Made by a program: the position numbers and the translations under genes. A DNA stretch of 46,915 nucleotides from Verrucomicrobiota bacterium (GTDB taxonomy: Bacteria; Verrucomicrobiota; Verrucomicrobiia; Opitutales; Opitutaceae): positions 1 to 46,915 of the forward strand of contig JAUWBF010000021.1 in assembly GCA_030601755.1 (NCBI GenBank). The letters are read 5' to 3'. Below the pieces are notes generated by a model. That model was not told the DNA's origin and searched no databases. It worked only from the letters and a program-made list of their open reading frames with translations. Below are positions 1 to 46,915 of this stretch, in pieces; the first letter of the stretch is position 1, and every line of letters starts with the position of its first letter.

Positions 1-1
1 C

Positions 2-1108
2 AAGCTCCCCCGCGAGGAGCGCGCCAAGATCACCGCCGAGCGCGCCGTGGCGCTGCCCCGCGGCGGCTCGCTCTACAAGACGCCCGAGTTCGACGGCGTG
101 CACCAGTGGGGCATGTCCATCGACCTCAACACCTGCGTCGGCTGCAACGCCTGCGTCGTCGCCTGTCAGGCCGAGAACAACATCCCGATCGTCGGCAAGG
201 ACCAGGTCCTCCGCGGCCGCGAGATGCACTGGATCCGCCTCGACCGCTACTACTCCGACGGCAACATCGACGCCGGCGCCTTCGGCGGACAGAACAACCG
301 CGAGATCCCCGAGGATCCGCAGGTCTCCGTGCAGCCCGTCGCCTGCGCCCATTGCGAGACCGCGCCCTGCGAGACCGTCTGCCCCGTCAACGCCACCGTG
401 CACGACGAGGAAGGCCTCAACACGATGGCCTACAACCGCTGTATCGGCACCCGCTATTGCGCCAACAACTGTCCGTATAAGGTGCGCCGCTTCAACTTCT
501 TCGATTGGAACAAGCGCAGCCTCGACGAGCTCTACCTCGGGCCGTTGGGCAAGTCCGGCATGCCGGAGCTGGTCAAGATGGTCAAAAATCCCGACGTCAC
601 CGTGCGTATGCGCGGCGTCATGGAAAAGTGCACCTACTGCGTCCAGCGCATCCAGTCCGCCAAGATCAAGCAGAAGGCCGCCGCCGGCGCTTCCGCCGAC
701 GTCGTCATCCCCGACGGCTCGTTCAAGGTCGCCTGCCAGCAGGCCTGCCCGGCCGACTCGATCGTCTTCGGCAACATCAAGGACCCCGAGAGCGCCGTCT
801 CCAAGGCCAAGGCCCGCGAGCACGACTACTCGCTGCTCGGCTACCTGAACGTCCGCCCGCGCACCACCTACCTCGGCAAGCTCCGCAACCCGAACCGCAA
901 CATGCCGGACTTCCAGGAGCTACCGCTCAGCCGCAAGGAATACAACGCCAAGAGCGGTCACGACGCCATCCACGGCCACGGTGACCACGGCCACGGCGCC
1001 GGTTCGCACGACGCTTCCCACGATTCCCACGACCACGCGCCCGCCGCCGAGTCGCATGACCACCACACCGCCCTCCCCGGTTCCAAGATTGTCGGAGGAC
1101 TTAGCTAA
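2..1108 (+). CDS. actB: ACIII iron-sulfur subunit ActB, C-terminal part (5' end outside window)
   Basis: The reading frame is open to the left edge, so this is the C-terminal ferredoxin-like part of ActB. ActB is the molybdopterin-oxidoreductase-like/iron-sulfur subunit of alternative complex III, a periplasm-facing quinol:cytochrome c (or oxidase) oxidoreductase. Four cysteine clusters are visible: [11 protein letters not shown] (about nt 134-166), CAHC...CETVCP (about nt 350-385), [12 protein letters not shown] (about nt 440-475), and CTYC with a later CQQACP (about nt 630-760). In characterised ACIII this portion carries three 4Fe-4S clusters and one 3Fe-4S cluster; the cluster types here are inferred. 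The molybdopterin-like N-terminal part and actA should lie upstream. The last ~45 residues are very rich in histidine and aspartate, an odd possible metal-binding tail. The stop overlaps the actC start by one base (TAATG). Confidence 0.9.
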
Positions 1109-1110
1109 TG
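1094..1110 (+). promoter_or_regulatory. Shine-Dalgarno and overlapping start of actC
   Basis: A GGAGGA sequence (1094-1099) lies 8 bases before the ATG at 1108. The stop of actB and the start of actC share one base (TAATG). This is one of the few strong ribosome binding sites in the window and fixes the actC start. Many other genes here have no recognisable Shine-Dalgarno sequence. Confidence 0.7.
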
Positions 1111-2535
1111 GCTCACGCTGATACCACTGTCGCCAAGCCGGCCATCCTCGCCGAGGTGAAGCCGGCCTCGCTCCCCCGCGCGGAGCTGGTCGAAAACAAC
1201 CGCTCCTTCGCCTGGGTCACCGACAAGATCTGCGGCATCATCGAGGGCAAGACCCCCACTTGGTGGTGGGTCTGCTTCACCCTCGCGTGCGCTCTGGCCT
1301 CGTTCACCGTCATGGGCATCGTCTACCTGGTGTCCGCCGGTGTCGGCGTCTGGGGTCTGGCCAATCCGGTCAACTGGGGCTGGGCCATCGTGAACTTCGT
1401 GTTCTGGATCGGCATCGGTCACGCCGGCACGCTGATCTCCGCGATTCTCTGCCTGCTGCGCCAGAAGTGGCGCACCTCCATCAACCGCGCCGCCGAGGCC
1501 ATGACCATCTTCGCGGTGGTTTGCGCCGGCATCTTCCCGGTCTTCCACGTCGGTCGCGTCTGGTTCGCCTGGTTCCTCTTCCCGATCCCCAACGCCAACG
1601 GCATCTGGCAGAACTTCCGTTCGCCGCTGGAGTGGGACGTGTTCGCCGTCTCCACCTACGGAACGGTTTCCGTGCTCTTCTGGTATGTCGGTCTCATCCC
1701 CGACCTCGCCGTCCTGCGCGACCGCTTCAACCGCGCCGGCAACAAGCTCCGCGCGACCCTCTACGGCATCTTCGCCATGGGCTGGCGCGGCTCCAACCGC
1801 AACTGGAGCAACTACGAGATGGCCTACCTCATCCTGGCCGGCGTCTCGACCCCGCTCGTGCTCTCCGTGCACACGATCGTGTCGTTCGACTTCGCGATCT
1901 CCCTGCTCCCCGGCTGGCACACCACCATCTTCCCGCCCTACTTCGTGGCCGGCGCCATTTTCTCCGGCTTCGGCATGGTGCTGACCCTCATGCTGCCCCT
2001 GCGCGCCATCTACAAGATGGAGGATCTGATCACGCAGTATCACATCGACTGCATGTGTAAGATCGTTTTGGCGACCGGCACCATCGTCGGCTACGCCTAC
2101 GGCATGGAGTTCTTCATCGCCTGGTATGGCGCCAACCCCTACGAGGGCTTCGCGTTCATCAACCGCGCGTTCGGCAACTACGCCTGGGCCTACTGGATCA
2201 TGATCGCCTGCAACGTGATCACGCCGCAGTTCTTCTGGTTCAAGAAGGTCCGCCAGAACACCGCCTTCGTGTGGGTGCTCTCGATCTTCGTCAACGTCGG
2301 CATGTGGTTCGAGCGCTTCGTGATCACCGTCACCTCGCTGGCCCGCGACTTCCTGCCCTCCAGCTGGGGTTACTACAGCCCGACCATCGTCGATATCATG
2401 ACCTTCTTCGGCACCTTCGGCGTGTTCAGCGTGCTGTTCCTGCTCTTCATCCGCTTCCTGCCCGTGATGCCGATGGCCGAAATCAAGGCCGTCATGCCGC
2501 AGGCCGATCCCCACGCCGGCCACGACCACCACTAA
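1108..2535 (+). CDS. actC: ACIII quinol-oxidising membrane subunit ActC (NrfD-like)
   Basis: A 475-residue polytopic membrane protein of the NrfD/PsrC family. In alternative complex III ActC is an integral membrane subunit that binds quinol next to the ActB iron-sulfur clusters. Roughly ten hydrophobic segments are visible between residues ~50 and ~455, with Trp/Phe-rich helices typical of the family. The first ~40 residues are soluble, and the protein ends in a short His-rich tail (DPHAGHDHH). It sits between actB and actD in the standard ACIII order. The long reverse-strand frame across the same bases is a GC-rich shadow. The family call is strong; exact helix limits are not determined here. 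Confidence 0.93.
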
Positions 2536-2556
2536 GCTTCAACGACCTTAACCACC

Positions 2557-3090
2557 ATGGCTGCTCAATCCTACGGCTTGGTCGCCACCTTCGACTCCGC
2601 GCCCGCCATCTACGAGGCCGCGAAAAAGGTGCGCGACGCCGGCTACAAACACTGGGACTGCATCACCCCGTTCCCGATCCACGGCCTCGATGGCGCGATG
2701 GGCCTCAAGCGCTCCATCGTCCCGCGCTTCTCGCTGGTCGGCGGCCTCTGCGGCTTCTCGGTCGGCATGGGCCTGATCTACTTCACCAGCGCGATCGACT
2801 ACCCGTTGATCGTCGGCGGCAAGCCGTTCTTCAGCCCGCTCTACGCCTTTCCGGTCGCCTACGAGCTGACGATTCTCTTCACCGCCTTCGCGACGATCTT
2901 CGGCATGTTCTTCACGAACCGCCTGCCCATGCACTACCACCCGGTGCTCAAGCTCGACCGCATCGCCGACGCGCAGGACGACAAGTTCCTCATCGTGATC
3001 GAGTCCCGCGATCCTAAGTTCAACGCCGCCCACACCCAGGCCCTCCTTGAGGCCGCCGGTGGCAAGGCAATCGCCGAAATCGAGGCCTGA
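2557..3090 (+). CDS. actD: ACIII subunit ActD (DUF3341)
   Basis: A 177-residue protein matching the ActD/DUF3341 subunit of alternative complex III. The soluble N-terminal part contains the family-like stretch GLVATFDSAPAIYEAAKKVR and a following WDCITPFPIHG. Two hydrophobic segments (about residues 60-82 and 100-125) form a transmembrane hairpin. ActD is an accessory membrane subunit without cofactors in known ACIII structures. It follows actC by 21 bases and is followed by actE after 4 bases. No Shine-Dalgarno sequence precedes the ATG; translation is probably coupled. Confidence 0.9.
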   Translation: MAAQSYGLVATFDSAPAIYEAAKKVRDAGYKHWDCITPFPIHGLDGAMGLKRSIVPRFSLVGGLCGFSVGMGLIYFTSAIDYPLIVGGKPFFSPLYAFPVAYELTILFTAFATIFGMFFTNRLPMHYHPVLKLDRIADAQDDKFLIVIESRDPKFNAAHTQALLEAAGGKAIAEIEA

Positions 3091-3094
3091 GACC

Positions 3095-3742
3095 ATGCGC
3101 TACGCCTACTTCCTCCTCTTCTTCATCGTGGTCGTCGGAGTGTCGATCTTCGGCTTCCGCGGCAGCATCCACACCAAGCCCCCGCTTGAGGTGTTCCCCG
3201 ACATGGACCGCCAGGCCAAGTATCACCCGCAGGGCCAGTCGCCGTTCTTCGCCGACGGCCGCGCCTCGCGTCCGACCCCGGCCGGCACCGTGGCCTTCGG
3301 TCGCACCTCCATCGAGGCCAACGCCGACTACCTCAAGGGCGACTCCGCCTACTACGCCGGCAAGGCCGCCGACGGTTCCTTCGTGAAGGGTTTCCCCGAG
3401 CAGGTCACCATCGACGCCCGCCTCATGGAGCGCGGTCATCAGCGCTACGAGATCTACTGCGCTCCCTGTCACGGCGCCACCGGCGACGGCAACGGCATCA
3501 CCAAGCAATATGGCATGGGCGCCACGCCCACCTTCCACGACGCCCGTCTCCGCGACATGGCCGAGGGAGAGATCTTCAACACCATCACCCACGGCAAGGG
3601 CAACATGCTCTCCTACGCCGACAAGGTCGAGACCTCCGACCGCTGGGCGATCATCGCTTACGTGCGCGCCCTCCAGCGCGCCCACAACGGCACCGTGGCG
3701 GACGTCCCGCCCAGCCACAAATCCGAGCTTGGCATCCAATGA
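3095..3742 (+). CDS. actE: ACIII monohaem cytochrome c subunit ActE
   Basis: A 215-residue protein with an N-terminal hydrophobic segment (residues ~1-22) that anchors or exports it, followed by a periplasmic cytochrome c domain. One haem c motif, CAPCH, is seen near nt 3458-3472, and a Met in GKGNML about 45 residues later is a plausible axial ligand. ActE is the single-haem c subunit of ACIII that passes electrons towards the oxidase or soluble cytochrome c. The frame stays open further upstream (to 3047), but that would overlap actD; the ATG at 3095, four bases after the actD stop, gives a proper membrane-anchor start. The gene overlaps actF by ATGA. Confidence 0.92.
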   Translation: MRYAYFLLFFIVVVGVSIFGFRGSIHTKPPLEVFPDMDRQAKYHPQGQSPFFADGRASRPTPAGTVAFGRTSIEANADYLKGDSAYYAGKAADGSFVKGFPEQVTIDARLMERGHQRYEIYCAPCHGATGDGNGITKQYGMGATPTFHDARLRDMAEGEIFNTITHGKGNMLSYADKVETSDRWAIIAYVRALQRAHNGTVADVPPSHKSELGIQ

Positions 3743-5013
3743 GCACCCACGCCGCCACCGCTTCCTCCTCGCTTCCCGCTGAAACCGCCGCGCCCGCCGG
3801 CGCCTCCAAGGCGCTCGTCGTCGGCATCGTCGGCATCCTGCTGACCGCCGCCGGCCTCTTCGTGCCCGGCAACGGCAAGGTCATCGCCCTGACCTGGCTC
3901 GTCGGCCTCAGCTTCTGGGTCGCGATCGCCATCGGCATGCTGCTGCTGGTGATGATCCACCACATCTTCGACGCCTCCTGGTCCGTCGTTCTGCGCCGCC
4001 AGTTCGAGCACGGTCTCTCCGCCTTCAAGTGGCTGGGCCTGCTCTTCGTGCCGCTGCTCGTCGCCACTTGGGTCAAGCCCGGCTCCGTCTGGAAGTGGAC
4101 CAACCTCGACTACCAGCTCCACGGTCACGGCACCGTCGGCGAGGACATCCTCTACGTGAAGAAGGCCGCCTTCCTCAACCCGACCATGCTCACGGTCATG
4201 ACCGTCGCGTTCTTCGGACTCTGGATGTTCCTCTCGGCCCGCCTGCGCAAGGCCTCCTTCACCCAGGACACCGACGGCGACATCAAGTGGACCTTCCATA
4301 ACCGCGTCACCGCCGCTGCCGGACTTTTCTTCACCGCGCTGACTCTCACCGCCGCCTCGATCTACTGGATCAAGTCCCTCGAATACCACTGGTTCTCCAC
4401 CATGTATGGCGTGTGGTTTTTCGCCAACTGCGCCCGCGGCGCGCTCGCCATCGGTGTGCTCGTCCTACTCTGGCTCTACGCCCGCGGCGACCTCAAGGGC
4501 ATCCTCAACACCAACCACATGCACTCGGTCGGCCAGCTAGTCTTCGCCTTCACCGTGTTCTGGGCCTACATCAGCTTCTCCCAATACTTCCTGATCTGGG
4601 GCGCCAACATCCCCGAGGAGACCTTCTGGTATAACCTCCGCGAGATCAACGCGGACGGCTTTGCCAACCAATGGAAGTGGGTCGGCATGGCCCTCCTGTT
4701 CGGGCACTTCCTGTTCCCGTTCCTCTACCTGCTCTCCTACAAGAACAAGATCATCCATTCCCGCATCAAGTTCATCGTGATCTGCATCCTTGCGACGATC
4801 CTGTTGGACATGTGCTACAACATCCTGCCCGCCCTCAAGGACGCGCACGGTGACGCCAAGCCCTTCCTCTCCCTCAACCTCCTCTGGGTCGCCACCTCGG
4901 TGATCGGCATCGGCGGCGTCTGCGTCTGGTCCTACCTGCGCAGTTTCGCCACCACCAAGCTGATCCCCATCCGCGACCCCCGCATCGGCGAATGCCTTAC
5001 CCACCATGAGTGA
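3739..5013 (+). CDS. actF: ACIII membrane subunit ActF (second NrfD-like subunit)
   Basis: A 424-residue polytopic membrane protein, the second NrfD-like subunit of alternative complex III. About ten hydrophobic helices are spread over residues ~25-410. The motif LLLVMIHHIFDASW near residue 75 and SFSQYFLIWGANIPEET near residue 280 are typical of ActF. In structures ActF pairs with ActC and contributes to a possible proton path. Its start overlaps the actE stop (ATGA), and its own stop overlaps the next gene's start by 8 bases, showing tight translational coupling. No actG-type gene is obvious directly after it unless the next small protein takes that place. Confidence 0.92.
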   Translation: MSTHAATASSSLPAETAAPAGASKALVVGIVGILLTAAGLFVPGNGKVIALTWLVGLSFWVAIAIGMLLLVMIHHIFDASWSVVLRRQFEHGLSAFKWLGLLFVPLLVATWVKPGSVWKWTNLDYQLHGHGTVGEDILYVKKAAFLNPTMLTVMTVAFFGLWMFLSARLRKASFTQDTDGDIKWTFHNRVTAAAGLFFTALTLTAASIYWIKSLEYHWFSTMYGVWFFANCARGALAIGVLVLLWLYARGDLKGILNTNHMHSVGQLVFAFTVFWAYISFSQYFLIWGANIPEETFWYNLREINADGFANQWKWVGMALLFGHFLFPFLYLLSYKNKIIHSRIKFIVICILATILLDMCYNILPALKDAHGDAKPFLSLNLLWVATSVIGIGGVCVWSYLRSFATTKLIPIRDPRIGECLTHHE

Positions 5014-5305
5014 CGCCTCCGCTCCCTCCAACACCAACTTCCTGGTAACGCTGGCTGCCGCCATCGGCGGTTTTGCCATCTTCGTGCTCATCCTCGTGGT
5101 GGCCTACCTGCCCGCCAAGCCCGAGCCGCTCCCCGAGGGCGCGCTCACACCCGAGCAGCGCAAGACCGCCTTGGCCGACCTCCGAGCCAAGGAGAAGCAG
5201 GCGCTCACCACCTACGGCTGGGTTGACCAGACCAACGGTGTCGTCCGCCTCCCCGTCGATCGCGCCGTCGAGCTCACCATCAACGAGCTCAACGCCAACC
5301 GCTAA
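5006..5305 (+). CDS. small membrane-anchored protein of the ACIII-oxidase operon
   Basis: A 99-residue protein with one transmembrane helix (residues ~11-35) and a soluble C-terminal part. That part ends with the segment YGWVDQTNGVVRLPVDRAVE followed by a few residues. From memory, similar short 'GWVD...GVVR(I/L)P(I/V)DRA' proteins or domains recur in respiratory operons of Verrucomicrobiota, Planctomycetota and Acidobacteriota, but their role is not known to me. It overlaps the actF stop by 8 bases and lies directly before the CcoS-like gene. It might be a structural linker between ACIII and the cbb3 oxidase or an assembly factor; this is inference. It has no cysteine and no haem motif. Confidence 0.75.
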   Translation: MSDASAPSNTNFLVTLAAAIGGFAIFVLILVVAYLPAKPEPLPEGALTPEQRKTALADLRAKEKQALTTYGWVDQTNGVVRLPVDRAVELTINELNANR

Positions 5306-5312
5306 TCCGCCG

Positions 5313-5513
5313 ATGGAGGACTGGTTCTACTACCTCGTCGCGCTGCCGATCGCGTTGCTCTTCCTCGGCTCGGCCGTCTACGCCCTCTACTGGGCGTCCC
5401 GCAACGGCCAGCTCAAGGAGTTCGAGCGCGGCGCCGCCAGCATCTTCGACGAGGAGGAGCCCGTCGGTCTCGAGACCGATCACTTCCCCGGCAAATCACC
5501 CCGGCGCGGTTAA
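5313..5513 (+). CDS. ccoS: CcoS-like cbb3 oxidase assembly protein
   Basis: A 66-residue protein with a single transmembrane helix (residues ~6-27), then LYWASRNGQLKEFERGA and an acidic FDEEEP. This resembles the CcoS/FixS pattern of one helix, a 'W..(R/S).GQ(F/L)' turn and an acidic ILFDDD-like end. CcoS is needed in other bacteria to insert haem and copper into CcoN. The start is the ATG at 5313, seven bases after the previous stop; an overlapping frame that starts earlier (5073) is only an upstream extension inside the previous gene. Unusually, it comes before ccoN and not beside ccoGHI, which are absent here. Confidence 0.75.
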   Translation: MEDWFYYLVALPIALLFLGSAVYALYWASRNGQLKEFERGAASIFDEEEPVGLETDHFPGKSPRRG

Positions 5514-5543
5514 GGCGCCGACTCCGCATTTCATTCCCTCACG

Positions 5544-7031
5544 ATGGCCAACCCTTCCAGTCTAGCCGCCTCTCTCAGCCCGGAGGCTTCACCCGATCTG
5601 GTGAAGCGCGCCGAGCTCAGCGAGATTGACGCCTCCACCAAGGCGCCGGCGATCTTCCTGCTCGGCTCCTCGGTGCTCTGGCTCCTGCTCGGCACCGTCT
5701 TCGCGCTGATCGCGTCCTTCAAGATGCACTCGCCGAACTTCCTCGGCGATTACGAGTGGCTGACCTTCGGCCGCATCCGCACCGCGCACCTCAACGCCGT
5801 CGTCTACGGCTGGTCGGTCAACGCCTCCTTCGCCGTCGCCATCTGGCTGATGGCCCGCCTCGCCCGCGGCGTGCTGCGCCACACCGGCCTGCTCTTCACC
5901 GCCACGGTCTTCTGGAACCTCGGCGTCACCATCGGCATCGCCGGCATCCTGCTCGGCGACTCCACCTCCATCGAGTGGCTCGAGTTCCCGCCCTACGCCA
6001 CGCCGCTGCTCTTCGTCGCCTACGCGCTGATCGGCGCCTGGGCCATCATCACCTTCCGCTTCGGCAAATCGAACCACATCTACGTCTCGCAGTGGTATAT
6101 CCTCGCGGCGCTGTTCTGGTTCCCGTGGCTCTACTCGGTGGCGCAGATCATGATGATCTTCTCGCCCGCCCGCGGCACCGTGCAGTCGCTGGTCAACTGG
6201 TGGTTCGCCCACAATGTGCTCGGCCTCTGGTTCACCCCGATCGGCCTCGCCGCCGTCTACTACTTCCTGCCCAAGGTCCTCGGCAAACCCATCCACAGCT
6301 ACTACCTGTCGGTGCTCGGCTTCTGGTCGCTGGCCATCTTCTACAACTGGGCCGGTGTTCACCACCTGATCGGTGGTCCGGTGCCCGTGTGGGTGCAGTC
6401 CGCCGGTATCGCGGCTTCGTTCATGATGGTCGTGCCGGTTGTCGTAACCGCCATCAATCACCACATGACCATGGTCGGCTCCTTCGGCGCACTGAAGACC
6501 AGCCCGACCCTGCGCTTCATCGTCTTTGGCGCGGTTTCCTACACGCTCGCGTCGTTGCAGGGCTCCTCGATGGCGCTGCGTTCTTGGAACGAAGTCACTC
6601 ACTTCACCCATTACACGGTCGGTCACTCCCACCTCGGCATGTATGCCTTCTTCACCATGGTGATGTTCGGCGCGATCTACTACATCCTGCCGCGCATCCT
6701 CCTCAAGGAATGGCCCTCGGCCCCGCTCATCTCGGTGCACTTCTGGACCACCGCCGTCGGCGTGATCTTCTATGTCGTCGCCATCTCGGTCGGCGGCCTG
6801 AAGCAGGGCTTCGAGATGAACAATGCCGACATCCCGTTCATCGAGACGGTGAAGAACACCATCATCTACCTTGAGCTCCGCAGCTACGCCGGCGTGCTCA
6901 TGACGGTCGGCCACATCGCCTTCGCCGTGAACTTCACCTGGATGCTCGCCAAGCGCCGCAAGGCCGGCGCCACCGCCCCCACGCTCTTCCGCACCGGCCC
7001 CGAAATCGAACTGGAGGCCTCCGCCCGATGA
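5544..7031 (+). CDS. ccoN: cbb3-type cytochrome c oxidase catalytic subunit CcoN
   Basis: A 495-residue haem-copper oxidase subunit I of the C (cbb3) family, the O2-reducing subunit with about 12 helices. Expected catalytic residues are visible: H82 (RTAHLNAVVYGW, low-spin haem), H223 (WFAHN, CuB), Y267 (the helix-VII tyrosine that cross-links in this family), H273/H274 (GVHHL, CuB) and H361/H363 (GHSHLG, haem ligands). The spacing from the CuB histidine to the tyrosine (44) and to the HH pair (50) fits known CcoN proteins. It overlaps ccoO by ATGA. The ~30-residue N-terminal extension before the first helix is hydrophilic. Confidence 0.96.
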   Translation: MANPSSLAASLSPEASPDLVKRAELSEIDASTKAPAIFLLGSSVLWLLLGTVFALIASFKMHSPNFLGDYEWLTFGRIRTAHLNAVVYGWSVNASFAVAIWLMARLARGVLRHTGLLFTATVFWNLGVTIGIAGILLGDSTSIEWLEFPPYATPLLFVAYALIGAWAIITFRFGKSNHIYVSQWYILAALFWFPWLYSVAQIMMIFSPARGTVQSLVNWWFAHNVLGLWFTPIGLAAVYYFLPKVLGKPIHSYYLSVLGFWSLAIFYNWAGVHHLIGGPVPVWVQSAGIAASFMMVVPVVVTAINHHMTMVGSFGALKTSPTLRFIVFGAVSYTLASLQGSSMALRSWNEVTHFTHYTVGHSHLGMYAFFTMVMFGAIYYILPRILLKEWPSAPLISVHFWTTAVGVIFYVVAISVGGLKQGFEMNNADIPFIETVKNTIIYLELRSYAGVLMTVGHIAFAVNFTWMLAKRRKAGATAPTLFRTGPEIELEASAR

Positions 7032-7729
7032 ACCGCGCACCGCTTATCTTCCTCGGCATTTTCTTTGCCCTGGCGTTTTCCTGGACCGGCATCGTGCTGG
7101 TCAACCAGATCAGCTACGGCGACCTGACTCCCGTCTATGACGAGAACGACGGCATCGCCTATCCGCAGGCCCTTCCGGGCATCGCGCAGCAAGGTCGTCT
7201 GGTTTATCAAGATCTCGGTTGCGTCTACTGCCACACGCAGCAGGTGCGGCGCCCCGGCTTCGGCGCCGACATCGAGCGCGGCTGGGGCGAACGCCAGTCC
7301 GTCGCCCGCGACTATATCCGCGAGCCCCGCGTCTTCCTCGGCAGCATGCGCACCGGTCCCGACCTCCGCAACGTCGGCACCCGCTACGTCGACACCCCGA
7401 CGAGCAAGGCGGGGTCGGAGTGGCACCACCGTCACCTCTACGACCCGCAGATCACCTCGCCCGGGTCCAACATGCCGCCCTTCAAGTTCCTCTACGAGAC
7501 CCGCAAGATCGTCGGCGAACCCTCGGTCAACGCCATCACCCATCTCCTGCCCGAGCAGTATCAGCCCGAGGCCGGTTATGAAGTCGTGCCGACCAAGCGC
7601 GCCGAGTCCCTCGTGGCCTACCTCCTGAGCCTCAAGGACACCTACGCCTACCCGGAGACCAACAACGTCTACGTCGAGCCCGCCCCCGAGGAAACCAAGG
7701 CCGCCGGGCAAAAGGAGGAGTCCAAATGA
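7028..7729 (+). CDS. ccoO: cbb3 oxidase monohaem subunit CcoO
   Basis: A 233-residue membrane-anchored monohaem cytochrome c. The N-terminal helix (residues ~5-27) is followed by the haem site CVYCH at 65-69 and the CcoO-typical QQVRRPGFGADIERGWGER. RTGPDLRNVGTR and SNMPPFKFL also fit CcoO; the Met in SNMPP is the likely second haem ligand. It passes electrons from CcoP or ACIII to CcoN. The start overlaps the ccoN stop (ATGA) and its stop overlaps the ccoP start in the same way. No ccoQ is present between ccoO and ccoP. Confidence 0.95.
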   Translation: MNRAPLIFLGIFFALAFSWTGIVLVNQISYGDLTPVYDENDGIAYPQALPGIAQQGRLVYQDLGCVYCHTQQVRRPGFGADIERGWGERQSVARDYIREPRVFLGSMRTGPDLRNVGTRYVDTPTSKAGSEWHHRHLYDPQITSPGSNMPPFKFLYETRKIVGEPSVNAITHLLPEQYQPEAGYEVVPTKRAESLVAYLLSLKDTYAYPETNNVYVEPAPEETKAAGQKEESK

Positions 7730-8394
7730 GCCAGCAGCCTCCCGAGAACAAACAAAGCATGGAGCAGGCCGGTGCCTCCGACGAGAGCATCCAGAAGGTC
7801 CACTCCATCCTCCTTCGCGAGAAGCCGGAGCCGAGCGAGGGCTACAAGCCCATGCCGCTCTTCCTGCTCGGCTTCATCTCGACGATGATCTTCATCTGCT
7901 CGATCTACCTCGTGCACTACCGCGGCGGCTTCGACCCGCTGGTCTATGACGAGCGCTTCGATCCCGCCAAGGCCGCCGGCGCCGGCGGCCCGGTCGAGCT
8001 CACGCCCGAGCAGATCGTTGCCATGGGCAAGAAGCTCTACAACACCTGCGCCACCTGCCACCAGCCCAACGGCCAGGGTCTGCCCGGTGTCTATCCGCCG
8101 CTCGCCGGCTCGGAGTGGGTGCTGGAAAACGACCAGCGCCTCATCCGCGTGCTGCTCGACGGCTTGAACGGCCCCATCGAGGTCAAGGGCAACACCTACA
8201 ACGGCGCCATGCCCGCCTTCGGTGCCGCCGGCTACAAGTGGAACGACGAAAAAATCGCCGCCGTGCTCACCTACATCCGTCAGGAGTGGGGCAACGCCGC
8301 CGAGCCGATCACCGCCGCCCACGTGAAGGAAATCCGCGAGGTCGACAACCGCACCAAGCCTTGGACCGCCGAGGAACTCGCCGCTTTCGAGTAA
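7726..8394 (+). CDS. ccoP: cbb3 oxidase CcoP-like subunit with a single haem c
   Basis: A 222-residue protein with one transmembrane helix (residues ~44-64) and one cytochrome c domain, with haem motif CATCH at 108-112 and a Met in NGAMPAFG as likely ligand. Classical CcoP is about 300 residues with two CxxCH motifs; here only one is visible, so this is a shortened, one-haem form. The ~40-residue cytoplasmic N-terminal region is polar. Electron entry may come directly from ActE of the adjacent ACIII; that is inference. It is the last gene before a strong terminator. Confidence 0.88.
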   Translation: MSQQPPENKQSMEQAGASDESIQKVHSILLREKPEPSEGYKPMPLFLLGFISTMIFICSIYLVHYRGGFDPLVYDERFDPAKAAGAGGPVELTPEQIVAMGKKLYNTCATCHQPNGQGLPGVYPPLAGSEWVLENDQRLIRVLLDGLNGPIEVKGNTYNGAMPAFGAAGYKWNDEKIAAVLTYIRQEWGNAAEPITAAHVKEIREVDNRTKPWTAEELAAFE

Positions 8395-8426
8395 GCGGCA
8401 CGGCCTCCACAGCGCTCTCACAATCA

Positions 8427-8458
8427 CGGCAATCCTTCCAAGGGATTGCCGTTTTTTT
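8427..8458 (+). terminator. intrinsic terminator of the ACIII-cbb3 operon
   Basis: A perfect 9-bp stem (CGGCAATCC / GGATTGCCG, 8427-8435 with 8443-8451), a 7-base loop and seven Ts (8452-8458), 32 bases after the ccoP stop. Confidence 0.92.
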
Positions 8459-8539
8459 CAGTAGTTCGCCTAAATGGACCCATCTGGATATGTGTGAATA
8501 TCGCTCGTCTAAAAGTTCGGCTGGCATGATGTCACAAAA

Positions 8540-8965
8540 GTGTTAATCACCGATGCGACTGTGGATAACTTCACGCCGAAAACCCCGACTCCCCGCTCCG
8601 ACGCAGTGTCGTTTGACGCGCCCTCGAGTCGCCCGCCGGCGGAAGACGAACAGATTCGCCAGGTCCTGAACACGCTGCAGCCGTTTCCACCCGGCACGTT
8701 GATTTCGTTGTCGCCCGATGGCGCGCCCGCGTTGCCGGCCAACGAGGCGATGGGACAGTTTCTGCGACTGCGCCAGCGCCTCAAGGAGCTGCAGCACCGG
8801 CTCGGCACGCCGTTCGAGACCTGCGCCGATTTGGACGAGGCGCGCAACATCACCCACGCGCTCTGGAACTACGTTCAGATTCGCTGGATGTGGTCCTATC
8901 TCGGCAGTGCCCGACTGCCCGAAGGCCTGTTCGGCCAGGATCATCCGCGTAGCGACGCGGTCTAA
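8540..8965 (+). CDS. hypothetical small protein upstream of the ATPase gene
   Basis: A 141-residue frame with a GTG start and no clear ribosome binding site; an in-frame stop at 8510 limits any earlier start. I do not recognise the family. The first ~30 residues look disordered (Pro/Ser-rich); residues ~35-135 look folded and helical, with RLRQRLKELQHRLG and HALWNYVQIRWMWSYLGSAR. Its TAA stop (8963-8965) is in the same frame as the next gene. The 14 codons between that stop and the ATPase GTG read like protein sequence (TALAKRASAAQPAR), so the two could once have been one gene or be translationally linked. Whether it is really expressed is uncertain. Confidence 0.5.
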   Translation: MLITDATVDNFTPKTPTPRSDAVSFDAPSSRPPAEDEQIRQVLNTLQPFPPGTLISLSPDGAPALPANEAMGQFLRLRQRLKELQHRLGTPFETCADLDEARNITHALWNYVQIRWMWSYLGSARLPEGLFGQDHPRSDAV

Positions 8966-9007
8966 ACCGCGCTGGCCAAGCGTGCGTCCGCGGCCCAACC
9001 TGCCCGG

Positions 9008-10012
9008 GTGATCGCTTCCGTCGCTTTCCGGAACTTCAAGGCGCTGCGCAACACCCGCCTCGACCTGCAGCCCTTCAACCTCGTCATCGGCGCCAACGGC
9101 TCCGGCAAGACCAGCCTTATCCAGGCGCTGCTGCGGCTGCGCGGGCTCGCGCGCCTGCCGCTGCGCGAGGACGACGGCCGCCTGCCCGACGCCGCCGAGA
9201 TCAGCTTTCGTTTTCAACCGCCCCACGACGGACTCGAGGCCGTCATGGCCTGCGTGTCCGACACCGCCTGCGACCTGTTGCAGATCATCCCGCTGCCGGC
9301 GGGCGGCGGCGTCGACGACGCGGACGGCCTGCGGGCGCGCCTGGGCGGCGTCCGGGCGTATTTGTTCGATCACTACGCCATGGCGCGGCCCTCCGGCGCA
9401 ACGGACGACGGGCACGAGCTGGCGTCCGACGGGGCCAATCTCTCCGCCGTGCTGGCCTCGCGCCGCGAGCGCGCCCCGGAGGACTTCGCCGTGCTGCGCG
9501 CCGAGGTGCTGCGATTGTTTCCCGAATACGACGACCTCGACGTCGCCACGCTCGCCGGCGGCGGTCGTCACCTGCGACTGCGGCTGGCGGGGGAGGGGAC
9601 CCGCATCACTGCCGACGCCCTCTCGCAGGGCACGCTCTACGCGCTCGCGTTGCTCACGCTCGCGTGCGACTCGCGGCCGCCGGGGCTGGTGTGCATCGAG
9701 GAGGTCGACCGCGGCATCCACCCGCGCTTGCTGCGCGAGATCCGCGACGCGCTCTACCGGCTCAGTCACCCCGAGGCGGCCGGGCTGGCGCGCGAGCCGG
9801 TGCAGGTGATCGTGACGACCCACTCGCCCTACCTGCTCGACCTCTACAAGGACCATCCCGAAGAGGTGGTCATCGCGGAGAAACACGGCCAGGCCGCGAC
9901 CTTCGCGCGGCTGGCGGACCGCGACGACCTCGGCGAGTTGCTGACCGGCGCCTCGCTCGGCGACCTGTGGTTCTCGGGCATCCTCGGCGGCGTGCCGGAA
10001 GACTCGCGATGA
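9008..10012 (+). CDS. AAA/ABC-like ATPase (RecF/AAA_21 type), first gene of a two-gene system
   Basis: A 334-residue P-loop ATPase. Walker A is GANGSGKT (28-35), an ABC-signature-like ALSQGTLYALAL begins near 204, Walker B LVCIEEVD is at 227-234 and the switch TTHSPYLLD starts near 270. The N-terminal VAFRNFKALRNTRLDL is the usual opening of RecF/SMC-like and AAA_21 ATPases. Proteins of this kind are commonly paired with a nuclease or TOPRIM partner in anti-phage modules. The GTG start has no Shine-Dalgarno sequence. The stop overlaps the next gene's start (ATGA), so the two are co-translated. No toxin, methylase or phage gene adjoins it. Confidence 0.85.
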   Translation: MIASVAFRNFKALRNTRLDLQPFNLVIGANGSGKTSLIQALLRLRGLARLPLREDDGRLPDAAEISFRFQPPHDGLEAVMACVSDTACDLLQIIPLPAGGGVDDADGLRARLGGVRAYLFDHYAMARPSGATDDGHELASDGANLSAVLASRRERAPEDFAVLRAEVLRLFPEYDDLDVATLAGGGRHLRLRLAGEGTRITADALSQGTLYALALLTLACDSRPPGLVCIEEVDRGIHPRLLREIRDALYRLSHPEAAGLAREPVQVIVTTHSPYLLDLYKDHPEEVVIAEKHGQAATFARLADRDDLGELLTGASLGDLWFSGILGGVPEDSR

Positions 10013-10635
10013 AGCTCGCGCTGCTCAGCGAATCACCTGCCGACGAGGCCGCGATCGGCGTGCTGGCCGAGGCCGTGCTCGGACAACCGTTCACGCGGGT
10101 GCTGCCCTCGCTGCGCGCCCGCGGCTGGCCGTCGGTGCTGCAGGTGTTGCCGGCGGTGCTCCGGCACCTGCATTTCCACACCGACGCGAACGGGCTGGTG
10201 GTGGTTGTCGACAGCGACGACACCGTGGTGCACACCGACGCGCACGACCACCATCCGCAGTGCCGGCTCTGCCAGCTGCGCGCGGCCTTTCGCAAGACGA
10301 TCAAAAACTTTCCGCCGGCCCACGGCCGCGAACGCGTGCTGCGCGGCATCGGCCTGGCCGTGCCCGCGATGGAGGCATGGTATCTGTGCGGCCGCGACGA
10401 GACCGTGACCGAGGAGGCGTGGCTGCGCGGACAGGAGGCGGGACGCGCGCCCTACACGCGGCGCGAGCTCAAGCAGCGCGTCTACGGCACCGACCGGCCG
10501 AGCCTGCAACTCATGACCACCCACGCCCTCGCGGCGGCGCGCCGCCACGCGACCGACCCGCGCCGCCTGGAGAACGACTTCCCCGGCTTCCGCGCGCTGG
10601 CGGAGGATCTGAAGGCGTGGAAATTGAACAGTTGA
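10009..10635 (+). CDS. TOPRIM-like (DUF4276/RloB-type) partner of the ATPase
   Basis: A 208-residue soluble protein. It has the layout I associate with TOPRIM-like DUF4276/RloB proteins: an early acidic residue after a first strand (LALLSESPADE, E8), a strand ending in an acidic cluster (VVVVDSDD, D68-D71), VPAMEAWYLCG near 118-128 and a C-terminal NDFPGFRALAEDLKAW. These acids could bind Mg2+ for nuclease chemistry. A His/Cys-rich stretch between (HDHHPQCRLC, residues 79-88) might bind zinc. It is coupled to the ATPase gene by ATGA. The family call is from motif pattern only; a profile search is needed. The last codons overlap the operator of the following MarR gene. Confidence 0.6.
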   Translation: MKLALLSESPADEAAIGVLAEAVLGQPFTRVLPSLRARGWPSVLQVLPAVLRHLHFHTDANGLVVVVDSDDTVVHTDAHDHHPQCRLCQLRAAFRKTIKNFPPAHGRERVLRGIGLAVPAMEAWYLCGRDETVTEEAWLRGQEAGRAPYTRRELKQRVYGTDRPSLQLMTTHALAAARRHATDPRRLENDFPGFRALAEDLKAWKLNS

Positions 10636-10648
10636 CATATCAACTGTT
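10627..10648. promoter_or_regulatory. palindromic operator, probable MarR binding site
   Basis: A perfect 9-bp inverted repeat, AACAGTTGA / TCAACTGTT, with a 4-base centre (CATA). It lies 18 bases before the start of the MarR gene. It contains TTGACA (10632-10637), a consensus -35 box, so bound repressor would block transcription. MarR proteins typically bind palindromes of this size in their own promoters. The palindrome covers the stop codon of the TOPRIM-like gene. The matching -10 box is weak (TAAGAA near 10653), and with only ~18 bases left the transcript would be nearly leaderless. Confidence 0.7.
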
Positions 10649-10666
10649 GTTGTAAGAACGGACCGC

Positions 10667-11107
10667 ATGCAATCGACGCAGGGTCTGGAACTGGTCAAGG
10701 AAGTGATGGCGACGGCGGACGCGTTCGCCCGTGAGAGTCAGCGGTTGTTTCGTCCGCACGGGTTGACCGCGGTGCAGTTCAACGTGCTCAACGTGTTGGC
10801 CGGACAATCGCGCGGCCTCAGTCAGCGTGAACTGGGCGACACGCTGGTGGTTGACCGTTCGAACGTGACGGGCCTGGTCGACCGGCTGGCGAAACTGGGC
10901 TGGGTGAAACGCGCGGCCGATCCGGACGACCGTCGCATCCATCGCATCGAGCTGACGCCGGCGGGGCGCAAGATCTGGCAAAAGGTGCAGCCAAAGTTCG
11001 CCGAGGCGGTGACGCAGGTGACGGCCGACCTCGACGAGAAGACCGTGCGCGCGGCCCTGGTCGTGTTGAAGCAACTGCAGGCCGGCGCGGCCGGTTGGAA
11101 TCTCTGA
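10667..11107 (+). CDS. MarR-family transcriptional regulator
   Basis: A 146-residue MarR-type winged-helix regulator. The helix-turn-helix and wing run over about residues 50-101, with the recognition helix in VDRSNVTGLVDRLAKLG and the wing DPDDRRIHRIELTPAGR. Long helices at both ends form the expected dimer interface. It probably represses itself and the downstream DUF2339-aas genes by binding the palindrome at 10627-10648; this is inferred from position. No Shine-Dalgarno sequence is present. The next gene begins 16 bases after its stop. The ligand is unknown; the neighbours suggest a lipid or membrane signal. Confidence 0.9.
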   Translation: MQSTQGLELVKEVMATADAFARESQRLFRPHGLTAVQFNVLNVLAGQSRGLSQRELGDTLVVDRSNVTGLVDRLAKLGWVKRAADPDDRRIHRIELTPAGRKIWQKVQPKFAEAVTQVTADLDEKTVRAALVVLKQLQAGAAGWNL

Positions 11108-11123
11108 TCGAGAGGGAGCGGTG

Positions 11124-14100
11124 ATGCAGAATTCGGTCGAAGTCGGTCGGTTGTTGGCGCGGGTGGAGCGGCTGGAAATCGAGCTGCGCTCGGTGCGCGC
11201 CGAGCTGGCAAAGCTGACGGACGCCGAGCCGGTCGCCGGTCCGGTTGAGACGACGGAGCCGCCGCCGTTACCGGTCGCGCCCGAGCCGGTGCCCGCGGTG
11301 GTGTTTTCGACGGAGCCGCCGGTTGAGCACGTAGCGCCGGTCGTTGCCGTGGAACCGCCTCCGCTGCCAGCGGCGCGGGTGGCCCCGCCGCCCTTGCCGG
11401 TCGCGAAAGAGTCTGCGTCTGAACCGGACTGGCGCGACTGGCTGCGCTCGTTGCAACTGTGGCCGCCGGCGGGCGAGGGCAGCGCCGAGGTGCGGCTGGG
11501 AGCGTGGTGGGCGACGCGTATCGGCGCGTTGCTGGCGGTGATCGGCGTGGTGTTTTTCGGCGTCTATGTGTCGGTGGGCACGCCGCCGTGGGTGAAGTTT
11601 GTCGAGTTGCTTGCGGTGGCGCTGGGTGTGACCGCGGGCGGTTTTTGGCTGGAGCGCCGGCTGGAGCGTTTCGGCGCGGTGGTCGCGGCGGGCGGTCTGG
11701 CGTTGATCTATTTTTGCGCGTTCGCGGCGCATGCGGTGCCGGCGGTGCGGGTGGTGGAGTCGCCGGTCGCGGCCGGCGGCTGGCAACTGGCGGCGGTCGG
11801 CTTGATTCTGGGCGCGGCGTTGTGGCGGCGGTCATCGGCGGTGGCGACGCTGGCGGTGGGGCTGGGCGCGGCGACGGCGTTCTTTGCGCTGACGGGCGGG
11901 TTTTCGGGCTTCGCGTTGTTCACGGTCGGTTTGCTGGCGGTGGTGGCGGTGGCCTTCGCGCGACTGCGCGGCTGGGAGGCGCCGTCGGTGCTGGCGTTGC
12001 CGGCGGTGCACGCGGTCTACCTGTCGGTGTGGGCGGACCAGTGGCGCGGCGGCGAGGCGGTGCCGGCGGGCGGGTTGCCGTGGTGGTTTCTCGCGGGAGT
12101 CACGGCGGTGTTTTTCCTGCGCGACTGGCGCGGGCAACGCGTGGAGGCGGCGGCGGTGTCGTCCGGCGATCGGTGGTTCCAAGGCGTCAACTCGAGTCTG
12201 GCGGCGTTGTCCGGTGTGGTGACGGCGTTGACGTTGTATCGCGACGAGTTGGCGTGGTTTTATTTTGGCGCGGCGGGTTTGTTCGCGGCGATGGCGGCGG
12301 CGCGCCGGCGTCAGGTCGCGGGTGATCTGGTCGAGGTGATCCTGCTGGCGAAGGCGGCGGGCGCGTTGACGCTCGGCGTGATCGAGCTGACCGCGGGCCG
12401 CACGACGGCGCTGGCGCTGTTGGTGCAGGCGGCGGTGCTGGCGTGGCTCGCGCCGCGGCTGGCCTCGCGGGTGCTGGCGGTCGCGGCGGGTCTGGCGGCG
12501 ACGGTCGCGGCGGGCTTCATGTTCAAGGACGCGGTGGACGGTGCGCACTGGCTTGGTGCGGTCGGGCCGGTGGGATTGTTTTTGCTTGGCTGGCTCGGGT
12601 TGGCGGCGACGGAGCCGCGGCGCTGGCTCGACGCGTCGACGGCGCGGTTCTTCGAGGTTGCGGCGGGCGTGGTCGGCGGATTGCTCGCGATGGCGGCGGC
12701 CGGCGGCTGGTGGCCGCGCGAGTGGGCGCCGGCTTGGCTGGCGGCGCTGGCGTTGTTGATGGCCGCACCGCTGGTCTGGCGTCGCTCGGTGGTCTTCGTG
12801 ACGGCGGGCGGACTGGCGCTGGCGGCGGCGCAGTGCTGGCTGTGGCAGCGCGCGTGGGTGGGGCAATCGGAGTTGTGGTTGAACGCGGTGGCGGTGCTGT
12901 CGCCGCTGGCGGTGCTTGCCTGGGTGCTGGGCGGGCGCGCCGGGTGGCGCGGGGTGGCGTTCGCGGGTTTGCTGGCGACGTTGTTCGGTCTGGCGCAGGT
13001 GGCGCGGGCGGAGTTGTCGCGCGAGGTGGCGGTGGCGGGTTGCGTGGGCTTGGGCGCGTTGATGGCGCTGCTGGCGCCGTGGACCGGCGTGCGGCGCTGG
13101 CAGGCGGCGGGCACGGTGCTGGCGGCGCTGGGCGTTTGGCAGGCGTGGACGGGCGCGCCCGACGTGGGTGTTGCGTGGACGGTGTTGGTGGTGGGCGCGT
13201 GGTGGGTGTTGCCGGTGATTTTGCACGAGTCGTCGCGGCATCGTGAGCAGGCGACGGGTGAGGACCGTTGGGTGCGTCCGGCGCAGTTGGGCGTGGCGGC
13301 GGCGGGCACGTTCACGCTGTTGCCGCCGGTGACCTCGGGGGCGACCGAGGTGTTGATCTGGGCGGGGCTGGGCGTGGTGTTGTGCGCGTTGCGGAGCTGG
13401 CGGCGTTTGCCCGGTGCGCTGGCGGTCTCGTTGGTGGCGTGGGCGGTGGCGACGTGGCGTCTGGACCACGTTGCCTACGGGGCGGCGACGCTGGGCTTGC
13501 TGGCGGCGGTCGCTGGGGCTTGGGCGATGGTGGCCTGGCTGCGCGACGATGAGAGCCGCTGGGGGCGGGTCGGCGCGGCGGTGTTGGCGACGTTGTTCAC
13601 GCTGCAGGTGGCGACGGTGGCGTTGCGCGGCGCGGACCGGCTGTGGTTGATCGCCGCGGTGGTGGGCGGCGTGGCGGCGTTGTGCCGCTGGCTGGATGTG
13701 CGCGCGACGCGTCCGGCGGCGTTGGTGTTGTGCGCGTGGGGCTGGGGGCAGGCGATCTGGCTGATCGGCGGCGGGCGGGCGCTGGGTTGGGGCGAGCCGG
13801 CGGTGGCGGTGTTGGTGTTCGCGTTGGTCGTGATCGCGTCGCCGGTGTGGTTGGCGCGGGCGGGCGACGAACTGGCGGCCGGCACGCGGGGCGGCGTGCG
13901 CTGGTTGTGCGGGTTGGGCGGCGTGTCGGTCGCGGGCGCGTTGGTGTGGCGGCAGCCGCCGCCGCTGGCAGCCTACGTGACGGTGGGGTGGGGGCTTATC
14001 GCGATCACGATCTTCGCGGTGGGTCTGCTCGGGCGGTTGCGCAGCCACCGTCTGCTGGGTTTGCTCGTGCTGGCGGTGTGCGTGCCGCGGGTGTTCGTGG

Positions 14101-14246
14101 TGGACCTAAACTCCATCCTGCACCGGATCATTGCCTTCATCGCGCTGGGCGTGGTGTTGTTGTGGGTCGGCTTTTCCTACCACCGGTTCCGGCATTGGAT
14201 CACCGGTGAAAACCCCGAAATGAAAGAGGATTTGAACCATGAGTAA
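11124..14246 (+). CDS. giant DUF2339 multi-pass membrane protein
   Basis: A protein of about 1040 residues fitting the DUF2339 family: a short N-terminal coiled coil (residues ~5-35), a Pro/Val/Glu-rich linker (~36-100), then some 25 or more hydrophobic helices to the end. The function of the family is unknown. A Shine-Dalgarno-like GAGGGAG precedes two possible starts, GTG 11121 and ATG 11124; the ATG is chosen. Codon use favours G-ending codons (GCG, GTG, TTG, GGC) strongly, unlike the C-ending codons of the respiratory and ribosomal genes in the window. Its stop overlaps the start of the Aas-like gene by 8 bases, arguing for a shared job in the envelope. Confidence 0.85.
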   Translation: MQNSVEVGRLLARVERLEIELRSVRAELAKLTDAEPVAGPVETTEPPPLPVAPEPVPAVVFSTEPPVEHVAPVVAVEPPPLPAARVAPPPLPVAKESASEPDWRDWLRSLQLWPPAGEGSAEVRLGAWWATRIGALLAVIGVVFFGVYVSVGTPPWVKFVELLAVALGVTAGGFWLERRLERFGAVVAAGGLALIYFCAFAAHAVPAVRVVESPVAAGGWQLAAVGLILGAALWRRSSAVATLAVGLGAATAFFALTGGFSGFALFTVGLLAVVAVAFARLRGWEAPSVLALPAVHAVYLSVWADQWRGGEAVPAGGLPWWFLAGVTAVFFLRDWRGQRVEAAAVSSGDRWFQGVNSSLAALSGVVTALTLYRDELAWFYFGAAGLFAAMAAARRRQVAGDLVEVILLAKAAGALTLGVIELTAGRTTALALLVQAAVLAWLAPRLASRVLAVAAGLAATVAAGFMFKDAVDGAHWLGAVGPVGLFLLGWLGLAATEPRRWLDASTARFFEVAAGVVGGLLAMAAAGGWWPREWAPAWLAALALLMAAPLVWRRSVVFVTAGGLALAAAQCWLWQRAWVGQSELWLNAVAVLSPLAVLAWVLGGRAGWRGVAFAGLLATLFGLAQVARAELSREVAVAGCVGLGALMALLAPWTGVRRWQAAGTVLAALGVWQAWTGAPDVGVAWTVLVVGAWWVLPVILHESSRHREQATGEDRWVRPAQLGVAAAGTFTLLPPVTSGATEVLIWAGLGVVLCALRSWRRLPGALAVSLVAWAVATWRLDHVAYGAATLGLLAAVAGAWAMVAWLRDDESRWGRVGAAVLATLFTLQVATVALRGADRLWLIAAVVGGVAALCRWLDVRATRPAALVLCAWGWGQAIWLIGGGRALGWGEPAVAVLVFALVVIASPVWLARAGDELAAGTRGGVRWLCGLGGVSVAGALVWRQPPPLAAYVTVGWGLIAITIFAVGLLGRLRSHRLLGLLVLAVCVPRVFVVDLNSILHRIIAFIALGVVLLWVGFSYHRFRHWITGENPEMKEDLNHE

Positions 14247-16464
14247 TTCCCCCGGATTTCGTCGTGCCGTCGCGCCTTGGTGGCTGGCCTGGCCGTGCAT
14301 CCTGTTCGCGCGGTTGCTGTATCGCGTGAGGTCGTCGGGCGCCGGGCGCCTGCCCGAGCAGGGCGGCGTGCTGCTGGTGGCCAACCACCTGTCCTATGTC
14401 GACGTGGTGGTGCTGCAAATGGCCTGCCCGCGTCCGATCCGTTTCGTGGGCTACGAGGGGCTGACGCGCGACTGGTTCTTCAGGCTGGTGTTCAAGCTCA
14501 CCGGCACGATCCCGGTCTCGGCCGACAGCGCGCTGGAGGCCATGCGCAAGGTTCGCGAGCGGCTGGCCGCCGGCGAGGTCGTGCTGATGTTTCCCGAGGG
14601 CGCGATCTCGCGCACGGGCCAGTTGATGAAGTTGCAGCGTGGATACGAACTGATGGCCAGGCGCGCGCGCGTGCCGGTCATGCCGGTGTTTCACGACGGC
14701 CTCTGGGGATCGGTGTTTTCGTTCTCGGGCGGCCGCTACCTGTGGAAGGCCCCGCGCATCATGCGCACGCCGGTGTTCGTGGCGTGGGGCGAGCCGCTGC
14801 CGGCGGAGCGGGCGACGGCCGACGTGGTGCGGCAACGGTTGCTCGACCTCGGCTGTGCGGCGTTCAGCGAGCGTCCGCTGCTCAGGCGTCACCTCGGTCG
14901 CGAGATCGTGCGTGGCCTGGCGCGCCGTCCGTGGAAGGTGGAGTTTGTCGACCGCACGGTCGGACGTCGGCCGCTCACGGCCGCGACGATCCTCGGCGCG
15001 TCGGCGGCGTTGTCGCGGCACCTGAAGAAAACCGTCGAGGAGCGGCGCGTGGGCATCGTGCTGCCGCCGGGAGCGGGCGCGGTGCTGGCCAACCTCGGCG
15101 TGCTTTGCGCGGGCAAGATTCCCGTGAACCTCAACTTCACCGCGGGCAAGTCCGCCATCGAGTCGAGCCTGCGCATGGCGGGCATTCAAACCGTGCTCAC
15201 GGCGGATGCGGTCAAGGCCAAGGTGCCGCAATTCCCCTGGCCGGAGGACACGCGCGACTTCCGCGAGGTGATGACCGCCGCCGGCGGCAAACGCGCCGTG
15301 CTGCCGTGGCTGATTGCCGCGTGGGTGTTGCCCAACCAACTCTTCGCCGCGTTGCTCGGCCTGCCGAAAACCGGCGACCGCGAGGAGGCCGGTTTGCTCT
15401 TCACCAGCGGCAGCTCGGGCGAACCCAAGGGCGTGGTTCTGACCCATCGCAACATTCTGGCGAACTGCACTCAGATCGCGTCGCTGTCGATTCTGCCGCC
15501 CGACTGCGTGATGCTCGGCTGCCTGCCGGTGTTTCACAGTTTCGGCTTCACGGTCAGCCTGTGGTATCCGCTCTGGCACGGCTGCCGCGTGGTGACGGTC
15601 CCGAGCCCGCTCGACACGCGAAAGATCGTCGAATCGATCCGAGACGAGCAGGCCACGGTGATGGTCGGCGCGCCGACCTTCCTGCGTCCCTTGCTCAAGC
15701 GCGCGGAGATCGCCGAGCTGCGTTCGTTGCAGGTCGTGGTGTCGGGCGCGGAAAAATTGCCCGACGATCTGCACGAGGCCTTCCGCAAGCGCTTCCACTT
15801 GGAGATTTTTCAAGGCTACGGCCTCACCGAGACCTCGCCCGCGACCAACGTCAACCAGCCCGATCCGTGGACCGACTCCGCGACGGCCACGCACCAGCAG
15901 GGGCAGCGCTTCGGCTCGGTCGGCCGCATGATGCCGGGCATGACCGCGCGTATTCTGCATCCGGATACGATGGAGCCGGTCGCCGCGACCGAGGCCGGCA
16001 TCGTCGCCTTCCGGGGCGACAACATCTTCGGCGGCTACCTCGGTGACGAGGAAAAGACCAAGGCCGCCTTCCACGACGGCTGGTTCGTCACCGGCGACCT
16101 CGGGCGCTTCGACGAGGACGGTTTTCTCACCATCGAGGGCAGGCTCTCGCGGTTTTCGAAGATCGGCGGCGAGATGGTTCCGCACGGCACCGTCGAGCAA
16201 CGCCTGCTTGAAGCGCTGGGCGTGACCGATGCCGAGGGCTACGCGGCGGTCGTCACCGGCGTGCCCGACGCGGCCAAGGGCGAACAGCTGGTGCTATTGA
16301 CCACGCTCGACGTGACCGCCGACCAGGTGCGCGACGCGCTGACCAAGGCCGGTCTGCCCAACCTCTGGATTCCCCGCGATGTGCGCCGCGTCGAGAGCAT
16401 TCCCGTGCTCGGCACGGGCAAGCTCGACCTCAAGGGCGTGCGCAATCTGGCGCTGCAGGCCTGA
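14239..16464 (+). CDS. aas: Aas-type bifunctional acyltransferase / acyl-ACP synthetase
   Basis: A 741-residue fusion like Escherichia coli Aas (719 residues). The N-terminal part is a PlsC-type acyltransferase with the HX4D motif in NHLSYVD (50-55) and FPEGAISRTG (from 118). Residues ~230-741 are an AMP-forming ligase with LLFTSGSSGEPKG near 386, GYGLTETSP near 527, TGDLGRFDEDG near 617 and the C-terminal lysine in GTGKLDLKG near 728. The family re-acylates lysophospholipids using fatty acids activated on ACP at the inner membrane. An LplT-like flippase is not fused or adjacent; whether the upstream DUF2339 protein plays such a role is only a guess. Confidence 0.87.
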   Translation: MSNSPGFRRAVAPWWLAWPCILFARLLYRVRSSGAGRLPEQGGVLLVANHLSYVDVVVLQMACPRPIRFVGYEGLTRDWFFRLVFKLTGTIPVSADSALEAMRKVRERLAAGEVVLMFPEGAISRTGQLMKLQRGYELMARRARVPVMPVFHDGLWGSVFSFSGGRYLWKAPRIMRTPVFVAWGEPLPAERATADVVRQRLLDLGCAAFSERPLLRRHLGREIVRGLARRPWKVEFVDRTVGRRPLTAATILGASAALSRHLKKTVEERRVGIVLPPGAGAVLANLGVLCAGKIPVNLNFTAGKSAIESSLRMAGIQTVLTADAVKAKVPQFPWPEDTRDFREVMTAAGGKRAVLPWLIAAWVLPNQLFAALLGLPKTGDREEAGLLFTSGSSGEPKGVVLTHRNILANCTQIASLSILPPDCVMLGCLPVFHSFGFTVSLWYPLWHGCRVVTVPSPLDTRKIVESIRDEQATVMVGAPTFLRPLLKRAEIAELRSLQVVVSGAEKLPDDLHEAFRKRFHLEIFQGYGLTETSPATNVNQPDPWTDSATATHQQGQRFGSVGRMMPGMTARILHPDTMEPVAATEAGIVAFRGDNIFGGYLGDEEKTKAAFHDGWFVTGDLGRFDEDGFLTIEGRLSRFSKIGGEMVPHGTVEQRLLEALGVTDAEGYAAVVTGVPDAAKGEQLVLLTTLDVTADQVRDALTKAGLPNLWIPRDVRRVESIPVLGTGKLDLKGVRNLALQA

Positions 16465-16474
16465 GATTATTTTT

Positions 16475-17716
16475 ATGAAAACACCGCTCCTGTTTCTTCC
16501 GCTGGCCTGCCTGACGGCGCCGCTGTCGGCCGAGTTGGTCCTGCCTCCCGAGGTGTTCGCCGGTCGCTTGGCCTCCGTGGTGCGTTCCGAGTTGAAGGTC
16601 GACGAGGCGACCGCCGAGGGCGGCTTCGCGGCCGCGGTGGTCGAATTGCTGGCCGGCGTCGAAACGCTCTGCGGCGAGATGCACGGCCTCGGGCTCAATT
16701 ATCAGTTCGCCCGCGAGCTGCCCGTGCCGGTGTTCCGCCTGCAACTGCCGGTCAAGGCCGACGCAGAACCGGTGCGCCCGGAGCAGGTGAGGGCGGTGAT
16801 CGAGCGCTTCGAGGACTGCCTGCGGCGCGTCGACGAACGTCTGGCGGCCTTGCCGGAGGGCGAGTTCAAGACGGTCGTGCCGTTGTCGGCGATCAGTCTC
16901 GACTTCAACGGCGACGGCGCGGTCGGCGAGGCGGAGTCGTTCGCGGTGTTTATGCGCGGCCTGAGTGGTCGTCGCCCGGCCGCGGGCGAGCCGTTGCCGG
17001 CCGGCGGACCGGAGGTAACGGTGGCGTTTGATCGCGCCGACGTCACTTGGCTGCGCGCCTACACGCACCTGCTGCGCGGCGTGCTGGACACGTTGCTCGC
17101 GCACGACGGCGGCGAGTTGTTCGCGTCCGTCGGACAAGCCTTCTTCGTGCACGCGGACACGGCCATGGCACGGTTGCTCGCGACCAATCCCGAGCCCGAT
17201 GCCAAGGAGCGCCGGCGCGCGCTGCAAGGGGATCGCATCGCCGACGCCATCGCGCTGATCCATGGCGTCAACCTGCCGGTGGCCGACCCCGCGCGACTGG
17301 CCGGTGCGCGCGAACACTTCCTGACCGCGACGAAGCTCAGTCGCGCAACGCTCGACGCCATCGCCGCCGAGACCGACAACGACCGCGAGTGGCTGCCCGG
17401 TCCCAGCCAGACGAGCGCCTTCGGCCTCACGCTCACGACCGCGCAGGCCGACGGCTGGCGCACGCTGCTGGGCGAACTCGACGACCTGCTCGCGGGTCGC
17501 AAGCTGCTGCCGCACTGGCGCTTTCCCGGCGAGCGCGGCGTGAACGTGAAACGCTGGTTCCTGGAGTCTCGCCACACCGATCTCGTCCTGCTCGTGCAGG
17601 GCGCGGACGCGGTGCCGTTCATCGAGTCCGGCGAACCCACGCGCGGCGCGACCTGGCGCGAAATCACCCGGCTCTTCGGCGGCAATTTTTTAGGCTATGC
17701 TCTTTGGATCAACTGA
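16475..17716 (+). CDS. secreted protein with a single EF-hand calcium loop
   Basis: A 413-residue protein with a clear signal peptide (MKTPLLFLPLACLTAPLSA). One canonical EF-hand loop is seen at residues 143-154 (DFNGDGAVGEAE, acids at positions 1, 5 and 12), just after a conserved-looking LSAISLDFNG. The rest is mixed helix with no catalytic motif I can name. I do not recognise the family beyond 'exported, probably calcium-binding'. It follows aas by 10 bases and its end overlaps the amidohydrolase by 20 bases. The ATG at 16475 is chosen because it starts the signal peptide; no Shine-Dalgarno sequence is present. Confidence 0.75.
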   Translation: MKTPLLFLPLACLTAPLSAELVLPPEVFAGRLASVVRSELKVDEATAEGGFAAAVVELLAGVETLCGEMHGLGLNYQFARELPVPVFRLQLPVKADAEPVRPEQVRAVIERFEDCLRRVDERLAALPEGEFKTVVPLSAISLDFNGDGAVGEAESFAVFMRGLSGRRPAAGEPLPAGGPEVTVAFDRADVTWLRAYTHLLRGVLDTLLAHDGGELFASVGQAFFVHADTAMARLLATNPEPDAKERRRALQGDRIADAIALIHGVNLPVADPARLAGAREHFLTATKLSRATLDAIAAETDNDREWLPGPSQTSAFGLTLTTAQADGWRTLLGELDDLLAGRKLLPHWRFPGERGVNVKRWFLESRHTDLVLLVQGADAVPFIESGEPTRGATWREITRLFGGNFLGYALWIN

Positions 17717-18710
17717 GTCCGCGAACGTGCGGCCGACCCTGCGCATCGACTGCCATGTTCACGCCGTCGGTAACGGCACGGGCGGCACCGGCTGCTGGTA
17801 TCGTCCGCGCGGCCTGACCAAGGTCGGCGCACCCTTCATGGTGCGCGCGGTGGGACTCGACGGGGCGGCTTTGCGCGGCGACCTCGACGGGCTCTACGAG
17901 CGCCAGATCGTGCGCTACGTGCGCGAGTCGTCGCTCGACGCGGCGGTGATGCTCGCCCACGAGGAGGCGTATCGGGAAAACGGTGACAAGATCGAGGCGA
18001 GCGGGTCTTTCTACGTGCCCAACGGCCACGTGCTCAACCTGGCGGCGCGCAACCCCGAGCTGTTGCCCGCGGTGTCGATCCACCCCGCGCGCCGCGACGC
18101 GCTGGACGAACTGGAGCGGTGCCTGGCGCGCGGCGCGGTCATGCTGAAGTGCCTGCCCAACGTGCAGAACATCGACTGGTCGCTCCCGCGCTACACGCGT
18201 TTCCTCGAGCGCATGGCCGAGAGCGGCCTCATCCTGTTGGCGCACACCGGCAGCGAGCGGACCATGCCGGTGGCCGATCCCAAGCTGGCCGATCCGCGCG
18301 TGCTCACGCGACCGTTGGAGATCGGCGTAACCTGCATCGCGGCGCATTGCGGCACGGGGTTGATGATGCTCGATCCGGATTATTTCGACGTGTTCGCCGA
18401 CATGGTCGCGAAGCATCCGCGGCTCTACGGCGACAACAGCGCGCTGGCGGCGTTGACCTTCCGGCTGCGGCCCTCGGCGTTGCGGCGCATGGTGTCGGAT
18501 GAGTTGCGCGGTCGCATCCTGCACGGCAGCGATGTGCCGGTTCCGGTGAGTGGGGCGGCGCTCTGCGCACTCGGCATGCTGTCGTGGCGCGACTGGCGGG
18601 AGACGTCACGCATCGCCAATCCCATCGAGCGCGACGCGGAGTTGAAGCGCCGGCTGGGCTTCGGCGAGGAGTCGTTTACCACACTCTCCGGGCTGCTGCG
18701 GAAGCGCTGA
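17697..18710 (+). CDS. amidohydrolase-family metal-dependent hydrolase
   Basis: A 337-residue TIM-barrel amidohydrolase (Amidohydrolase_2-like). Metal-site candidates are HVH (H20/H22 in RIDCHVH), a lysine in VMLKCLPNVQN (near 150), HTG near 183, HCG near 217 and the aspartate in LHGSDVP near 281. The substrate cannot be told from sequence; the family includes decarboxylases and hydrolases of cyclic amides and lactones. It has no signal peptide, unlike the overlapping upstream gene. The ATG at 17697 lies 20 bases inside the previous gene; a GTG at 17727 is an alternative that would shorten it by 10 residues. Confidence 0.8.
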   Translation: MLFGSTESANVRPTLRIDCHVHAVGNGTGGTGCWYRPRGLTKVGAPFMVRAVGLDGAALRGDLDGLYERQIVRYVRESSLDAAVMLAHEEAYRENGDKIEASGSFYVPNGHVLNLAARNPELLPAVSIHPARRDALDELERCLARGAVMLKCLPNVQNIDWSLPRYTRFLERMAESGLILLAHTGSERTMPVADPKLADPRVLTRPLEIGVTCIAAHCGTGLMMLDPDYFDVFADMVAKHPRLYGDNSALAALTFRLRPSALRRMVSDELRGRILHGSDVPVPVSGAALCALGMLSWRDWRETSRIANPIERDAELKRRLGFGEESFTTLSGLLRKR

Positions 18711-18716
18711 TTTTTT

Positions 18717-18808
18717 AACGCAAAGGCGCGAAGACGCAAAGGTCGCAAGGATCAGATGCCGGATCAAGCCGACGCCTTTGCGTCGCTGCCTCTTTGCGCC
18801 TTTGCGTT
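18717..18808. repeat. interspersed inverted repeat, family A copy 1
   Basis: Outer arms AACGCAAAGGCGC / GCGCCTTTGCGTT (18717-18729 with 18796-18808) match perfectly, with further GACGCAAAGG / CCTTTGCGTC pairing inside. It fills the space between two convergent genes and could act as a two-way terminator. Further copies lie at 21782 and 32084. Confidence 0.85.
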
Positions 18809-18821
18809 GAAATTCCGAACT

Positions 18822-19922
18822 TTAGTTCGCGAAGCGGAAGAGGGCGACGTCGCCGTCCTTGAAGACGTATTCCTTGCCCTCGAGGCGGTATTTGCCGGCG
18901 TCGCGGGCGGCGGCCGTGCTGCCGAGCGTGGAGAGGTCCTCGTAGGAGACGACCTCGGCTTTGATGAAGCCCTTCTCGAAGTCGGTGTGGATGACGCCGG
19001 CGGCCTGCGGGGCCTTGAAGCCCTTCTTGATCGTCCAGGCGCGGACTTCCTTTTCACCGGCGGTGAAGTAGGTCTGCAGGCCGAGCAGGTCGTAGCTGCC
19101 GCGGATGAGCGCGGACACGCCGGAGTCGTCGACACCGAGATCCTTCAAAAACTCCTTGGCCTCCTCGGGGCTGAGGTCGATGAGCTCGTATTCGATGCGG
19201 GCGCTGATCGGCACGTAGGCGGCGTCGTGGTGGGCGCGCACGAACTCGGCGACCTGCTTCACGTAGGGATTGCCGTCGACGTCGGCGAGGTCGCCCTCGG
19301 CGACATTGCACGCGTAGAGCACGGGCTTGGCGGAGAGCAGCTGGAAGTGCTTGAGCAGCTTCTTCTCGTCGTCGGTGGTGTCGAGGACGTTGGCGGGCTT
19401 GTTCTCGTTGAGGTGGGGGACGAGACGCTCGAGCAGGGCGAGTTCGGCCTGCGCGTCCTTGTCGCCGGACTTGGCGGATTTTTGGGTCTTGGGGATGCGC
19501 TTCTCGACGGCGTCGAGATCGGCGAGAATCAGCTCGGTGGTGATGACGTCGATGTCGCGGACCGGGTCGACCGAGCCCATGGTGTGGATGACGTCGTCGT
19601 CCACGAAGCAGCGCACCACGTGCACGATGGCGTCGACCTCGCGAATGTTGGCGAGGAACTGGTTGCCGAGACCCTCGCCCTTGCTGGCGCCCGCGACGAG
19701 GCCGGCGATGTCGACGAACTCGATGGCCGCGGGGATGACCACGCTGGTCTTGGCGATCTTTTGCAGGACCGCGAGACGGGCGTCCGGCACGGTGACGACG
19801 CCCACGTTGGGGTCGATCGTGCAGAACGGATAATTGGCCGCCTCGGCCTTGCGGGAGCGGGTGAGGGCGTTGAAGAGGGTGGACTTGCCGACGTTGGGCA
19901 AGCCGACGATGCCGGCTTTCAT
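18822..19922 (-). CDS. ychF: ribosome-associated GTPase/ATPase YchF (OLA1 family)
   Basis: A 366-residue protein, the usual YchF length, starting [15 protein letters not shown] with the P-loop GLPNVGKS at the N-terminus. [20 protein letters not shown] is the typical G3 region. The C-terminal TGS domain (from about residue 280) includes [16 protein letters not shown] and [18 protein letters not shown]. YchF binds ribosomes and hydrolyses ATP or GTP in stress adaptation. An in-frame start 18 codons upstream exists, but the family always begins at the chosen Met. It is divergent from rpoZ. Confidence 0.96.
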
Positions 19923-20048
19923 AAGGGGCCGACGTTCGCCGACCTCGGGGGGCGTGGTCAAGCCTTGGGCGCGCACTCGCGGGGAAATTGCCCTTGACCC
20001 CCCGACCGCGGGGCGGTTTTGGTGTCCGTTTCAACTTTTAAGGCAGCC

Positions 20049-20249
20049 ATGCGCGACGAATACCTCCGACAAGCCAACAAGATCATCACCGACTCCAACC
20101 TGCTCATCAACGTGGTCTCGCGCCGCGTGAAGCAGCTGCGTCGCGGCAGCCGCCCCCTCGTCGAGTCGCTCGAGAAGCTCTCCCCCGAGGATATCGCCCT
20201 GCGCGAGATCATCGAGGGCAAGATCACCTACGAGCTCGAGACCACCTGA
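20049..20249 (+). CDS. rpoZ: RNA polymerase omega subunit
   Basis: A 66-residue omega-like protein. MRDEYLRQANKIITDSNLLINVVSRRVKQL matches the RpoZ N-terminal helices, with RGSRPLVESLEKLSPEDIALREI as the conserved middle and a short acidic end. Omega helps assemble RNA polymerase around beta-prime. The first ATG in good context is at 20049; an in-frame start at 20019 would add ten unlike residues. The gene stands alone, divergent from ychF, 128 bases before smpB. Confidence 0.85.
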   Translation: MRDEYLRQANKIITDSNLLINVVSRRVKQLRRGSRPLVESLEKLSPEDIALREIIEGKITYELETT

Positions 20250-20314
20250 GGCGATCCGAGCGCCGTCCGGCCCGCACCGCGCGGCCGTCCCTTCCGCGAC
20301 CGTCATTTTGGAGT

Positions 20315-20332
20315 CCCGCCCCGCGGGTTTTT
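20315..20332 (+). terminator. weak intrinsic terminator after rpoZ
   Basis: A 5-bp GC stem (CCCGC / GCGGG) with a 3-base loop and five Ts, 65 bases after the rpoZ stop. Short but well placed. Confidence 0.45.
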
Positions 20333-20377
20333 CCGGAGTGGCGGTTTTCCATGTTCCCGCATTCGTTATAGCCCGAG

Positions 20378-20854
20378 ATGTCCGCCAAGAAAAAAGACGC
20401 CAAACGCTACACGGAGGTTCGCAACGCCAAGGCGCTGCGCGATTTTTCCGTGGAGGAGCGCTTTGAGGCCGGCATCCAGCTGAAGGGCACCGAGATCAAG
20501 TCCGTGCGCAACGGCCGCGCGCAGATCAACGACGCCTTCGGCCGCCTCGAAAAGGGCGAGCTGTGGCTGCACAACGCCCACATCGACGAATACGCCTTCG
20601 GCAACATCTACAACCACCCCGCGCGCCGCACCCGCAAGCTGCTTCTGCACCGGCACCAGATCCGCAAGATCGCCCAGGCCATGCAGGCCGAGGGCAAGTC
20701 GCTCATCCCCCTGCGAATGTATTTCAAAGAAGGTCTGCTCAAGGTCGAGGTGGCGCTCTGCACGGGCAAAAAACTCCACGACAAGCGCGACGACCTGAAG
20801 AACAAGACCGCGCAAAAGGAACTGGACCGCGCCCTCAAGATTCACCGTCGATGA
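20378..20854 (+). CDS. smpB: tmRNA-binding protein SmpB
   Basis: A 158-residue SmpB. It contains NAKALRDFSVEERFEAGIQL (family NRKA...Y.I...EAGI), GTEIKSVRNGRAQI, LHNAHIDEYAFGN, the HPARRTRKLLLHRHQI stretch and the basic tail KLHDKRDDLKNKTAQKELDRALK. SmpB delivers tmRNA to stalled ribosomes. It overlaps thrB by ATGA. The ssrA RNA itself was not seen in this window. Confidence 0.97.
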   Translation: MSAKKKDAKRYTEVRNAKALRDFSVEERFEAGIQLKGTEIKSVRNGRAQINDAFGRLEKGELWLHNAHIDEYAFGNIYNHPARRTRKLLLHRHQIRKIAQAMQAEGKSLIPLRMYFKEGLLKVEVALCTGKKLHDKRDDLKNKTAQKELDRALKIHRR

Positions 20855-21765
20855 ACAGCCACACGCCCTCCCGCGTCACCGTCCGCATCCCCGGCAGCAC
20901 CTCCAACTGCGGCTCGGGTTTCGATTCCCTGGGCCTGGCCCTGCAGGTCTACAACCGGGTGACGCTGACGGCGCGCGACGACGCCACGCAGGTCGCCGAG
21001 CGCGAGTCCGACGCCCGCGCCGCCGACATGGTCGCGGCCACCGTCGCCGCCATGACGAAGCGCGCCCCGGCCGTCGCCAAGACCGGCTTCACCTACCGCA
21101 TCGAGGGCGACGTGCCGCCCGCCCGCGGCCTCGGTTCCAGCATCACCGTCATCGGCGGCGTGCTCGCCGGTCTCAACGTGCTGGCCGACGCCGGCCTCGA
21201 TCGCGAGACGCTGGTTTCCATCGCCAACGAACTCGAGGGTCACCCCGACAACGCCGCCGCCGGCATCCTCGGCGGGTTCTGCGTCGCCCGCTGCGATCCC
21301 GCCGACGGCCACTATCTCGGCACCGTGCGCGTGGCCCTGCCGCCCGAGCTGCGCTTCGTCGTCGTCTCGCCGTCCGTCGAGATGCTGACCAAGGAGTCGC
21401 GCGGCGTATTGCCAACGCAACTACCGTATTTCGACGCGGTGAAGAGCATCAACGCCTCCAACTACCTCGTGGCCGCGCTGGCCACCGGCGAGTTCGAGCG
21501 GCTGCGCGACGCCGTCGGCGACTACATGCACGAGCCCTACCGCCTGCCGCGCATCAAGGGTGGACGCGAGGCCATCGCGGCCGGCGTGGCCGCGGGCGCC
21601 TACACCGGCTGGCTCAGCGGCAGCGGGTCGAGCGTCCTGTGCGTGGCGCCCGAGTCCGTCGCCGGCGCCGTGGCCAAGGCGATGCAGGCGGCGTTCGCCG
21701 CCGAGGGCATCCCGTCCGAGGCCCGCGACCTCGCCGCCGACAACGTCGGCTGCCGCGTGGAGTGA
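20851..21765 (+). CDS. thrB: homoserine kinase
   Basis: A 304-residue GHMP-family kinase. RVTVRIPGSTSNCGSGFDSL is the typical homoserine kinase N-terminus, PPARGLGSSITVIGG is the ATP-binding GLGSS loop, ELEGHPDNAAAGILGG follows, and the C-terminal GAYTGWLSGSGSSVL is motif 3. It phosphorylates homoserine in threonine synthesis. It is translationally coupled to smpB (ATGA), an unusual pairing. A family A repeat follows its stop. Confidence 0.92.
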   Translation: MNSHTPSRVTVRIPGSTSNCGSGFDSLGLALQVYNRVTLTARDDATQVAERESDARAADMVAATVAAMTKRAPAVAKTGFTYRIEGDVPPARGLGSSITVIGGVLAGLNVLADAGLDRETLVSIANELEGHPDNAAAGILGGFCVARCDPADGHYLGTVRVALPPELRFVVVSPSVEMLTKESRGVLPTQLPYFDAVKSINASNYLVAALATGEFERLRDAVGDYMHEPYRLPRIKGGREAIAAGVAAGAYTGWLSGSGSSVLCVAPESVAGAVAKAMQAAFAAEGIPSEARDLAADNVGCRVE

Positions 21766-21781
21766 GTTAATCACTAAGAAA

Positions 21782-21882
21782 TTTTAACGCAAAGACGCAA
21801 AGACGCGGAGGTCGCAAAGGCCTTCAGACAAATTTCGCAGAGCCTTTGCGTCTCTTTGCGCCTTCGCGCTTTTGCGTTAAAA
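21782..21882. repeat. interspersed inverted repeat, family A copy 2
   Basis: Outer arms TTTTAACGCAAA / TTTGCGTTAAAA (21782-21793 with 21871-21882) are perfect, with imperfect AGACGCAAAG-type pairing inside. It lies between the convergent thrB and gspF genes. Confidence 0.85.
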
Positions 21883-21900
21883 CTCCGGACTGCTGCGCGT

Positions 21901-23178
21901 TTAGAATCTGAAGCTCGAACTGACCTGAAAGACTGCCGAGACGATGGCGTAGGCGAGGAAGGCGACGAACGTGAACGCGAACGCCAGCACGCCGCCCGAC
22001 ACGAGCGTGGTGAAGCGGTGCAGCCAACGATCCAAGTCGGCGCGCTGGCTGCGGGCGACGTCGCGCAGGCCGGGGGCGAGGTTGCCGGTCTGCTCGGCGA
22101 TGCCGACGCGGTCGACCAGCAGGCGCGGAAAAAAGCCGGTGCGCAGCAGCGCGTTCGACAGGCTCTCGCCCTCGATCACGCGGTCGTTGGCCTCGGCCAG
22201 ACGTTCGCGCAGCGCGCCGTTGGCCACGGTGCGCTCGGTGAGGCGCAGCGCGTCGGACGTGGTGATGCCGTTTTCCAGGAGCACCGAAAGCGTTTGGCAA
22301 AAGTTGAGCACCGCGGACCGCACCACCAGCGCGCCCACGGCGGGCAGGCGCAGGAGCAGCGCGTCGAAGGCGAGCCGGCCGGCGGCGGTCTTGCGCCAGC
22401 CGACGATCATCACGGCCGCGACGATAGCGCCGACCAGCACGAACGGTCCGTAGCGCAGCGTGCTTTCCGAGATGAGGATGAGCAGACGCGTGGACGGCGG
22501 CATGTTGCCGCCGAGGGAGTCGAGCAGCGTCTGCAACCGCGGCAGCAGGAAGAAGAGGAAAAACAGGATGACGCCGCAGGCCAGCAGGCAGATGAAGCCG
22601 GGGTAGGCCATCGCCGTCACGAGCTTGGACTTCATTTCCTTCACCTCGCGGTAGTGGAGGATGAGGCGCTCCAGCACTTCGCCGAGGTTGCCCGTGGCCT
22701 CGCCGGCGGCGACGAGGTTGATGGTCTGCGAGTCGAAGACCGCGGGATAGTTGCCCATCGCGGTGGAGAGGCTGAGGCCCTCGCCGAGGTGGGTCCACAG
22801 GCCGGCGAAGAGCGCGCGTTGACGCGGGTTTTGCAGGCGCAAAGCGAGCAGGCGGATGGCCTCGCCGGCGGACATGCCGCTGCGGATGAGGTCGGCCAAC
22901 GATTCGAGAAAGGGCAGGCAGTCCTTGCGGGTCGGAGCGAGCTTACCCTTGGCCGCGGCGGCGGGTTCGTGCGAGCGGTCGACGGCGTCGGCGGTGGCGG
23001 GCGTGGCGGTCTTGCGGCGGGTCTTGGCGGGCTTGGCCGCGCCCTGTTCGTCGATGCGCAGCGGTTGCAGTCCGCGGCCCTGCAACCGGCGGACGGCGTC
23101 GCGGCGGGTAGGCGCGTCGAGCGTGCCGTCGGCGGTTTTGCCGGATGCGTCGCGGGCTTGGTAGGCGAAGGTGGGCAT
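21901..23178 (-). CDS. gspF: type II secretion / type IV pilus inner-membrane protein GspF (PilC)
   Basis: A 425-residue GspF/PilC protein. The N-terminus MPTFAYQARDASGKTADGTL is typical, followed by a linker (~45-85) and two repeated F domains. The first has FLESLADLIRSGMSAGEA...GEATGNLGEVLE and the second FCQTLSVLLENGITTSDAL...GIAEQTGNLAPGL, with a helix pair in the middle (~210-290) and one at the C-terminus. It is the membrane platform that couples the GspE motor to pseudopilus assembly. It follows gspE on the same strand after a 139-base gap that contains a perfect hairpin. Confidence 0.92.
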   Translation of the reverse strand: MPTFAYQARDASGKTADGTLDAPTRRDAVRRLQGRGLQPLRIDEQGAAKPAKTRRKTATPATADAVDRSHEPAAAAKGKLAPTRKDCLPFLESLADLIRSGMSAGEAIRLLALRLQNPRQRALFAGLWTHLGEGLSLSTAMGNYPAVFDSQTINLVAAGEATGNLGEVLERLILHYREVKEMKSKLVTAMAYPGFICLLACGVILFFLFFLLPRLQTLLDSLGGNMPPSTRLLILISESTLRYGPFVLVGAIVAAVMIVGWRKTAAGRLAFDALLLRLPAVGALVVRSAVLNFCQTLSVLLENGITTSDALRLTERTVANGALRERLAEANDRVIEGESLSNALLRTGFFPRLLVDRVGIAEQTGNLAPGLRDVARSQRADLDRWLHRFTTLVSGGVLAFAFTFVAFLAYAIVSAVFQVSSSFRF

Positions 23179-23189
23179 CGATTAATTGA

Positions 23190-23285
23190 GTCGAAGGTCG
23201 AAGGTCCGAAGGTCGCAGGTCGGGTGCCGCGGGTGGGCGTCGCGAGTGGCCGATGACTTTTGACTTTGAGACATGTGACTTTGGA
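23190..23285. repeat. degenerate short-unit repeat tract between gspE and gspF
   Basis: Near-tandem TCGAAGG units (23191-23221) and TGACTTT units (23254-23285) flank a GC-rich core. It looks like another interspersed intergenic repeat; no protein or RNA is recognised. Confidence 0.55.
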
Positions 23286-23288
23286 CGA

Positions 23289-23333
23289 CAGCACGACGGA
23301 TTGAGCGGCGGAGCCGCTCAATCCGTCGTGCTG
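23289..23333. repeat. perfect 21-bp inverted repeat at the 3' end of gspE
   Basis: Two arms of 21 bases (23289-23309 and 23313-23333) are exact reverse complements with a GGA centre. The right arm contains the gspE stop and last codons (minus strand). It has no following T-run on the minus strand, so it may be an RNA-stabilising or processing hairpin and not a simple terminator. Confidence 0.9.
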
Positions 23334-25051
23334 ATGGCGCGCAGGAGTTCGTCGAGGGTGGTGTGGCCGGCGCGGACTTTTTCCCAGCCGGATTGCACGA
23401 GGGTGCGCATGCCGTCGGCGCGTGCGCGGTCGGTGAGGGCGCGGTTGGATTCGCGGGCGACGATCAGGTCGTGCAGCGGCTTGGGGCGCAGGATCTCGAA
23501 GATGCCGATGCGGCCGCGGTAACCGGTGCCGCGGCACTTGCGGCAACCGACGGGATGCTTGAGGTGGTCGATGCCGATGGCATCGGTCGTCGGCAGGCCG
23601 AGCGCGGCGAGCGTGGCGCGCAGCTCGGTGGAGTCGACGGGCTTGGGCGCGGCGCAGTCGGGGCAGAGGCGGCGCACGAGGCGCTGGGCGATGACGAGCT
23701 CGACGGCGGAGGCAACGAGGAAGGGTTCCACGCCCATGTCGATGAGACGGGTGATGGCGCCGGGGGCGTCGTTGGTGTGCAGGGTCGAGAACACCAAGTG
23801 ACCGGTGAGCGAGGCGCGGATGGCGATTTCGGCGGTCTCGAGGTCGCGGATTTCGCCGACCATGATGACGTCGGGGTCCTGGCGCAGCGTGTGGCGCAGG
23901 GCCGAGGCGAAGGTAAGGCCGATCTCGGCGCGGGTCTGCACCTGGTTGGCGCCGGGGACCTCGTATTCGATGGGGTCCTCGATGGTGATGATGCGCAGGT
24001 CGGGGGAGTTGATCTTGCGCAGAAAGGCGTTGAGCGAGGTCGACTTGCCGGAGCCGGTGGGGCCGGTGACGAGGATGATGCCGTGGGGGAAGTCGAGGAC
24101 GTGGTTGATCTGCGCCTGCTCGTCGGCGGACATGCCGAGCTTCTCCATCGTGTAGGCTTCCTTGCGCTGGTTGAGCAGGCGGAGCGACACGGACTCGGCG
24201 TAGATGGTGGGGATGGTGGAGACGCGGATGTCGAGGTTGGTGGAGCCGGCGCGGAAGTTGATGCGGCCGTCCTGCGGCAGGCGTTTTTCCGAGATGTTGA
24301 GGCGCGCCATGATCTTGAGGCGCGAGATGATGGCGTCCTGGAAGCGCAGGAGGTTGTCCGGCACGGGCACGGGCACGAGCAGTCCGTCGACGCGGTAGCG
24401 GATGCGCAGCTGGCCTTCCTGCGGTTCGAAGTGGATGTCGGTGGCGGCGTCGGTGACGGCCTGCGCGATGACATCGGTGACGAAGCGCACGACGGCGGCG
24501 TCTTGGTCGGCGTCGAGGTTGGCGTCGGCGGCGCTGGCGGCGGGCAGGAAGTCGTCGTCGGAGTCGTCGAGCGAGCCGGAGCCGACGCCGTAGTTTTCAA
24601 CGATGAGCTGCTGCACTCGCTCGGCGGGCGCGAGGTGCCAGACGAGCGGACGCGGGGTGAAGGTGGCGATCCAGTCGGCCATCTCCGGGGTGGGCGGCCA
24701 GGAGGTGGCGAGGTGGAGCGGGCCGGTCTCGGTCGCGGGGGCGTCGTCGTTGTCGTCGGTATTGACGGGTTCCGGTTTGGCGCGGGCGAGGGGGATGGTC
24801 TGGAAATCGGACGCGAGGCGCGGGGGGAGCAGGCGCAGGCTGTCGAGGTCGGCGGCGGGGTTGAGCTCGGCGGGCAGGCCGGTGGCCTCGGCGAGTGCGA
24901 GGCAGACGGTGTCGTCGGCGAGCTGGAGGGCGGCGGCGAGCAGGGGCTGGCGTTGCTCGCGCGGGGCCTCGGCGAGGGTGGTCAGGGTTTCCTCGGTAAG
25001 GCGGGCCGCCAGCGCGGCGGGCAAACCGGCCGTGGGGCTGGAGGCGATCAT
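23318..25051 (-). CDS. gspE: type II secretion / type IV pilus assembly ATPase GspE
   Basis: A 577-residue secretion ATPase. The N-terminal ~150 residues form the GspE-type N1 region, poorly conserved. The motor domain has RIRYRVDGLLVPV, Walker A GPTGSGKSTSLNAFL, the Asp box ITIEDPIEYEVPG, Walker B RQDPDVIMVGEIRDLETAE and the His box FSTLHTNDAPGAI. A zinc site, CPDC...CRKCRGTGYRGRIGIFE, is near the C-terminus. It starts four bases inside gspD (ATGA) and should power the system built by GspF and GspD. Confidence 0.95.
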   Translation of the reverse strand: MIASSPTAGLPAALAARLTEETLTTLAEAPREQRQPLLAAALQLADDTVCLALAEATGLPAELNPAADLDSLRLLPPRLASDFQTIPLARAKPEPVNTDDNDDAPATETGPLHLATSWPPTPEMADWIATFTPRPLVWHLAPAERVQQLIVENYGVGSGSLDDSDDDFLPAASAADANLDADQDAAVVRFVTDVIAQAVTDAATDIHFEPQEGQLRIRYRVDGLLVPVPVPDNLLRFQDAIISRLKIMARLNISEKRLPQDGRINFRAGSTNLDIRVSTIPTIYAESVSLRLLNQRKEAYTMEKLGMSADEQAQINHVLDFPHGIILVTGPTGSGKSTSLNAFLRKINSPDLRIITIEDPIEYEVPGANQVQTRAEIGLTFASALRHTLRQDPDVIMVGEIRDLETAEIAIRASLTGHLVFSTLHTNDAPGAITRLIDMGVEPFLVASAVELVIAQRLVRRLCPDCAAPKPVDSTELRATLAALGLPTTDAIGIDHLKHPVGCRKCRGTGYRGRIGIFEILRPKPLHDLIVARESNRALTDRARADGMRTLVQSGWEKVRAGHTTLDELLRAISTTD

Positions 25052-27183
25052 GGCTGGGCGGGCTGCTCGGCGGCGGTGGCCTCGGTTTCGGCGGTGGAGG
25101 GCAGGGCGGGCGCGGCGGCGGGGCGGGCGTCGATGACGGCCTTGATGGCCTTGCCCTGCGGGTTTTTCTCCAGGCGCTGGATGACCTCGGCGTTGTCGAT
25201 GGCGGTGTTGTTGGTCAACACGACGGGACGCAGGAAGAAGACGAGGTCGGTGCGGGTGTTGCTGCGGGAGCGCCGGCCGAAGAGGTCGCCGATGATCGGG
25301 ATGGGGCCGAGGCGGCTGGTGGTCTTCGAGTTGCTGTTTCGCTGGAGGCCGCCGAGCACGATGATGTCGCCGTTGTTGGCGCTGACGAAGGAGGTGGTGG
25401 TGCGGCGGCCGATGCGGGGCTGCTCGTTGCCGTCGATGATGACGGTGCCGAGCACGTCCTCGACCTCCTGCTCGACCTCGAGCTGCACGGAGCCGTCGGG
25501 GCCGATCAGCGGCGTCACCATCAAACGGATACCGATCTCCTGCTGGGTGACGGTGGAGGATGTGGTGAGGCCGGAGGTGCTGCCGGAGGCGGCGCTGGTG
25601 GTGCCGGAGATGACGGGGCGGGTCTCGCCGACGAAGATCTCGGCCTCCTTGTTGTGGGAGGTGACGATGGTCGGAACGGAGAGGATGGTGGTGTTGTTCT
25701 TGCGTGGCGTGGTGGATAGGCCGATGGCGGCGGTGAGGTTCTGGCCGTAGCCGCTGCTGTCTGCGAAGCCGGTGACGGCTCCGTCGGTGCCGATGCCGCC
25801 GATCGAGGCGCCGGGGCCGGAGGCGAGGAAGCCGGTGAGCTTGTTGTCCTCGACACGCAGGCCGAGGCTGTCAATGCCGCTGGTGGCTTCGTCGCCGAGG
25901 GAGACTTCGGCGATGACGACCTCGATGCGGACTTGGGCGAGCAGGACGTCGATCTTGGCAACGAGTTCCTTGAGCAGGCGGATGTCGTCGGCGGTGCCGG
26001 ACACGACGATGGCGTTGCTGCGTTCGTCGGCGAGGATGGTGAGCAGGCTGCTGAAGGTCTCGGTGGCGGCGGCGTTCTGGACGACGGCGGCGGCGGCGTT
26101 GCCGCCGGGGGGGGCGACGGGCTGCGCGGGGGTGCGGTTGTTTTGACGGGCGTTGCTTTCCTGGCCGGCGGTGCGGGCGGCGGCGGTCTGGCCGGTGACG
26201 AGCTGGCTGAGCAGGGTGGCGACGTCGGCGGCCTCGGCGTTGTTGAGCTTGATGACGTCGGTGCGGGTGTTGGGGTCGGCGCGGACGTCGAGTTGGGCGA
26301 TGAGGTCGTCGAAGAACTGTTGCTGGCGGGCGTCGCTGATGAGGATGACCTTGTTGGTGCGATCGTCGGCCTGGTAGGTGGTGGTGGTGCCGATCTGCGC
26401 GGCAAGGGGACCGGAGAGGAGCGTGCGGAGCTTGTTGACCACGTCGCTGGCCTTGGCGAATTGCAGCGTGTAGGACTTGGAGGCGACCCCGGCGAGGATG
26501 GGGCGGTCGAGCTGCTGGATGAGGGTCTCGATGCGCTGGAGGTTGGCGACCGAGTCGGTGATGAGCACGGCGTTGGCCTTCTCGAAGACGACGGGAGCGG
26601 CGCCGAGGGCCTGGTTGAGCAGGGTGCTGGCCTGGGGCACGAACTCGGTGACGCGCAGGAAGTCGAGTTGGAAGAGCTTGGCGGCGATGCGGCCGCTGGG
26701 GGGGAGGTTGAGCGCGCTGCCCTCGATGAGTTCCGGGGCCTCGCTGCGCACGAGGTTGAGCGCGGTGGCCTTGATGAAGCGGTCGCCCATGGGGGTGAGG
26801 GCGACGCCGTTCATGTTGAGCAGGGTTTCGATGGCCTGGAGGGCCTCGCCCTTGGTGACCTGCTTGGGGAGCGTGAGGGTGTAGGTGGTGGCGGGCAGGG
26901 ACTGCGGACGGAGGATGGTGCGGCCGGTCCAGCGTTCGACGAGGTCGAGGACCTGGGCGAGGCTCTCGTCGCGCATGAGGATCTGGCTGACCATCGGCTC
27001 GGCGGCGGCGGTCTGGCTGAGGAGGCCGCTGCCGGCGGGAGCGGCGGGGGTGGCGACCACGGGAACCGCGAGGGGCGCGGGGGGCTCGGTGGTTTGCTGG
27101 GCGGTGGCCAGGCTGGTCAGGGAAAAAAAGGCGAGGGCGCCCGGGACGAGCCGGACGGGGGCGTGCGAGGGGATGAGGCGCAT
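25048..27183 (-). CDS. gspD: type II secretion outer-membrane secretin GspD
   Basis: A 711-residue secretin. The signal peptide ends near ...LTSLATAQQ. An N0-like domain (residues ~60-140) is followed by repeated N1-N3 domains (ANAVLITDSVANLQRIETLI, DRTNKVILISD..., ERSNAIVVSGTADDIRLLKELV). The C-terminal secretin barrel has VPTIVTSHNKEAEIFVGE, EIGIRLMVTPLI and GDIIVLGGL...IPIIGDLFGRRS. It forms the outer-membrane channel. It leads the gspD-gspE-gspF set; pseudopilins and other Gsp genes are not in the window. Confidence 0.93.
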   Translation of the reverse strand: MRLIPSHAPVRLVPGALAFFSLTSLATAQQTTEPPAPLAVPVVATPAAPAGSGLLSQTAAAEPMVSQILMRDESLAQVLDLVERWTGRTILRPQSLPATTYTLTLPKQVTKGEALQAIETLLNMNGVALTPMGDRFIKATALNLVRSEAPELIEGSALNLPPSGRIAAKLFQLDFLRVTEFVPQASTLLNQALGAAPVVFEKANAVLITDSVANLQRIETLIQQLDRPILAGVASKSYTLQFAKASDVVNKLRTLLSGPLAAQIGTTTTYQADDRTNKVILISDARQQQFFDDLIAQLDVRADPNTRTDVIKLNNAEAADVATLLSQLVTGQTAAARTAGQESNARQNNRTPAQPVAPPGGNAAAAVVQNAAATETFSSLLTILADERSNAIVVSGTADDIRLLKELVAKIDVLLAQVRIEVVIAEVSLGDEATSGIDSLGLRVEDNKLTGFLASGPGASIGGIGTDGAVTGFADSSGYGQNLTAAIGLSTTPRKNNTTILSVPTIVTSHNKEAEIFVGETRPVISGTTSAASGSTSGLTTSSTVTQQEIGIRLMVTPLIGPDGSVQLEVEQEVEDVLGTVIIDGNEQPRIGRRTTTSFVSANNGDIIVLGGLQRNSNSKTTSRLGPIPIIGDLFGRRSRSNTRTDLVFFLRPVVLTNNTAIDNAEVIQRLEKNPQGKAIKAVIDARPAAAPALPSTAETEATAAEQPAQP

Positions 27184-27292
27184 GAGATACGGGGAGACGC
27201 CGTGTCAGGCGTTTAGGCTACACAGTGGTTTGAAAAAACGGGCCGGGGCAACGCAAAGAAAGCATCGGGGTGAAATGTCGCCGGGTATTCAC

Positions 27293-27324
27293 AAAAAAAC
27301 CGCCGGTCTGCGGGGACCGGCGGT
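27293..27324 (-). terminator. intrinsic terminator of the class V aminotransferase gene
   Basis: A 10-bp stem (ACCGCCGGTC / GACCGGCGGT, 27299-27308 with 27315-27324) followed on the minus strand by seven Ts, 53 bases after the aminotransferase stop. It separates that gene from gspD. Confidence 0.9.
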
Positions 27325-27376
27325 CGAGGGAGTGGCGGTTGTCGCGAGGGGTGGCGCGAACGGCGCGCGGGGCGGC

Positions 27377-28474
27377 TCAGGCGGCCGGCAGCACGGGCGT
27401 CTCGGCGAGGGCGGCGTCGAAGGCCTTGAGCATCGCGGCGATGGTCTCGTCGGTCTCGTCGCCCATGTTGGAGATGCGGAAGGTCTTGCCCTTGAGCTTG
27501 CCGTAGCCGCCGTCGATGACGAGGCCGTGCTTGGACTTGAGGGTCTTGTTGAGCGCGGACAGGTCGTAGTTGAGGTTGTTGGCGAAGCAGTTGAGGGCGA
27601 GGGAGCCGTAGCCGTCCTTGGGGAAGAGCTTGAAGCCCTTGGCGAGGACGTGGTCCTTAACGGTCTTGTTCAGGCGGGCGTGGCGGGCGTAGCGGTTGGC
27701 GGCGCCCTCGGCCTTGATGTCCTCGAGCTTGGACTTGAGCGCATAGATAAGCGCGATGGTCGGGGTGCTCGGGGTCATGCCCTTTTCGTGGTTGGCCTGG
27801 AACTCGACGAAGTCGAAGTAGTAGCCGCGGTCGGTGACCTCGGCGGCGCGGTCGAGGGCCTTCTTGGAAACGGAGCAGAGGGCGAGGCCGGGGGGGAGGG
27901 CGAGGGCCTTCTGCGAGCCGGTGATGAGCACGTCGATGCCGAGCTCGTCCTTCTTGATCGGGAGGACGCTGAAGGAGCTGACGGTGTCGACGATGGCGAT
28001 GACCTCGGGGAACTCGCGGACGACGGCCATGAGGGCGTCGATGTCGCTCATGCAGCCGCAGGAGGTCTCGTTGTGGATGATGGTGACGGCGTCAAAGCCG
28101 CCCTTGTCGAGCTCGGCGCGGACGGCGGCGGGGTCGACGGGCTGGCCCCAGTCGAATTTGAGGGCGACGGCTTCCTTGCCGCAGCGCTTGGAGACGTCGT
28201 TCCACTTGTCGGAGAACGCGCCGTTCATGCAGTTGAGCACTTTCTTGCCGGGGCGCACGACGTTGCGGATGGCGCCTTCCATCACGCCCCAGGCGCTGCT
28301 GGTGGAGATGTAGACCGGGTCCTTGGTGTAGAAAAGCTCCTGCAAGTCCGGCTGGATGGACTCGTAGAGCTTCACGAAATCGGGGCTGCGATGCCCGATC
28401 ATGCCTTGGGCCATGGCCTGCAGCGTCTTGTCGGATACGGCGATGGGGCCGGGGATGAACAGTTTGTAGCTCAT
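27377..28474 (-). CDS. class V PLP-dependent aminotransferase (alanine-glyoxylate / serine-pyruvate type)
   Basis: A 365-residue aminotransferase of fold type I class V. It starts MSYKLFIPGPIAVSDKTL with GHRSPDF, as in alanine-glyoxylate and serine-pyruvate aminotransferases. D163 (VDTVSS) should hold the pyridine ring and K189 in TGSQKALALPPG is the PLP lysine. The substrate could be serine/glyoxylate or phosphoserine; sequence alone does not decide. The frame is open for 99 codons upstream, but that part lacks family similarity and runs beyond the lpxK start, so the Met at 28474 is chosen. It is divergent from lpxK. Confidence 0.87.
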   Translation of the reverse strand: MSYKLFIPGPIAVSDKTLQAMAQGMIGHRSPDFVKLYESIQPDLQELFYTKDPVYISTSSAWGVMEGAIRNVVRPGKKVLNCMNGAFSDKWNDVSKRCGKEAVALKFDWGQPVDPAAVRAELDKGGFDAVTIIHNETSCGCMSDIDALMAVVREFPEVIAIVDTVSSFSVLPIKKDELGIDVLITGSQKALALPPGLALCSVSKKALDRAAEVTDRGYYFDFVEFQANHEKGMTPSTPTIALIYALKSKLEDIKAEGAANRYARHARLNKTVKDHVLAKGFKLFPKDGYGSLALNCFANNLNYDLSALNKTLKSKHGLVIDGGYGKLKGKTFRISNMGDETDETIAAMLKAFDAALAETPVLPAA

Positions 28475-28634
28475 GAAAAAAAGTCGGTGGATGCTCGACG
28501 GGAGGGGCGGGGAGACCAATAAGGTGGTCTGTCCGACCGTTGCCGCCGCGGCGTGAAAACCATCAGGAAAGCGCCACCGGCGGCGGACCGTCAAACCCAT
28601 TCCCAGCTCCCTTTTTCGCCCGCCCAACCGGTTC

Positions 28635-29846
28635 ATGTCCTCCTGGCTCAAGCGCAAGCTCACCCAATTCGAACAATTCGCGATCGACGTCATCTTCGGC
28701 CGTCGCGACGACATGGCGGCCAACGTTTTCGCCGGGTTTCTGCTGGCGCTCTCGTGGTTGTTCAGCGGCATCGTGCAGACCCGGCTCTGGCTCTACCGCA
28801 AACGTATCCTGCACGACCAGCCGCTCGGCTGTCTCGTCGTCGTGGTGGGCAACCTCACCGTCGGCGGCACCGGCAAGACCCCCGTCGTGGAAACCTTTGC
28901 CCGCGCCCTCCGCGACCGCGGCCGCAAGGTCGCCATCCTCTCCCGCGGCTACAAGAGCAAGGCCCCGCCCGCCTGGAAGAAGGCCTGGTATTGGATCACC
29001 CACACCTCAGAACCGCCGCCGCGCATCGTCAGCGACGGGCAAAAGGTTCTCCTGGACTCCGAGGTGGCCGGCGACGAACCCTTCATGCTCGCCCGCAACC
29101 TCCCCGGCGTCGTCGTCCTCGTGGACAAAAACCGCGTGAAGGCCGGCGCCTACGCCATCAAGCGCTTCGGCTGCGACACCCTCATCCTCGACGACGGCTT
29201 CCAATACCTGCCGCTCAAGGGCCGCCTCAACCTCCTCCTCGTCGACAAGACCAACCCCTTCGGCAACGGCCACCTGCTCCCCCGCGGCATCCTCCGCGAG
29301 CCGGTCAAGCACCTCAAGCGCGCCAGCTACGTCTTCCTCACCAAGTCCAACGGCGAGCGCGACCACGAGCTCGAGGAACTCATCCGCACGCACAATCCCG
29401 GCGCCGAGATCATCGAGTGCGCCCACCGCCCGCAGTTCCTGCAACGCCACGGCGTTCCCGAACGCCGCCCGCTCGAGGACCTCCAAGGCCGCCGCGTCGG
29501 CACCTTCAGCGGCATCGCCGTGCCCGAGAGTTTCGAAAAGTTCGTCCGCGACCTCGGCGGCAAGATCGAGTTCAACCGCCGCTTCCTCGACCACTACCGC
29601 TTCGGCTACGACGACTTCGTGAACATCTTCAGCGAGGCCCTCGAAAAACGCGTCGACTACATCGTCACCACCGAGAAGGACGCCGTGCGCATCCCCGAGG
29701 ACCTGCCCTGTCCCGTGCCCATCTACTACCTGCGCCTGCAGATCGACATCATCCGCGGCGCCTCCGACTTCGACGAGGCCGTTTCCCGCATCTGTTTCCC
29801 GACTTCCGGCTCGCGCTCGCCTTTTGCCGCCGCCGTCGACAACTAA
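28635..29846 (+). CDS. lpxK: tetraacyldisaccharide 4'-kinase
   Basis: A 403-residue LpxK, the inner-membrane kinase that adds the 4'-phosphate to lipid A precursor. An N-terminal hydrophobic helix (~30-52) precedes the P-loop [13 protein letters not shown] (71-83). Then come [16 protein letters not shown], the DDGFQY motif (DDGFQH in most relatives), [10 protein letters not shown] and [14 protein letters not shown]. It implies the cell makes lipid A and so has a true outer membrane. It is about 60 residues longer than the E. coli protein, partly in the [19 protein letters not shown] segment. An M29 peptidase gene follows 18 bases later. Confidence 0.94.
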
Positions 29847-29864
29847 ACCTCTTCGCCCAACGCC

Positions 29865-30986
29865 ATGCTCACCGATCCCCGCTTTGACAAACTCGCCGCC
29901 GGCCTCACCGGCTTTTCCTGCGCCCTGAAAAAAGGCGAACGCGTCCTCATCGACGCCTTCGACGTGCCCGACGAGATGGTCGTCGCCCTCGTGCGCGCCG
30001 CCCGCGCCCTCGGCGCGCACCCGCTCGTGCAGATCCACCGCGCCCGCGTCACCCGCGAGCTCATGCTCGGCGCCGAGGAGGCCCAGTTCGCCCCGCACGC
30101 TGAGGTCGAACTCAAGCGCATGGAGAAGATGGACGCCTACATCGCCCTGCGCGGCTCCGACAACATCTTCGAGTCCTCCGACGTGCCCGCCGAACGCGTG
30201 CGAATGTTCTCGCGCCTCATGAAACCCGTGCTCGACCACCGCGTGAACAAGACCAAGTGGGTCGTCCTCCGCTGGCCCACGCCCGCCATGGCCCAGCAGG
30301 CCGGCAAGAGCACCGAGTTCTTCGAGGACTTCTACTTCAAGGTCTGCACCCTCGACTACGCCCGCATGGTCCCCGGCATGAAGGCGCTCAAGGCCCTCAT
30401 GGACAAGACCGACCGCGTGCACATCAAGGGCCCCGGCACCGACCTCACCTTCTCCATCAAGGGCATCGGCTCGCAGATGTGCGGCGGCCTGCGCAACATC
30501 CCCGACGGCGAGGTGTTTTCCTGCCCCGTGAAAGACAGCGTCGAGGGCGTCATCAGCTACAACGCCCCCACCGTCTACCTCGGCTCCTCCTTCGACAACA
30601 TCCGCCTCGTCTTCAAAAAAGGCCGCATCGTCGAGGCCACCTCGAACAATACCAAACGCCTCAACGAGATTCTCGATAGTGACCCCGGCGCCCGCTACAT
30701 CGGCGAGTTCGCCATCGGCTTCAACCCGCACATTCTCGAGCCCATGCGCGACATCCTCTTCGACGAAAAGATCGCCGGCAGTTTCCACTTCACCCCCGGC
30801 CAGGCCTACGAGGGCGTCGGCAACGGCAACAAGAGCCAGGTCCACTGGGACATGGTCAGCATCCAGCGCCCCGAGTGGGGCGGCGGCGAGATCTGGTTCG
30901 ACGGCAAACTCATCCGCAAGGACGGCCACTTCGTCCCCAAGTCGCTCCACAAGCTCAACCCGGAATACCTGCTCGGCAAAGCCTGA
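29865..30986 (+). CDS. aminopeptidase, peptidase family M29
   Basis: A 373-residue M29 metallo-aminopeptidase. The family's metal and catalytic residues can be placed: Glu in IPDGEVF, Glu in [10 protein letters not shown], His and Tyr seven apart in FHFTPGQAY, and His-x-Asp in QVHWDMV. The N-terminal [21 protein letters not shown] is the usual opening of the first domain. It should cleave N-terminal residues from peptides in the cytoplasm using two metal ions. No signal peptide is seen. A family B repeat follows directly. Confidence 0.9.
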
Positions 30987-30990
30987 GAAA

Positions 30991-31073
30991 TTTAATCACG
31001 GAAACACGGAAGCACGGAAATCTGAGCAACACTATCCGTTCTGCTTCCGTGTTTCCGTGCTTCCGTGATTAAA
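30991..31073. repeat. interspersed inverted repeat, family B
   Basis: Arms of 28 bases (30991-31018 and 31046-31073) pair at 26 of 28 positions; each is built of CACGGAA/TTCCGTG units with an outer TTTAATCACGG. It ends two bases before the start codon of the deaminase gene, removing any room for a separate ribosome binding site. Confidence 0.87.
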
Positions 31074-31075
31074 AA

Positions 31076-32062
31076 ATGACCGACGCCGAGTTTATCCAGT
31101 CCCTTCCAAAGACCGAGACGCACCTGCACATCGAGGGCGCGCTGCCCTACGAGCTGCTGCGGACGCTGGATCCGGCGACGTATCCGGAAAATCCTTACTT
31201 TTACGAACCGGATTTTCGCTTCGAGTCGTTCCCCAAGTTCGACGAGGTCCTGCTCGGCCACGCTCTCCCGTGGTATGTTTCTGCCGAGCGCTATCACGAG
31301 GCGGCCAAGGCGATCTTCGCCCGCCACGTCGCGCAGAACGTCCGCTACGTGGAGACGTCCTTTCATCTGCCCGTCGCGATGTTCACCAACACGCCTGCCG
31401 CCGAACTCATCGCCGCCATCCGCAGCGCCGTGCCCGCCGGTTTGGAGGTGCGCATCTTCGCCGGCATGCTCCGCACCGACTACACCGGTCCGATGCAGGC
31501 GATCATCGACGACCTCGTGAACCTGGAGGACCTCGCCGGCGTCGACCTGCACGGCTATGAGCCCGTGCCGACCGAGGCTTGGACCGCGTCGGTGTGGCAA
31601 CGTCTGCGCGACGCCGGCAAGGTCACCAAGTGCCACGCCGGCGAGTTTGACGGGGCACGCCGCGTGCGCGAGGCCATCGAGCAGCTCGGGGTCACTCGTG
31701 TGCAGCACGGCATCCGCGCCATCGAGGATCCCGCCGTGGTGGCGCTCGCCGCCGAACGCGGCGTCACCTTCGACGTGTGCCCGATCAGCAACGTCCGCTT
31801 ACAGGTTGCGCCGTCGCTCTCCGCCCACCCCCTGCGCCGCCTGACCGAGGCCGGCGTGCGTTGCACCATCAGCACCGACGACCCGTTGGTCTTCGGCAAC
31901 ACGCTCAACGGCGAATACGCCGCGCTCGCCGCCGAGGCCGGCTACACCCGTGCCGAGCTCGCGCAACTGGCGCGCAACGGCTGGGCCGTCGCTTCGGTCG
32001 ACACCGCCACCCGCGACGTCGCGCTCGGGGAAATCGACCGACTGGCGCACGTTCACGTCTGA
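31076..32062 (+). CDS. adenosine/adenine deaminase-family enzyme
   Basis: A 328-residue member of the adenosine deaminase family. Metal and catalytic motifs are present: HLHIEG (H16, H18), CHAGE (catalytic Glu), VQHGIRA and STDDPLVFG (Asp pair). It may deaminate adenosine or adenine, or an unrelated purine or aminofutalosine; family members vary and the key specificity residues cannot be read with certainty. The ATG sits directly after a family B repeat with no Shine-Dalgarno sequence. A family A repeat follows its stop by about 20 bases. Confidence 0.85.
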
Positions 32063-32072
32063 CCAACGACGC

Positions 32073-33566
32073 ATGCGCTTTTCTTTAACGCAAAGACGCA
32101 AAGGCGCAAAGGTCGTGGTCTTTCGCCAGTGGAGTTCGCTGGCATTCTTTGCGCCTTTGCGACTTTGCGTTAAAAGAGCGACGTTATTGACCCTGTTCAC
32201 CTCGGCCATGTTCGTCGCGCAGGCCGAGCCGGTGCGCATCACCTACTGGGAAAAATGGGCGGGCTTCGAGGCCGAGGCCATGCGTGCGGTGGTCGACCAG
32301 TTCAACACCTCGCAGGACCGCATCGTCGTCGACTTCGTCTCGATCTCGCAGATCGACCGCAAGCTCATCGTCGCCACCGCCGGCGGCAATCCGCCCGACG
32401 TCGCCGGCATCTGGTTCGCGCAGATGTCGTCCTTCGCCGACCGCGCCGCGCTCACACCGCTCGACGACTTCATCCGGCGCGACACCGGCTCCGAGCCGAC
32501 CGCCTGGCTCGACGCCAACTACACGCCGGTGTTCGCCGACATGCAGCGCTACCGAGGCCGCGTCTTCGCGCTGATATCGGCGCCCAGCACCGTCGCGCTC
32601 TACTGGAACAAGACCGCCTTTCGCGAGGCCGGCCTCGATCCGGAAAAACCGCCGCGCACGCTGGCCGAGCTCGACGCGATGTCGCGCCAACTCACGCGCC
32701 GCGACCCGCGGACCGGCGCGTTGCTGGCGACCGGATTTTTGCCGCAGGAGCCCGGCTGGTTTTCCTACGCGTATCCGGCGTGGTTCGGCGGTCGGTTGGT
32801 CGACGACGACGGCCGCGTCGCGCTGGCCGGCGATCCGGCCAACCTCGCCGCCGCGCGTTGGGAACGCGGTTTTCCGCAAACCCTCGGCGTGGACGAACTG
32901 AAGGGGTTTGCCGGTGGCTTCGGTTCCTTCGCGTCGACGCAGCAGGCGTTTTTCACGGGCCGCGTGGCGATGGTTTTTCAAGGCGCGTGGTATGACCGCT
33001 TCATCGCGCGCTACGCGCCCGGGCTCGACTACGGCGTGGCCGCCTGGCCCGAGGCGGCCGGCCGCGAGCCGGGGCCGCCCGGGCAGGCGTTTACCGTGGC
33101 CGATGCCGACCTGTTGGTCATCCCGCGCGGCGCGGCCCATCCCGAGGCGGCCTGGGAATTCATCCGTTACGCGACGTCGGCCAACCTAGGCGCGACCAGT
33201 CGCGACGAATTGCGCGGCGTCGAGCTGCTTTGCTTCGGTCACCAAAAACCGTCGCCGCTCAAGCAGTGGAGCCCGTGGTTCGCGGCCAATCATCCCAATC
33301 CCAACATCGGTGTCTTTCGTCGCCTCTCCGAAAGCCCGCGGGCGTGGCACGTGCCGAAGATCGGTGTCTGGACCGAATACCTGCGCGAATACAATGCCGC
33401 CACCCAACGCCTGCGCCTGCTGCTCGCCGAACCCGACGAGGCGTGGGACTACGTGCAGCGCCGCGTCGGCGCGTCGCTCGAGCGCCACGAGCGCAGCGTC
33501 GAACGCCAGGCCGGCGCCGCCGTCGCGGAATCGTCCGCGGCCGAACCAACGGAGGGCGCGCCGTGA
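32073..33566 (+). CDS. sugar ABC transporter substrate-binding protein
   Basis: An extracellular solute-binding protein of family 1 (MalE-like). The mature part begins near AEPVRITYWEKWAGFEAEAM, with STVALYWNKTAF, FFTGRVAMVFQGAWY and AAHPEAAWEFIRYATS typical of sugar binders. From ATG 32073 it has 497 residues, and residues ~5-34 are encoded by a family A repeat. The true signal peptide is probably the later KRATLLTLFTSAMFVAQA. A non-ATG start after the repeat (for example TTG near 32186) cannot be excluded. It is coupled to the first permease gene. Confidence 0.83.
   Translation: MRFSLTQRRKGAKVVVFRQWSSLAFFAPLRLCVKRATLLTLFTSAMFVAQAEPVRITYWEKWAGFEAEAMRAVVDQFNTSQDRIVVDFVSISQIDRKLIVATAGGNPPDVAGIWFAQMSSFADRAALTPLDDFIRRDTGSEPTAWLDANYTPVFADMQRYRGRVFALISAPSTVALYWNKTAFREAGLDPEKPPRTLAELDAMSRQLTRRDPRTGALLATGFLPQEPGWFSYAYPAWFGGRLVDDDGRVALAGDPANLAAARWERGFPQTLGVDELKGFAGGFGSFASTQQAFFTGRVAMVFQGAWYDRFIARYAPGLDYGVAAWPEAAGREPGPPGQAFTVADADLLVIPRGAAHPEAAWEFIRYATSANLGATSRDELRGVELLCFGHQKPSPLKQWSPWFAANHPNPNIGVFRRLSESPRAWHVPKIGVWTEYLREYNAATQRLRLLLAEPDEAWDYVQRRVGASLERHERSVERQAGAAVAESSAAEPTEGAP
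32084..32174. repeat. interspersed inverted repeat, family A copy 3, within a coding frame
   Basis: Arms of 28 bases at its two ends pair at 27 of 28 positions (outer TTTAACGCAAAG / CTTTGCGTTAAA). It lies in the same frame as the substrate-binding protein and contains no stop in that frame, being translated as LTQRRKGAK...FAPLRLCVK. Confidence 0.87.
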
Positions 33567-34462
33567 CCGCCACCGATCTCAGGCGCCTGCGCGCCGGCCT
33601 CGCGTTCACCGCGCCGTGGATCGTGGGCTTCGCGGTCTTCACCCTCTACCCGGTGGTGGCGTCGTTGTATTTCAGTTTCTGCGACTACTCGATCTTGCAG
33701 CGCCCGCTGTGGATCGGCCTGGAGAACTACCGGACGCTGGCAGGCGACGACGTATTCTGGATTTCACTACGCAACACGCTCTGGTTCGCGGGCGCGGCCG
33801 TGCCGCTGGGCACGGTGACGTCGCTGGCGCTGGCGTTGCTGCTTAACCAGGACGTGCGTGGACGGGCGTTTTTCCGGACGCTGTTTTTCCTGCCGTCGAT
33901 CGTGCCGTTGGTGGCGTCGGCGATGTTGTGGCTGTGGATTTTCAACGGCTCGTCGGGCTTGCTCAACCAAGTGCTCGCGCCGGTTTTCGCGCTGTGGGGC
34001 GGCGCGCCGCCGGCGTGGCTGGGCGACCCGGCGTGGGCCAAGCCCGCGCTGGTGCTGATGAGCGCGTGGGGCGCGGGTCACAGCATGATCATCTACCTCG
34101 CCGGTCTGCAGAACGTGCCGCGCGAGCTCTACGAGTCGGCCGATCTCGACGGGGCGGGGGCGTGGTCGAAGTTCTGGCACATCACGCTGCCGGTCATCTC
34201 GCCGGTCATCTACTTCAACGTCGTCATGGGCATCATCGGCGCGATGCAGGTGTTCACGACCGCGTTCGTCATGACCGGCGGCACCGACGGCAACCCGGCG
34301 CGCTCGACGTTGTTCTACGCGCTGTATCTGTTCTCGAGCGCGTTCTACGACCTGCGCATGGGCTACGCCTCGGCGATGGCGTGGATATTGTTTTTGTTGA
34401 TCGCCACGCTCACGTGGATCGCGACGCGCGTGGCCGCGCGCAAGGTGCACTACAACGACTGA
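33563..34462 (+). CDS. sugar ABC transporter permease (MalF-like)
   Basis: A 299-residue binding-protein-dependent permease with six helices. FTAPWIVGFAVFTLYPVVAS is helix 1, NTLWFAGAAVPLGTVTSLALALLLN starts the permease domain, and the EAA loop is ELYESADLDGAGAWSKFWHITLP. The GTG start overlaps the binding-protein stop (GTGA) and has a good GGAGG 7 bases upstream, so the earlier in-frame starts are rejected. It works with the next permease. No ATPase gene is present, so a shared MsiK/UgpC-type ATPase elsewhere is expected. Confidence 0.9.
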   Translation: MTATDLRRLRAGLAFTAPWIVGFAVFTLYPVVASLYFSFCDYSILQRPLWIGLENYRTLAGDDVFWISLRNTLWFAGAAVPLGTVTSLALALLLNQDVRGRAFFRTLFFLPSIVPLVASAMLWLWIFNGSSGLLNQVLAPVFALWGGAPPAWLGDPAWAKPALVLMSAWGAGHSMIIYLAGLQNVPRELYESADLDGAGAWSKFWHITLPVISPVIYFNVVMGIIGAMQVFTTAFVMTGGTDGNPARSTLFYALYLFSSAFYDLRMGYASAMAWILFLLIATLTWIATRVAARKVHYND

Positions 34463-34465
34463 GCC

Positions 34466-35464
34466 ATGACGACGCGCGCTCCCATCGGTCAACGTGCCCT
34501 CACCTACCTCCTGCTTCTCGCCGGCGCGGTGCTGTTCGCGTTTCCGATGGTTTGGATGGTCTCGACCTCACTCAAGCCGCCGGAGCAGGCCGCAGCGGTG
34601 CCGCCGACGTTGTTGCCACGCGCACACTACGCCGAGATCGACGGACGCCGCGCCGAGGTGACGCTCGACCGCGAGCTGGCGGACCGGCCGGGCTGGTGGC
34701 AGGTGACGGCCAAGGACGGCGCCCGCGAGCGGCGCGAGTTGCCGCGCGAGCAGATCGACACGCGCATTGAGCCGCGCTGGGGCAACTACCCGGAGGCGCT
34801 GGACGAGATGGGCGCGGGACGCGTGGGCTTCGGCACGTTTTTGACCAACACCCTGATCGTCTGTGTGCTGGGCGTGGCGGGCACGGTGTTGTCCAACGCC
34901 ATGGTCGCCTACGGCTTCGCGCGGCTGAAGTGGCGGGGGCGCGACGCGTTTTTCGCGGTGACGCTCGCGACGATGATGGTGCCGGCGCCGGTGCTCATGG
35001 TGCCGCTCTACGGCGTCTTCAAGGAGCTGGGCTGGATCGGCACGCTGCTGCCGCTGTGGGTGCCGGCGTGGTTTGGCAGCGCGTTCAACATTTTCCTCAT
35101 GCGGCAGTTTTTCCGCACGCTGCCCGAGGAGATGAGCGAGGCCGCGCGCATCGACGGGGCGGGGGAGTGGACGATCTTCTGGCGGCTGGTGCTGCCGCTG
35201 AGCACGCCGGTCTTGGCGGTGGCGGCGCTGTTTCACTTCCTGTATGCGTGGAACGACTTTCTCGGACCGCTGCTCTACCTGACGCGCCAAGAAACCTTCA
35301 CGCTGGCCATCGCGTTGCAGAGCTACCAGACGCAGTCCGGCGGCGTGGAGTGGCCACTGCTGATGGCGGCGAGCGTGGTCACGGTGCTGCCGGTGATCGG
35401 GCTGTTCTTTTTGACGCAAAGGACCTTCATCCAAGGCATCGCGACGACCGGTTCAAAGGGGTAG
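34466..35464 (+). CDS. sugar ABC transporter permease (MalG-like) with an extra periplasmic segment
   Basis: A 332-residue MalG-type permease. Helix 1 is LLLLAGAVLFAFPMVWMVSTSLK; the permease domain runs from FLTNTLIVCVLGVAGT to the end, with the EAA loop EEMSEAARIDGAGEWTIFWRLVLP. Compared with the usual ~280 residues there is an insert of about 50 residues (~52-105; HYAEIDGRRAEVTLD...) between helix 1 and the WGNYPEAL motif, which should lie outside the membrane. It begins 3 bases after the previous stop and ends the transporter operon. Confidence 0.9.
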   Translation: MTTRAPIGQRALTYLLLLAGAVLFAFPMVWMVSTSLKPPEQAAAVPPTLLPRAHYAEIDGRRAEVTLDRELADRPGWWQVTAKDGARERRELPREQIDTRIEPRWGNYPEALDEMGAGRVGFGTFLTNTLIVCVLGVAGTVLSNAMVAYGFARLKWRGRDAFFAVTLATMMVPAPVLMVPLYGVFKELGWIGTLLPLWVPAWFGSAFNIFLMRQFFRTLPEEMSEAARIDGAGEWTIFWRLVLPLSTPVLAVAALFHFLYAWNDFLGPLLYLTRQETFTLAIALQSYQTQSGGVEWPLLMAASVVTVLPVIGLFFLTQRTFIQGIATTGSKG

Positions 35465-35483
35465 GGGAGGGCAAATTGGCTGC

Positions 35484-35512
35484 TTGACACCCCGCGCTCC
35501 GACCGGTGTGCT
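35484..35512 (+). promoter_or_regulatory. candidate promoter of rpsP
   Basis: A consensus -35 TTGACA (35484-35489), 17 bases, then TGTGCT (35507-35512) as a poor -10. It sits about 45 bases before the rpsP ATG, in the gap after the transporter operon. The -35 is strong and the -10 weak. Confidence 0.4.
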
Positions 35513-35556
35513 CTCCGTTTTTCCAAAAGAAACACCGCTCGAAACAACTTCCGTCC

Positions 35557-35817
35557 ATGGCTCTCAAAATCCGTCTTTCCCGCATCGGCTCCACTCACAA
35601 CCCGATCTACCACGTGGTTGTCGCCGAAGCCCGTTCCCGCCGCGATGGCCGCGCCACCGAGATCCTCGGCACCTACAATCCGCGCGCCAAGAAGGACTCC
35701 CTCGTCCTCGACACCGCCCGCGCCGACTACTGGGTCTCCAAGGGCGCCAAGCCCACCGACACCGCCAAGTCCCTCATCAAGGAGGCCAAGCAGGCCGCCG
35801 CCGCTCCGGCCGCCTGA
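35557..35817 (+). CDS. rpsP: 30S ribosomal protein S16
   Basis: An 86-residue S16: MALKIRLSRIGSTHNPIYHV, ARSRRDGRATEILGTYNPRA and ADYWVSKGAKPTDTAKSLI cover the conserved core; the Ala-rich end is typical. It binds the 5' domain of 16S rRNA. The start at 35557 is fixed by the family. It is followed by an intrinsic terminator, and the usual next gene rimM is absent. Confidence 0.97.
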   Translation: MALKIRLSRIGSTHNPIYHVVVAEARSRRDGRATEILGTYNPRAKKDSLVLDTARADYWVSKGAKPTDTAKSLIKEAKQAAAAPAA

Positions 35818-35846
35818 GTTCGCCGGTCGGTCAACGACTCTCCCTG

Positions 35847-35882
35847 AATCGCCCCGGCCTTGCCGCCAGGGCGATTTTTTTT
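35847..35882 (+). terminator. intrinsic terminator between rpsP and trmD
   Basis: An 8-bp stem (AATCGCCC / GGGCGATT, 35847-35854 with 35869-35876), a 14-base loop and a run of eight Ts (35875-35882). It should reduce trmD-rplS expression relative to rpsP or separate the units. Confidence 0.82.
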
Positions 35883-35905
35883 GGCCGCGTTTTTCGTTTC
35901 AACCC

Positions 35906-36604
35906 ATGCCGCTGCACATCGACGTCCTGACGCTCTTCCCCCGCATGCTGGAGGGATTCCTTTCCGAGAGCATCCTCGGCAAGGGCATCGAGCGCGGCCT
36001 CGTCAGCGTGCAGGTCCACGACCTGCGCCAGTGGTGCGTCGACAAGCACAAGACCGCGGACGACCGCCCCTTCGGCGGCGGTGCCGGCATGGTCATGAAG
36101 CCCGAACCGGTGTTCGCGGCCTTCGAGCAATTGCAGACGCCCGGTTGCCACCGCGTTTATCTGACGCCCGACGGCACGCCGTTTTCGGAACCGATCGCCC
36201 GCGAGTTTTCCGGCAAGCAGCACCTGATTCTGCTCAGCGGACACTACGAGGGCATCGACCAACGCATCCGCGATCACCTCATCGACCAGGAGGTCAGCAT
36301 CGGCGATTATGTGCTCACCAACGGCACCCTGCCGGCGGCCGTGGTCATCGACGCGTTGAGCCGATTTATCCCCGGTGTTCTCGGGGAAGAAAAGTCATTG
36401 ACGCACGAAAGTTTCACCGGCAAGTTGCTCGACTTTCCTCAATACACGCGTCCCGCCGAATTCCGCGGTATGGTAGTGCCGAAAGTCCTCCTTTCAGGCG
36501 ACCACTCCAAAGTCGAAGCCTGGCGAACCGCGCGGCAGATTGAGAAAACCCGCCAAGTCCGACCCGATTTATTTCAACAACACCGTCATGAATCCCATCA
36601 TTAA
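35906..36604 (+). CDS. trmD: tRNA (guanine-37-N1) methyltransferase
   Basis: A 232-residue TrmD, which methylates G37 of tRNAs with SAM. The SPOUT knot motifs are present: IDVLTLFPRMLEGF at the start, DDRPFGGGAGMVM, LILLSGHYEGIDQR and SIGDYVLTNGTLPAAVVIDA; the C-terminal domain has PQYTRPAEFRGM and PEVL-like PKVLLSGDH. The ATG at 35906 fits the family start, 23 bases after the terminator T-run. It overlaps rplS by 17 bases. Confidence 0.96.
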   Translation: MPLHIDVLTLFPRMLEGFLSESILGKGIERGLVSVQVHDLRQWCVDKHKTADDRPFGGGAGMVMKPEPVFAAFEQLQTPGCHRVYLTPDGTPFSEPIAREFSGKQHLILLSGHYEGIDQRIRDHLIDQEVSIGDYVLTNGTLPAAVVIDALSRFIPGVLGEEKSLTHESFTGKLLDFPQYTRPAEFRGMVVPKVLLSGDHSKVEAWRTARQIEKTRQVRPDLFQQHRHESHH

Positions 36605-36953
36605 AGAGATCACCGCTTCCCAGCTGAAGACCGACCTTCCTCCCTTCAAGGTGGGCGACGGCGTTCGCGTGCACACCAAGGTCCGCGAGGGTGACAAGGA
36701 GCGCATCCAGATTTTCTCCGGCATCGTCATCGCCCACAAGGGCACCGACATCTACGAGACCTTCACCGTCCGCAGCATCCGCTCCGGCGAGGGTGTCGAG
36801 CGCGTGTTCCCGGTGAACTCCCCGAACATTGCCAAGATCGAGATCGAGCGCGTCTCCGAGACCATGCGCGCCCGCCTCTACTACATCCGCAAGCGCACCG
36901 GCAAGGCCGCCATGGCCATCAAGGAAAAGCGCCTCGACGTCGCGACCAAGTAA
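36588..36953 (+). CDS. rplS: 50S ribosomal protein L19
   Basis: A 121-residue L19: FKVGDGVRVHTKVREGDKER, IQIFSGIVIAHKG, ETFTVRSIRSGEGVERVFPV, NSPNIAKIEIERVSETMRARLYY and LRxRxGKAA-like RKRTGKAAM are diagnostic. It starts 17 bases before the trmD stop, so translation is coupled. A strong terminator follows 30 bases after the stop. Confidence 0.97.
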   Translation: MNPIIKEITASQLKTDLPPFKVGDGVRVHTKVREGDKERIQIFSGIVIAHKGTDIYETFTVRSIRSGEGVERVFPVNSPNIAKIEIERVSETMRARLYYIRKRTGKAAMAIKEKRLDVATK

Positions 36954-36983
36954 ATCACTGGTTTACATCGAAAAAATTCACCG

Positions 36984-37013
36984 AACGGACCTCTCGCAGG
37001 TCCGTTTTTTTTT
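36984..37013 (+). terminator. intrinsic terminator after rplS
   Basis: A 9-bp stem (AACGGACCT / AGGTCCGTT, 36984-36992 with 36998-37006), a 5-base loop and nine Ts (37005-37013). Confidence 0.94.
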
Positions 37014-37040
37014 GGACTTCCCCGGCGTTTGCGTGCCCGC

Positions 37041-37069
37041 TTAACGTCAGCGGATTATTCATAGATATT
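37041..37069 (+). promoter_or_regulatory. candidate promoter of tkt
   Basis: TTAACG (37041-37046), 17 bases, GATATT (37064-37069); each box matches four of six consensus bases. Transcription would start about 15 bases before the tkt ATG, giving a very short leader without Shine-Dalgarno. Confidence 0.38.
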
Positions 37070-37091
37070 CCCTTCAATTTCCAACCAACCC

Positions 37092-39080
37092 ATGAAGCTC
37101 AATACTGACATCCTCGCCAAAGCCGCCGATCAGGCCCGTGGTCTCGCCATGGACGCCGTGCACAAGTGCTCCTCCGGGCACCTGGGCCTTCCCCTCGGCG
37201 CCGCTGAAGTCGGCGCGGCCCTTTACGGCGGCCTGCTTTCCCACAACCCCGATGAGCCCCGCTGGCTCAATCGCGATCGCTTCGTTCTCTCGGCCGGCCA
37301 CGGCTCCATGTTCATCTACAGCTGGCTGCACCTCTCCGGCTACGACCTCCCGCTCGAAGAGCTGAAGAACTTCCGCCAACTCCACTCCAAGACTCCCGGC
37401 CACCCCGAGTTCCACGAGACCCCCGGCGTCGAGTGCACCACCGGTCCCCTCGGTCAGGGCATCGCCAACGCCGTCGGCTTCGCCGTCTCCGGCAAGATGG
37501 CCGCCGCCCGCTTCAACACCGCCGAGCACACCATCTTCGACAGCCACGTCATCGCCCTCGCCGGCGACGGTTGCATGCAGGAAGGCGTCGCTCTCGAGGC
37601 CATTTCCTTCGCCGCCCACCAGAAGCTCGACAACCTTATCGTCATCTTCGACTCCAACGACGTCACCCTCGACGCCATGGCCGACAAGTCCCAGGAGGAC
37701 GACTTCTTCAAGCGCTTCAAGGCCCTCGGCTGGGACGTCCAGCAGATCAACGGCCACGACCTCAACGCCATTGCGAAGGCCGTCAACAAGGCCAAGAAGG
37801 CCACCTCCGGCAAGCCCCAGCTGATCATCTCCAAGACCATCATCGCCAAGGGTATTCCCGAGGTCGCCGGCACCTCCAAGGGCCACGGCGAAGGCGGCGC
37901 CAAGTTCATCGATGCCGCCCGCGCCGGCCTCGGCCTGCCCGCCGACCAGCACTTCTACATCAGCGATGACGTGAAGGCCCACTTCGCCGGCGTGAAGAAG
38001 AAGCACGTCTCGGCCTACAAGAAGTGGCTCAAGACCTACGACGCCTGGAAGGCCGCCAACCCCGACAAGGCCGCCCTCCTCGAGTCCCGCGACGCCAAGG
38101 TCTCCGCCGAGGAACTGCTCGCGGTCATTCCGAACTTCCCCGAGGACGCCAAGCTCGCCACCCGCGCCGCCGGTCAGAAGGTTCTCCAGCCCATCGCCGA
38201 AAAACTCCCGCTCGTCATCGGCGGCTCGGCCGACCTCTACGGCTCGACCCTCAACTACATCGCCTCCGACAAGGACTACGAGCCGGCCAATCTCACCGGC
38301 CGCAACATCCGCTTCGGCATCCGCGAGCACGCCATGGCCTCGATCGCCAACGGCCTCGCCTACGACGGCATCTTCCATCCCTCGGTCGCCACCTTCCTGG
38401 TGTTCGCCGACTACAGCCGTCCCCCGATGCGCCTCGCCTCGCTGGCCGGTCTGCCCGTCGTCTACATCTACACCCACGACTCTGTCGGTGTCGGCGAGGA
38501 CGGTCCGACCCACCAGCCCGTCGAGACCGTGTCCGGTCTGCGCGTCATCCCCAACCTCGACGTCATCCGTCCCGGTGATCCCGAGGAGGCCGCCGGCGCC
38601 TACGCCGCCGCCTTCTCCCGCAAGTGCGGCCCGACCCTGCTCTCGCTCTCCCGCCAGGCCATGCCGATCCTCAACGAGATCCCCGTGGCCGTCCGTCGCG
38701 AAGGCGTGCTCAAGGGCGGCTACATCGCCGTCAAGGAGACCGCCGAGCTGACCCACATCCTCTTGGCCACCGGCTCTGAGCTCAACCTCGCCGTCTCCGC
38801 CGCCAAGCAGCTCGGTGCCGGCGTCCGCGTCGTCTCGATGCCCTGCTTCGAGCGCTTCGCCCGTCAGTCCGCCGAATACAAGGAGTCCGTGCTCCCCGCC
38901 GCCTGCCGCAAGCGCGTCGCCATCGAGGCCGGCGTCACCGGGCTGTGGTATCAATTCGTCGGACTCGACGGCAAGGTGATCGGCATCGACCGCTTCGGCA
39001 TCAGCGCCCCCGGCGGCACCGTGATGAAGGAACTCGGCATCACCGCCGAGGCCGTCGTCGCCGCCGCGCAGTCGCTCTGA
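37092..39080 (+). CDS. tkt: transketolase
   Basis: A 662-residue transketolase of full length. The N-terminal domain carries the thiamine diphosphate motif GDGCMQEG (from 158) through SNDVTLD (from 188). Other landmarks are [48 protein letters not shown] and [18 protein letters not shown]. It moves two-carbon units in the pentose phosphate pathway and needs Mg2+. It is a single-gene unit bounded by terminators on both sides. Codon use is strongly C-ending, fitting high expression. Confidence 0.97.
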
Positions 39081-39102
39081 TTCGGTTTAGAATTCGTTCT
39101 TC

Positions 39103-39139
39103 AAAAGCCGGTTCCCGCAACAGGGGGCCGGCTTTTTTT
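39103..39139 (+). terminator. intrinsic terminator after tkt
   Basis: An AAAAGCCGG / CCGGCTTTT stem (39103-39111 with 39128-39136), extended inside by further pairs including two G-T pairs, ending in seven Ts, 23 bases after the tkt stop. Confidence 0.92.
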
Positions 39140-39187
39140 GCGTTCTCGATTTGAGACCGACGTCTGAACGTGCATCCATTCGGGCCT

Positions 39188-39664
39188 ATGAAGACCAACA
39201 TCGGACTCCCCGCCAAAGCCCGCGAACAGACCGCCGCAATCCTGTCCAAGCTGCTCGCCGACGAGCACGTGCTCTACGTCAAGACCCGCAACTTCCACTG
39301 GAACGTCACCGGTCCCCACTTCAGCGCCCTGCACGCCCTCTTTGAGGAGCAATACAACGCGCTTGCCGAGACCATCGACGAGATCGCCGAGCGCATCCGC
39401 GCCCTCGGCGAGTATGCGCCCGGCTCCATGAAGGAGTTCTCCAAGCTCGCCCGCCTCAAGGAAGCGTCCGGCGGCGCGCTCGCCGATACCAAGATGCTGG
39501 CCGCCTTGCTCGCCGACCACGAAGCGATCATTCGTCAGCTTCGCGCCGACCTCACCGTGACCGGCGACAAACTCGGCGACGAAGGCACGACCGACTTCCT
39601 GACCTCGCTGATGGAGTCGCACGAAAAGACCGCCTGGATGCTGCGCGCCACGCTTGGTGGCTGA
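39188..39664 (+). CDS. dps: Dps ferritin-like DNA-binding protein
   Basis: A 158-residue Dps. The inter-subunit ferroxidase residues are in register with known Dps: H37 (NFHWNV), H49, D64 and E68, spaced 12, 15 and 4 as in E. coli Dps. GPHFSALHALFEEQYNALAE and IDEIAERIRALG are typical. It oxidises and stores iron with peroxide and protects DNA. The N-terminus is short, without the basic tail of E. coli Dps. It lies alone, 48 bases after the tkt terminator. Confidence 0.95.
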   Translation: MKTNIGLPAKAREQTAAILSKLLADEHVLYVKTRNFHWNVTGPHFSALHALFEEQYNALAETIDEIAERIRALGEYAPGSMKEFSKLARLKEASGGALADTKMLAALLADHEAIIRQLRADLTVTGDKLGDEGTTDFLTSLMESHEKTAWMLRATLGG

Positions 39665-39750
39665 GCGGCGATCCACGTTCCCGTTCTGATGGGGCGGGCG
39701 ATTGCGACGAGGTGGGCGTTGTTCTTCCGGACAGCGCTCATTTTTTGTCC

Positions 39751-39778
39751 TTGTGCTTCTAATTAGGACCCTAATGAT
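39751..39778 (+). promoter_or_regulatory. candidate promoter with operator for the marR-RND operon
   Basis: TTGTGC (39751-39756), 16 bases, AATGAT (39773-39778). The spacer contains a 6-bp palindrome ATTAGG-AC-CCTAAT (39762-39775), a plausible MarR operator placed to block RNA polymerase. The surrounding 70 bases are AT-rich compared with the rest of the window. Confidence 0.5.
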
Positions 39779-39828
39779 TAGCCTCCTTATTTGTTTAGCT
39801 GGCAATTTGTTCAACTTAACTAAGACGC

Positions 39829-40386
39829 ATGACCCGCATTTTGCTCAAGGAGCTGCCACGTTATGAGTGCCTCGCCGAGGCGGCTCAGCAGTTTCCCGAT
39901 CTGGACCCGACCACCTGCGAGGCCTTTCTGCACTTGATTCGTGCGGGTGATGACCTGTGGCGAAGCATGGGAAACCACTTCACCGAGCACGGCATCACCC
40001 AGGGGCGGTTCATGATCATGATGCTCCTGTTGGACAAGAAGCACGGCGGATGCCCCCGAGCGCGCACGCCGGCCGAGCTGGCCGATTGCGCGCAGGTTTC
40101 GCGGGCGACCATCACCGGCCTGCTCGACACCCTGGAGCGCGACGGCTTTGTGCGACGCGAACCCGACGCCAATGATCGTCGCATGGTCACCGTGAATCTC
40201 ACCAAGCGCGGCGAGGACTTCATGCACGAGCTGTTGCCGCGTCACTTCCGGCTGATTTCCGCGCTCATGACCGGACTCAACCCCACCGAGTGCAAGACCC
40301 TCGTGCGCCTCCTTGCCAAGGTCATCGCCACCGTCGGCGAGCGCGAGGGTAAGTCCCCTGCGGCCGGCTCCTCCTGCAACATCTGA
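39829..40386 (+). CDS. MarR-family regulator of the RND efflux operon
   Basis: A 185-residue MarR-type regulator. The winged helix spans about residues 78-130: RTPAELADCAQVSRATITGLLDTLERDGFV and the wing EPDANDRRMVTVNLTKRG. N- and C-terminal helices (20-60 and 135-175) should form the dimer. It lies 22 bases upstream of the efflux adaptor gene and probably represses the operon until a drug-like ligand binds; this is inferred from layout. Several cysteines (14, 30, 75, 87) leave redox sensing possible. Confidence 0.9.
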   Translation: MTRILLKELPRYECLAEAAQQFPDLDPTTCEAFLHLIRAGDDLWRSMGNHFTEHGITQGRFMIMMLLLDKKHGGCPRARTPAELADCAQVSRATITGLLDTLERDGFVRREPDANDRRMVTVNLTKRGEDFMHELLPRHFRLISALMTGLNPTECKTLVRLLAKVIATVGEREGKSPAAGSSCNI

Positions 40387-40408
40387 GTTTCAACCAACGT
40401 CCAACATC

Positions 40409-41536
40409 ATGTCCAACAAAGCTCGTTTCATCACCTTCTCGCTGGTGGGTTTGCTCGCCCTCATCGGCCTGCTGGTCGGCATCAAGGCCTTTCAGATCAA
40501 AAGCATGATCGCCGCCGGCGAAGCCATGGTCATGCCGCCCACCTCGGTCGCCACCGGCGTCGCCGAGAAGCAAAACTGGCAGCCCACGCTTTCCGCCATC
40601 GGCACCGTGACCGCCGTGCAGGGCGTGACTCTCAGCACGGAGTCCTCGGGCCTGGTCAAGGCCATCAGCTTCGAGTCAGGCGCTCACGTCGAGGAGGGCG
40701 ACGTGCTCGTCGAGCTCGACAGCTCCACCGAGCAGGCGCAGCTCCGCGCCGCCGAGGCCACCGCCGAGCTCGCCGAAATCAACCTTCGCCGCGCCAAGGA
40801 ACTCCGCGGCAACAACACCATCTCCCAGTCCGACCTCGACTCCGCCGACTCGCAGGCGAAGAAGGCCGCCGCCGACGTCGACAACCTTCGCGCGCTCATC
40901 GCCAAGAAGACCCTGCGCGCGCCCTTTTCCGGACGCCTCGGCATCCGTCAGGTCAACCTCGGCCAATACCTCAACGCCGGCACGCCCATCGTCGGCCTCC
41001 AGTCGATGGATCCCGTCTACGTGAGCTTCCGCCTGCCCCAGCAGGAGATCGCCGGCATCGAGCCCGGCCTTGAGGTGCGCGTCGCCGCCGATGTCCGCCC
41101 GGGCGAACCCTTCCCCGGCAAGATCACCGCGCTTGCCTCCGAGATCGACGAGGCCACCCGCAACATCGAGGTGCAGGCCACGCTGCCCAACCCCGACGGC
41201 GTCCTCCGCCCGGGCATGTTTGTGAACGTCAGCGTGCTGAAGTCGCAGGACCGCCCCCTGCTCGTCGTGCCCGCCACCGCCATCCTCTACGCTTCCTACG
41301 GCAACTCCGTCTATGTCGTCGAGAAGGCCAAGGAGGGCGACGGCCTTGTCGCCCAGCAAAAGATCGTGCGCCTCGGAGAGTCCCGCGGCGATTTCGTCGA
41401 GGTCGTCTCCGGCCTTGAGGAGGGCGACGAGGTCGTGACCGACGGCGCCTTCAAACTGCGTCCCGGCGCCCCCGTGGCCGTCAATAACGACCGCGCCCTC
41501 AAGCCCGAGCTCAATCCCACGCCCGAGAACACTTGA
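40409..41536 (+). CDS. RND efflux periplasmic adaptor (membrane fusion protein)
   Basis: A 375-residue membrane fusion protein. The N-terminal helix (~6-26) anchors it in the inner membrane. The lipoyl half-motifs GTVTAVQGVTLSTESSGLV and GAHVEEGDVLVELD flank a short helical hairpin (~110-160), followed by KTLRAPFSGRLGIRQVNLGQ, a beta-barrel (PVYVSFRLPQQEI) and the membrane-proximal domain to the end. It bridges the pump and the outer-membrane channel. ATG 40409 is chosen because it starts the anchor helix; upstream in-frame codons overlap marR. Its stop region overlaps a TTG that could start the pump gene. Confidence 0.94.
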   Translation: MSNKARFITFSLVGLLALIGLLVGIKAFQIKSMIAAGEAMVMPPTSVATGVAEKQNWQPTLSAIGTVTAVQGVTLSTESSGLVKAISFESGAHVEEGDVLVELDSSTEQAQLRAAEATAELAEINLRRAKELRGNNTISQSDLDSADSQAKKAAADVDNLRALIAKKTLRAPFSGRLGIRQVNLGQYLNAGTPIVGLQSMDPVYVSFRLPQQEIAGIEPGLEVRVAADVRPGEPFPGKITALASEIDEATRNIEVQATLPNPDGVLRPGMFVNVSVLKSQDRPLLVVPATAILYASYGNSVYVVEKAKEGDGLVAQQKIVRLGESRGDFVEVVSGLEEGDEVVTDGAFKLRPGAPVAVNNDRALKPELNPTPENT

Positions 41537-41556
41537 GCGACCGCTCCCCGCCAGCC

Positions 41557-44500
41557 ATGACCACCTTAAAGTCCGCCTTCACGGACATCTTCATCCGCCG
41601 CCCGGTCCTCGCGATCGTGGTGAACCTCGTGATCATCATCGCGGGCATACAGGCCTACAACACGCTGAGCGTGCGCCAGTATCCCCGCAACGAGAACGCG
41701 GTCATCACCATCACCACCGCCTACATCGGCGCCAACGCCGAGCTCGTGCGCGGCTACATCACCACGCCGATGGAGCGCGTCGTCGCCTCCGCCGACGGCA
41801 TCGACTACATCGAGTCCACCAGCGCCCAGGGCCTGTCCACCATCAAGGCGTATCTGAAGCTCAACTACGACGGCAACAAGGCCCTCGCCGAGATCAGCAC
41901 CAAGGTCGACCAGGTCCGCGGCGACCTGCCGCCCGAGTCAGAGGTGCCCGTGCTCTCCATCGAGACGGCTGACTCGCAGCTCGCCGCCGCCTACCTGCGC
42001 TTCACCGCCGACACGCTCAAGGAAAACGAGGTCACCGACTACCTGGTGCGCGTCGTGCAGCCCCGCCTCAGCGCCGTTCCCGGCGTGCAGCGCGCCGAGA
42101 TCCTCGGCGCCCGCACCTTCGCGATGCGCGTCTGGCTCAAGCCCGACCGCATGGCCTCCGTCGGCATCAGCCCCACGGAGGTCCGCGCCGCGCTCGCCGC
42201 CAACAACTACCTGTCCGCCGTCGGCCAGACCAAGGGCAACCTGATCTCGGTCAACCTCACCGCCAACACCGACCTGCGCACCATCGAGGACTTCCGCCGG
42301 CTCGTCATCCGCGAGCAGAACGGCGCCATTGTCCGCCTCGACGACATCGCCGACGTCGTGCTTGGCGCCGAGAACTACGATGTCGACGTGCGCTTCACCG
42401 GCCAGCCCTCCGTCTTCATGGGCGTGTGGGTGCTGCCCAACGCCAACTCGCTCGACGTCATTCGCGGCATCCGCGCCGAGATGGAGGCCCTGCAAAAGGA
42501 CCTGCCCGTCGGCATGGAGGCCGGCATCGCCTACGACTCCACCCGCTACATCGAGGACGCCATCAGCGAGGTTTACCACACCCTTGCCGAGACGCTGCTC
42601 ATCGTCGTCGTGGTGATCTTCCTGTTCCTCGGCTCGTTCCGCTCGGTGATCGTGCCCGTCATCGCCATCCCCATCTCGCTCATCGGCGCGGTGTTTCTCA
42701 TGCAGGCATTCGGCTTCACCATCAACCTGCTGACGCTGCTCGCCATCGTGCTCTCCGTCGGTCTGGTGGTCGACGACGCCATCGTCGTCGTGGAGAACGT
42801 CGAGCGCCACCTCGGCGAGGGGCAAAAGCCTATCGACGCCGCCCTCATGGCCGCGCGCGAACTGGTCGGCCCGATCATCGCCATGACCATCACGCTCGCC
42901 GCGGTTTACACGCCGATCGGTCTGCAGGGCGGTCTCACCGGCGCGTTCTTCCGTGAGTTCGCCTTTACGCTCGCCGGCGCCGTCATGATCTCCGGCGTGG
43001 TCGCCCTGACGCTCTCGCCCATGTTGTCCTCGCGTCTGCTGCGCACCAACGAGAGCGAGCGCGGCTTCGCCGGCAAGGTCACCCACGGCTTCGAGTGGGT
43101 GAAGCGCAAATACTCCGTCTGGCTCGACGCCGCGCTCTCGGCGCGCCCCATGGTCTACGTCGTGTGGATCGTGCTGTCGCTGCTGACGATCCCGCTCTTC
43201 CAGTTCTCGCCGCGCGAACTCGCGCCGGCCGAGGACCAGGGCTACATCATCGGCATCGTCGAGACGCCGCCCAACTCGACCCTCGAGCAGACCGTGCACT
43301 CGACCAAGCAGATGTTCGACGTGTTCAAGTCCATCCCCGAGTTCGGCTTCAGCTTCCAGCTAACCCAGCCGACCTTCGCCATCGGCGGCATGGTCCTCAA
43401 ACCCTGGAGCGAACGCGAGCGCACCGCCGGGCAGATCACGCCCGAGGTGCAGGCCGGCGTGTCCCAGATTCCCGGCGTCAACGCCTTCATGGTCAGCCGC
43501 CCCGCGCTGCCCAGCGGCGGCCAGTTCCCCGTCGAGTTCGTGGTGGCCTCCACCGCCGACTCGGCCCAGGTGCTCGCCTTCGCCCGCCAGATCCAGCAGA
43601 AGGCCATGGAGAGCGGCCTGTTCGCCTTCCCGCCGCTCATCGACGTGAAGTATGACCAGCCGCAGTCCGAGATCGTGATCGACCGCGACAAGGTCGCCGC
43701 GCTCGGCCTCGACCTGCGCACCATCGGCCAGGACATCTCCGCGGCCATCGGCGGCAACTACGTCAACCGCTTCAGCATCGAGGGCCGCAGCTACAAGGTC
43801 GTGCCCCAGGTCGAGCGCGTCGACCGCCTCACGCCCGACCAGCTCGGCGACATCTACGTCACCGGCCCCGGCGGCACCCTTGTGCCCCTGCGCACCGTCG
43901 CCACCATCAAGGAGACCGTGCAGCCGCGCTCGCTCAACCGCTTCCAGCAGCTCAACGCCGTGAAGATCTCCGGCGTCACCATTCGTTCGCTCGACGAGGC
44001 GCTCACGTTCCTCGAGACCACCGCCCGCGAGATCCTGCCCGCCGGCTACGTCGTCGACTACTCCGGCGAGTCGCGACAGCTCCGCAAGGAAGGCGGCAGC
44101 GGCGGCTTCCTCGTGATGCTGCTGCTCTCCTCGACGCTGATTTTCCTGGTGCTCGCGGCGCAGTTCAACTCGTTCCGAGATCCGCTGATCATCCTCTTCG
44201 GTTCGGTGCCGCTGGCCATGTTCGGCGCGCTGATCTTCACCTTCCTCAAGCTGCCCAATCCGAACCTGCCGTTCTTCACCAACGGCTGGACGACCACGCT
44301 CAACATCTACGCGCAGGTCGGTCTCGTGACCTTGGTCGGCCTGATCGCCAAGAACGGCATCCTTATCGTGGAGTTCGCCAACGAGCTCCAGCGCAACGGC
44401 CATTCCAAGCTCGACGCGGTGCGCGAGGCCTCGCTCACCCGCTTCCGCCCGATCATGATGACCAGCTTCGCCACCGTCTTCGGTCACTTCCCGCTCACGC

Positions 44501-44685
44501 TGGTGACCGGCGCCGGCGCCGCGGCCCGCAACTCGATCGGCCTCGTGCTGGTCGGGGGCATGGCCATCGGCACCGTCTTCACGCTCTTCGTGGTGCCCGC
44601 CCTCTACATGCTGATCGCCAAGGAGCACAACGCCTCCGAAAAATCCCCCGAGACCGTCGGAGGGGAATCGCCCGCCACCACGTAA
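41557..44685 (+). CDS. RND multidrug efflux pump (AcrB/MexB-like HAE1)
   Basis: A 1042-residue RND transporter of the HAE1 type with 12 helices and two large periplasmic loops. FIRRPVLAIVVNLVIIIAG is helix 1; the proton-relay aspartates are in VGLVVDDAIVVVENVERHL; FREFAFTLAGAVMISGVVALTLSPMLSSRL and GLIAKNGILIVEFANELQ are family signatures. It exports drugs or lipids driven by protons. A TTG at 41533 overlapping the adaptor stop could add eight residues (MSDRSPPA); the ATG at 41557 fits the family's start better. Confidence 0.95.
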   Translation: MTTLKSAFTDIFIRRPVLAIVVNLVIIIAGIQAYNTLSVRQYPRNENAVITITTAYIGANAELVRGYITTPMERVVASADGIDYIESTSAQGLSTIKAYLKLNYDGNKALAEISTKVDQVRGDLPPESEVPVLSIETADSQLAAAYLRFTADTLKENEVTDYLVRVVQPRLSAVPGVQRAEILGARTFAMRVWLKPDRMASVGISPTEVRAALAANNYLSAVGQTKGNLISVNLTANTDLRTIEDFRRLVIREQNGAIVRLDDIADVVLGAENYDVDVRFTGQPSVFMGVWVLPNANSLDVIRGIRAEMEALQKDLPVGMEAGIAYDSTRYIEDAISEVYHTLAETLLIVVVVIFLFLGSFRSVIVPVIAIPISLIGAVFLMQAFGFTINLLTLLAIVLSVGLVVDDAIVVVENVERHLGEGQKPIDAALMAARELVGPIIAMTITLAAVYTPIGLQGGLTGAFFREFAFTLAGAVMISGVVALTLSPMLSSRLLRTNESERGFAGKVTHGFEWVKRKYSVWLDAALSARPMVYVVWIVLSLLTIPLFQFSPRELAPAEDQGYIIGIVETPPNSTLEQTVHSTKQMFDVFKSIPEFGFSFQLTQPTFAIGGMVLKPWSERERTAGQITPEVQAGVSQIPGVNAFMVSRPALPSGGQFPVEFVVASTADSAQVLAFARQIQQKAMESGLFAFPPLIDVKYDQPQSEIVIDRDKVAALGLDLRTIGQDISAAIGGNYVNRFSIEGRSYKVVPQVERVDRLTPDQLGDIYVTGPGGTLVPLRTVATIKETVQPRSLNRFQQLNAVKISGVTIRSLDEALTFLETTAREILPAGYVVDYSGESRQLRKEGGSGGFLVMLLLSSTLIFLVLAAQFNSFRDPLIILFGSVPLAMFGALIFTFLKLPNPNLPFFTNGWTTTLNIYAQVGLVTLVGLIAKNGILIVEFANELQRNGHSKLDAVREASLTRFRPIMMTSFATVFGHFPLTLVTGAGAAARNSIGLVLVGGMAIGTVFTLFVVPALYMLIAKEHNASEKSPETVGGESPATT

Positions 44686-44703
44686 CACCCGCATTCTCAC
44701 GTC

Positions 44704-46071
44704 ATGAAGTTTGCCACCATCACCCTGGCCACCCTGGCCGCGCTGGCGCCCGCCGCCGTGACCGCCGTCGCGCAGGAGCCCTCCATTGCCACCGCGACGC
44801 CCGCGCCCGATGCGCCGCCCGACGTGCCGCCGCGCGTCGATCTCAACGGCATGATCGGCTACGCCCTCGAATACAGCCCCGCAATCCTCCAGGCCCGCGA
44901 ACGCATCCGCGAGCAGGAGGGCCTCATCGTCGAGGTGAAGTCGCAGGCGCTGCCCAATGCCTACCTCAACTCCAGCTACACCAAGCGCGACGACTCGCTG
45001 GTGCAGACCGCCGGTGCGAGCGACCAGAACTGGACGATCGCCCTCGAGGTGCGCCAGACGCTCTTCGCCGGCGGCGGCGTCAAGGCCGCGCTCGAGGCCC
45101 AGAAGTTCACCCGCGAGGCCGCGCTGCTCGATCTGCGCGCCGTGGTCGACCAAGTGCTCCTCGATGTGCGCACCCGCTACTACGACGTGCTGCTCGCCCG
45201 CGAGAGCATCGAGGTGCAGGAGCAGAACGTGAACCTCCTGAAAGAGCAGCTGGAGACTTCGAAGAACCGTTTCGAGGCCGGCTCCGTGTCGCGCTTCGAG
45301 GTGCTGCGTTCCGAGGTCGAGGTGGCCAACGCCCAGCCCGCGCTCATCCGCGCCCGCAACGCCTACCGCATCGCCATCGACGAGCTGCGCCGCGTCATCG
45401 GCTACGTGAAGACCGACGTGAACAACCTCAGCAAGACGCCCGAGTTCCTCGGCGAGCTGGAGTTCACGCCCGTCGAGTATGACCTGCAGTCCTCGCTCGC
45501 CTCCGCCCTCGAGCGCCGCCCCGAGCTGGCCCGCCTCGCCGCCCTGGCCGAGGCCCGCAAGGCCGGCGTGACCGTCGCCAAGTCCGACCGTTATCCGGAC
45601 CTCGCGTTGGTCGGTGGCTACGAGTTGGACAAGGCCAACAACTCCGACAACTTCGACGATTCCAAGCACGGCTGGGTTGTGGGCCTGCAATCCTCGTGGG
45701 CCATCTTCGACGGCCGCGCCACCACCGGCCGCATCATCCAGGCCCGCTCGCAGCTGCGTCAGGCCGAGCTGGCCCGCGACGAGACCCGCCTCGCCATCGA
45801 GGTCGAGGTGCGCCGTGCCATTTCCTCGCTGCAGGAGGCGTCCGAGCTCGCCGAGGCCGCGCAGAAGGTCGTCGAGCAGGCCGAGGAGTCTCTCCGCCTC
45901 GCCGACGCCCGCTACTCCGCCGGCTCCGCCACGCAGCTCGACGTGCTGCAAAGCCGCGTCGCGCTCACCGAGGCCCGCACCAACCAGCTGCAGGCCAACT
46001 ACAGCTACCTCGTTGCCGTCGCCAACCTGCGCAAGGCGATGGGCGAGACCAACGCCGCCGAGGTGCAATAA
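44704..46071 (+). CDS. TolC-family outer-membrane efflux channel
   Basis: A 455-residue TolC/OprM-type protein with a signal peptide ending near AVTAVAQ. Two repeats of the outer-membrane efflux domain are visible: LNGMIGYALEYSPAILQARERI with a first long helix pair (to ~250), and LASALERRPELARLAALAEA with SDRYPDLALVGGYELDKAN and the second pair (to ~440). It completes the tripartite pump with the adaptor and RND genes. It has no obvious lipobox cysteine. A nested repeat and a two-way terminator follow. Confidence 0.94.
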   Translation: MKFATITLATLAALAPAAVTAVAQEPSIATATPAPDAPPDVPPRVDLNGMIGYALEYSPAILQARERIREQEGLIVEVKSQALPNAYLNSSYTKRDDSLVQTAGASDQNWTIALEVRQTLFAGGGVKAALEAQKFTREAALLDLRAVVDQVLLDVRTRYYDVLLARESIEVQEQNVNLLKEQLETSKNRFEAGSVSRFEVLRSEVEVANAQPALIRARNAYRIAIDELRRVIGYVKTDVNNLSKTPEFLGELEFTPVEYDLQSSLASALERRPELARLAALAEARKAGVTVAKSDRYPDLALVGGYELDKANNSDNFDDSKHGWVVGLQSSWAIFDGRATTGRIIQARSQLRQAELARDETRLAIEVEVRRAISSLQEASELAEAAQKVVEQAEESLRLADARYSAGSATQLDVLQSRVALTEARTNQLQANYSYLVAVANLRKAMGETNAAEVQ

Positions 46072-46105
46072 ACCCGCGATCACGGTCCTGTTACGGTCAG
46101 GAGAT

Positions 46106-46202
46106 GTAGGGGCTTCGCAAGCGAAGCCCGTTGCGCGCATGCCGCGAGATGAGGTTTGTCCGCGGCCTTTCGTTCAACGGGCTTCGCAAGCGAAGCCCCT
46201 AC
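46106..46202. repeat. nested inverted repeat, family C
   Basis: Two 28-base arms (46106-46133 and 46175-46202) pair with each other, and each arm is itself a GGGCTTCGC-AA-GCGAAGCCC hairpin. A third short stem (GCCGCG / CGCGGC) lies between. No coding frame is supported. Confidence 0.87.
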
Positions 46203-46242
46203 AAAGCACGCCTTTCGGCCGTCGGACCGACGGTGGAAAAAC

Positions 46243-46275
46243 AAAAAGAGTAACCCAATGGGTTACTCTTTTTTT
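46243..46275. terminator. bidirectional intrinsic terminator
   Basis: A perfect 14-bp stem (AAAAAGAGTAACCC / GGGTTACTCTTTTT) with a 3-base loop, T-run on the plus strand and A-run before it. It serves the RND operon (+) and the convergent partial gene (-). Confidence 0.95.
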
Positions 46276-46323
46276 GTCGACGCGAGGGCCGTGGGCGGTT
46301 CTGCGGAGGAACGCTGGTCGAAC

Positions 46324-46915
46324 TCAGCTCTTGGGCGGCGGGGGCGTGCGGCGGGGCAGGGTGAGGTTGGCCTCGGGTTCGGCTGCGACGGGCTCGGGCA
46401 GGGGCGGGGGTCGCTCCGGCATTTGCACGCGCGTCGAGGCGGGTCCGGGCGTGGGCTCGGGGGCCGCGGGCGGTCGCAGGATCGGATGGCGCAGCTCGCG
46501 CAGCGGCTGGCGGCGGGTGCTTGGTCTAAGCACACTCGCGAGGAGCGCGGCGAACAGCGCGAGGCCACCGCCGAGCACGCAGAGCGCCTCGGGCAGCGGC
46601 GTGTCGGCGGCGAGGTTGGCAACGAAGGACGAGTCCGGCGAACCGTAGGCGAACCAAACCGCGCCGCCGGCCGTGCGCTTGGCGACGATGCGGTCGGTGC
46701 GACCGCCGAGCAGGGTGAGCGGAACCTGGGTGTCGACGGTCAGGTGGCGGATGGAGATTGTCTGGCCGGGCGCGAGGCGGCGCGCGGTCTCGATGCGTGC
46801 ATCCACATTTCCGATACGGCCGGAGTAGGCGTAGGCCATGCGCGGCGGAAAGAGCGACGCCAGCCGCGAGGGTTCCTCCTCGGAGACGGTGAGGGTTTGC
46901 GCGACGCCGTGTTGG
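46324..46915 (-). CDS. partial membrane protein with Pro-rich tail (5' end outside window)
   Basis: The frame is open to the right edge of the window, so the start is missing; at least 196 residues are visible. A soluble region (with RIVAKRTAGGAVWFAYGSPD) is followed by a hydrophobic helix LCVLGGGLALFAALLASVL and a Pro/Ala/Arg-rich tail of about 70 residues ending RRTPPPPKS. I do not recognise a family. The layout (folded part, one visible helix, cytoplasmic tail) could fit a DUF3592-like protein, but this is weak. The first Met in the visible part (46839) is not taken as the start because coding-like sequence continues upstream. Confidence 0.6.
   Translation of the reverse strand, partial: QHGVAQTLTVSEEEPSRLASLFPPRMAYAYSGRIGNVDARIETARRLAPGQTISIRHLTVDTQVPLTLLGGRTDRIVAKRTAGGAVWFAYGSPDSSFVANLAADTPLPEALCVLGGGLALFAALLASVLRPSTRRQPLRELRHPILRPPAAPEPTPGPASTRVQMPERPPPLPEPVAAEPEANLTLPRRTPPPPKS

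Follow-up and report, generated by a model that had tools for sequence, protein, structure and literature searches.

A palindromic repeat whose open frame runs into the signal peptide of a sugar-binding protein, and its likely kinship with elements that carry a GxxExxY gene, in a Verrucomicrobiota bacterium

How does a cell cope with a hairpin repeat placed at the very start of the gene for an exported protein? The question is raised, in a concrete form, by a sugar-binding protein gene in the window, by which we mean the whole 46,915-nt stretch of DNA that was analysed (contig C24 of a 3.55 Mb assembly in 152 contigs). All the features of this locus lie on the forward strand. An adenosine-deaminase-like ORF (31076-32062, taken from the ORF list and named by eye from its translation) is followed, 10 nt past its stop, as in coupled genes, by an ATG (32073-32075) which is the favoured candidate start of the sugar-binding protein, and from which an open frame of 497 aa extends as far as a stop codon at 33564-33566. 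This frame crosses a palindrome formed by a left arm of tandem CGCNAAGN units (32087-32111), a loop which by eye is unlike the loops of other copies and includes GTG 32115 (32112-32146), and a right arm (32147-32171) with an in-frame TTG at 32157, from which MRLCVKRATLLTLFTSAMFVAQA would be read. The frame then enters the remainder of the signal peptide, KRATLLTLFTSAMFVAQA, with its AQA cleavage motif (32172-32225, assigned by eye), and the mature protein, which belongs to SBP_bac_1 (PF01547, E 1.6e-33; 32226-33566). Two permease-like ORFs (33563-34462 and 34466-35464, function assigned by eye) complete an ABC operon.

The first-pass annotation of this DNA had stated that the repeat is translated without a stop from ATG 32073, as LTQRRKGAK...FAPLRLCVK leading into KRATLLTLFTSAMFVAQA, and our reading of the ORF bears out the open frame. 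An open frame alone is weak evidence and unremarkable, since 74 of the 300 frames are open across the 50 two-armed copies of this repeat (family A) in the genome, with at least one open frame in 36 of these copies. When one of the two 25-nt arms of the present copy is reverse complemented it agrees with the other in 24 of 25 bases, which makes this copy, tied with the copy at L057, the most perfect of the 50. The palindrome folds with a predicted energy of -54.8 kcal/mol (z -8.1) and the predicted stem covers ATG 32073 once the flanks are folded too. Two other identities for the structure were rejected: a known Rfam RNA, given that a scan of the window returned no match at the gathering score, and an intrinsic terminator, given that the sequence reads A rather than T after the stem.

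It had also been claimed that a normal signal peptide would be left if the repeat were removed. This is correct when 90 nt are taken out in frame in silico, which yields MRFSRATLLTLFTSAMFVAQA, a short ordinary signal peptide, while the exact reading that had been given has to be corrected to MRFS-RATLLTLFTSAMFVAQA. By reading of the sequence, a 93-nt removal (32083-32175) would leave a stop. Since 90 nt keeps the frame and other junctions break it, the repeat may also have inserted shortly before a start codon which later disappeared. The comparison with relatives that had been proposed was carried out on the matches to the sugar-binding protein, which occur in 24 of 150 genomes of the family, this genome included (E 1e-30). 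The nearest relative has 60% identity, the set holds no second genome of the genus, and none of the relatives is close enough to reveal an empty site at this gene. Across 23 genomes of the family, 25 related loci were examined over the interval between 250 nt before the match and 60 nt inside it. None shows an arm of family A or a tandem of CRCNRAR units, in contrast to the locus in the window. Four of these loci (L029, L034, L035 and L036) are without the EKW anchor, so that no N-terminus was read for them, and were still examined for the repeat; the readable N-termini are ordinary basic or lipoprotein-like leaders, whose start-to-EKW distance varies between about 33 and 63 aa according to the start chosen. 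Whether the relatives start after the repeat is a question that does not apply, because they are without it. The adenosine-deaminase-like gene was not found beside the orthologues within the locus stretches examined.

Where, then, could translation begin? The in-frame ATG, GTG or TTG codons past the repeat are TTG 32187, ATG 32208 and GTG 32232, all within or beyond the signal peptide, and the first ATG after this copy (32208) lies inside it. Three candidate starts would yield a signal peptide that has AQA at its end, namely ATG 32073 (51 residues), GTG 32115 (37 residues) and TTG 32157 (23 residues), and for all three a basic n-region, an h-region and an AXA site are present by eye. The locus can be set beside the other genes of the same strand that start at most 150 nt past a copy, 38 in number with this one (50 copies, crude gene caller). 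With this gene excluded, an in-frame ATG falls within 60 nt after the copy in 31 of 37, the other six having a later ATG or a GTG or TTG. Only the present gene, among the 38, has its first post-copy ATG within a signal peptide (the other 37 being judged by eye); at L067 (position 4275) the first ATG is likewise within a conserved motif, yet a TTG after the repeat could serve there. We rejected the missing Shine-Dalgarno sequence as evidence on the choice of start: such sequences precede 24% of called starts versus 28% of internal ATGs (this genome; window and L147-L166), and their absence at ATG 32073 is uninformative in a genome without enrichment.

Given that there is no usable start past the repeat, and that the related loci are free of it, the repeat is probably coding, and would act either as a long n-region (from ATG 32073) or as the supplier of the start (TTG 32157). 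The earlier proposal that an insertion had lengthened the n-region or moved the start to a rare codon is thus supported in part, by these same two lines of evidence: both of its options stand, and insertion into a pre-existing frame is one possible course of events.

The best explanation, to which we give slightly more credence than doubt, is that a short copy with CRCNRAR arms, of a kind whose full form carries a GxxExxY gene, was captured at the start of the gene, the protein being made from ATG 32073 through the hairpin. The short copy would have inserted where the upstream gene meets the sugar-binding protein gene, and translation from ATG 32073 through the whole hairpin would be the most likely outcome, with the 30 repeat-coded residues forming a long basic n-region before an otherwise normal h-region and AQA site. 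As the start codon is itself covered by the predicted stem, ribosomes that finish translation 10 nt upstream may be needed for initiation. The start codon used, the export of the protein and the order of events are what we infer from the sequence. Against ATG 32073 stands the more ordinary signal peptide that TTG 32157 would give (23 versus 51 residues).

This TTG is the main rival, and one that we consider unlikely although well worth weighing. According to it, the repeat itself supplies the start in its right arm, the original start having been replaced and the rest of the repeat being 5' untranslated. Besides the ordinary length of its signal peptide, whose n-region has a net charge of +3, the crude caller picked TTG for 51 of 370 long genes in this genome, and for two relatives (L028 and L031), in which no in-frame ATG stands near the signal peptide, TTG may be the start. 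However, TTG 32157 lies deep within the predicted stem (-55 to -66 kcal/mol) and TTG is the least frequent of the three start codons in these calls. A start at ATG 32208, with the signal peptide lost or the gene decaying since the insertion, appears distinctly less probable. This ATG is the start picked by the crude gene caller and its position at +36 fits the usual distance between a copy and an ATG (at most 60 nt in 32 of the 38 genes, this one included), but the hydrophobic segment and AQA site upstream of it are intact and in frame, and the sugar-binding ORF and both permease ORFs are undamaged. Very improbable, in our view, is initiation from the loop codon GTG 32115, for which AAAGG of the left arm would be the ribosome-binding site; such a start has a 4-nt Shine-Dalgarno match upstream and a parallel in the GxxExxY element at L111, where the start codon comes just past the same kind of left arm, whereas enrichment of such matches is undetectable in this genome and the loop of the present copy holds no known gene. 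An assembly error at repeated sequence, which a single assembly of 152 contigs with about 100 similar repeats might invite, is the least credible of all, for a 99-base stretch here is unique at full identity and is not easily confused with other copies, the next full-length matches being about 75% identical.

The favoured reading, capture of a short copy with translation from ATG 32073, calls for a description of the repeat itself. Each arm is a tandem run of CRCNRAR units, and the two arms are inverted relative to each other. In family A the units take the form CGCNAAG, with the arm consensus TTTT-AACGCAAAG-N-CGC-N-AAG-N-CGC-N-AAG, in which positions one to nine hardly vary and any of the four bases can occur at N. 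Allowing at most two mismatches, the arm pattern has 100 and 111 matches in this genome, versus a single match for the reversed pattern, which indicates roughly 100 copies. Two further copies lie in the window, at 18713-18810 and 21783-21882. The survey covered the stretches around the matches listed, among which are about 100 of the 211 arm matches, and found at least 83 arm-bearing sites, 50 of them with both arms; this total takes in at least three three-mismatch matches that are probably chance, and two sites that are both arms of one GxxExxY element. Intergenic sites number 71 of the 83, and 12 touch a called gene, in surveyed sequence that is 88.6% coding (crude caller); the signal-peptide copy is itself counted among the 71, the caller having begun its gene at ATG 32208, after the repeat. 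Loops differ, by eye, between most copies, a point to set beside the MITEs of known transposons, which are expected to have a conserved interior and a target-site duplication. Among 120 genomes of the family, family A is present in 45, this one included, and it was not found in plasmid records.

A stem kept by compensatory change at the RNA level was rejected as an account of these palindromes. Arm identity is 0.831 within a copy versus 0.851 between copies, and the observed value was equalled or exceeded in 99.98% of 5000 shuffles; since there is no excess of likeness within copies, compensatory pairing is not seen and the perfection of the arms is no measure of age. Over the 50 copies the likeness within a copy even falls slightly short of that between copies, as though there were some avoidance of perfect palindromes. 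At L059 (3072-3689) three 139-nt copies stand in tandem with a spacing of about 240 nt, their loops being similar, unlike those of most copies, and at five other loci (L057, L064, L065, L068 and L097) a different palindrome, beginning GTAGCGCAGGCTTCCAGCCTGC, is nested, by eye, inside family A loops. Additionally, a family A arm at L104 (3777-3906) gives the last residues and the stop of an apparent CTP synthase, with the tail KASTQSRKGAKVAKKK, so that the repeat may have become coding here as well.

What does the full form of this palindrome class look like? It appears to hold, between its arms, a gene of the GxxExxY family (TIGR04256, PF13366, PDDEXK_3). At L111, family A arms bracket such a gene, one of five in the genome; all five lie between inverted repeats, which by eye belong to five different arm families, and in four of the five CRCNRAR arms are found on both sides. 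One of the five has an in-frame stop. For one GxxExxY protein, a search for a relative of solved structure found none.

At the level of the phylum, PF13366 is present in 69 of the 145 genomes searched, and the loci compared are the best match per genome for 30 of these 69. CRCNRAR arms are present on both sides in 20 of the 30 loci, on either side in 25 and on neither in five. The same words on the wrong strand were seen on the left in 4 and on the right in 3 of the 30 loci; in the distant flanks of GxxExxY loci both arms were found in 0 of 54 cases and either in 4 (three of the 30 loci being too short for this control), and around genes for the bacterial intervening-sequence protein (IVP) both arms were found at 0 of 29 loci and either at 2 (the IVP locus L113 of this genome being excluded). 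A test free of any arm word points the same way, with inverted repeats of at least 26 bits in the flanks of 23 of the 30 GxxExxY loci, versus 7 of 150 pairs made of mismatched flanks and 1 of 150 places drawn at random from this genome.

The association extends to the abundance of arms in the 120 genomes of the family, where GxxExxY is present in 102 and an arm pattern with a 9-nt period has matches in 112. The median number of matches is 20 in the 102 genomes with GxxExxY versus 2 in the 18 without it (p 3e-8, ignoring relatedness and completeness), and the density is 5.2 versus 0.4 per Mb, a difference to which the arms around the GxxExxY genes themselves contribute. Family A arms, in turn, occur in 44 of the 102 versus 1 of the 18. 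There are exceptions in both directions: three genomes with GxxExxY (G007, G080 and G083) have no match to the arm pattern, and two without it have 21 (G065) and 11 (G025). On these grounds the repeat is most likely the short form of a mobile element that carries GxxExxY, and the protein encoded by this gene may be what mobilises it.

Outside the phylum, relatives of GxxExxY were found in eight plasmid records, of which one has both CRCNRAR arms by pattern and two have either. By eye, arms are seen in the records of Bacteroides finegoldii and Sphingomonas parapaucimobilis; those of Bernardetia are similar, those of Treponema doubtful, and at the other four loci (L197, L199, L202 and L203) none were seen by eye. 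The Sphingomonas element lies between fabD and fabG and the Bacteroides element between radA and the next gene. The corresponding order without the element is found in Sphingomonas paeninsulae (fabD annotated, the fabG side known from a sequence match only) and in Parabacteroides distasonis, at 72-73% identity, while Phocaeicola massiliensis has other sequence at that place, with none of the searched arm words in it. These comparisons support the gain or loss of a unit, at an identity too low for base-exact junctions.

In-frame capture of a repeat is already precedented. Rickettsia palindromic elements (RPE; Ogata 2000, 2002) form in-frame fusions, and nearly half of those of R. conorii lie within ORFs, according to PMC10969869. 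As in those accounts, a palindrome of similar size lies here in an open frame that continues into a host protein and is probably translated. Family A differs from them in being intergenic at 71 of its 83 sites, in its unit-built arms and in loops that vary, by eye, between copies. The enterobacterial RU-2 repeat forms the N-terminus of an exported protein (Delihas 2007, PMC2759123), but it belongs to another repeat family and another host, and in the present case the repeat may separate the ATG from the h-region.

Another comparison is with REP sequences, RAYTs and TIR-flanked transposases, treated in PMC3733652, according to which GTAG repeats are abundant in O. terrae. REP or REPIN sequences with their RAYT (PMC3733652, PMC3116915) resemble the present system in having many short palindromes per genome that are tied to a gene placed between repeats. 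In contrast to their GTAG/CGTC tag and 20-40 bp unit, family A has ends of the form TTTTAACGC...GCGTTAAAA, carries no tag and has longer, unit-built arms. Y1_Tnp has three matches in the genome (on contigs C125, C72 and C22), and no family A arm was found around these genes (L105-L107), two of the three being near a contig end. As to GxxExxY, the gene adjoins a reverse transcriptase in PMC8934634, and papers matching its family names include PMC12085832 and PMC9756366. A description of GxxExxY (TIGR04256, PF13366, PDDEXK_3) as part of a palindromic mobile element was not found in the openly readable literature that was searched. The letters of the family A repeat were not found in literature text, and for the arm words of another palindrome family the matches listed were unrelated by title.

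Taken together, the signal-peptide case is, as read from the DNA, probably one of the rare instances in which a mobile palindrome was captured as coding sequence, for which there are precedents, and the association between the palindrome class and GxxExxY is the more valuable result. That arms of this class often lie around a little-studied gene of a nuclease family points to what may be a form of mobile DNA that has been overlooked. More broadly, we advance tentatively, with our reservations still a little heavier than our conviction, that CRCNRAR palindromes and GxxExxY constitute an undescribed mobile superfamily, in which the nuclease would recognise the arms and mobilise both the gene-bearing and the short copies, some of which become coding. 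Under this proposal, the superfamily would range over the phylum of the window and single plasmid records of Pseudomonadota and Bacteroidota. If it is true, short copies, reaching about 100 per genome, are now and then recruited for coding, in this instance within a signal peptide. More generally, a common palindrome class is linked to one gene family, GxxExxY, for whose role we found no description. Two questions thereby become testable, namely what spreads the repeats and what the GxxExxY protein does.

Two observations of a different kind can be added. Between two genes of the window (30992-31072) lies a palindrome of a second family, with arms TTAATCACGGAAACACGGAAGCACGG, whose arm words also bracket a GxxExxY gene elsewhere in the same genome (L109). 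The IVP genes (PF05635; L167-L195), rejected as partner of the CRCNRAR arm words (none of the 29 loci having both arms), have inverted-repeat flanks of their own, with at least 26 bits in 12 of 29 loci versus 2 of 100 mismatched pairs. By eye these flank repeats consist of other tandem short words, and one of the four IVP loci of this genome is so flanked. The IVP loci are perhaps a parallel class of element.
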